NCBI GenBank assembly: GCA_040753085.1
Contig: JBFMHI010000014.1
Location: 1-36,957, forward strand
Origin: a bacterium
Lineage (GTDB): Bacteria > UBA9089 > JASEGY01
Reading direction: 5' to 3'
Length of the DNA: 36,957 nucleotides
Part shown: in pieces, positions 1 through 36,957 of the stretch
How the letters are laid out: every line of letters starts with the position of its first letter
How positions within the stretch are numbered: the first letter of the stretch is position 1
Program-made: the position numbers and the translations under genes
The notes under the pieces: generated by a model
Database searches by the model: none
Seen by the model: only the letters and a program-made list of their open reading frames with translations
What the model was told of the DNA's origin: nothing

Positions 1-128
1 GGGTGAAATAGCAAGAGTAATAATATTGCCCGCCAATTTCACCCTCACCCTATCCCTCTCCCATCAAGGGAGAGGGAATTTTGCTTTGTCTCCCAACTAA
101 CTGCTTAACTTAGTTTTGAGCAGTTACC
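1..128 (+). repeat. 119-bp dispersed repeat, copy A
   Basis: Positions 10-128 match 3335-3453 with only about two mismatches. The unit contains a strong hairpin (CCCTCTCCC, five-base loop, GGGAGAGGG) and ends in GAGCAGTTAC, a variant of the GAGTAGTTAC boundary seen on many spacers in this window. Bases 1-10 match 3268-3277, so copy B carries extra sequence (about 57 bases) that copy A lacks. The boundary bases read into the 3' end of the adjacent minus-strand gene and give it its stop codon. Confidence 0.85.
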
Positions 129-427
129 ATAGCAATCACCAGCATGGCGCGGCTTGCCCGCCCGAAGGGCGGAAAACGCAAGCTCTTCACGCGATCTTCG
201 TCCCATCCCGGTGGATAGATAGTGTTTCTCATTGTTTTCCCTTTCGACGACGTCTGCGCCGGTATGCTAATGAGGTTACCTTCTCGGAATGTAGCTATCG
301 ACTTCCGAGCATCTGCCGCAATCTCCTCCCGCCGTATTTCAATCTGACGTTTACGCAAGATTTCTACAAGCATCTCTCGCTGTTCAGGTGGAAGCTGCAA
401 AGCGATTTGGTTAGGCAAAAGTTCCAC
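110..427 (-). pseudogene. Decayed antitoxin-like gene truncated by a repeat
   Basis: A 105-codon frame starts at GTG 24 nt after the PIN toxin stop, so it reads as a third gene of that operon. The first 55 residues are charged and helical (QREMLVEILRKRQIEIRREE, then IAADARKSIATFREGNL) and resemble small antitoxin-like proteins. A second motif at residues 66-81 (MRNTIYPPGWDEDRVK) looks like the start of a different small CopG-like family, which suggests two decayed genes fused in frame. The last residues are encoded by a GC-rich palindromic stretch and then by the 119-bp repeat, whose GTAACTGCTCAAAACTAA supplies the stop. Family assignment is from memory of similar sequences and is tentative; loss of function is inferred. 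Confidence 0.4.
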
Positions 428-451
428 TTCCCCGTCTTCTTTCTTTTCTTC

Positions 452-931
452 TTATGTCTGTGTTCCATAATCAAGGTTTGATCCCAACTTACTCCTTGAA
501 GCATTCAATAACATGGTTTTAAAGGCTTCGGCTTTACAGACATTGACTTTCGGGAACTCCGCGGTTTTCAATATCTGAAAATGTTTATCATTCGTGACCA
601 TATAATCGACATTGCCGGAAATGGCGGCATCAACAAATTTATTGTCATCTGGATCACTGACGATCAGGTGCCACTGGAAATACGGCGTGACTTGTCTGAC
701 ATTGGGTAAGAGTAACAGAATGGCCAGGAGATCTTGAACCACCTGCGAATCATAGCGTGCAGTGATCTGCTCTTCATATTCGGTCAGGATCGCGTTACTG
801 ATAACCAATTCATACGCTCCCTCAAGTAATTGATTGAACAGGAGACGATACGGAGAATGCGATGGCAATGCCCCCAACAAGACATTCGTATCGATGACCA
901 CGGTGAGATTGGTGAGATTATTGTTGCTCAT
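452..931 (-). CDS. PIN-domain toxin of a type II toxin-antitoxin pair
   Basis: A 159-residue PIN-family protein, presumably a metal-dependent ribonuclease. Acidic residues expected of the PIN active site are visible: the Asp in VVIDTNVLLGAL near the N-terminus, the acidic run SDPDDNKFVDAAI near residue 92, and the Asp in VTNDKHF near residue 113. The pattern matches the family usually annotated as a putative toxin-antitoxin toxin component, PIN family (COG1569). Its start overlaps the end of the upstream antitoxin-like gene by 14 nt, the normal arrangement for such pairs. It is intact and of normal length. The RNA target cannot be inferred. Confidence 0.85.
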   Translation of the reverse strand: MSNNNLTNLTVVIDTNVLLGALPSHSPYRLLFNQLLEGAYELVISNAILTEYEEQITARYDSQVVQDLLAILLLLPNVRQVTPYFQWHLIVSDPDDNKFVDAAISGNVDYMVTNDKHFQILKTAEFPKVNVCKAEAFKTMLLNASRSKLGSNLDYGTQT

Positions 932-1175
932 CGTTCACCCATCGCTCCATATCGGCTTCCGTTAACCCCTGTTCTTCCCAAATCTGATCTACTCTGCTGG
1001 TCATCCGATGAGCCAAATAGCGGACCAGCAGTTGCTTGATCTCCACTAATTCTTCCTCAGAGAGTTTCACGGAATACAGTTTCAAGATTTCTAATTGTAA
1101 ATTTGTTAATGGTGTTTGGGGGAATTTCTGTTTCCCTTCAGCACGCCTTCTTATCTTTTGCATATTCTGTTGCAT
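918..1175 (-). CDS. Antitoxin-like partner of the PIN toxin
   Basis: An 85-residue protein. The central segment (TNLQLEILKLYSVKLSEEEL) and the acidic C-terminus containing WEEQGLTEADMERWVNDE resemble the small proteins commonly encoded just upstream of COG1569 PIN toxins. A good ribosome binding site (GAGGAGGTGG) lies about 8 nt upstream of ATG at 1175. It overlaps the toxin by 14 nt, so the two are probably translationally coupled. The leader and ribosome binding site lie in the 3' exon of the group II intron that ends about 30 nt upstream. Antitoxin function is inferred from context. Confidence 0.65.
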   Translation of the reverse strand: MQQNMQKIRRRAEGKQKFPQTPLTNLQLEILKLYSVKLSEEELVEIKQLLVRYLAHRMTSRVDQIWEEQGLTEADMERWVNDEQQ

Positions 1176-1245
1176 CCCAGACCACCTCCTCTTTCTGCCC
1201 GGATGATCGGGTAGGTCAGGGGCCTTTCAGCCCCATTCCCCCCTA

Positions 1246-1280
1246 AGAACTGTACATGGAAGTTTCCCCCCATACAGCTC
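1246..1280 (-). ncRNA. Group II intron domain V
   Basis: The minus strand reads GAGCTGTATGGGGGG, AAAC, then TTCCATGTACAGTTCT. GAGCTGTA pairs with TACAGTTC, a GAAA-like tetraloop closes the stem, and the catalytic AGC is near the 5' strand. Size and sequence are typical of bacterial group II domain V. It appears intact, so the ribozyme core may still work even though the protein is lost. Confidence 0.8.
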
Positions 1281-1287
1281 AAGCATC

Positions 1288-1512
1288 TCAAAGGCAGCCC
1301 TTGTGGGACCGCCCGACTGTGATCCTCTTCACAGCCTTTGCGATACGCATTTGCAGCCTTCTGACTTCTCGTTGAGCTTCCTTCCACTTAATGGAATTCC
1401 ACTTCTCCGAGCCATCTATGAGTGCACCCGCCTTTTGAGCCGTCATTTGCTTCCTCTTCTTCAAAGGTTCTACAAATTCTCTCGCAATGAAACACCAGTT
1501 AGACGTCTGCAC
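1288..1512 (-). pseudogene. Remnant of group II intron reverse transcriptase (RVT_N only)
   Basis: A 74-codon frame inside the intron. Residues from about 36 to 62 (EKWNSIKWKEAQREV, then RRLQMRIAKAVK) match the N-terminal domain of group II intron reverse transcriptases, the W-x-x-I-x-W...V-x-x-LQ-x-RI pattern. The frame ends within about 10 residues of this motif. None of the reverse transcriptase palm motifs (such as YADD), the X/maturase domain or the endonuclease domain is present, and domain V follows almost at once. Roughly 1.2-1.5 kb of coding sequence is therefore missing compared with a full intron-encoded protein of about 400-600 residues. Confidence 0.8.
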
Positions 1513-2093
1513 GCTCTTTCACCAGTTGCCGAAAGTGGCGTTGAGCCATATTTCATGCCCTATCTTTTGGCTTTCCCAAAAGCATTCACTTCTTCCAACC
1601 TCTCCCTCCCGTCTCTCCATGGGCGGGCCTTGCGGTTTTCGCTTGCCTGGCCTTGCGCCAGGCAAAGGACGGGGTTACTACGTTCCTCACAGTTGATCCT
1701 TTGGATGACTTAGGTGCGTCCTCTACGCCGATGGTTCTACAGTTCCGTGCAGGCAGTTAGAAGACCTGCATCCTGACCATAACCACTGACTCAGGGCAAT
1801 GGCCTTATACCTAATTAATCCTCGTAGGTACGTCACTCTTTGACGACGCTTACAGACATTCAATTAGTTTCACTATATCATCCGTCCCTAGCCCTTAACG
1901 GAGGAGGATTCTCCGAGGGGTTCTCCTGTTGCCATTTGAACCCAATTCGGTACGTTGTCCACAGGGCTTCGCACCCCGTCATCAGCGCAACGGTAGCACG
2001 CCTGTGTAGGGACCGGCAGGAACATGCCGGGTACTCCAGGTCTTACCTGAGTACACTCAACTGTGCGACATCGTATCGCACCCTAACTCCGAT

Positions 2094-3101
2094 TTATTGA
2101 GAAGATACCTCCCGCAGATATTTAGCCGCCTCCTCAGGTGGAGTAGGGTTGATGTAAAAGCCGGAGCCCCATTCGAAACCAGCTACATTGACTAAACGGG
2201 GGATGATCTCAATATGCCAGTGATAATCTTCCAGATCATGGGGCAAGGAAAGAGGAGTGGTATGAAGCATATAATTATAAGGTGGTCCATCCAGGACATC
2301 TCGCATTCTTATCAATACTCCCCGCAATATTCGAGGCAGAGAACTCATGTCCTCCGAATTAATCTTATCAAAGTGCGGCTTGTGCTGCTTAGGGATAATA
2401 CAGACTTCAAAGGGAAACCGGGAGGCATAAGGACAGAAGGCGAGAAAATGCTCATCCTGGTCAATAATTCTGGCCTCATCGCGTATTTCTTGTCGGACTA
2501 TATCGCAATAAACACATCGCTCCTTGTACTCAAAATAGGTCCGTGATCCCCGCAGCTTTTCCTTAACTCTTTTAGGAACGATAGGGGTGGCAATAAGTTG
2601 TGAATGGGGATGCCTCAGGGATGCCCCGGCTACTTCCCCCTCATTTTTAAAGATTAAGATATATTTGAAGCGTGGGTCACGCTTCAGGTCAATTATTCTT
2701 GATTTATATGCCCAGATAGTCTGGGCTACTTCTGCTTCAGAGAGTTCAGCCATGGTGCGATTATGATCCGGCGAGTCAATAATTACCTCATGGGCGCCAA
2801 CTCCATTCATCTGATCATACATCCCTATGCCTTCACGATCTAAATCACCCTCTATCTGAAGGGCCGGAAACTTATTGGGCACTACCCGTAGGGTCCAACC
2901 AGGGGTGTTCGGTTTTCTTCCGTTTTCAGGCAAAGCCAAGATCTCCGGTGGGGTTTTATCTTCATTTCCAGGACAAAATGGGCAGGAATTCGAACTAGGC
3001 GTTGATTTCGTCTTTTCCGCAAAATCTTTTGGCCTTTTGGCCCTTTCTACCGCAATAATTATCCATCGTCCAATAATGGGGTCTTTTCGTAATTCTGGCA
3101 T
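2094..3101 (-). CDS. galT: Galactose-1-phosphate uridylyltransferase
   Basis: Transfers UMP between UDP-glucose and galactose-1-phosphate in the Leloir pathway. At 335 residues it is normal for the family. Visible motifs are a zinc-binding CPFCPGNED near residue 40, GAHEVIIDSPDHN near residue 103, the active-site His-Pro-His in RHPHSQLIATP near residue 163, a second CVYCDI pair near residue 196, and HWHIEIIPRL near residue 292. A ribosome binding site (AGGAG) precedes the ATG. It lies after ptsI on the same strand but behind 430 nt of repeats, so co-transcription is uncertain. A degenerate group II intron begins 12 nt past its stop. With glgA elsewhere in the window it points to hexose/glycogen metabolism. 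Confidence 0.95.
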   Translation of the reverse strand: MPELRKDPIIGRWIIIAVERAKRPKDFAEKTKSTPSSNSCPFCPGNEDKTPPEILALPENGRKPNTPGWTLRVVPNKFPALQIEGDLDREGIGMYDQMNGVGAHEVIIDSPDHNRTMAELSEAEVAQTIWAYKSRIIDLKRDPRFKYILIFKNEGEVAGASLRHPHSQLIATPIVPKRVKEKLRGSRTYFEYKERCVYCDIVRQEIRDEARIIDQDEHFLAFCPYASRFPFEVCIIPKQHKPHFDKINSEDMSSLPRILRGVLIRMRDVLDGPPYNYMLHTTPLSLPHDLEDYHWHIEIIPRLVNVAGFEWGSGFYINPTPPEEAAKYLREVSSQ

Positions 3102-3237
3102 CTTATCTTACTCCTGGAGTAACTTAGACTGTACCTACTCAAAATCAAGTTAAAAAAGTAAGCTCATTACAGATTATAGTGCTATGTGTTAAGTTTCATC
3201 TCCTTTTGTACCGACGACAGCGTTGGCATAAAAGCTT

Positions 3238-3453
3238 CCCCTCCCTTGATGGGATGGGTTAGGGGAGGGTGAAATAAACAACCCTCTCTTATTGTTGCTA
3301 ATACCCCATCTATATTTCTTAATATAAGGTTTTTAGCAAGAGTAATAATATTGCCCGCCCATTTCACCCTCACCCTATCCCTCTCCCATCAAGGGAGAGG
3401 GAATTTTGCTTTGTCTCCCAACTAACTGCTTAACTTAGTTTTGAGTAGTTACC
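3238..3453 (+). repeat. 119-bp dispersed repeat, copy B, in a larger palindromic unit
   Basis: Positions 3335-3453 repeat 10-128 almost exactly. Upstream, 3238-3277 (CCCCTCCCTTGATGGG through GGAGGGTGAAATA) is roughly the reverse complement of the copy's core (ATTTCACCCTCACCC through GGGAGAGGG), so the whole unit is an imperfect palindrome like a MITE. It ends GAGTAGTTAC. This and the next repeat fill most of the 429-nt gap between ptsI and galT; 3102-3237 holds the galT leader and a TATAAT-like hexamer at 3173-3178 without a convincing -35. No gene is seen in the gap. Confidence 0.8.
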
Positions 3454-3534
3454 TTAGACTGAAGGCTGAAGTCAGTCTATCCATCTGAGTAGCCTTCAGC
3501 CTTCCGCCTTCAGCCTATCTAACTGAGTAGTTAC
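3454..3534 (+). repeat. GGCTGAA-type heptamer inverted repeat
   Basis: Contains CTGAAGGCTGAAG on one side and CTTCAGCCTTCCGCCTTCAG on the other, so the plus strand can fold back on itself. It ends CTGAGTAGTTAC. Read on the minus strand, the element begins GTAACTACTCAG, and the TAA within those bases is the ptsI stop codon. The element therefore abuts, and probably supplies, the end of ptsI. Confidence 0.75.
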
Positions 3535-5294
3535 TTCTTCGTCATGTCGATGATATGTCCGAATCGGGCTGATAACCGGTCTCTCATTAACTCTTCGACT
3601 TCGTCAGCTTCAGACAAGGTAAAGGCCTGTTGAGCTAATTCCTTAGCTTCGCCAAGCGTAGTGGAGCGAATGATCTCCTTGATCTCAGGGATACTCACTC
3701 CACTCATAGAGAACTCGTCCAATCCCAGGCCAAGCAGCAAGACAGTAAAGAGGGGATTACTGGCCATCTCTCCGCACATCCCGACCCATTTGCCTTCCCG
3801 GTGAGCCGCCTCAATTGTCTCTTTAAGCAGGCGGAGGATAGCCGGATGAGAAGGCCGGTAAAGATAGGCAAGTTGTTCATTGCCCCGATCAACCGCCAGG
3901 GTATATTGGATCAGGTCATTGGTTCCGATGCTGAAAAAATCAACCTCTTTGGCTAATATATCAGCCATCATAGCGGCTGAAGGGGTTTCAATCATAATAC
4001 CCAATTCAATTTTTTCATCAAAAAGAATCCTTCTGCCTTCGAGTTCTTTCATAACGTCAGCCAAAATAGCCTTGGTTTTCCTTACTTCCTCGACATTGGA
4101 TATCATAGGGATCATGAGCTTGACTTTCCCATACTTGCTGGTCATAAGGATAGCCCGAAGCTGGGTCTTAAAGATCTCCGGGTGCTGGAGGCACAGGCGG
4201 ATGGCTCGAAGCCCCAAAAAGGGGTTGCTTTCAATCTGTCCCCCTGTTTCTTCTAAGTGATAAGGGAGCTTGTCTCCTCCCAGGTCCAGGGTTCGAAAGA
4301 TCACCGGATAAGGGGAGATGGTTTCAACGGCCTCCTGATAGGTCTTAAATAACTCCTCTTCTGAGGGGAGTTCATTTCGGTTAAGGTAGAGAAACTCGGT
4401 GCGATATAGTCCGATCCCTTCCGCCCCATGTTCTTTAGCCAGGCTAACTTCTTCGATAAGCTCTACATTGGCGGCTATCTCCACACGGTATCTGTCCTGA
4501 GTTTGAGCCGGTAAATCCTTTAATTTAGCCAGGCCGGCCTCAAAGGCCTCAAATTCGCGCTTCCTTTGAGTATATTCTTCCAGCTTAGTCTGGCTTGGGT
4601 TGGCCACTATTATCCCCCTCAGCCCATCAACGATCAGCGTATCTCCATCTTTGACCTGAAGGGTGGCGTTGGAGAGGCCAACTACCGCCGGTATCTCTAA
4701 GGCACGAGCTAAAATAGCCGTATGAGAAGTCGGCCCGCCCCCCTCAGTGACAAAAGCCACTACTTTAGATTTATCTATTTGAGCCGTATCAGAAGGGGTA
4801 AGGTTATGGGCAACGATCACGCTGCCCGGTTCTATTTCCTCTAAGCCTAACCTCTTTCTCTCAACCAGATTGTATAGGATTTTCTTCCCTATATCATAAA
4901 TATCAATCGCCCTTTCCCGGATATATTCATCCTCTAAGTCCTCGAAATTCTTGCTCAACACCTCCAGGACTTCCCACAGGGCATATTCCACATTCTTATG
5001 TTCATCCTTTATCTTTTTAGTTACTTCAATAATGAGAAAAGGGTCTTCCAAAAGGAGCAAATGAGCGCTAAAGATATCGGCATACTCTTTAGACATTCCA
5101 TTGGCCACATTATCTCTAATCCTGGTAATCTCTCCCTTAGCCTTGGCCACGGCTTCCTTAAATTGGGCTATTTCAGCCGCCACATTCTCCTCAGATATCT
5201 GGTGCCGTCTGACCTTAAATTTTTCCACTTCATAAAGGAAGGCCTGGCCAAAAACGATTCCTGGTGAAGCCGCAATACCTGATAAGGTAATCAT
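3531..5294 (-). CDS. ptsI: Phosphoenolpyruvate-protein phosphotransferase, PTS enzyme I
   Basis: Takes phosphate from PEP and passes it to HPr in the cytoplasm, the first step of the sugar phosphotransferase system. At 587 residues it is of family length. The phosphohistidine is His191 in GGGPTSHTAILARALEIPAV. The PEP-binding C-terminal barrel shows FRTLDLGGDK, the substrate-loop region IETPSAAMMAD, and the active-site Cys in GMCGEMASNP near residue 505. Its ATG overlaps the HPr stop (ATGA), so the two are translationally coupled. Its stop codon is contributed by a repeat boundary (see 3454-3534). It follows the IID-HPr genes in the PTS cluster. Confidence 0.97.
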   Translation of the reverse strand: MITLSGIAASPGIVFGQAFLYEVEKFKVRRHQISEENVAAEIAQFKEAVAKAKGEITRIRDNVANGMSKEYADIFSAHLLLLEDPFLIIEVTKKIKDEHKNVEYALWEVLEVLSKNFEDLEDEYIRERAIDIYDIGKKILYNLVERKRLGLEEIEPGSVIVAHNLTPSDTAQIDKSKVVAFVTEGGGPTSHTAILARALEIPAVVGLSNATLQVKDGDTLIVDGLRGIIVANPSQTKLEEYTQRKREFEAFEAGLAKLKDLPAQTQDRYRVEIAANVELIEEVSLAKEHGAEGIGLYRTEFLYLNRNELPSEEELFKTYQEAVETISPYPVIFRTLDLGGDKLPYHLEETGGQIESNPFLGLRAIRLCLQHPEIFKTQLRAILMTSKYGKVKLMIPMISNVEEVRKTKAILADVMKELEGRRILFDEKIELGIMIETPSAAMMADILAKEVDFFSIGTNDLIQYTLAVDRGNEQLAYLYRPSHPAILRLLKETIEAAHREGKWVGMCGEMASNPLFTVLLLGLGLDEFSMSGVSIPEIKEIIRSTTLGEAKELAQQAFTLSEADEVEELMRDRLSARFGHIIDMTKK

Positions 5295-5593
5295 TCTTCC
5301 TCCCCAAACTTGTGAGCGATCAATTCACTGAGTTCGTTAATCATTTGCTCGGCATCGGTTCCTTCAGCCTTGATTATCAAGGATGACCCACGGGTAGCCG
5401 CCAGCATCAGTACCCCCATAATGCTTTTCCCATTGACCCAGGTGGAATTGCCTTTTTTCTTCAAGACAATCTCAGCCTCAAACTTATTGGCTGTCTGGAC
5501 CAATACGGCTGCGGCACGGGCATGAAGTCCCAATTTATTAGTGAGAGTTACTGTTTCCTTGACGATTTTTCGCTCTACCACGCTCACCCTCAT
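5291..5593 (-). CDS. ptsH: Phosphocarrier protein HPr
   Basis: A small PTS phosphocarrier. The phosphohistidine lies in NKLGLHARAAA (the usual Pro after HAR is Ala). The regulatory serine region NGKSIMGVLMLA is present, so phosphorylation by an HPr kinase is possible, although no hprK is in this window. The frame stays open to 5677, but the extra 28 codons are a translation of the CGCGAAT repeat, so the first ATG after the repeat (5593) is taken as the upper limit. Canonical spacing (His15) would put the start a few codons further in, where a GTG follows an AGGGTG sequence; the exact start is unsettled. It overlaps ptsI by ATGA. Confidence 0.93.
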   Translation of the reverse strand: MRVSVVERKIVKETVTLTNKLGLHARAAAVLVQTANKFEAEIVLKKKGNSTWVNGKSIMGVLMLAATRGSSLIIKAEGTDAEQMINELSELIAHKFGEEE

Positions 5594-5595
5594 AT

Positions 5596-5694
5596 TTGCG
5601 AATCTCGAATCTCGAATCTCGAATTGCGAATCGCGAATCTTAAATTGCGAATTAAAAAATAGATTCGCGATTCGCAATTCGCAATTCGCGATTA
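5596..5694 (-). repeat. CGCGAAT-type heptamer hairpin between PTS IID and HPr
   Basis: On the minus strand: TTAATCGCGAATTGCGAAT..., a central CTATTTTTTAATTCGC, then the inverted array down to the HPr start. The left edge TTAATCGCG includes the TAA stop of the IID gene, and the right edge touches the HPr ATG, so the element exactly fills the spacer. The same architecture and central loop recur at 7314-7928 (interrupted), 26321-26418 and 36602-36704. Confidence 0.85.
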
Positions 5695-6441
5695 AAGAAA
5701 TCCTCCTAAGATACTGGCGCCCACCATCAAGCCAAAGATATTAGCCGGGCTAAGTCCTTTATGAATACCCCAGGCAATACTGAGAACTATTAAGGCCGAA
5801 ATACATTTAACTTCTATGCCTTGGGCCAAGCTTACGGTCTCAATCCCCAGGCCATGCATTTCGGTTAAACCGCCTATCACCCCTCCAACCAGGACCAGCG
5901 CCACAATCTTAAGATAAGGTAAAATATTTGAGGCAGTCAGGCGTTTGATAAGGTGAAGTAATTCCTCTTCTCTCAAGGTGTATCCGCCTTTTATCCCCCA
6001 ATATCTTAATGGTATTTGCAGACTGTTATAAAGTAACAGGAAAAGAACCGGGCCTAATATATTTCCATTCCAGGCCAATATGACTCCCAAAAAGGCGGTT
6101 AACGGCCGCCAGGTGGCCCAAAATAGATTGTCACCCACCACCGCCAGGGGACCCATCATACTTGTCTTAAGAGTAGATATCTCTTCCGGTGTAATCCCTT
6201 CTTCTCCCCTGGCCAATGCTTTTTCCTTAGCTATAGTTAAACCAATAATAGGTCCGGCCAGATAAGGGTTAGTATTGAAAAATCTTAGATGTCGGGACAG
6301 GGCCTCCTTTCGGGCCTCCTGATCAGAATAAAACCTTCTGATAGCAGGCAGAAGGATATAAGTAAAGCCAATGCTCAGCATAGATTCAAAGTTCCAGACC
6401 GCCTGGATAAAAAAAGACCGAAGAAAGGTTCTTATTATCAT
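5692..6441 (-). CDS. PTS mannose/sorbose-family IID subunit
   Basis: A membrane component of a mannose-type PTS permease, partner of IIC. At 249 residues it is slightly short compared with ManZ-type proteins. Typical features are the N-terminal RTFLRSFFIQAVWNFESM, then GPIIGLTIAKEKAL, the strongly conserved LKTSMMGPLAVVGDNLFWATWRP-type block near residues 90-112, and C-terminal hydrophobic segments with SPANIFGLMVGASILGG. The AGGGAAAC sequence upstream of ATG is an acceptable ribosome binding site. It follows IIC by about 34 nt and precedes HPr across a repeat. The sugar transported cannot be told from the sequence. Confidence 0.93.
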   Translation of the reverse strand: MIIRTFLRSFFIQAVWNFESMLSIGFTYILLPAIRRFYSDQEARKEALSRHLRFFNTNPYLAGPIIGLTIAKEKALARGEEGITPEEISTLKTSMMGPLAVVGDNLFWATWRPLTAFLGVILAWNGNILGPVLFLLLYNSLQIPLRYWGIKGGYTLREEELLHLIKRLTASNILPYLKIVALVLVGGVIGGLTEMHGLGIETVSLAQGIEVKCISALIVLSIAWGIHKGLSPANIFGLMVGASILGGFL

Positions 6442-6475
6442 TTGGTTTCCCTAATCCTGATGGTTGGGTAAAAAG

Positions 6476-7294
6476 TCAAATCTTGGCTTTTGTTCCCTTG
6501 GGACTTTTTGCCCGAGCATCAATCCTTAAGTAAACCAGAAGAATTGTCGTAAATAAAATCAGCCACCAAAGAAGAGGAATATCCCAAAGGCTGATTACTA
6601 AGATACTCAGAAGAAAACTTATTCCTAAGTAAATCCAATTAGTAGCATTCAAAAAATTTTCGGTGATTACCCCCAAGCCGAGTAAAGGTAAAAGATATTT
6701 AAGGGTAGTCAACCCATTTTTTACTTCGAGAGGCAGCATATCGGCCGCCAAATTGATCGCCTTAGTTCCTGCCAAGACTATGGTTATACATGTAAAAAAG
6801 GTTATCAAAAAGGAAAGAAACAGGGAGCCAGCTACAACCAACTCTATCCCCCCAGCCTTGCCTTCTTGGGCAAAATGAATGGCCTGGTGGAGGAACCTCT
6901 GGTTGATGATTTTTCTTTCTAAGGTGTCTAAGTGGCGGGCCATGATTCCCACGCCTACGGCAAAAATGATAGATAAAGCGAAAATTACATTGAGATCTCC
7001 CTGGGACAATAAAGCTAACGAGACACCGGTTATACCTGCTAAGGTAGAATTGGGGGGGATGCTGCCGCCTACAGGCAAGGTGGCTATCCAAATAAGTTCC
7101 AGTAAGGCCCCTATCCCAAGTCCGACGAAAAACCCCTGAGAAAAATCCTTCAGGATAATCCCCAGCATCGCCCCGGTTATAGAAGATGAGACCAGGGGAC
7201 GAGAAACCATTGTTTGTCCGGCCAGGGTGGTATCCAGATTTAACACCCCTCCGACTGCTCCAACCAACAAGGCCTCGGTTAAGATCTTACCCAC
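6476..7294 (-). CDS. PTS mannose/sorbose-family IIC subunit
   Basis: An integral membrane sugar-translocating subunit of 272 residues with about seven to eight hydrophobic segments. Conserved features include LDTTLAGQTMVSRPLV near residue 20, GLGIGALLELIWIATLPVGG near residue 56, PNSTLAGITGVSLALL near residue 81, and a charged stretch MARHLDTLERKIINQRFLH near residue 118. The C-terminus ends in a basic tail (DARAKSPKGTKAKI). The reading starts at GTG with AAAGGGGGGT directly upstream; spacing is tight, so the start may lie a few codons further in. A 641-nt repeat-filled gap separates it from IIB, unusual inside a PTS operon. Confidence 0.93.
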   Translation of the reverse strand: MGKILTEALLVGAVGGVLNLDTTLAGQTMVSRPLVSSSITGAMLGIILKDFSQGFFVGLGIGALLELIWIATLPVGGSIPPNSTLAGITGVSLALLSQGDLNVIFALSIIFAVGVGIMARHLDTLERKIINQRFLHQAIHFAQEGKAGGIELVVAGSLFLSFLITFFTCITIVLAGTKAINLAADMLPLEVKNGLTTLKYLLPLLGLGVITENFLNATNWIYLGISFLLSILVISLWDIPLLWWLILFTTILLVYLRIDARAKSPKGTKAKI

Positions 7295-7313
7295 CCCCCT
7301 TTGAATTACGTGT

Positions 7314-7352
7314 TAATCGCGAATCGCGAATCGCGAATCTATTTCTTAATTC
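7314..7352 (+). repeat. Left arm of a CGCGAAT-type hairpin, interrupted by an insertion
   Basis: Reads TTAATCGCGAATCGCG, further CGAAT units, then CTATTTCTTAATTC, i.e. the left arm and half of the loop. The right arm resumes at 7900. Removing 7353-7899 plus one copy of TAATTC restores the consensus element seen elsewhere in the window. Confidence 0.8.
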
Positions 7353-7357
7353 CAGAC

Positions 7358-7541
7358 GTAACTACTCAGCCTCTATATAGTAGCCTTACCTAGCGAAACC
7401 ACAACATATTGTGTTTAGGTGTTTAAAAGTTAGCTAAAATTCCTAAAAAACGGCTTTCTATGCAACCTATAAAAGGAGACGAACCACAATATATTGTGTT
7501 CTGTAAGCTTCAAAATCAATATGTGGTGGCTGAGTAGTTAC
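7358..7541 (+). mobile_element. 184-nt MITE-like element with perfect 14-bp inverted termini
   Basis: Begins GTAACTACTCAGCC and ends GGCTGAGTAGTTAC, exact reverse complements. It is AT-rich inside and holds two 19-bp near-identical palindromic sites at 7397-7415 and 7482-7500. A short frame in the right half (ATG at 7461) has only 23 codons and is not called as a gene. Confidence 0.7.
7397..7500 (+). promoter_or_regulatory. Pair of palindromic CACAAYATATTGTG sites, NrdR-box-like
   Basis: Two 19-bp sites, AACCACAACATATTGTGTT at 7397 and AACCACAATATATTGTGTT at 7482, are 85 nt apart, roughly eight helical turns. The second holds the perfect palindrome CACAATATATTGTG. By my recollection both fit the NrdR box consensus (acaCwAtATaTwGtgt) at 14-15 of 16 positions. 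NrdR boxes normally occur in pairs but closer together and next to ribonucleotide reductase genes, which are absent here. They may instead be part of the mobile element. Confidence 0.3.
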
Positions 7542-7592
7542 TTCCAGACTTCTTCTCGACAGTTAAAAGTTCTCCGCAAGCCATTACTATTG

Positions 7593-7712
7593 GTAAGCGT
7601 TCAGCCACTAAGGCACAAACTCGATGCTCGATGCTCGATCCTGGATCCTGGATCCTTTACCAGCATCGAAGATCGAGCATCGAGCATCCAGCATCATGTG
7701 CTGAACGGTTAC
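7593..7712 (+). repeat. CATCGAG-type heptamer element with terminal inverted repeats, copy 1
   Basis: Begins GTAAGCGTTCAGC and ends GCTGAACGGTTAC (12 of 13 complementary). The interior holds CTCGATGCTCGATGCTCGAT and GGATCCTGGATCC, then the loop CTTTACCAGCATCGA, then the inverted array GATCGAGCATCGAGCATCC. A second copy is at 34101-34256 with the same ends but a different number of heptamers. Confidence 0.85.
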
Positions 7713-7899
7713 AAAATTTTTATCCGTGTCAATCCGTCTCATCGGTGTAATCCGTGTGCTATTATTGGTAGTCTTTGTGTCTTTGTGCCTTAAGGGCTGA
7801 ATAGTTGCAAAAATTTCCCCTCAACTTTCATTACCCCCTGAATGGTTACTAAATAATGATATCGCCGAACACCACGGCGAGGGAAATCGTAGAAGTCTG

Positions 7900-7928
7900 T
7901 AATTCGCAATTCGCGATTCGCAATTCGA
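7900..7928 (+). repeat. Right arm of the interrupted CGCGAAT-type hairpin
   Basis: Reads TAATTCGCAATTCGCGATTC and continues as CGCAATTCG units. It completes the element begun at 7314. The first six bases are the right copy of the 6-bp target duplication. Confidence 0.8.
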
Positions 7929-7935
7929 CAGAAAT

Positions 7936-8415
7936 CTATTTCAGGTAGTCCATAATATTAATCCGATGATCAGTAGGGACCACTCGACCTTCCAGTTCTA
8001 TTCCGAGTTCAGCCAATTTGTGAAAAATTTCTACCTCTTGAGGCGATACCCACACGACTGGAAGAACCTGTTTTCGATTAGGGAAGGCCCTCATCCCCCC
8101 GACATTAATACTCTCGAATTTTACCCCTGCTTCTACCAGACACCAGGCGTCCTTTGGATTGGCTAAAAGCAGGATGGTTCTTTTATCCTCAAAGGCCAGG
8201 GTTTTAATCTTGTCGGCCGTGTCTTTAATAGACAGGATAGCCACCTCTATTTCCGGGGGTATGGCCATTTCATAAAGGAGTTTTCGCCTATGGTCAGTAG
8301 AGATTAAGTCGTTAGCTACGACGATCCGCTCAACAGACATAGCCCTCCCCCATCCGATCACCACCTGTCCGTGGATTAATCGATCATCAATTCGAACTAA
8401 GATAAGACCCATCAC
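7936..8415 (-). CDS. PTS mannose/sorbose-family IIB subunit
   Basis: A cytoplasmic phosphotransfer subunit that receives phosphate from IIA and gives it to the sugar. It has 159 residues, normal for this family. The phosphohistidine is in RIDDRLIHGQVVIGWGR near residue 15. Other family features are IVVANDLISTD, LLLANPKDAWCLVEAG and INVGGMRAFPNRK. GTG at 8415 or ATG at 8412 could be the start; neither has a clear ribosome binding site (the upstream sequence is TTTTTTGTGTG), so translation may depend on upstream structure. The 168 nt before it are repeat sequence rather than the usual short gap after IIA. Confidence 0.93.
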   Translation of the reverse strand: MMGLILVRIDDRLIHGQVVIGWGRAMSVERIVVANDLISTDHRRKLLYEMAIPPEIEVAILSIKDTADKIKTLAFEDKRTILLLANPKDAWCLVEAGVKFESINVGGMRAFPNRKQVLPVVWVSPQEVEIFHKLAELGIELEGRVVPTDHRINIMDYLK

Positions 8416-8431
8416 ACAAAAAAGTTTCGAG

Positions 8432-8583
8432 TTATCTTACTTATCTCTCACCTCTAAGGTTAACTCGAAAGGTGTGGTTTACCCTTGTCTCAGTTTCGGG
8501 TTCAGGGTCACCCGCTGGCGCGGCTCGTCGGGTTTAGAAAAGGGCGAAATCTCTAACTCGAAACCCGAACCCCAAACCCAAAA
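8432..8583 (-). repeat. CCCGAAA/CTCGAAA-type inverted repeat between PTS IIA and IIB
   Basis: The plus strand has AACTCGAAAGG and GTTTCGGGTTCAGGG on the left and AACTCGAAACCCGAACCCC on the right, units of about seven bases in opposite orientations, so the spacer folds back. Related words occur at 16755-16807 upstream of prfB and, as TCCGAAA, near 29919-29960 and 34075-34095. Confidence 0.65.
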
Positions 8584-8997
8584 CTAAGTTTCCTTCATCC
8601 GTTTGGCCAGGACTTCGCACACATCGACAATTGCCCTTTGACCGGCTTTCTTAGCCAGGGCAGCCACTTCAGACAGGTTGTGTTGATTTCGATGGAAAGC
8701 CAGATCTATAAGCATAGGGAGATTAACCCCGGAGATAACTTTGAGATTGCGATTATTACCTAAGGCCGCACAGGTAGTGGAAGAACTTCCCCCAAAGAGA
8801 TCGGTCAAGAGAATTACTCCTTCACCCGTATCCACTTCTTCAATAGCCTCACAAACCTTTCTCATTATCTCATCCAGAGTATCAGACGGAATTGAAGAAA
8901 CAGCCTTAACTTTCTCTAAAGAGCCGACAATACCTTCGGCGGTCTTGATTAACTCAACTCCCAGCTTGCCATGAGTAACTATCGCTATCCCAATCAT
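8584..8997 (-). CDS. PTS mannose-family IIA subunit
   Basis: A cytoplasmic subunit of 137 residues that takes phosphate from HPr. The phosphohistidine is His9 in MIGIAIVTHGKLG. The family block GVILLTDLFGGSSSTTCAAL is near residues 60-79, and ISGVNLPMLIDLAFHR follows. It is a stand-alone IIA domain; IIB is a separate gene. The ATG overlaps the stop of the upstream TPR gene (ATGA), so the TPR protein and the PTS genes are one transcription unit at least here. In some bacteria such IIA proteins have regulatory rather than transport roles, but a full set of IIB, IIC and IID is present here. Confidence 0.93.
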   Translation of the reverse strand: MIGIAIVTHGKLGVELIKTAEGIVGSLEKVKAVSSIPSDTLDEIMRKVCEAIEEVDTGEGVILLTDLFGGSSSTTCAALGNNRNLKVISGVNLPMLIDLAFHRNQHNLSEVAALAKKAGQRAIVDVCEVLAKRMKET

Positions 8998-9776
8998 TTA
9001 TGCCTTATTTCCTTTATATGTTTTTTCGCCAGGGTATGATTAGGGTGAAGTTCAAGAACTAACGTCCATTCTTTAATGGCCTGCTTTTTGTCTCCCAAAC
9101 TGAGATAAGCCCGGCCCAGCCAGTAATGGGCTTCTATTAACTTCGGATCAATCAGGATCCCCTGGCGATAAGCGGCCACCGCCGAGGTAAAGTCATGAAG
9201 ATAATGGTGTCTCCGCCCCTGCCGGTAATAAAAATAGGCATCTTCTTTATTCGCGACGCCTTGTTGCACCTGCCTCTTTTCCTTAAGGAGAAGCTTATCA
9301 TCCGGTTTAAGGTTAAGGGCTTCATTCCAAAAGGTAACTGCCGCTTGAGTATTTCCCTGAGCCAAAGAGACCTTACCCAGCCAATAGTAAACATCGGGGC
9401 AATTTTGATCCAGGCTTCTGGCCAGTTCAAACTCCTGGGCAGCGGTGGAATAATCTCCCCTTTGATAATAAATTACTCCCAGTCTGATGAGGGTTTCTAT
9501 ATCATCGGGATTGCACCTCAGGCTTTTTAAATACGCCTCCCTGGCCTGATCTTGTTGGTTAAGAGCCTCATAAACTAACCCCAGATTATAGTGAGCTAAA
9601 CAGTAAGCCGGATCAGATTCAGCCACCTTTTCCCAGATAGAGATAGCTCCCTGATAATCCCTTAGTTCATAGCGTTCTATGCCCGCCCTAAGTCTTTCTT
9701 TAAGGGAGACATTTTCCTCAGCCCAGGCCTGGGTAACCATAAGGGTGATAATGATTAGGGAAAGAATTAATCGCAT
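8994..9776 (-). CDS. Exported tetratricopeptide-repeat protein
   Basis: 260 residues. Residues 1-19 are a signal peptide ending in QAWA, so the protein is likely periplasmic. The rest is five to six TPR units, for example AHYNLGLVYEALNQQDQARE, then YYWLGKVSLAQGNTQAAV and AHYWLGRAYLSLGDKKQAIK, each followed by a helix and a DP- or HP-type turn. TPR proteins serve as docking surfaces; no partner can be named. It starts 1 nt after the ahcY stop and overlaps the PTS IIA start by 4 nt, so it links the methionine-cycle genes and the PTS genes in one operon. Confidence 0.88.
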   Translation of the reverse strand: MRLILSLIIITLMVTQAWAEENVSLKERLRAGIERYELRDYQGAISIWEKVAESDPAYCLAHYNLGLVYEALNQQDQAREAYLKSLRCNPDDIETLIRLGVIYYQRGDYSTAAQEFELARSLDQNCPDVYYWLGKVSLAQGNTQAAVTFWNEALNLKPDDKLLLKEKRQVQQGVANKEDAYFYYRQGRRHHYLHDFTSAVAAYRQGILIDPKLIEAHYWLGRAYLSLGDKKQAIKEWTLVLELHPNHTLAKKHIKEIRHK

Positions 9777-9777
9777 C

Positions 9778-11037
<1,260 letters not shown>

Positions 11038-11071
11038 TCATCTCCTTTCATTTTGGTGTCTGGTGCCCCGA

Positions 11072-12229
11072 TTACATCTTACCTTCGCAGGCCGCTTTTA
11101 GCTCATCGACCTTGTCACATACCTCCCAGGTAAATCCTTCTTCCTCCCGTCCGAAATGGCCGTAGGCCGCGGTGGCCTTATAAATAGGCCGTCTTAGATC
11201 AAGGTGCTTGATGATACCACTCGGCGTGAGGGGGAATACTTTTCTCACTATGGGAGTCATTTCTTCATCAGGAATCTTTCCCGTGGTCTTGGTATTAATC
11301 ATCACTGAAACCGGCTCAGCCACACCAATGGCGTAAGCAATCTGGACTTCGCACCGGTTAGCCAGACCGGCGGCCACAATGTTCTTGGCGATATACCTGG
11401 CCATATAAGAAGCAGACCGGTCTACCTTGGTTGGATCTTTTCCCGAGAAGCAACCGCCACCATGGGCGCCCATGCCACCATAAGTATCCACAATAATCTT
11501 CCTGCCGGTTAGACCGGTATCTCCCCGCGGACCACCCACCACAAACTTGCCGGTAGGGTTGACAAAGAATTTTGTCTTTTTGTCCAGGAGTCCTCCAGGG
11601 ATAGTATGCTTTATCACTTCCTCAATGATTCCTTCCTCAATAACCTTGTGGGTGACATCAGGATGATGTTGACAGGAAATGATGACCGCCTCGGCCCTGA
11701 TCGGCCTGCCCTTCACGTACTCTATGGTTATCTGTGATTTTCCATCCGGCCTTAGATAATTAAGGATACCCTCCTTACGCACATAAGCCAGCCGACGGGC
11801 TAATTGGTGGGCAAAGTGGATGGGCGTAGGCATAAGCTCCGGCGTCTCATCGGTCGCATAACCGAACATCATCCCCTGATCTCCGGCTCCACCCACGTCA
11901 ACACCCAGGGCAATATCAGGAGACTGTTCATCAATAGAGGTAATAACCGCACAGGTTTCATAATCAAAACCATAATCCGCATGGGTGTAACCAATGTCCT
12001 TAATGGTCTGGCGGACAATTTTGGGGATGTCGACATAGCATTTGGTGCTGATTTCGCCGGCTACAAAGGCCATTCCAGTGGTAACCAGCGTCTCACAGGC
12101 TACCCGCCCCATCGGGTCATCCTTCATAATCATATCCAGAACAGCATCCGAAATCTGATCAGCCACCTTGTCCGGATGGCCTTCAGTTACTGACTCTGAA
12201 GTAAACAAATAATCCTGTTTTCCTATCAA
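11072..12229 (-). CDS. metK: S-adenosylmethionine synthase
   Basis: Makes SAM from methionine and ATP. It has 385 residues, the usual length. Motifs are [20 protein letters not shown] near residue 12, the signature [19 protein letters not shown] near residue 113, and [23 protein letters not shown]-type phosphate-binding loop near residues 250-272. The start is TTG at 12229, supported by a strong AGGAGGT 7 nt upstream and by alignment of the N-terminus; no ATG fits as well. It follows rpsU by 13 nt. No SAM riboswitch is visible upstream. Confidence 0.97.
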
Positions 12230-12242
12230 TTTTTTACCTCCT

Positions 12243-12428
12243 TTAGGTTCTCTCGGTGTGGGCTTTCCTCTTCCGAGCAGCTTCCTTCCTTTTACGTTTT
12301 ACACTCGGTTTCTCATAATGTTCCCTTCTTCTAACTTCTGCTAGTATACCACTCTTTTGAATCTCCTTTTTAAATCTCCTGAGGGCGCTATCCAGGGACT
12401 CATTATCTCTCACCATTATCTTGGCCAT
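12243..12428 (-). CDS. rpsU: Ribosomal protein bS21
   Basis: A small basic protein of the 30S subunit, 61 residues. The sequence shows [40 protein letters not shown] and a very basic tail, all typical. The start is ATG at 12428 behind GGGGGGTGAG; a second Met four codons in is possible. It heads the rpsU-metK-ahcY run. A TATAAT hexamer lies at 12445-12450 on this strand, but its -35 region falls in repeat sequence and is poor. Confidence 0.95.
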
Positions 12429-12461
12429 AAACTCACCCCCCTTCTATTATAATTAACAATT

Positions 12462-12580
12462 GCAACTATTCAGGTGTTTAGGCTGAAGGCTGAAGGTTAT
12501 AAAACATCTCGAAAGGCCTTACACCTTCAGTTTTCAGCCTTCAGCCTAAAAGCCTTCAGCCTATCCACCTGAGTAGTTAC
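12462..12580 (+). repeat. GGCTGAA-type heptamer element with long inverted termini
   Basis: Left end GCAACTATTCAGGTGTTTAG followed by GCTGAAGGCT; right end, read on the other strand, GTAACTACTCAGGTGGATAG followed by GCTGAAGGCT. The roughly 30-bp termini are nearly identical and the middle continues as GGCTGAA words, so the 119-nt unit is one imperfect palindrome. It fills the gap between the HIT gene and rpsU. Confidence 0.85.
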
Positions 12581-12596
12581 ATTGATAATTGATAAT

Positions 12597-12941
12597 TTAT
12601 CCTGGCGGCCAATTCATCTTTCGGCCGCCCAGTAAATGGAAATGTAGATGATAAACCTCCTGGCCTGCCTCGGCCTTGCAATTGACCACCAGCCTGAAGC
12701 CTCGATCGGAAAGCCCCTTTTCTACCGCTATCTGATTGGCTACCTGATGCAAGTGGGCCACTAAATCCCTATCCTGGTCTTTGATCTCCAGCAGGGTGGG
12801 TATGTGCCGGCGAGGGATAATCAGAATATGGATGGGGGCCTTCGGGTTGATATCAGAGAAGGCCATCGCCTGTTCATCCTCATAAACCTTAGCAGCCGGG
12901 ATTTCTCCCTGAGCAATCTTACAAAAGATGCAGTCGGTCAT
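12597..12941 (-). CDS. HIT-family purine nucleotide hydrolase (HinT-like)
   Basis: 114 residues. The histidine-triad active site is HLHFH at residues 98-102, preceded by GQEVYHLH. The N-terminus has CIFCKIAQGEIP with the Cys4/Cys7 pair and a further His in IIPRRHIPTL near residue 46, as in zinc-binding HIT proteins. HinT-type enzymes hydrolyse AMP-amidates and acyl-adenylates. It stands alone, bounded by repeats on the rpsU side and by a spacer with an inverted repeat (13009-13068) on the other. Confidence 0.94.
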   Translation of the reverse strand: MTDCIFCKIAQGEIPAAKVYEDEQAMAFSDINPKAPIHILIIPRRHIPTLLEIKDQDRDLVAHLHQVANQIAVEKGLSDRGFRLVVNCKAEAGQEVYHLHFHLLGGRKMNWPPG

Positions 12942-13008
12942 TTAACTACGCTCCCTTATTATCAGTAGTTAGCCTCTCCATTATGCTTAATGGCTTAAAT
13001 ATTTACTC

Positions 13009-13068
13009 AAGAAGCACTTCCGCTTCGGAAACCCTACATGAACTCATCGAGAGCCACAGGTGCTTCTT
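13009..13068. repeat. 9-bp perfect inverted repeat in an intergenic spacer
   Basis: AAGAAGCAC at 13009-13017 and GTGCTTCTT at 13060-13068, with 42 nt between. It lies between the RelE/ParE toxin gene and the HIT gene. The arms could form a stem in RNA, but there is no T-tract, so it is not a standard terminator. Function unknown. Confidence 0.5.
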
Positions 13069-13081
13069 AGCCGCCCAAATG

Positions 13082-13387
13082 TTATGAGTCCTTTAATCTC
13101 TTTTTCCAATACCCTGGTTTTCTTTTATAATGAGCCACAGCAACAATCTGAATTTTCTCATCTGATGTAAGATAAATAACACCAAAAGGGAATCTTTTCA
13201 ACAAATATCTCCTCGTCTCCCCTTCATATGTAGGCCACATCTCAGGGGCTTGAATGATTTTCGACTCAGCATACCTTACTTCAAAAAGAAATTCTAATCC
13301 GAGACCTTCAACTTTATCATCGTACCACTTAATTGCTTCTTGTATTTCTGCCTTCGCTTGGGAATGATATTCAACTGGCCTTACCAT
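13082..13387 (-). CDS. RelE/ParE-family toxin
   Basis: 101 residues with the compact toxin fold pattern: EYHSQAKAEIQEAIKWYDDK at the N-terminus, AESKIIQAPEMWPTYEG in the middle, RRYLLKRFPFGVIYLT (the conserved basic/aromatic strand), and IQIVAVAHYKRKPGYWKKR near the C-terminus. Proteins of this family cleave mRNA on the ribosome (RelE) or poison gyrase (ParE); the sequence does not decide which. It overlaps the upstream antitoxin gene by 17 nt. Confidence 0.9.
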   Translation of the reverse strand: MVRPVEYHSQAKAEIQEAIKWYDDKVEGLGLEFLFEVRYAESKIIQAPEMWPTYEGETRRYLLKRFPFGVIYLTSDEKIQIVAVAHYKRKPGYWKKRLKDS

Positions 13388-13619
13388 AACCAGACAGGAT
13401 GTCCTTCCACATTTCTTCAGACGGTATCATTCTAGCTTTACCAGATTTAATCTCGTTAACTCTTGTCCGAACTTCACGACGCCAAGCTGTATCAACTGTG
13501 TTATCGCTTTCCGCCACCTCATCAAGATTTATAATAATCCATCGCGTCAGGTCTGCTCGGTCCTTTACAGATAATTGTTCGATGTTTCTTTTTATATCTA
13601 CCACACTCATTAGAATCAC
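13371..13619 (-). CDS. Addiction-module antitoxin of the RelE/ParE pair
   Basis: 82 residues. The pattern IEQLSVKDRADLTRWIIINL followed by an acidic linker and AWRREVRTRVNEIKSGKARM, then IPSEEMWKDI, fits the short addiction-module antitoxin family (TIGR02574 type). In such proteins the C-terminus wraps the toxin. The first Met (13619) and a Met four codons in (MSVVDIK) are both possible starts. It lies 9 nt downstream of the purD stop and may be cotranscribed with it. Confidence 0.85.
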   Translation of the reverse strand: MILMSVVDIKRNIEQLSVKDRADLTRWIIINLDEVAESDNTVDTAWRREVRTRVNEIKSGKARMIPSEEMWKDILSGYGKAS

Positions 13620-13627
13620 TCCTTATT

Positions 13628-14917
13628 TCATTTCTCAGTATCGGCCCTAATAACTTCTACCCTTCCAATATCCCTCCGATAGTGCATACCCTCGAAAGCC
13701 ACCTTATCTACCGCCTGGTAGGCCAGGGAAGAGGCCGCCCTCAGGTCAGGGCCTAAGGCAGTCATCCCCAGAACCCTCCCTCCGGCCGTGACGATCCGCC
13801 CATTATCCCGTTTAGTCCCGGCATGAAAGATACACACCCCTTCCCTTTGAGTATCCAGGCCGTGAATTTCCTTACCTGTCTCATAATGGCCGGGGTATCC
13901 AGCCGAGGCTAAAACCACGCAGCAGGCTGACTCCCTTCGCCATTCCAGTTTAATCCGGGCTAAATTCCCCTCCAGACAGGCTTGCATAACCGTTACCATA
14001 TCTGTCTGGAGCCGAGGTAGGAGGGCCTGAGTCTCCGGGTCTCCAAAACGGATGTTGTACTCAAGGAGCTTAGGGCCGTCTTTAGTTATCATCAAGCCCA
14101 GATAAAGCACCCCGCAGTAGGGACGATTTTCTTGGGCTAATCCCTTAATCGTCGGCATCAACATTTGCCTTCGGATTATATCAGATAACTCCCCGGTCAC
14201 AACTGGCGCAGGTGAATATGACCCCATGCCGCCGGTATTAGGCCCCTGGTCCTGATCAAAAACACGTTTGTAATCCCTGACCCCTTCCATTAGAAGGGCG
14301 GTCTCACCATCAGAAAAAGCCAGGACTGAAGCTTCCTCTCCTTCTAACCTCTCTTCAATAACAATCTTATCTCCAGCCTGGCCAAAGATTCTATCTACCA
14401 TGGCCTGTTTGATGGCCGTAACGGCCTCTTCTACCGTGGCCGCCACCGTAACCCCTTTGCCGGCCGCCAGGCCATCGGCTTTAACCACACAGGGGAGATT
14501 CCTCTCCCTGACATATTTAATGGCGGCTTCACTATCCTCAAAAACCTGGTAAGCCGCCGTAGGAATGCGGTGTCGGCTCATAAAATCCTTGGCCCAGACC
14601 TTACTGGCCTCAAGAGCGGAAGCAGCCCGGCTGGGACCAAAGATTTTCAACCCCAGTGAATTAAAATGATCAACTATGCCATCCGCCAGAGGGACCTCCG
14701 GGCCGACGAGCGTAAGGTCAATTCCCCGGCTGAGGGCCAAATCACTCAGGTCAGCCAGATAATCAGGCGCCCCTATCTTGACCGAGAGACACTCGGCTAA
14801 TGGCTCTATGCCGGCATTACCCGGCGCCGCATAGATATTATCTGCTTTAGGACTCTGGGCCAGTTTCCAGACCAGGGTATGCTCCCGGCCACCGGAGCCT
14901 ACTACCAGAAGCCTCAT
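13628..14917 (-). CDS. purD: Phosphoribosylamine-glycine ligase
   Basis: The second step of purine synthesis, an ATP-grasp ligase. It has 429 residues, family length. Visible are MRLLVVGSGGREHTLVWKL at the N-terminus, PCVVKADGLAAGKGVTVA near residues 137-154, GPNTGGMGSYSPAP near residues 224-237 (family signature), and LLEYNIRFGDPETQALLPRL near residues 285-304. GAAGGGAAGG upstream of ATG serves as ribosome binding site. It sits 23 nt downstream of the coiled-coil gene in the prfB-coil-purD run; purA is elsewhere in the window. Confidence 0.97.
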   Translation of the reverse strand: MRLLVVGSGGREHTLVWKLAQSPKADNIYAAPGNAGIEPLAECLSVKIGAPDYLADLSDLALSRGIDLTLVGPEVPLADGIVDHFNSLGLKIFGPSRAASALEASKVWAKDFMSRHRIPTAAYQVFEDSEAAIKYVRERNLPCVVKADGLAAGKGVTVAATVEEAVTAIKQAMVDRIFGQAGDKIVIEERLEGEEASVLAFSDGETALLMEGVRDYKRVFDQDQGPNTGGMGSYSPAPVVTGELSDIIRRQMLMPTIKGLAQENRPYCGVLYLGLMITKDGPKLLEYNIRFGDPETQALLPRLQTDMVTVMQACLEGNLARIKLEWRRESACCVVLASAGYPGHYETGKEIHGLDTQREGVCIFHAGTKRDNGRIVTAGGRVLGMTALGPDLRAASSLAYQAVDKVAFEGMHYRRDIGRVEVIRADTEK

Positions 14918-14940
14918 CAGTCAATCCTTCCCTTCGAACT

Positions 14941-15627
14941 CTAAGCCGCCAGCTTTTCTTCTACCGTTCTTCTTAAGGAATTGACTTCCTCTTGCAACTT
15001 TTCAACTCGGTCAAAGACAAGGGCATATTCCTCCCGCCGGACAGCCAGATTATACAATTCGTCAAGACGACGAGTAAGCCTGTCAATCTGCTTCAATAAA
15101 TTTGCCCATAAGCTACGGATATTTTCATTAGTGTTATCAAACCTGCCCACTAAATCCAATTGAAGGGCATCAACTTTCCCATTAGTCTCATCAATCCGTT
15201 GATTAGTCTCATCAATCCTTTGATTAGTCTCATCAATCCTTTGATTAGTCTCATCAATCCTTTGATTAGTCTCATCAATCCTTTTACTGTTATCGTCAAT
15301 CCTTCGGTTAGTCTCGTCAATCCTTCGGTTAGTCTCGTCAATCCTGGCGGTTAATTCCGAACGAAGGGCGTTAATCTCCCCTCGGACAAGCTCGATCCTG
15401 TTGATGATTTCTCCTCTAATAGCGTCAATTCGCTCATTAGTCGCCTCGATCCGGGTATTAGTCGCATCAATCCTCTGCCCTAAATAAATCAGTTGCTCAT
15501 TAATATCGCTCATCCTGGACGACATCTCATCTAATCTTCCCTCTATCCGCTCAAATCGATTGTTGTGCTTAGCCAATTCAGGTAATAAAGCAGCTTTGAC
15601 AGCTTCAACCAGGGCTTTTGTTTCCAT
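14941..15627 (-). CDS. Coiled-coil protein with a 21-bp minisatellite
   Basis: 228 residues, predicted almost entirely coiled coil. Residues about 93-149 are tandem heptads of the type RIDETNQ, encoded by near-identical 21-bp DNA units. Flanking parts keep the heptad pattern (RIDATNT, RIEATNE, RIDAIRG) but are diverged. No signal peptide or membrane segment is seen, so it is probably cytoplasmic. It starts 1 nt after the prfB stop and is followed 23 nt later by purD, so it is cotranscribed with both. I do not recognise the family; it recalls repeat proteins such as Bdr, but only in style. Function unknown. Confidence 0.75.
   Translation of the reverse strand: METKALVEAVKAALLPELAKHNNRFERIEGRLDEMSSRMSDINEQLIYLGQRIDATNTRIEATNERIDAIRGEIINRIELVRGEINALRSELTARIDETNRRIDETNRRIDDNSKRIDETNQRIDETNQRIDETNQRIDETNQRIDETNGKVDALQLDLVGRFDNTNENIRSLWANLLKQIDRLTRRLDELYNLAVRREEYALVFDRVEKLQEEVNSLRRTVEEKLAA
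15181..15348 (-). repeat. 21-bp minisatellite, about eight units, in-frame
   Basis: On the plus strand the unit is ATTAGTCTCATCAATCCTTTG or a close variant, repeated about eight times. Four or five consecutive central units are nearly identical and the outer ones more diverged, which points to recent expansion by slippage or recombination. Each unit encodes one heptad, so copy-number change lengthens the coiled coil without a frameshift. Confidence 0.9.
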
Positions 15628-15628
15628 A

Positions 15629-16736
15629 TCATGTCTCCTTTTTCTTTCCCTGCTTCAAATAACTCTCAATAAATCCATCGATATCCCCATCCATTACCCG
15701 GGCACCATCGCCTCTTTCCACCTCGGTGCGGTGGTCCTTAACCATAGTATAAGGGTGGAAGACATAGGAGCGGATTTGACTGCCCCAGGCAATCTCTAAT
15801 TTCTCGCCGCTAAGTTTGGCCACCTCTTCAGCCTTTTTACGCTCTTCGTGCTCATAAAGCCTTGCCCTGAGGACCTTCATCGCCGAGGCCTTGTTTTTAT
15901 GTTGCGAGCGGTCGGATTGACAGCAGACCACAATACCTGTCGGCAAATGAGTGATCCTGACGGCGGAATCAGTCACATTGACGTGCTGGCCACCGGCCCC
16001 GCTGGAGCGGTAGGTATCGATTCTCAAGTCTTCCGGTCTTATGTCGATATTAATACTCTCGTCTACTTCCGGGATCACCGCCACGGAAGCAAAAGAGGTA
16101 TGCCTTCTGGCTCCGGCATCAAAGGGGGAGATTCTTACCAGTCGGTGAACCCCAATCTCAGCCCGAAGATGTCCGTAACTATACTCACCATCGACCTTTA
16201 CTATTACACTTTTGATCCCGGCCTCTTCACCGGGCAAAAGGTCGAGGATTTCTGTCTTATATCCCTTTCTTTCCGCCCAACGAAGATACATCCTGAGAAG
16301 CATTTGCGCCCAATCGCAAGCCTCTGTCCCGCCCGCCCCCGGATGAATAGACAGGTAGGCATTATGGCGATCGTGTTCCCCTGAGAACTTGGTGATCAGC
16401 TCCAGGTTATCCAGCCGGGGTATGACCTTATTCAGTTCCTCCTTTATTTCCAAACCAACGGAAGGGTCATTCTCATCCTGGCCCATCTCAAGGAGAACCT
16501 CTATCTCTTCCACTTGATGCTTGAGTTCCTCCCAGGGGGCTATCTTGGCCTTTAAACTGCTCAGCAACTGCATAACCCGGCCCGCTTCCTGCGGATCATC
16601 CCAAAAGGAAGCCTGATGGGTCGCCTGTTCTAAGTCGGCGATTTGACTTAAAATCGAATCCAGGTCAAAGACAACCTCGCAGTTGATCTAACCGGTGCTC
16701 TATTTCCCTTACCGAGGTATATAAATCATCCCACAT
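15629..16736 (-). CDS. prfB: Peptide chain release factor 2 with programmed +1 frameshift
   Basis: RF2 releases nascent chains at UGA and UAA. The start is ATG at 16736 behind AGGAGGCAGTT. After 23 codons the zero frame reaches CTT TGA C (16670-16664); slipping +1 on CTT reads on as GAC CTG GAT and joins the long frame, giving about 368 residues. Motifs are the stop-recognition SPF in RISPFDAGARRHTSFA, the catalytic GGQ in SSGAGGQHVNVTD, and QSDRSQHKNK. A caller that ignores the shift would start it falsely at 16573. RF2 level is autoregulated because scarce RF2 favours slipping at its own UGA. lnt lies upstream and a coiled-coil gene 1 nt downstream. Confidence 0.97.
16664..16680 (-). promoter_or_regulatory. 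prfB programmed frameshift site
   Basis: The minus strand reads GCGAGGTTGTCTTTGAC. The slippery CTT, the in-frame TGA and the following C match the bacterial RF2 signal, and GAGGT sits about 3 nt upstream of CTT, where the stimulatory internal Shine-Dalgarno is expected. The match to the AGGGGG of E. coli is weaker. Confidence 0.93.
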
Positions 16737-16754
16737 AAATAACTGCCTCCTCTA

Positions 16755-16807
16755 AATCGAGTTTCGCGTTTTGGGTTTCGAGTGGGGAGAAACTCGAGAC
16801 CCGAGAC
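16755..16807 (-). repeat. CTCGAAA/CCCGAAA-type inverted repeat upstream of prfB
   Basis: The plus strand has ATCGAGTTTCGCGTTTTGGG and TTTCGAGTGG on the left, and AAACTCGAGACCCGAGACTT on the right. The two sides are partly complementary. It fills the gap between the second half of lnt and prfB and resembles 8432-8583. Confidence 0.65.
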
Positions 16808-17794
16808 TTATTTTTCGCTTACTTGGCGACGGCTTCGCTGGTCTAAGCGGTTCCATAATAAACCAACGCCACATTTAATAGCCGTGCCTAACAAACAGAC
16901 CCAGCCCAGGACATCACCCCATCGGGTATAAATAGTTTCCGGCCTCCCCTTAGTGATATCGCGGATAAGGAGTTCCTCTATATAAAGATCAGACCGCTTT
17001 TCTATCTCGCCCAGGGGATTAATAAAGGCCGAGACGCCGGCGTTGCCGGCCCGGACAAAATAGCATCGATTTTCAATGGCCCGAAATACCCCCATGGCGA
17101 AGTGCTGCTCGTGGGAGGTAGGATTCTTGGACCAGGCATCGTTAGTAATATTAACCAAAAAGTCAGCTTGGCGCCTGACAAACTGACGGGCCAGATCCCC
17201 AAAAATCCCTTCATAGCAGATCAGGACCCCAAACTTCATGCCGGCTTTAGGGAGATTAAAGATAGTAAAGGTATCTCCCGGCGTCCAATCACCTGCTTCC
17301 GAAGGCAGGATTTCCCTTAACCACGGAAAAAACCTTTCGGCTGGAATAGTCTCTCCAAAGGGAACTAGATGAATCTTGTCGTATCGATCAGTGATTTCAC
17401 CTTCAGGTGAAATGAGAAAGGCACTATTAAAATGCTCCTGTTCGGACTTCCAGTGAGGTGCTCCCACCAGAAGGAACCCATTTATTTCTGAGGCTAAAAG
17501 GAAGATACGTCTCGTCAAATAATAGCTTTCATCAACAGGCTCGACAATAGCTGTTTCAGTCCAGATGGTTAAATCAGGCGCCGCCTCTTTAGCCGCCTTT
17601 CTGGTCAAACCCCAAAGGGTTTTGATTGTCTCATCCCTGAGGCCGCTCCATTTCGTGTCCGGATCAAAATTGCCTTGAATAAGGGCGATCCTGAGCCGGC
17701 TGTCCCGCGGTAGTCCGGCTTCTATCCGGCACCACCAGCCATAAGCCAGACACAGCCCCAGAGTCAAGGCCAGGATCAGGCCTTCTAATTTCAT
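16808..17794 (-). CDS. lnt: Apolipoprotein N-acyltransferase, C-terminal (nitrilase) half
   Basis: 328 residues covering the last part of Lnt, which N-acylates lipoproteins at the inner membrane. Residues 1-21 are a membrane segment, followed by the periplasmic nitrilase domain with the full catalytic set: Glu80 in IWTETAIV, Lys140 in DKIHLVPFGE, Cys193 in LICYEG (compare Glu267, Lys335 and Cys387 of E. coli). A final membrane segment lies near residues 290-312. Its ATG overlaps the stop of the coiled-coil gene by one base (TAATG). The N-terminal membrane half is a separate frame at 18267-18794; the halves sum to 503 residues, near the 512 of E. coli Lnt. Whether they assemble into an active enzyme is inference. 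Confidence 0.9.
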   Translation of the reverse strand: MKLEGLILALTLGLCLAYGWWCRIEAGLPRDSRLRIALIQGNFDPDTKWSGLRDETIKTLWGLTRKAAKEAAPDLTIWTETAIVEPVDESYYLTRRIFLLASEINGFLLVGAPHWKSEQEHFNSAFLISPEGEITDRYDKIHLVPFGETIPAERFFPWLREILPSEAGDWTPGDTFTIFNLPKAGMKFGVLICYEGIFGDLARQFVRRQADFLVNITNDAWSKNPTSHEQHFAMGVFRAIENRCYFVRAGNAGVSAFINPLGEIEKRSDLYIEELLIRDITKGRPETIYTRWGDVLGWVCLLGTAIKCGVGLLWNRLDQRSRRQVSEK

Positions 17795-18252
17795 TACACC
17801 AGCCCGGCAGCCTTGAAGGCCTTGGCCAGCCTCTCGTCAGTGATAGCGAGTTCCTTCATGGCAATCAAGAATCTTCTAACCTCGTCAATCTCTTTCTCCC
17901 TTGCTTTCTCCCATTTTCTTGCCAGGAGAGGCATACCTACCACCGAAGCCAATAAGGCTATCAGTAAATATTGAATGAATTCAAACCTTTTATCCACTTG
18001 CTCAAATCGCTTGTCTATTTGCTCAAATCGCTCGTCCATCCGCTTCCCCATTTCTTCAAATCGTATGTCCATTTGCTTCTGCATTTGTTCAAATCGCTCG
18101 TCTATTTGCTTCTGCATTTGTTCAAATCGCAGGTTCACTTGTTCAAACTGCCTGTTCATCTGGTCCAGAATAACTTCATTAGAAACAGGCCTGGCCATAA
18201 CACTTACCGGTAATACTAAGTAAAATATCCACCAGAACGAGACTCGTTTCAT
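17794..18252 (-). CDS. Membrane-anchored periplasmic coiled-coil protein inserted in lnt
   Basis: 152 residues from the ATG at 18252, which follows GGAGAGG; an in-frame ATG at 18270 overlaps the upstream lnt half (ATGA). Residues about 1-21 form a signal-like segment (FWWIFYLVLPVSVMA). Then comes a coiled coil of 11- and 7-residue units such as RFEQMQKQIDE and RFEQVDK, a hydrophobic stretch FIQYLLIALLASVVGMPLLA near residues 90-109, and a charged helical tail EKAREKEIDEVRRF. This suggests a periplasmic rod anchored in the inner membrane. Short DNA repeats underlie the coil. The family is unrecognised and function is unknown, but the position inside lnt and the tight coupling on both sides suggest it is translated with Lnt. 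Confidence 0.75.
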   Translation of the reverse strand: MKRVSFWWIFYLVLPVSVMARPVSNEVILDQMNRQFEQVNLRFEQMQKQIDERFEQMQKQMDIRFEEMGKRMDERFEQIDKRFEQVDKRFEFIQYLLIALLASVVGMPLLARKWEKAREKEIDEVRRFLIAMKELAITDERLAKAFKAAGLV

Positions 18253-18266
18253 TAATCCCTCTCCTT

Positions 18267-18794
18267 TCATTTTTCAGCCAGAAGGCTTTCTCTCCAGGCC
18301 AGACAAAGATCAGCCAGATAAGAATTGACCCAGACGATCAGGAACGAAATACCCCAGACACCGGTTATATCCGCTACCTGAATAACCACAAGTTGTTTAT
18401 ACTGAGAGTATCCTAAGACTCCCCAGGGGAAACCAAGGACCCCTAAGCTGCGGAGATATTCAATCCCTACCCAGACAAAAGGAGCCACAAAGGAACCTTT
18501 GTGCTTATTTTCCACACACTTCAAAATAAGGCCAAACCCTACGCCGTAAAGGGTTAAGGCCAACAAGGTGAAAGGTATGGCCAGGGGATGATAGATCCTT
18601 ATCCAGTGCAGAAGCCCTGAAAAGAAGGCCAGATAGGCAAGTCCCCCGCCTACGGCTGCTTTAAACAGACTTTTACTGGCCCTGATGGCTATAAAAACAG
18701 GAACCAGGGCAATCCAGGCCAGAGGCCAAAGATCATAAGGAGGAAAAGAAAGGACCAGCAGTCCGCCTGACAGGATAGCTAAAAGATATCTCAT
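18267..18794 (-). CDS. lnt: Apolipoprotein N-acyltransferase, N-terminal membrane half
   Basis: 175 residues, about five membrane segments. Typical Lnt sequence includes LSFPPYDLWPLAWIALVPVF near residues 15-35, SGLLHWI near residue 59, and VWVGIEYLRSLGVLGFPWGVLGYSQ near residues 106-130, followed by ADITGVWGISFLIVWVNSYLA. It ends right after this segment, at the cytoplasmic loop that in a normal Lnt leads into the next membrane segment. It has no catalytic domain; that is encoded by 16808-17794. The stop overlaps an ATG of the coiled-coil gene (ATGA). It starts 7 nt after the glgA stop. Confidence 0.9.
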   Translation of the reverse strand: MRYLLAILSGGLLVLSFPPYDLWPLAWIALVPVFIAIRASKSLFKAAVGGGLAYLAFFSGLLHWIRIYHPLAIPFTLLALTLYGVGFGLILKCVENKHKGSFVAPFVWVGIEYLRSLGVLGFPWGVLGYSQYKQLVVIQVADITGVWGISFLIVWVNSYLADLCLAWRESLLAEK

Positions 18795-18801
18795 TCATCC
18801 C

Positions 18802-20289
18802 CTACTTTTGAGAAGATACCCCCCTTTGTCTCTTTTCTATGGCGTGCTTGTAAAGTTTAAGATATTCTTTAGCTGAGGTGTCCCACGAAAAATCAGCCGC
18901 CTGAGCCCGTTTAACCATCGCCTTCCAGACCTGTTTGTGGTGGTAAACAGACAGCGCTCGGTTTATGGTGGCCAGTAATTCTGCCCCGGAAGGCTCTTCA
19001 AAGACAAAACCATTGCCGCGTCTTCCTCGATGATCAAATTCGTAAATAGTATCAGCTAAACCGCCCGTGGCCCTTACTACAGGAATAGTTCCGTATTTAA
19101 GACTGATCAGTTGTCCCAATCCACACGGTTCGTATCTTGAAGGCATAAGGAACATATCCGAGCCGGCGTATATCTTATGGGCCACCGCATTGTCATAGCC
19201 AAGCAAGACCACTATTTTATCTTTGTGCTTCTTCCTTATTTTAGTGAAAAGTTTATGGTATCTTTGGTCACCTGTTCCCAGAAGAACGATTTGGAGATCT
19301 TCTTCCATTAGGTCGTCAATGACCTCGGCCAGGATGTCAAATCCTTTTTGAGCAGCCAATCTGGATACAATGCCTATGAGAGGCACATTCTTTTTATAAG
19401 GCAAACCAACTTCGGCTAACAAGGCCTTTTTGTCTTCTTCCTTGCCTTCAAAATTACCCCTCTCGAATGGCCGGGCAATAAACTTATCCTTGGCCGGGTC
19501 CCATTCCGTATAATCAATGCCATTTAGCACGCCGTAGAGTTCATCCCGCCGGTATCTTAACACTCCCTCCAGCCCACAGCCGTACTCCTCGGTTTGAATC
19601 TCTTCCGCATATTTTTTGCTGACCGTATTCAGGGAGTCGGCATAAAGGAGTCCACCCTTCATAAAATTCAGCTTACCATAGAATTCAAGTCCATTGATAG
19701 TAAATACTTCCTTTTTAGAAAGGCCGGTTAACAAATGAAAATCTTCGGCCCAGAAGACTCCCTGGTAAGCCAGGTTATGCACGGTAAAGAGCGTGGCAAT
19801 GGATGAATAAAAAGGGTCATTTTTGTAGGCCGTTTTTAAAAACAAAGGCACCAGGGCGCTTTGCCAATCATTACAGTGGATTATATCCGGCTGCCAGTTA
19901 TCTAAATGGGGGAGCGCTTCCAAGATGCCCCTGGAAAACAGGGTAAATCTTTCGGCGTTGTCCCAATAATCGCCTTTGGCGTCTCCGTAAAGCCCGGGCC
20001 GGTTATAATGTCGGTTGCTCTCGATAAAATATGCCTTTACCCCGCCAGCCGTGGTAGAGAGCACTCTAATGGATTCCAACCGGTTGCTAATGGGCACCTT
20101 AAGCCGATGGTTGACCTCGGTTAAATCAAAGTCACCTTTCATCGGGTATTTGGGTAAAATAAGGCGGGCATCAACGCCTAAATGAGCTAACGCCTTAGGC
20201 AGGGCGCCGGTAACATCGGCCAAGCCTCCTGTTTTGGCAAAGGGAACCGCTTCCGAGGCAGCCATTAAAACTTTTAGTCTTTGAGGCAT
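18802..20289 (-). CDS. glgA: Glycogen synthase (ADP-glucose type)
   Basis: Adds glucosyl units from ADP-glucose to glycogen. 495 residues, a GT5 enzyme. Visible are the substrate-binding KTGGLADVTGALPKALAHLG at residues 19-38, FTVHNLAYQGVF near residue 170, GIVSRLAAQKGFDIL near residue 311, and the C-terminal EPCGLGQLISLKYGTIPVVRATGGLADTI near residues 390-418. A strong sigma-70-type promoter lies upstream (20395-20424), with a GGCTGAA hairpin in the leader. It begins the glgA-lnt-coil-prfB run on this strand. Confidence 0.97.
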   Translation of the reverse strand: MPQRLKVLMAASEAVPFAKTGGLADVTGALPKALAHLGVDARLILPKYPMKGDFDLTEVNHRLKVPISNRLESIRVLSTTAGGVKAYFIESNRHYNRPGLYGDAKGDYWDNAERFTLFSRGILEALPHLDNWQPDIIHCNDWQSALVPLFLKTAYKNDPFYSSIATLFTVHNLAYQGVFWAEDFHLLTGLSKKEVFTINGLEFYGKLNFMKGGLLYADSLNTVSKKYAEEIQTEEYGCGLEGVLRYRRDELYGVLNGIDYTEWDPAKDKFIARPFERGNFEGKEEDKKALLAEVGLPYKKNVPLIGIVSRLAAQKGFDILAEVIDDLMEEDLQIVLLGTGDQRYHKLFTKIRKKHKDKIVVLLGYDNAVAHKIYAGSDMFLMPSRYEPCGLGQLISLKYGTIPVVRATGGLADTIYEFDHRGRRGNGFVFEEPSGAELLATINRALSVYHHKQVWKAMVKRAQAADFSWDTSAKEYLKLYKHAIEKRQRGVSSQK

Positions 20290-20303
20290 CTTTCCCTCAT
20301 GAT

Positions 20304-20384
20304 AAGGTGGATAGGCTGAAGGCTGAAGGTGGAAGGCTTTTAGGGACAGTCTTCAATCTTCAGCCTATCTGCCTGAATAGTTAC
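20304..20384 (+). repeat. GGCTGAA-type heptamer repeat in the glgA leader
   Basis: Left part AGGTGGATAGGCTGAAGGCT; right end, on the other strand, GTAACTATTCAGGCAGATAG then GCTGAAG. It lacks the first dozen bases of the left terminus seen at 12462-12580, so it is a truncated copy. It lies between the glgA -10 element and start codon and would be transcribed as a folded leader. Confidence 0.8.
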
Positions 20385-20394
20385 ATTGATTTTC

Positions 20395-20424
20395 ATTATA
20401 CTAAAAGAGGGGCTGGTTTGTCAA
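20395..20424 (-). promoter_or_regulatory. Sigma-70-type promoter of glgA
   Basis: On the minus strand, TTGACA (20424-20419), 18 bp, TATAAT (20400-20395): both hexamers perfect. Transcription would start near 20388, at the edge of the repeat, giving a leader of about 100 nt. It is divergent from the plus-strand gene at 20759; the 469-nt gap between the two also holds the sigma-28-like site below and no gene. Confidence 0.85.
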
Positions 20425-20516
20425 GTGTTTTTCTGCTATGAGAGAGAAGAAACCTCTCCCTTCTCAACTCTCAACTCTTATCTGCTAATTTACCCCGATT
20501 TATTGAGAAAATACAT

Positions 20517-20544
20517 TAAAGTTCTTTCTGAATTATGTCGATAA
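20517..20544 (+). promoter_or_regulatory. Possible sigma-28 (FliA)-type promoter
   Basis: TAAAGTTC (20517-20524), 12 bp, GTCGATAA (20537-20544). The enterobacterial FliA consensus is TAAAGTTT, 11 bp, GCCGATAA; here one base differs in each box and the spacer is one longer. It would give a leader of about 200 nt, which includes paired segments GGTGTTAG and CTAACACC. Candidate only. Confidence 0.35.
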
Positions 20545-20758
20545 ATATTATAGATGGAAAAAAGGTATTATTATCCATACTCAGTTTGGCTTTGCTTGAG
20601 AGTTTAGTTTAGTCCTGCAGTTTTGTGGTGTTAGAGCGCGGTTGTAAAGGGTGAAGAAGTTCGTTTTAACACCGCTAACACCGCCGTCCCGCGACGCTGA
20701 CTGTAGGAACTCAAAGCTAAGGAGAGCTGAATTAAAATACACCAAGGAGGGTGATATT

Positions 20759-22135
20759 ATGTCATTAGGAATCAGCAGCACCGGTCCCCTGAGCAGCTTG
20801 CTGGAAAGACTCAATTCATTTATCCAACCTGAAATCCCCCACCAGTTCGATCAAGTTAATCAAGTGAAGGCATCGGGAATTGAGGAGGCTTTCTCCTTTG
20901 ATCTTTTTAGAAAAGGTGAATCAATCCCTGAATGGCCGATTAACTTAGAACCTTCCACGAGGGAAGCCATAGCTGAAAAAGCCAATCAGCATAAGTTAGC
21001 CAATCTGACTAACCGTTTTCCTGAGTTATCTTCGGCTCTGGAAAATATATTTGATCAAACCTCCCAGGTAGCCCCGGCAACTTTAGGCCGGGTGATGGAT
21101 CTGGTGGGTAAGCAGAGCGAAGATGATGCCCCGGATCTGATCAATAACCTGGAAGCAATGACCAGAGAATTTATTGAACGCACGGATGAAAGCCGGGCCG
21201 GAAGGTTTCTTCACTCCCTGAGTACAATCTCTGAAGAACAGATCGACAGTTTTCTGAAGATCAATCAGGCCTTTCTGGATAACTACCCGCCTTCTCCACC
21301 ATCAGCCGGGCCTGCTCCAGTCCTGATAGAACAAAATCCGGAAAATGGTGTATATAATATCTTTCCCACCGCCACTGAACCATCCCCTCCCATCGATCAC
21401 CAGTTGACCGCTAAGGCAGTCTCCATTGACTTTAACCTTAATCTTTTTTATTCTCTTTCTCAAAGTATTTCCGAAACTCGAGGCCAGGAGACTCAAGGGG
21501 CTTTTATTGAAACGACCAGAAGGGTAAGCGAATATTTTGAGGCCAATGTCTCCCTTGATATCGGCTTTATGGGGCAATACTTAGGACAAACAGATACTCT
21601 TAACCAACTAGACCCCTCACTTTTAGATTCTTTCTTTGAATCTGTTCAGGGATTGGCTGACTTCGAGGATGAAAGCCTGCTGGGATTTTTTAAGGCCACG
21701 GACAATCTTTTTGCCGCCCTGGAGGAAAAATTTGGCTCCTTTGGCGGCGTCTTTGATCAAGCCCGTGAGGAAATTAAAGCAGCCGTAGGCGGGTTTTTTG
21801 GTTCGGTGCAAGACCTGCTGACTGCCGAGGTAAAAGGGCCGGACATGGTGGGACTTTTTAATCAGGCTCCTCTTGAGGTGGCCGGTCTCCTTCCGGAATC
21901 GAGTGAGGCGGCCTTAAATCTGGAAGGCCTCTGGGCTAAAGCCGGCCAAACTGAGGAAGCCAAAGAGACCCTGAATAAAGCCCTGAAACTTGACCCGGAT
22001 AATATTGGGGCTGAAGAGCTGCTCAGGGACTTGGTGGAAAACACGATTGAACCTGAGTCAAAGGAAGAGAGAGCCGAAACCGAAGGCCAGGAAAGCAATT
22101 TAACAGAGCCTGAGAAGGAGTTGTTTATCCTGTAA
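20759..22135 (+). CDS. Uncharacterised protein with C-terminal TPR-like segment
   Basis: 458 residues from ATG at 20759, chosen because AAGGAGGG lies just upstream; the frame is open further upstream but that part is not protein-like. No signal peptide. The N-terminal third is acidic and helical; residues about 180-215 are Pro-rich (PPSPPSAGPAP). Next is a segment with alternating strands (AVSIDFNLNLFYSLSQSISE), then repeated acidic helices (LLDSFFESVQGLADFEDESL and LLGFFKATDNLFAALEE). Residues about 395-430 form one TPR-like pair (ALNLEGLWAKAGQTEEAKET followed by LDPDN). The tail is rich in Glu. I do not recognise the family. A FliA-like promoter upstream would hint at motility-linked expression, but this is speculative. 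Confidence 0.8.
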   Translation: MSLGISSTGPLSSLLERLNSFIQPEIPHQFDQVNQVKASGIEEAFSFDLFRKGESIPEWPINLEPSTREAIAEKANQHKLANLTNRFPELSSALENIFDQTSQVAPATLGRVMDLVGKQSEDDAPDLINNLEAMTREFIERTDESRAGRFLHSLSTISEEQIDSFLKINQAFLDNYPPSPPSAGPAPVLIEQNPENGVYNIFPTATEPSPPIDHQLTAKAVSIDFNLNLFYSLSQSISETRGQETQGAFIETTRRVSEYFEANVSLDIGFMGQYLGQTDTLNQLDPSLLDSFFESVQGLADFEDESLLGFFKATDNLFAALEEKFGSFGGVFDQAREEIKAAVGGFFGSVQDLLTAEVKGPDMVGLFNQAPLEVAGLLPESSEAALNLEGLWAKAGQTEEAKETLNKALKLDPDNIGAEELLRDLVENTIEPESKEERAETEGQESNLTEPEKELFIL

Positions 22136-22231
22136 CCGGCGAGAGCCTTCCCATCTACCAGTGCTAAAATATTGGAAGATGGAATCCCCCCATCTTTCAA
22201 TTTTATATACATACTATACTCTCTTCATAAG

Positions 22232-22270
22232 AAAAGATAGAGGCAGAATTTACCTGCCTCTATCTTTTTT
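22232..22270 (+). terminator. Intrinsic terminator after the uncharacterised gene
   Basis: AAAAGATAGAGGCAG, a 7-base loop, CTGCCTCTATCTTTT, then T residues. The 15-bp stem is perfect and the T-tract is strong. It ends about 100-135 nt after the stop codon and separates this gene from the next promoter at 22294. Confidence 0.95.
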
Positions 22271-22293
22271 ATTGTGCCCCCCTTTTTTTTTTC

Positions 22294-22322
22294 TTGCAAA
22301 AGCAAGGCCTTTGGTGTAGAAT
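22294..22322 (+). promoter_or_regulatory. Sigma-70-type promoter of the PpiD/SurA-like gene
   Basis: TTGCAA (22294-22299), 17 bp, TAGAAT (22317-22322). It follows the terminator by about 25 nt. The start site would be near 22329, where the composite repeat begins, giving a leader of about 155 nt made almost wholly of repeat. Confidence 0.75.
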
Positions 22323-22323
22323 G

Positions 22324-22466
22324 AATAGCTAAAATAGCCAATAGGGCGAGGTTCATCGTTAAGGGACCAAAGGGACCTAAGGGACCAAAGGGACCTAAGG
22401 GACCAAAGGGACCAAAGGGACTATTGGCTATTGCCTAATGGCTATTGCCTATTAGTTATTGGCTGA
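22324..22466 (+). repeat. Composite GGCTATT/GGGACCAAA repeat in the PpiD-like gene leader
   Basis: AATAGCTAAAATAGCCAATAG at the left, then about six to seven 9-bp units of GGGACCAAA or GGGACCTAA (22363-22420), then GGCTATTGCCTAATGGCTATT and related heptamers ending TTATTGGCTGAT just before the AGGAGG ribosome binding site. Left and right ends are complementary (ATAGCCAATAG with CTATTGGCTAT). The same architecture, in the same orientation to the gene, is at 31460-31722 before purA. Confidence 0.85.
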
Positions 22467-22484
22467 TCTAACAGGAGGTAAATT

Positions 22485-24038
22485 ATGTTACGAAGAATGC
22501 GGAAGAAAAAGTTTATTATCTGGACCCTCTGGGCAGTGGTTATTGCCTTTATTGGAACCATCTTTCTCATTTGGGGCGGGAGAGGAGGCAGAGGGAGGCA
22601 AGGTGGCCGGATAGAGATAGCCCAGGTTAATGGGGAAGAAATTTCGCGGGTAGAGTATCAACAAACATATAAACGCTATTCTGATTTTTATCGCCGGCTC
22701 TATGGGGATCGATTTGAGGAAGTAGCTAAAGATTTACCCAGACAAGTGGTTGATGATCTGATAAGAGAAAAACTCTTGCTTCGTGAGGCAAAACGATGGA
22801 AAATAGCCGTTAGTGACAGAGAAATCGTAGCTGAATTGCAGGAATCCTTCACCGATGAAGAGGGCAAATTTAACCAGGCGGCCTATAACCGTTACCGTGA
22901 ACAGGCCCCCCATGGATGGTGGCGGAATCGGGAAGAGAGCGCCAGGGATGATATTGTGGTTAGAAAACTGGAAGGGTTGGTTAAGGCTACCGCCAAAGTG
23001 ACCGAAACAGATGTGGTTAATTATTACCAAAAGGAATACCTTTCGGCTGAATTGGCCCATATCTTTATTGACCCCAAACATTACATTAAACCGGAAGAGA
23101 TTAAGACATATTTTCAACAACATCGGGATGATTTTAAGACCGAAGAAAAAGTCAAGGCATCGCATATTCTGGTCAAACTTGACGAAAAGGCCGCTTTGGA
23201 AGAGGAAGCCAAAGTCAAAGAGAAAATAGATGGTATTCTGGCTCAGATCAAGGCTGGGGCTGACTTTGCTGATATGGCGAAAAAGTATTCCGAGTGTCCT
23301 TCCGGACCAAAGGGAGGGGACCTGGGATTCTTCGGCCGGGGGCAGATGGTCAAAGAATTTGAAGAGGCGGCCTTCGGACTTTCAGAAGGAGAGCTCAGTG
23401 AACCGGTCAAAACTAAGTTTGGTTATCATATCATTCGCTTGGAGGAGAAAAAACCCGGCCAATATAAAGAATTGGAAGAGGTAAGGGAAAAGGTGATAGA
23501 AGAGATGGTTAGGGAGGAGGGAAAAGGATTGACCGAAGCCGAGGCCGAGGCCAAGAGAATATATAAAGAGCTTAAGGCCGGCGCGGATTTTGAGACTATG
23601 GCCCAAAAGTTCTCACATGGGAAAAGCGCTTCCAAGGGAGGGAAATTAGGCGTTCTCCCTAAAGGCTCTCCCTTGCCGGATTTTGATAAGCAGATTCTCA
23701 AGGACCTTAAGGGAGAAATAAGCCCTTATGGCTGGAATATAGATCGTGATTTCGCCAAAGCCGCCTTCTCCCTTTCTGAAGGGGAGATAAGTGAGCCGGT
23801 TAAAACTAAATTCGGCTACCACATTATCCGGCTTGAAAAATTGGTGCCGCCGCCTTCTGAAAAACTGAAAGATGTCCGTAAAGACATCCTGACCCGGCTT
23901 AGAGCGAAAAAAGAGAGTCGGGTCTTTGATGAGTGGTACAATGGTATTAAGGCTGAGGCAAAAATCGAGATAAATCCGTTATTCTTCCCTCCCGTGGCTG
24001 AAGATAAAGGAGATACAGGGGCGCCGGTCAGAAGATGA
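22485..24038 (+). CDS. PpiD/SurA-like peptidyl-prolyl isomerase, membrane-anchored
   Basis: 517 residues. RRMRKKKF then a hydrophobic segment (about residues 10-30, [18 protein letters not shown]) make an N-terminal anchor with the bulk in the periplasm. Residues about 40-200 are a SurA_N-like chaperone region ([18 protein letters not shown]). A parvulin domain spans about 222-322 ([39 protein letters not shown]). A second, less complete parvulin-like domain spans about 355-452 ([12 protein letters not shown], then GYHIIRLEK). Both contain [15 protein letters not shown]. The start follows AGGAGG. Role: folding of exported and outer-membrane proteins, by family. Confidence 0.92.
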
Positions 24039-24068
24039 GGGAAAAGATACTAAACCCTATTTATCCCT

Positions 24069-24112
24069 AAAAGCCTTCAGCCTATCTACCTGAGTAGTTA
24101 CTGAGTAGTTAC
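24069..24112 (+). repeat. Half copy of a GGCTGAA element with doubled boundary
   Basis: AAGCCTTCAGCCTATCTACC is followed by TGAGTAGTTAC twice in succession (ends at 24101 and 24112). Only the right half of the element is present. It lies between the PpiD-like gene and the dehydrogenase gene. Confidence 0.7.
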
Positions 24113-24165
24113 CGATCACTAATGGCCGATCATTGGATGTCTGAGCCGTGGCGAGGTAGAATACC

Positions 24166-25194
24166 GTGCGGGTAGCGATGTACTACAACAATAAAGATGT
24201 TCGATTAGAAGAGATGCCCCGACCCTGGATTGGCCCGGGTGAGTTATTGGTCAGGATAGAGGCCAGCGGCATCTGCGGCAGTGATGTGATGGAGTGGTAT
24301 CGAATTCACAAGGTGCCGTTAGTATTGGGCCATGAGATTGGGGGAGAGATCGTTGAAGCAGGCCAAGGGGTAAAGAAATACAAAGTGGGCGATCGCGTCT
24401 CAGCTTCTCATCATGTGCCCTGTAATGCCTGCCATTATTGTCAAAGAGGACATGAAACGGTTTGTGAGACCCTCAGAAAAACAAATTTTGACCCAGGAGG
24501 ATTTGCGGAATATCTTCGGCTGCCGGCCATTAATGTCGACCGGGGGGTATATCTTCTACCCGATGAGGTATCTTATGAAGAGGCCACCTTTATTGAGCCG
24601 GTAGCTTGCGTTATGCGAGGACAAAGACTGGCCGGTCTGGAGCCGGGCCAAACGGTGCTGGTTATAGGCAGTGGCATCTCTGGCTTGCTTCATGTTCACG
24701 TAGCCAACGCCTTAGGCGCCACCCGGGTAATAGCCACAGACATTAATGATTATCGGCTCCAGGCAGCCCTACGCTTTGGAGCCGAGGCCGTAATTCAGGC
24801 GAAAGAAGATGTGGTAGCCAGCCTGCGTCATATCAATAACGGCTTATTAGCCGACTTAGTCATCGTCTGCACTGGAGCCACCTCAGCTATCCTCCAGGCC
24901 TTACAATCAGTAGAGCGAGGCGGATGTGTCCTCTTCTTTGCCCCAACTGATCAAGGGGTCACTATTCCCCTTTCCATCAATGAGCTTTTCTGGCGTAATG
25001 AAATCACCCTGACTACTTCCTATGCGGGTAATTTTGCTGACCATATGAAGGCCCTGGAAATGATTCGGTCCGGCAAACTCCGGGTGGCGGAGATGATTAC
25101 TCACCGCCTGAGTCTGGCCGAAACTGGCCTGGGCTTCCAGTTGGTGGCTAAGGCTGAAGATTCGATTAAGGTAATTATTGAACCTCAGAGGTGA
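24166..25194 (+). CDS. Zinc-dependent medium-chain dehydrogenase
   Basis: 342 residues, sorbitol/threonine dehydrogenase-like, oxidising an alcohol with NAD(P). Catalytic zinc ligands are Cys37 in GICGSD, His56-Glu57 in LGHEIGGEIVE, and Glu in EPVACV near residue 145. The structural zinc site has four Cys (86, 89, 92, 100) in PCNACHYCQRGHETVC. The Rossmann motif is VLVIGSGISGLLHVHVANALG near residue 164. The start is GTG because GAGGT lies 9 nt upstream; the next Met is 12 nt further. It is followed at 60 nt by an LsrF-like aldolase and then a cupin, so a sugar or polyol catabolic operon is likely; the substrate is unknown. Confidence 0.92.
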   Translation: MRVAMYYNNKDVRLEEMPRPWIGPGELLVRIEASGICGSDVMEWYRIHKVPLVLGHEIGGEIVEAGQGVKKYKVGDRVSASHHVPCNACHYCQRGHETVCETLRKTNFDPGGFAEYLRLPAINVDRGVYLLPDEVSYEEATFIEPVACVMRGQRLAGLEPGQTVLVIGSGISGLLHVHVANALGATRVIATDINDYRLQAALRFGAEAVIQAKEDVVASLRHINNGLLADLVIVCTGATSAILQALQSVERGGCVLFFAPTDQGVTIPLSINELFWRNEITLTTSYAGNFADHMKALEMIRSGKLRVAEMITHRLSLAETGLGFQLVAKAEDSIKVIIEPQR

Positions 25195-25254
25195 GGTAAT
25201 TCTGGCCGCTTTGACCGCGGCCGGCATTTTAAAAAACCGAAGGAGGATTAAAAA

Positions 25255-26043
25255 ATGGATTGGGGAATGAAAAATCGCCTGGCTCAACTAATTCAACCGG
25301 ATGGTCATTGCTTCTTTTTGCCGATAGACCACGGTTATTTTCAAGGGCCGACCAGGAAATTAGAAAAACCAGGGGAAACGATCAAACCGCTTTTACCTTA
25401 TTGTGATGCCCTTTTTGTCACCAGGGGGGTATTACGTTCAGCCATAGACCCGGCCAATACCAAGCCGATTATCCTCAGGGTCTCCGGCGGCACTAGTATG
25501 GTGGGTAAAGACCTGGCTAATGAAGGCCTGACCACCTCCATCGAGGAGGCGATTCGGCTTAATGCAGCCGCCGTGGGCATGTCTGTCTTTATTGGTTCTG
25601 ATTATGAGAAGGAGACCTTGTTGAATTTAGGCCAGTTGGTTAATGAAGCCGAAAGATATGGCATCCCGGTGATGGCCGTAACGGCCGTAGGCAGAGAAAT
25701 GGAAAAGCGGGACGCCCGCTACCTGGCTTTATGCTGCCGGATTGCGGCTGAATTAGGGGCTAAGGTAGTAAAGACTTATTGGTGTGAGGGCTTTGAGAAG
25801 GTCGTAAATGGCTGCCCCGTGCCGGTGGTAATGGCTGGAGGCCCTAAAGTGGAGACAGACCGTGAAGTCTTTGAGTTCGTCCACGACGGGATGCAAAAAG
25901 GAGCTATTGGGGTGAATCTGGGTAGAAATATCTGGCAGAATGAGTATCCAGTGCCTATGAACAGAGCTTTGCGAGCTATTGTGCATGAAAATGCCTCGGT
26001 AGACGAGGCGGAAGAGATATTCAACAGCCTGAAGAAAGGATGA
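25255..26043 (+). CDS. LsrF/FbaB-type class I aldolase or thiolase
   Basis: 262 residues. The sequence closely follows LsrF: DWGMKNRLAQLIQPDGH at the start, LPIDHGYFQGPT near residue 23, CDALFVTRGVLRSA near residue 50, GIPVMAVTAVGREMEKRD near residue 140, the Schiff-base Lys in AKVVKTYWCEGFEKVV near residue 175, and NLGRNIWQNEYPVPM near residue 220. LsrF acts on phosphorylated autoinducer-2; relatives include archaeal-type fructose-bisphosphate aldolase and the 2-amino-3,7-dideoxyheptulosonate synthase. No lsrK, lsrG or lsr transporter is next to it, so autoinducer-2 degradation is not implied. The AGGAGG ribosome binding site is good. It is in an operon with the dehydrogenase and cupin. Confidence 0.88.
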   Translation: MDWGMKNRLAQLIQPDGHCFFLPIDHGYFQGPTRKLEKPGETIKPLLPYCDALFVTRGVLRSAIDPANTKPIILRVSGGTSMVGKDLANEGLTTSIEEAIRLNAAAVGMSVFIGSDYEKETLLNLGQLVNEAERYGIPVMAVTAVGREMEKRDARYLALCCRIAAELGAKVVKTYWCEGFEKVVNGCPVPVVMAGGPKVETDREVFEFVHDGMQKGAIGVNLGRNIWQNEYPVPMNRALRAIVHENASVDEAEEIFNSLKKG

Positions 26044-26049
26044 GGTGTT

Positions 26050-26316
26050 ATGTCTGAAATCAAAGTAGAGAAGCCTGATCAGGAGAAATTAAAGTCATTA
26101 GGGGTTGACCACTGGAGTCCCTGGGAATGCGAACCCTCTACCTTCCCCTGGGAATATCCGGCTGATGAAACAGCTTATGTCCTGGAAGGCAAGGTAAAGG
26201 TTCAAACCCCAGGTGGTGAAGTTGAGATTAAGGCCGGTGATTTAGCCCATTTCCCTAAAGGGCTTAAATGCACCTGGAATGTGGTAGAGAAGATCAGGAA
26301 GGTTTATACCTATTGA
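26050..26316 (+). CDS. Small cupin protein
   Basis: 88 residues, a single cupin barrel of the Cupin_3/EutQ-like kind. Features are WSPWECEPSTFPWEYPADET (first motif region), AYVLEGKVKVQTPGGEVEIK, and AGDLAHFPKGLKCTWNV (second motif). Only part of the classical His/Glu metal set is visible, so metal binding is uncertain. It starts 6 nt after the aldolase stop and ends the operon; its role could be sugar isomerisation or binding of the pathway's intermediate. It converges on the M24 peptidase gene across a CGCGAAT hairpin. Confidence 0.85.
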   Translation: MSEIKVEKPDQEKLKSLGVDHWSPWECEPSTFPWEYPADETAYVLEGKVKVQTPGGEVEIKAGDLAHFPKGLKCTWNVVEKIRKVYTY

Positions 26317-26320
26317 ATCG

Positions 26321-26418
26321 TTAATCTCGAATTGCGAATCGCGAATCGCGAATCTATTTTTTTAATCGGCGATTCGCGATTCGCAATCCGCGATTCGCAA
26401 TCCGCGATTCGCGATTAA
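26321..26418 (+). repeat. CGCGAAT-type heptamer hairpin between convergent genes
   Basis: TTAATCTCGAATTGCGAATC and further units, the central CTATTTTTTTAATCGG, then the inverted array ending CGCGATTAA. Ends TTAATC and GATTAA are complementary. It fills the space between the cupin and the M24 peptidase, where it could act as a two-way transcription barrier, though the T-run is in the loop rather than after the stem. Confidence 0.85.
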
Positions 26419-26459
26419 GTTATGAATGGCCGAAACAATACTCAAGGCCCGGACTTCAT

Positions 26460-27545
26460 TTACCGCACGATTAACCCCTCGGGTAGTTGATCGGTCAGTA
26501 TCTCATACCCATCATCAGTAAGCCGGACCATATCTTCAATCCTAACCCCGCCAAAAGAGGGCAGATATACCCCGGGTTCAATGGTGAAGACCATCCCTGC
26601 TTTTAAGGTTGTTTCTTTGCCGGGCTTGGAGGTGACATGGGGTTTTTCGTGAACCTCTCTGCCTACACCGTGACCCAAGTTGTGGCCGAAGTATTTACCC
26701 AGCCCGGCCGAATTTATCACCTCTCGGGCGCCTTTATCCACGGAAGCCGAGGATACTTCGGGAGCCAAGAGATTAAAGGCCGCCTTTTGAGCTGATTTCA
26801 CCAGATCATAGATCTCTCTCTGACGCTCGGATGGCCGGCCTAAACACAAGGTGCGAGTCATATCACAAAAGTAACCGCCATAAGTAGCCCCCCAATCGAT
26901 CACGATTAAGTCCCCTGACTGCAGCCGGCGATTTCCGGAAACGCCGTGGGGAAGGGAAGAACGATCTCCTGAGGCAACAATAGTTTCAAAGGCCCTTCCA
27001 GACGCCCCTAATTTTCTCATCCGGTATTCTAACTCATAGGCGATCTCTCGCTCGGCCACCCCGGGTCGAATAAGCTCCAGGGTTTGCAGAAAGGCCTGTT
27101 GAGCAATCCCCACGCCTTCTCTGAGGCATTGAATTTCATCGGCGTCTTTTATTAACCTTAGCTCTTCGGTTAATTCCTTGCAGGAATAAAGATAAACCGA
27201 CTCTAAATGTTCACTTAAGGTCTGATATTGATCCTGGGTCAGATGGTCTGTCTCTACCCACAATTCTTCGATCTTTTCTTTTTTTACCAGCTCAACGATG
27301 GCCTCTAAAAGGCTTTTATCCTGGCCGACCTTGACTAATTCAAACCCGGTTACTTCCTGCTCCACGTGTTCCACATATCTGAAATCAGTAATAAACAAGG
27401 CCTTTTCAGGCGTAATAACTGCCCCACCGGATGACCCAGTGAAACCGGTTAGATACTGGAGATTAGTCAAATCAGCAATCAGGACCCTCTTAATCTGCCT
27501 GGAGGCCATAGCCTCTCTTAACTGGCTCAATCTATTATGTTTCAT
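26460..27545 (-). CDS. M24B-family Xaa-Pro peptidase
   Basis: 361 residues. Residues 1-130 form a creatinase-like N-terminal domain (QLREAMASRQIKRVLIADLT). The pita-bread catalytic domain follows with FETIVASGDRSSLPHGVSG near residue 184, the metal-binding Asps in IDWGATYGGYFCDMTRT near residues 213-229, the His in GHNLGHGVGREVHEKPHV near residue 290, and Glu residues in FTIEPGVYLP and GGVRIEDMVRL. It cleaves X-Pro peptides in the cytoplasm. In many bacteria it follows aroQ and precedes efp; here a toxin-antitoxin pair separates it from aroQ and no efp follows. Confidence 0.95.
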   Translation of the reverse strand: MKHNRLSQLREAMASRQIKRVLIADLTNLQYLTGFTGSSGGAVITPEKALFITDFRYVEHVEQEVTGFELVKVGQDKSLLEAIVELVKKEKIEELWVETDHLTQDQYQTLSEHLESVYLYSCKELTEELRLIKDADEIQCLREGVGIAQQAFLQTLELIRPGVAEREIAYELEYRMRKLGASGRAFETIVASGDRSSLPHGVSGNRRLQSGDLIVIDWGATYGGYFCDMTRTLCLGRPSERQREIYDLVKSAQKAAFNLLAPEVSSASVDKGAREVINSAGLGKYFGHNLGHGVGREVHEKPHVTSKPGKETTLKAGMVFTIEPGVYLPSFGGVRIEDMVRLTDDGYEILTDQLPEGLIVR

Positions 27546-27596
27546 AGCCTTCCTTTTTGCCTCATCTCGTCCTTTTCATTCATCTCTCACCTTTTC

Positions 27597-27953
27597 CTAT
27601 CCTACACCTCTGGGAGTAATTCGGATTTTCCCCCGTTTTACTGTTATAACTGCCTGTTTTTGAAGGGCTGTTAGATAGTGTGTTAAAACTATCTCCAAGA
27701 GTTCTAATCGCTTTTGCCGTGGAACATTCGGTAAACGAATTACTCCTGCATGGGGAACACCTACTTGAAAGGCCAGGGCACCAAAGTCTTTGTCCAGGGT
27801 TATTAGAACTCGCTTCTCCTGGTAAGCCCAGGTTAATATCTCTAAATCCGACATTCTGGGATCACTGTCTGCTACTAATCGAGCCTCATATCCTTTTTGG
27901 ACCAAATAGTCTCTAATAGCCTGTCCTACGCAAACATCCACTAAGAACTTCAC
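27597..27953 (-). CDS. DUF5615-family PIN-like toxin
   Basis: 118 residues. The N-terminal KFLVDVCVGQAIRDYLVQKG and the acidic LITLDKDFGALAFQ near residue 50, followed by VIRLPNV, fit the DUF5615 PIN-like proteins. These are presumed nucleases and are usually paired with DUF433 proteins, as here. Its start overlaps the stop of the DUF433 gene by 4 nt. It is separated by 50 nt from the M24 peptidase start. Confidence 0.87.
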   Translation of the reverse strand: MKFLVDVCVGQAIRDYLVQKGYEARLVADSDPRMSDLEILTWAYQEKRVLITLDKDFGALAFQVGVPHAGVIRLPNVPRQKRLELLEIVLTHYLTALQKQAVITVKRGKIRITPRGVG

Positions 27954-28195
27954 GAGACTTGCTCCATTTCTATGGCTTCCAGTTCTTCATTGGCTACAAG
28001 CACCTTGGCATAAAATAGACATGCTCGAAGATCATCTGGTTCCAGCATAGGATAATCCTCAAATATCTCTTTTTCTGTAACTCCCTGACTGAAAAGGTCA
28101 AGAATCATTTCTACTGAAATTCTCATTCCCCGAATGATAGGCTTACCGCCAAAGATTTGAGGATTTATTGTAATCCGTTCAAGTAGATTTGACAT
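27950..28195 (-). CDS. DUF433-family antitoxin
   Basis: 81 residues. The DUF433 pattern is plain: RITINPQIFGGKPIIRGMRI, then ISVEMILDLFSQGVTEKEIF and EDYPMLEPDDLRACLFYAK. These proteins have a helix-turn-helix-like fold and act as antitoxins or regulators of the adjacent DUF5615 protein. GGAAGGAGGAAGAGG lies upstream of the ATG. The 173-nt leader (28196-28368) has no recognised gene. Confidence 0.88.
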   Translation of the reverse strand: MSNLLERITINPQIFGGKPIIRGMRISVEMILDLFSQGVTEKEIFEDYPMLEPDDLRACLFYAKVLVANEELEAIEMEQVS

Positions 28196-28368
28196 AACCT
28201 CTTCCTCCTTCCTAAAGTTTGTACTTCTACACCGGCGTAAAGAACTACCACCGCTGACCGTCAGAGCAGCTTATTTCCTCAGGAGTTCTACCTCAGATAG
28301 GTCCGGCCCGATCCTTCAGGTAGAGGTAGACCCTAATCCACGATGAGCCTCTTTTTAAGGTCGAAACT

Positions 28369-28821
28369 TCAGCGATCAGGCCTTTCACGGTTAGCCAAAT
28401 CAATGGCGGCCTTGAGGCCCAGCAGGTAACTGTCAGCCCCAAAGCCACTGATTTGGCCCGCACAGACCGGAGCAATTAATGAATGGTGGCGAAATTCCTC
28501 TCTGGCCTGGATGTTGGATAAGTGAACCTCGATGGTAGGGATACCTACCGCGGCCACGGCGTCCCGGATGGCAATGCTGGTATGGGTGTAAGCCCCTGGA
28601 TTGATCACGATCGCCTCTACCTTCTGATAAGATTGCCCTATCTTATCTACGATCTCTCCCTCGTGGTTAGATTGAATGATCTCAAGCTCTACTTGATGAG
28701 CCGCCGCCATCTCCCTCAGTTTTTCATTGATCCCTTCCAGGGTAGTTTGACCATAGTGTTCAGGCTCTCTAATCCCCAACAAATTAAGATTCGGTCCGTG
28801 AATAATCAAGATTTTAGTCAC
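28369..28821 (-). CDS. aroQ: 3-dehydroquinate dehydratase, type II
   Basis: Third step of the shikimate pathway. At 150 residues it is of normal size. Motifs are [19 protein letters not shown] at residues 6-24 with the catalytic Tyr, [12 protein letters not shown] near residue 50, [17 protein letters not shown] near residue 72, and [17 protein letters not shown] near residue 97. The start is GTG, overlapping the aroB stop (GTGA), so it is coupled to aroB. It is normally followed by an M24 peptidase gene; here a toxin-antitoxin pair comes first. Confidence 0.96.
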
Positions 28822-29918
28822 TCGGCCCCTCCTTTCCCCTCGATCTTTTTCAGGACTTTCTGGATAACTTCAGTCCCAATAGCCGATTTTATTATCACCT
28901 GGCCGATTTGAGTGGGTAAGACAAATCTCACCTCTCCCCCCAGAACCTTCTTGTCCAAAGATAAGGTATCGATAATCTTCTGAGAATCGATCCCGGAGAA
29001 AGTAGTGGGTAAGGCTATCTGCTGGAGGAGATTTATTTGCCGCCTTACCTCTGACTCTGACAGTAGTCCCAGCTCATTGGCTATCCAGGAAGCCCCGATC
29101 AGGCCGATGGCCACGGCTTCTCCGTGTCGAAAATGCTTGTAATTCGTCAGGGCCTCTAAGGCATGGCCAATCGTGTGGCCGTAGTTCAAGATAGCTCGCT
29201 GGCCTGCTTCTCTTTCATCCTGAGAGACCACCTCGGCCTTTATCTGACACGATACGGCGATGATATGACTTAAGGCTTCAGGGTCCAGGTCTAAAATCCT
29301 GGCCCAATTATTTTCCAGATAGGCAAAGAAATCTCCATCTCTGATGACGCCGTATTTAACTACTTCAGCCAGACCGGCTCGCAGTTCCCGCTCATCCAGG
29401 GTCTTAAGCACCAGTGGATCAATGATGACTACCCAGGGTTGATAAAATGAGCCGACCATATTTTTGGCTTGAGGTAGATTGACGCCTACTTTTCCGCCTA
29501 CACTGGAATCAACCTGGGCCAGTAAGGTGGTCGGTATCTGAATAAAGGGTAGTCCCCGCATAAAGGTGGCGGCTACAAAACCGGCTAGGTCTCCAATTAC
29601 ACCCCCACCCAGGGCAATAATAGGTGTCCGTCGATCAAACCGGCGGCTTAAGAGTTCATTATAAAGCCCTCGAGTTGCCTCCAGGTTCTTATATTCTTCG
29701 CCGTCGGGAACCTCGATTGATTCGACCGTGAGACCGGCTTTTTCAAGACTTTCTTTCAATGAAGGAAGATACAAGCCTCCTACCTTTGGATTGGTAATAA
29801 CTCCCACCCTTCGGCTCAAGCCAAGAGACAGAATGATCTCTCCAGCCAGCCGCATCAGCCCCGGCTCAATATGAATATGATAGCTTCTTTCTCCTAATGA
29901 AACTTTAACCCTTCTCAT
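28818..29918 (-). CDS. aroB: 3-dehydroquinate synthase
   Basis: Second step of the shikimate pathway, NAD- and metal-dependent. 366 residues from ATG at 29918 ([20 protein letters not shown]). An in-frame GTG at 29936 lies in a hairpin (ACCCAC, TTC, GTGGGT) and encodes non-family residues, so it was not used. Motifs are [20 protein letters not shown] and [21 protein letters not shown] (about residues 105-145), [16 protein letters not shown] and [15 protein letters not shown] near residues 250-275. No obvious ribosome binding site precedes the ATG because repeat words (TCCGAAA) abut it. It overlaps aroQ. Confidence 0.95.
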
Positions 29919-29992
29919 TTCGGATTTCGCACCCACTTCGTGGGTACCCGGGATTTCGGATTGTAGATGGCGGATGGCGGCATAGAAAAAAA

Positions 29993-30067
29993 TGGTGAGC
30001 CGTGGTGGGATCGAACCACCGACCCTCTGCTTAAAAGGCAGATGCTCTACCCCTGAGCTAACGGCCC
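29993..30067 (-). tRNA. tRNA-Lys (anticodon TTT)
   Basis: 75 nt including an encoded CCA. The minus strand gives acceptor GGGCCGT/ACGGCTC, D arm GCTC with a 7-nt loop, anticodon stem TCTGC/GCAGA with loop CTTTTAA, and T arm GGTGG/CCACC with TTCGATC. All four stems pair, with one G-U in the acceptor. It lies between purA and aroB, preceded by a CAGAATC-type inverted repeat. Confidence 0.97.
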
Positions 30068-30070
30068 ACA

Positions 30071-30152
30071 GATTCAGAACACAGAATCCAGAGCCCAGAA
30101 TCCAGACAAAAAAGTCTTGTATCTGTATTCTGTGTTCTGGGCACTGGGTTCT
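30071..30152 (+). repeat. CAGAATC-type heptamer inverted repeat between purA and tRNA-Lys
   Basis: CAGAATCCAGAGCCCAGAAT and CCAGAC on the left, AAAAAAG in the middle, and TATCTGTATTCTGTGTTCTG and GGCACTGGGTTCTG on the right. The left words are heptamers and the right side is their imperfect complement. It fills the purA-tRNA gap. Confidence 0.75.
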
Positions 30153-30154
30153 GT

Positions 30155-31444
30155 TTAAGGCAAAAGACCTTCATCGAGGATGATGCTTTGATCCCTCTCC
30201 GGGCCTACAGAAACAACGGCAATATCGATTTGAAGGAGCTTTTTTATCCGCTCCAGGTAATACTTGGCTTTCGAAGGAAGCTGCGCATATTCCCTGATAT
30301 GGGCTATCTCTTGTTTCCAACCCGGTATCTCTTCATAAACTGGTGTACACTCCCTTAATATCTTTAAGGACTGAGGAAATTCGGTTATTAATTCGCCTTT
30401 ATATTGATAGCCGGTACAGACCAATATGGTCTCCAGATCATTTAAGACATCCAATTTAGTAATAATGAGGGCCTTAAGGCCATTTAAACGGATGGCATAT
30501 CTTACTGCCACTGTATCAAACCAACCGCATCTCCTTGGTCGGCCGGTTGTGGCCCCATATTCCCTCCCTTTGATCCGCACTTCCTCACTGTGGTATTGAC
30601 ACATCTCAGTAGGGAAAGGCCCGTTACCTACCCTGGTAGTATAAGCCTTGGTTACCCCCAGGACAGCATCTATTTTGGTCGGGCCTACCCCGGCGCCAAT
30701 ACAAGCCCCGCCTGCAATCGGATTAGAAGAAGTTACATAAGGGTAAGTTCCGTAATCCACATCAAGGAGAGTTCCCTGGGCCCCTTCAAATAATACTGTC
30801 TTACCTTCATCTATGGCCTGATTAACCAGGACACTGGTGTCAGTTGCATATTTACCCATCAGGCCGGTGTAGACCAGAAAATCTTTTTCGATCTGGCTGG
30901 GATCAAATCCTTCTTGCCCGTAAGCATTTTTGAAAATAGAATTTTTTTCAAGCAGATTCCGGTTTAATCTCTCCTTCAGGTCATCTTTATCCAATAAATC
31001 GACCACTCTTATGCCGACTCGATCCGCCTTATCCGCATAAGTTGGTCCTATGCCCCGTCTGGTGGTCCCAATGCCCCCCTTTCCCTCTGATTCCTCTCTC
31101 ATTACATCAAACCGGACATGGTAGGGCATAATAAGATGGGCATTCTGGCTTATGTAAAGCCGGCCATCGACTTGAATCCCTTTCTTTTTTAAAAACTCTA
31201 TTTCATCTTGTAAGGCTTTGGGATTAATAACTACGCCGGATCCAATAACACAACACTTTTCCGCATGCAGGATACCAGAAGGGATAAGGTGCAGGATAAT
31301 CTCTTCTCCCCCTACCCTCACGGTATGGCCTGCATTGTCGCCGCCTTGATAGCGGATAACCATATCTACCCGGTCGGTTAAAAGATCAATAATCTTCCCC
31401 TTGCCTTCATCCCCCCACTGAGTTCCCACTATAATGAAAACCAT
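30155..31444 (-). CDS. purA: Adenylosuccinate synthetase
   Basis: GTP-dependent joining of aspartate to IMP, first step from IMP to AMP. 429 residues, standard. Motifs are GTQWGDEGKGKIIDLLTDR at residues 7-25 (P-loop-like, catalytic Asp), GGDNAGHTVR near residue 35, GIGTTRRGIGPTYADKADR near residue 123, FEGAQGTLLDVDYGTYPYVT near residue 218, and TTGRPRRCGWFD near residue 297. The gene has its own strong promoter at 31732-31760 and a leader of about 280 nt consisting of repeat. Confidence 0.97.
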   Translation of the reverse strand: MVFIIVGTQWGDEGKGKIIDLLTDRVDMVIRYQGGDNAGHTVRVGGEEIILHLIPSGILHAEKCCVIGSGVVINPKALQDEIEFLKKKGIQVDGRLYISQNAHLIMPYHVRFDVMREESEGKGGIGTTRRGIGPTYADKADRVGIRVVDLLDKDDLKERLNRNLLEKNSIFKNAYGQEGFDPSQIEKDFLVYTGLMGKYATDTSVLVNQAIDEGKTVLFEGAQGTLLDVDYGTYPYVTSSNPIAGGACIGAGVGPTKIDAVLGVTKAYTTRVGNGPFPTEMCQYHSEEVRIKGREYGATTGRPRRCGWFDTVAVRYAIRLNGLKALIITKLDVLNDLETILVCTGYQYKGELITEFPQSLKILRECTPVYEEIPGWKQEIAHIREYAQLPSKAKYYLERIKKLLQIDIAVVSVGPERDQSIILDEGLLP

Positions 31445-31459
31445 AATACCTCGCCATCA

Positions 31460-31722
31460 TCAGCCAATAGCCAAATAGCCAATAGCCCATAGGCAATAGC
31501 CCATAGGCAATAGCCAATAGCCAATAGCCCATAGGCAATAGCCAATAGCCAATAGCCCATAGGCAATAGCCAATAGCCAATAGCCCATAGGCAATAGCCA
31601 ATAGCCAATAGCCCATAGGCAATAGCCTCTTTGGTCCCTTTGGTCCCTTTAGTCCTTTTGGTCCCTTTGGTCCCTTTAGTCCTTTTGGTCCCTTTGGGTT
31701 AAAGAGCCAATAGCCTATTGAC
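31460..31722 (-). repeat. Composite GGCTATT/GGGACCAAA repeat in the purA leader
   Basis: Read on the minus strand: CAATAGGCTATTGGCTCTTT, then 9-bp units GGGACCAAA and AGGACTAAA (about seven to eight), then a long array of heptamers GGCTATT, GGCTATT, GCCTATG in a roughly 21-bp pattern, ending TATTGGCTGAT before the start codon. Same parts, order and orientation as at 22324-22466. It fills the 330-nt gap between ftsK and purA together with the purA promoter; no gene is seen. Confidence 0.88.
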
Positions 31723-31731
31723 TCTTTGTCT

Positions 31732-31760
31732 ATCATAACTTATATTTCCAGCCTTGTCAA
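31732..31760 (-). promoter_or_regulatory. Sigma-70-type promoter of purA
   Basis: TTGACA (31760-31755), 17 bp, TATGAT (31737-31732) on the minus strand. The start would be near 31725, right at the edge of the composite repeat. The promoter lies just after the ftsK stop. Confidence 0.85.
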
Positions 31761-31774
31761 GGGAAAATTTAGCC

Positions 31775-34033
31775 TTACGCTGGAATGTCCTTCGAATTAA
31801 TAAGCACCTCCCGCGGTTTGCTGCCGTCAGGGGGGCCGACTACCCCTTTTTCTTCTAAGAGATCAACCAGCCTGGCCGCTCGATTGTAGCCGATCTTAAG
31901 CCTTCGCTGAAGCATAGAAACAGATGCCTGTCTGGTTTCCACGACCATTCTAAGGGCCCGGTCAAAAAGCTCATCTTCTTCTTCGTCACTGAAATCTTTG
32001 GTGGAAGAAAGATCAGCCTTAAATATTTCATGTTCTTCTATTTCTTGTTCTGGTTTCTCTCTCGGCGCCTGCTGTTTAACATAATCTACAATCCGGTTAA
32101 CCTCGACCGCCGAGATGAAGGAACCTTGAACCCGCACCGGTTTTGGCGCCCCGGCAGGAAAGAAAAGCATGTCACCCTGGCCCAAAAGTTTTTCCGCCCC
32201 CCCTGCATCCAGGATGGTTCTGGAATCCACCTTGGATGATACCTGAAAGGCAATTCTGGAGGGGAGATTAGCCTTGATCACCCCGGTGATGACATTCACA
32301 CTGGGTCTTTGAGTAGCCAGGACCAAATGGATGCCTACGGCCCTGGCCATTTGGGCCAACCGGAAGATGGCCTCTTCACAGTCGGCGCGAGCTACTACCA
32401 TCAAATCGGCGAATTCATCTACAATGGCCACAATAAAGGGGAGCTTATTTGGCCCTTCTGCCTTCTCTTCTGAAGCGATTTTTTCATTATAACCGGCTAT
32501 GTCTCTCACCCCCTCCTGAGCCAGGATCTCATATCGCCTTTCCATTTCCTTAACCAGCCAGTTCAGGGCAATGGCTGCCCTCTTTGGTTCAGTTACTACC
32601 CGGGTCATAAGGTGAGGGATGTCATTGTAGCCGCTCAATTCGACTACCTTGGGATCAATCATCAACATCTCTACCTCCTCTGGAGAGGCATTGTAAAGAA
32701 GACTGGTTACAATTGTGTTGATGCAGACACTCTTGCCTGAACCGGTAGTCCCGGCGATCAAAAGGTGAGGCATTTTAGCCAGATCAGCCACTACCGGAGT
32801 TCCGGAGATGTCTTTACCCAAGGCAATGGTCAGCTTGGATTTGGAGCGTTTAAACTCTTCGGAAACTAAGACTTCTTTTAAATAAACCGGAGTGGCCTCC
32901 TGATTGGGGATTTCAATCCCTACCGCCTGCTTGCCAGGGATAGGCGCCTCGATTCTGACACTCCTAGCGGCCAGGGCCAGGGCTATATCATCGGCCAGAT
33001 TGACAATGGTGCTAACCTTTACCCCTGTAGCCGGCTGAAGTTCATATCTGGTTAAGACAGGCCCTTTACTCACCTGAATAACCCTGGCTTTGATCCCAAA
33101 ATCAGATAGCTTTTCCTCTAATAATCTGGAATTAGCCAGGAGGTCTTCTTTTATTTCTTGACCTGAGGGTCGGCTGCTGCCCTTCAAGAAGGAAAGGGGC
33201 GGAATTCTGTAGGGAGCAGATATTATTCCCTCACCAAATGGCGGCAGTTTTTCCTCTTCTTCAAATTCTTCCACCTCCTTGGGAAGGATAATTTGCGGAG
33301 CAGATAAAGGTAATTCCCGGGATGGGGCAGCGGCCATCTCCGGTTGGGTAGTTCTTTTAGGGGGAGGTTCTAAGATAGATTCGAGGCCGGATTTTTGTTC
33401 TAAAACAGGTCCTGTCCAGGGTTCAGCAGCCGGCTTTCTCTCCGGGGTCTTGATTTTATCTGATTTAGAGCCAACACCTTCTATCAGTTTGCTGGCGGCC
33501 TCCTTGAGATGAAGGATGAAGGCAAACAGGGAAAGATTGGTGGCCAGGATGAAGCCAAGTGCCAGGCAAAGTCCGGCAATAAGATAGGAGACATTATGGA
33601 AGTAAGATTTCAGTAAGTAGGCTGTTTTAGCCCCCACCAGTCCTCCTGCTAACTGACTGGTTTCAGTAGTTCCCTCTATTAAAGTATAGGGAAGAGAAAA
33701 GATAGTGGGCGAAAAGATTAATAGGAGCAAGAGTCCTGGTATCTTGAAACCAAATAGTCTTTCTTTGATTCCCCTGAATCTATTCCATCCCCAGAGGACC
33801 ATAATTAGTGAGATAAGATATGAACCCCAACCTAAGAAAGTAAAAAGCCCCCAGGAGAGGTAGGCCCCTCCAATACCGGCATAGTTTCTCACCGGCTCAT
33901 TAGGCCGTGAGGTGTAAAGGAGGGTATCATCTGGGCTGTAATTTATGAGGCTGAGCAGGATAAAAGCCGCTATGCCCAGTAGAGTCAAGCCCAGGGCCTC
34001 ATCCAGAACTGGAGTTTTTCGTGAATCTTTCAT
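31775..34033 (-). CDS. ftsK: DNA translocase FtsK
   Basis: Septum-anchored DNA pump that clears the terminus region and aids dimer resolution. 752 residues. Four membrane segments lie in residues 12-175, a short Pro/Glu-rich linker in about 185-290, and the motor in about 295-650 with Walker A GTTGSGKS at 428-435, Walker B VAIVDEFADLMVV near 535-547, and LATQRPSVNVITG near 573. The winged-helix gamma domain at 685-750 (MLQRRLKIGYNRAARLVDLL) recognises polar DNA motifs. It follows surE across a 228-nt repeat-filled gap. Confidence 0.97.
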   Translation of the reverse strand: MKDSRKTPVLDEALGLTLLGIAAFILLSLINYSPDDTLLYTSRPNEPVRNYAGIGGAYLSWGLFTFLGWGSYLISLIMVLWGWNRFRGIKERLFGFKIPGLLLLLIFSPTIFSLPYTLIEGTTETSQLAGGLVGAKTAYLLKSYFHNVSYLIAGLCLALGFILATNLSLFAFILHLKEAASKLIEGVGSKSDKIKTPERKPAAEPWTGPVLEQKSGLESILEPPPKRTTQPEMAAAPSRELPLSAPQIILPKEVEEFEEEEKLPPFGEGIISAPYRIPPLSFLKGSSRPSGQEIKEDLLANSRLLEEKLSDFGIKARVIQVSKGPVLTRYELQPATGVKVSTIVNLADDIALALAARSVRIEAPIPGKQAVGIEIPNQEATPVYLKEVLVSEEFKRSKSKLTIALGKDISGTPVVADLAKMPHLLIAGTTGSGKSVCINTIVTSLLYNASPEEVEMLMIDPKVVELSGYNDIPHLMTRVVTEPKRAAIALNWLVKEMERRYEILAQEGVRDIAGYNEKIASEEKAEGPNKLPFIVAIVDEFADLMVVARADCEEAIFRLAQMARAVGIHLVLATQRPSVNVITGVIKANLPSRIAFQVSSKVDSRTILDAGGAEKLLGQGDMLFFPAGAPKPVRVQGSFISAVEVNRIVDYVKQQAPREKPEQEIEEHEIFKADLSSTKDFSDEEEDELFDRALRMVVETRQASVSMLQRRLKIGYNRAARLVDLLEEKGVVGPPDGSKPREVLINSKDIPA

Positions 34034-34100
34034 CAGATTTAATGGCTGATGGCGGATTGGGGAACAGAAAATTAAATTCCGAAATCCGAAATGAGGTTTA

Positions 34101-34256
34101 GTAAGCGTTCAGCCACTAAGGCACAAAGACACAACCTCGATCCTCGATCCTGGATGCTTGATTCTGGATACTTGATCCTTTACCAGCATCGAGGATCGAG
34201 CATCGAGCATCGAGGATCGAGGATCGAGCATCCAGCATCATGTGATGAACGGTTAC
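34101..34256 (+). repeat. CATCGAG-type heptamer element with terminal inverted repeats, copy 2
   Basis: Begins GTAAGCGTTCAGCCACTAAG like copy 1 at 7593, and ends TGAACGGTTAC. The interior has CTCGATCCTCGATCCTGG words, the loop TCCTTTACCAGCATCGA, and the inverted array with about seven heptamers (CATCGAG, GATCGAG). It is 36 nt longer than copy 1 because of more heptamers. With TCCGAAATCCGAAAT words at 34075-34095 it fills the surE-ftsK gap. Confidence 0.85.
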
Positions 34257-34261
34257 TGAGA

Positions 34262-35014
34262 TTACAGCCTTATCTCCCAACCCTTTAATTGTTCCAGAAA
34301 GGAGTGATTGGTTAGATCAAGGTGAAGAGGCGTGATGGAAATCTTGTTTTCACTGATAGCCTTGAAGTCAGTGCCATCTTCTTCCTCGCCGATAGCCCCT
34401 TTGCTTCCGATCCAGTAGTAAACCCTGCCTCGGGGGTCGATTCGTTTGATTAATTCTTCTCGATAGGTTCGTTTTCCCTGGCGGGTAATAGCTACCCCTT
34501 TGATCTTGTTTTCTTCTACGTTAGGAACATTTATATTTAGCAAGGTGTGAGGTGGGAGTCCTTTCTCTTTAATCAAGAGGACCACCTGGCGGGCAAACCT
34601 GGCGGCAAAGGTGAAATCCGGTTTAGCCCCATCCTGGGTAGCTATAGAGATAGCAAAGGAAGGGATGTCCAGTAAGGTCCCTTCCATAGCGGCCGAGACA
34701 GTCCCTGAATAGGTAATATCATCACCCAGGTTAGGGGTGTTGTTTATCCCGGAAACGACCAGATCAATCTTCTCCTCAATAATCCCCATAACCCCCAGAT
34801 TGACACAATCACTGGGTGTGCCATCGATGGCATAGATCCGTCTTCCCAGTTGTTCTACTCGAATAGGGTGAATAAGGGTCAGAGAATGTCCGGTGGCGCT
34901 CTTCTCCCGATCCGGGGCAACCGTGAACAACTCCCCCAGGCCTCTTAATGCTCTTCTTAAGGCACGAAGCCCCTTTGAGTTTATCCCATCGTCGTTAGTA
35001 ATCAGGATGTGCAT
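34262..35014 (-). CDS. surE: 5'/3'-nucleotidase SurE
   Basis: Metal-dependent phosphatase acting on nucleoside monophosphates. 250 residues. The metal site is LITNDDGINSKGLRALRRAL at residues 4-23, with AVAPDREKSATGHSLTL-like sequence near residue 37 and VVSGINNTPNLGDDITYSGT near residues 87-106, and the family's GTVSAAMEG next to it. It lies 4 nt after rph and is in the isomerase-rph-surE operon. Stop TAA is followed directly by the repeat. Confidence 0.95.
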   Translation of the reverse strand: MHILITNDDGINSKGLRALRRALRGLGELFTVAPDREKSATGHSLTLIHPIRVEQLGRRIYAIDGTPSDCVNLGVMGIIEEKIDLVVSGINNTPNLGDDITYSGTVSAAMEGTLLDIPSFAISIATQDGAKPDFTFAARFARQVVLLIKEKGLPPHTLLNINVPNVEENKIKGVAITRQGKRTYREELIKRIDPRGRVYYWIGSKGAIGEEEDGTDFKAISENKISITPLHLDLTNHSFLEQLKGWEIRL

Positions 35015-35018
35015 GGTG

Positions 35019-35765
35019 TTATCCCTTTCCCAATCCAGGAAAATTTTCGACCAGCCCCTCCCCGAGGGCTTTTTTTTGGGCTTCTATCAATTCTTTGATT
35101 CCTTCCTCAGCCAAAGCAAGCAGGACGTCCAATTCGGCTCGAGAGAAGGTAGACTCTTCCCCTGTTCCCTGGATTTCGACAAATCTTCCCCCTCCGGTCA
35201 TAACCACATTAAGATCACAGGTAGCGGCAGAGTCTTCCTCGTAGTCAAGGTCCAGGTATGCCTTCCCGTTCAGAACGCCCACACTCACCCCGGCCACAAA
35301 ATCCCTTATCGGCCATACCCTGACCATACCCTTTCGTTTTAATTGAGCCATTAAATCAACCAGGGCGACAAAACTGCCGGTTACAGAAGCCGTTCTGGTT
35401 CCTCCATCCGCCTGAATACAGTCACAGTCGATGATAATAGTCCGTTCACCCAGAGGGTCCAGATTAGTCACCGCCCTTAAGGAGCGACCGATCATTCGTT
35501 GTATTTCGTGAGTTCGACCACTTGATCTGGCTTGTTCTCTGGAAACACGGGTAGAAGCCGAGGCCGGAAGCATAGAATATTCCGCCGTTATCCAGCCTCG
35601 GTCAAATCCCTTGAGCCATGGCGGAACCCTTTCTTCACAAGTAGCTGTGCAGATTACCTTTGTATTTCCTGTTTCAATCAGGACCGATGCCTGGGCATTC
35701 TTGATGTAACCTCGCCTGATTTTGACCGGACGAATCCGGTTATTCTGCCTGCCGTCCTTTCTCAT
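35019..35765 (-). CDS. rph: Ribonuclease PH
   Basis: Phosphorolytic 3'-end trimming of tRNA precursors. 248 residues. Typical features are [20 protein letters not shown] at the N-terminus, [20 protein letters not shown] near residue 46, [19 protein letters not shown] near residue 85, [20 protein letters not shown] near residue 109 (phosphate and metal site), and [16 protein letters not shown] near residue 202. Its ATG overlaps the stop of the isomerase gene (ATGA). Confidence 0.97.
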
Positions 35766-36586
35766 GAGCCATCCTCTCTTTCCGGGTTTCGATTCAAAAC
35801 TTCCAGAAGCTTCTCTCGACTCCGCAGTATCCCCCCCTCAAGATCTTGTGGATAAAAGACCTCGATAATCATCATCCCCTCAAATTGGCTCAGGAAATCC
35901 TTGACTATGGAATAATCAATCTCCCCCAAACCTACCGGAAGATGGGAATCTTTTCCCTCTTTAGCATCGTTGATATGGACATGAATAATCTTTTCTTTAA
36001 GCCTCTCCAGGGTAGCTGGAATTCCCCAGGAGAGATAGGCATGGGCCAGGTCGAAAGCCACGCCTACCCCTAAGGTTTCCACCAGTAGACAGAATTCATT
36101 TAAGGAACTGTCCAGATTCTTCTCCGAGAGGCCGATATTTTCGAGGGCTAATTCTACCCCCCTCTTTTTAGCCAGAGTAAGACAGGCATTCATGGCCTCC
36201 AGATTTAGTTCCTGGGCAGCTTTTTTAACCGCCGGAAGGGGGAAAGGGGTGGTTCCAGGGTGGAGAACCACAATCTTTGCCTCCAGATCAGCCGCTAAAT
36301 CTATGGAGCTTTTAACTTGTCTGATAGACTCCGCCCTTATGCCGGGATTAAGGGAGGCAATATTTATATTAAACATAGGTGAATGAACGGCTACATCCAT
36401 CCCGTTATTATTTGCCATCTTTTTTATCGTTTTTCTCTCATTTTTTTTGGTATAATCAGGATAGGCATGAGGGAAATCAGCCCATATTTCAAGGCAGTTA
36501 AAGGAATGTCTTTGAGCAAATTCTATGCTTTCTTTCAGATTGGCCGTTATGGCTAAATTACTGGTGGACATGCCTATCTTCTTCAC
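35762..36586 (-). CDS. Sugar-phosphate isomerase/epimerase (AP endonuclease family 2 fold)
   Basis: 274 residues with a TIM-barrel xylose-isomerase-like pattern. Likely metal ligands are His in [15 protein letters not shown] near residue 68, His in [10 protein letters not shown] near residue 109, Glu in [13 protein letters not shown] near residue 149, Asp/His in [12 protein letters not shown] near residue 182, His in [20 protein letters not shown] near residue 207, and Glu in MMIIEVF near residue 242. The fold also covers endonuclease IV, but the sequence is closer to isomerases. The substrate is unknown. First gene of an operon with rph and surE, with a promoter at 36728-36756 and a repeat leader. 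Confidence 0.88.
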
Positions 36587-36601
36587 ACCTAAAATATCCT
36601 T

Positions 36602-36704
36602 TCAATTGCGAATCGCGAATCTCGAATTGCGAATTGCGAATTGCGAACCTCGAATCTATTTTTTAATTCGCAATCCGCAATCCGCAATTCGAGATTCGCG
36701 ATTA
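36602..36704 (+). repeat. CGCGAAT-type heptamer hairpin in the isomerase operon leader
   Basis: TCAATTGCGAATCGCGAATC and further units, the central CTATTTTTTAATTCGC, then the inverted array ending GATTCGCGATTAC. It lies between the promoter at 36728-36756 and the isomerase start at 36586, so it would be transcribed as its complement in the leader. Confidence 0.85.
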
Positions 36705-36727
36705 CTAACTACTGTTCACTGTCTCCT

Positions 36728-36756
36728 ATATTACCCTGAAATTTAATAGAAGTCAA
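36728..36756 (-). promoter_or_regulatory. Sigma-70-type promoter of the isomerase-rph-surE operon
   Basis: TTGACT (36756-36751), 17 bp, TAATAT (36733-36728) on the minus strand. The start would be near 36721, giving a leader of about 135 nt that is mostly the CGCGAAT hairpin. Confidence 0.7.
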
Positions 36757-36793
36757 GAAATTTCCACAGTGCCAATAGCTCGGAAAAAAATTG

Positions 36794-36822
36794 TTGCTTT
36801 AGAAGGGAGAATGTGGTAGAAT
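36794..36822 (+). promoter_or_regulatory. Sigma-70-type promoter directed off the right edge
   Basis: TTGCTT (36794-36799), 17 bp, TAGAAT (36817-36822). It is divergent from the isomerase operon promoter. No start codon with a ribosome binding site is seen before the window ends; 36587-36957 holds no gene. Confidence 0.65.
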
Positions 36823-36836
36823 AGAAAAAATTTTCG

Positions 36837-36860
36837 GGACGGTTCAAATCGTCCATTTTT
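36837..36860 (+). terminator. Hairpin with T-tract immediately after the edge promoter
   Basis: GGACG, 8-nt loop GTTCAAAT, CGTCC, then ATTTTT. With a start near 36829 the hairpin would sit only about 8 nt into the transcript, too close for ordinary termination, so it may instead protect the 5' end or be part of a leader structure. Further pairable segments follow (GGGTT at 36917 with AACCC at 36936, and GTTTTTTCGGAAAAAAC at the window end). No known riboswitch class is recognised. Confidence 0.4.
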
Positions 36861-36957
36861 CTTGTGAAACCTTGCGGGTCCTTCGTATCTTCCTCAATAA
36901 TTCGGGGCAACCTACTCGGGTTACACGAGATCAGAAACCCGTTTTTTCGGAAAAAAC

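Follow-up and report, generated by a model that had tools for sequence, protein, structure and literature searches.

We describe here an lnt gene that is divided into two open reading frames, with another gene between them, in a bacterial genome (GTDB lineage Bacteria; UBA9089; JASEGY01). The window is the whole stretch of DNA that was analysed, 36,957 nt long, positions 1 to 36,957 of the forward strand of contig JBFMHI010000014.1 (GenBank assembly GCA_040753085.1). A check of the open reading frames placed the N-half, the middle gene and the C-half all on the minus strand, at the positions given by an earlier sequence-only reading of this DNA. The features of the locus, in the direction of transcription, are as follows.

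18802..20289, minus strand: glgA, directly upstream of lntN
18267..18794, minus strand: N-half of lnt (lntN), 175 aa, the membrane part of Lnt; Pfam LNT_N, E=3.9e-39
18261..18266, minus strand: Shine-Dalgarno sequence AAGGAG of the middle gene, starting immediately past the N-half stop codon (read from the sequence)
17794..18252, minus strand: middle gene, 152 aa from its likely start (17794..18270, 158 aa, if counted from the first ATG)
17792..17796, minus strand: TAATG, in which the middle-gene stop overlaps the C-half start (read from the sequence; also kept in the sister species)
16808..17794, minus strand: C-half of lnt (lntC), 328 aa, with a signal-anchor helix, the nitrilase domain and a C-terminal helix

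In the window lntN and lntC lie in different frames, and Lnt there is two open reading frames and not a single polypeptide. The sequence-only reading had proposed that joints of ATGA and TAATG would let a ribosome pass through all three frames. The TAATG (17796-17792) is real and likely couples translation into the C-half, which has no strong Shine-Dalgarno sequence of its own. The ATGA, however, is probably not a real start: the second ATG, at 18252, is preceded 8 nt upstream by AAGGAG (18266-18261), and the middle gene probably begins there, 14 nt past the N-half stop. Copies of AATGAAA at the edges of the insert had also been read as a possible target duplication, which fails. The first copy lies at 18271-18265 (and not at 18272-18266), the window contains 17 copies of the motif, all three local copies fall at ATG codons in ATG-AAA contexts, and joining the flanks on a single copy puts a stop right after codon 175 and leaves no open frame. 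A transposable element with a target site duplication was rejected on these grounds. Elsewhere in the window, positions 14941-15627 encode a 228-aa protein with a coiled coil and a stretch of RIDETNQ repeats; its gene follows prfB after 1 nt and precedes purD by 23 nt.

The N-half covers positions 1-158 of the 159 in the Pfam LNT_N profile (E=3.9e-39) and so holds a complete LNT_N domain; it spans 3-124 of the TIGR00546 lnt model, of which the C-half matches 130-395 with 252 bits. The C-half begins with MK and a hydrophobic stretch, contains the helix ahead of the nitrilase domain, the entire nitrilase domain (CN_hydrolase, E=2.7e-34) and the last helix, and matches Lnt of the PDB at an E value of about 3e-25. 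In an alignment with intact orthologues the two halves sum to a whole Lnt with nothing missing at the joint, as the sequence-only reading had supposed. For the essential residues of E. coli Lnt, W237, E267, K335, E343, C387, Y388 and E389, the counterparts in the C-half are all present (W49, E80, K140, E148 and C193-Y194-E195, from alignment to PDB 6NWR and from their positions), which bears out the earlier claim of an intact Glu/Lys/Cys triad (E80, K140 and C193). The lid loop between the Lys and Cys strands is found here and in the sister species described below. The loop in which the split falls precedes the helix leading into the periplasmic nitrilase domain, and its length differs among the phylum's intact Lnts. 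This loop is probably cytoplasmic, as had been proposed, because in solved Lnt structures the membrane part comprises eight helices, and both of its ends lie on the cytoplasmic side (PMC5500888).

A tree built from 28 Lnt proteins places the split pair among the lid-bearing intact Lnts of the phylum (support 100/99), to which the nitrilase half is 43-49% identical. The order glgA-lnt recurs in three other genomes of the phylum (L123, L125 and L126; families f3 and f5) and in the sister. Because the tree groups it with lid-bearing Lnts and this gene order is shared across families, the split pair is, judged by phylogeny and position, the canonical, housekeeping lnt of the genome, and it has kept its ancestral position next to glgA. 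A gene for Lgt is present in both genomes and one for LspA was found in the window's genome, which therefore has a lipoprotein pathway for Lnt to serve. No Lnt match at all was found in five genomes of the same phylum, from families f2 and f7 (G002, G007, G010, G012 and G014).

The window's genome has two further members of the Lnt family, both full-length and with intact triads, at L116:646-2103 (contig C83) and L117:579-2072 (contig C92). They are divergent and group apart from the split pair in the tree of 28 proteins; they have no lid loop, the position of W237 aligns poorly, and the FPWG motif differs. The lid loop of Lnt holds essential residues (PMC8048626). Lnt is thus present once in canonical form, and an intact second canonical lnt was rejected, since the other two copies are lidless paralogs; the gene family as such, however, is not single-copy. 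Both paralogs adjoin genes for C39 peptidases and for MacA-, MacB- and TolC-like proteins (names read from sequence), and the C92 cluster (L117) additionally has a gene for a FabF-like ketosynthase. The paralogs appear to belong to peptide-export clusters and not to serve as a general Lnt, although they may carry out some N-acylation of lipoproteins. At least one also occurs in the sister, where a contig end truncates it. Further lidless full-length relatives occur in clusters with MacA-, MacB- and TolC-like genes at L150:9855-11966 and L151:2728-4575, and open reading frames with leaders resembling the double-glycine type lie in such clusters at L116:10190-11152 (an M23 peptidase), L117:9602-10216 and L150:5734-6207. 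The clusters may possibly form a system that acylates exported peptides.

The same split was sought in related genomes and was found in the one other species of the genus that was covered (G001, record JASEGY010000361.1, locus L064), here called the sister. Its lnt spans 2284-3876, with the N-half at 2284-2820 and the C-half from 2863 onward, and the order is glgA, N-half, 42 nt, C-half; the N-halves of the window and the sister are 82% identical. What remains of the middle gene, its final 18 codons (LAVTDERLAKAFKADGLL), occupies the end of the sister's N-half and the 42-nt gap and terminates in the same TAATG. This remnant indicates that the common ancestor had all three genes, of which the middle one was later largely deleted in the sister. 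An assembly accident was rejected as the source of the split, because the separately assembled sister has the same split and the remnant.

In the sister (L064:2284-3876) the halves share a reading frame that is interrupted by one TGA (next base C); the 14 intervening codons are otherwise free of stops. This arrangement would allow the sister still to make full-length Lnt by readthrough of the TGA, on its way back to one chain. Such a frame has a rough chance of about 1 in 5, UGA looks like an ordinary stop (the window's genome has prfB with its normal frameshift site), and readthrough is inapplicable to the window, where lntN and lntC do not share a frame; we regard it as extremely unlikely. 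An AlphaFold model of the sister sequence read through at the TGA had a pLDDT of 56, too poor to judge the interface.

Both halves are under purifying selection as separate genes since the two species diverged. Estimated from this one species pair, dN/dS between the window and the sister is 0.19 for lntN (bootstrap 0.12-0.29), 0.13 for lntC (0.09-0.20) and 0.10 for glgA (0.07-0.14), and neither half has an internal stop in either species. Over the 18-codon tail the two species show 10 synonymous differences in 14 sites and 4 non-synonymous in 40; pN is 0.10 and, in this short remnant, pS is 0.71, compared with 0.40-0.56 in the flanks. The synonymous divergence of the remnant is at least that of its flanks, and the split is therefore as old as the species divergence. 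For the greater part of the interval since the divergence, the tail was translated as protein.

These data bear on whether the insertion killed the housekeeping lnt, leaving a decaying pseudogene whose role one of the full-length paralogs took over. The two paralogs with intact triads would offer such a replacement, but they are without the lid loop and sit in clusters with C39 peptidase and MacAB-like genes, and, despite a split dating back to the species divergence, dN/dS is far below 1 and internal stops are absent. Loss of function is on this evidence very improbable. The sequence-only reading had itself held that an intact second lnt together with decay of the halves would count against a working pair; the relatives proved to be lidless and the halves free of decay. 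The purifying selection seen in lntN and lntC is consistent with a functional Lnt of two chains.

The middle gene encodes, as had been proposed, a signal-bearing, membrane-anchored coiled-coil protein, with a signal peptide, a long coiled coil, one membrane helix (residues 92-110 by hydropathy) and a short tail. Its predicted structure is one helix over residues 25-138, with a pLDDT of about 95 over the coil. It shares features with a family, here A1, whose members consist of a signal peptide, coiled coil, transmembrane helix, the motif WDRRTALAP and a tail: the middle protein has the signal peptide, the coiled coil, the single transmembrane helix and a short tail ending in Gly and hydrophobic residues, and the WDRRTALAP motif is absent after its transmembrane helix. 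Nor did the match to the family prove strong, for the genome search gave none at E<=1e-6 for the middle gene. Comparison with A1 by hhalign gave a probability of 96.9% over 126 columns, a value partly inflated by the coiled coil. The A1 profile scored 34.7 bits on the middle protein against at most 9.9 in 200 shuffles, and 14.2 against at most 6.3 on the tail alone. A1-type genes occur in 15 of 19 genomes of the phylum and in 8 of 174 other genomes, with up to 14 matches in one genome. They adjoin unrelated genes: one (L161:2341-2844) lies 23 nt downstream of an HdrA-like gene, and another (L163:350-865) lies with others downstream of a NuoL-like gene (neighbour names read from sequence). The middle gene may thus be, at best, a distant member of a multi-copy family dispersed through the phylum. 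The best reading of this distribution is that A1 genes spread into operons and that one here landed within a gene.

The sequence-only reading had suggested a third, coiled-coil partner for the two-part enzyme. In a dedicated three-protein enzyme the coiled-coil protein would hold the Lnt halves together or regulate them. The middle gene does lie between the halves with a TAATG overlap, the signal peptide and membrane helix would place its product in the same membrane, and the 18-codon tail evolved under purifying selection. The sister, however, deleted nearly all of the gene and retains both halves, so the middle gene is dispensable, and similar genes are multi-copy and scattered beside unrelated genes. 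A dedicated third partner is accordingly very unlikely, and there is equally little to recommend a version in which the middle protein is a third subunit aiding assembly or control of the Lnt chains in the window's species and is superfluous in the sister.

We consider it likely that a canonical lnt was broken in the ancestor of the genus by a small coiled-coil gene, and that its halves assemble into a working Lnt for which the middle protein is unneeded. In this scenario a small secreted coiled-coil gene would have inserted into the variable cytoplasmic loop of lnt, and insertion would be the cause of the split. The gaps and overlaps suggest one transcript with glgA and coupled translation of the N-half, the middle gene and the C-half. 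The MK and hydrophobic stretch of the C-half may act as a signal anchor that brings the nitrilase domain into the periplasm, where acyltransferase activity would be retained; the two chains would pack non-covalently in the membrane, like the helices of one-piece Lnt. The middle gene, needless for Lnt function, would later have been lost in the sister.

Lnt is essential in proteobacteria and has been proposed as an antibiotic target. If the two-chain form is correct, the six-helix part is able to fold apart from the helix-nitrilase part and to meet it in the membrane, and the split would offer a naturally occurring cut site for mechanistic work and for expressing the enzyme in two parts. It would also be a clear case of a gene that lands inside an important gene, a host gene that survives as two, and an intruder that is later lost. 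For annotation, neither half by itself resembles a whole Lnt. Among the strongest LNT_N matches listed from 292 genomes no comparable split was present, and the papers searched included none on a split Lnt. Two candidates from the genome search were rejected, a 267-aa frame in G282 that runs off its contig, and a 405-aa one in G125, where an apparent frameshift lies within the nitrilase domain. This last Lnt, from an unrelated genome (L156:1979-3602, contig C50), has overlapping frames of 388 and 173 aa across the frameshift, which may be genuine or a sequencing error.

Compared with canonical Lnt (TIGR00546; LNT_N PF20154 and CN_hydrolase PF00795; PDB 5N6H, 5VRG and 5XHQ), the split pair has the same domains in the same order, the same catalytic residues, the lid loop and the neighbourhood typical of the phylum. 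Canonical Lnt is one protein, whereas here there are two, cut between the six-helix membrane part and the pre-nitrilase helix, with another gene between. The pair thus descends from Lnt and would work like it, as a two-gene variant. With the A1 family the middle protein has in common its architecture and a similar tail, but it is without WDRRTALAP and scores weakly. LnsA/LnsB, which are not known to be related to Lnt, are likewise two genes; both genes here, in contrast, are pieces of Lnt itself. In staphylococci the two genes lnsA and lnsB are needed for lipoprotein N-acylation (PMC8048626). Comparable too is the gene fission of a membrane enzyme, where likewise one ancestral open reading frame becomes two adjacent, co-directional ones under selection; the present case differs in that the break holds, or once held, another gene.
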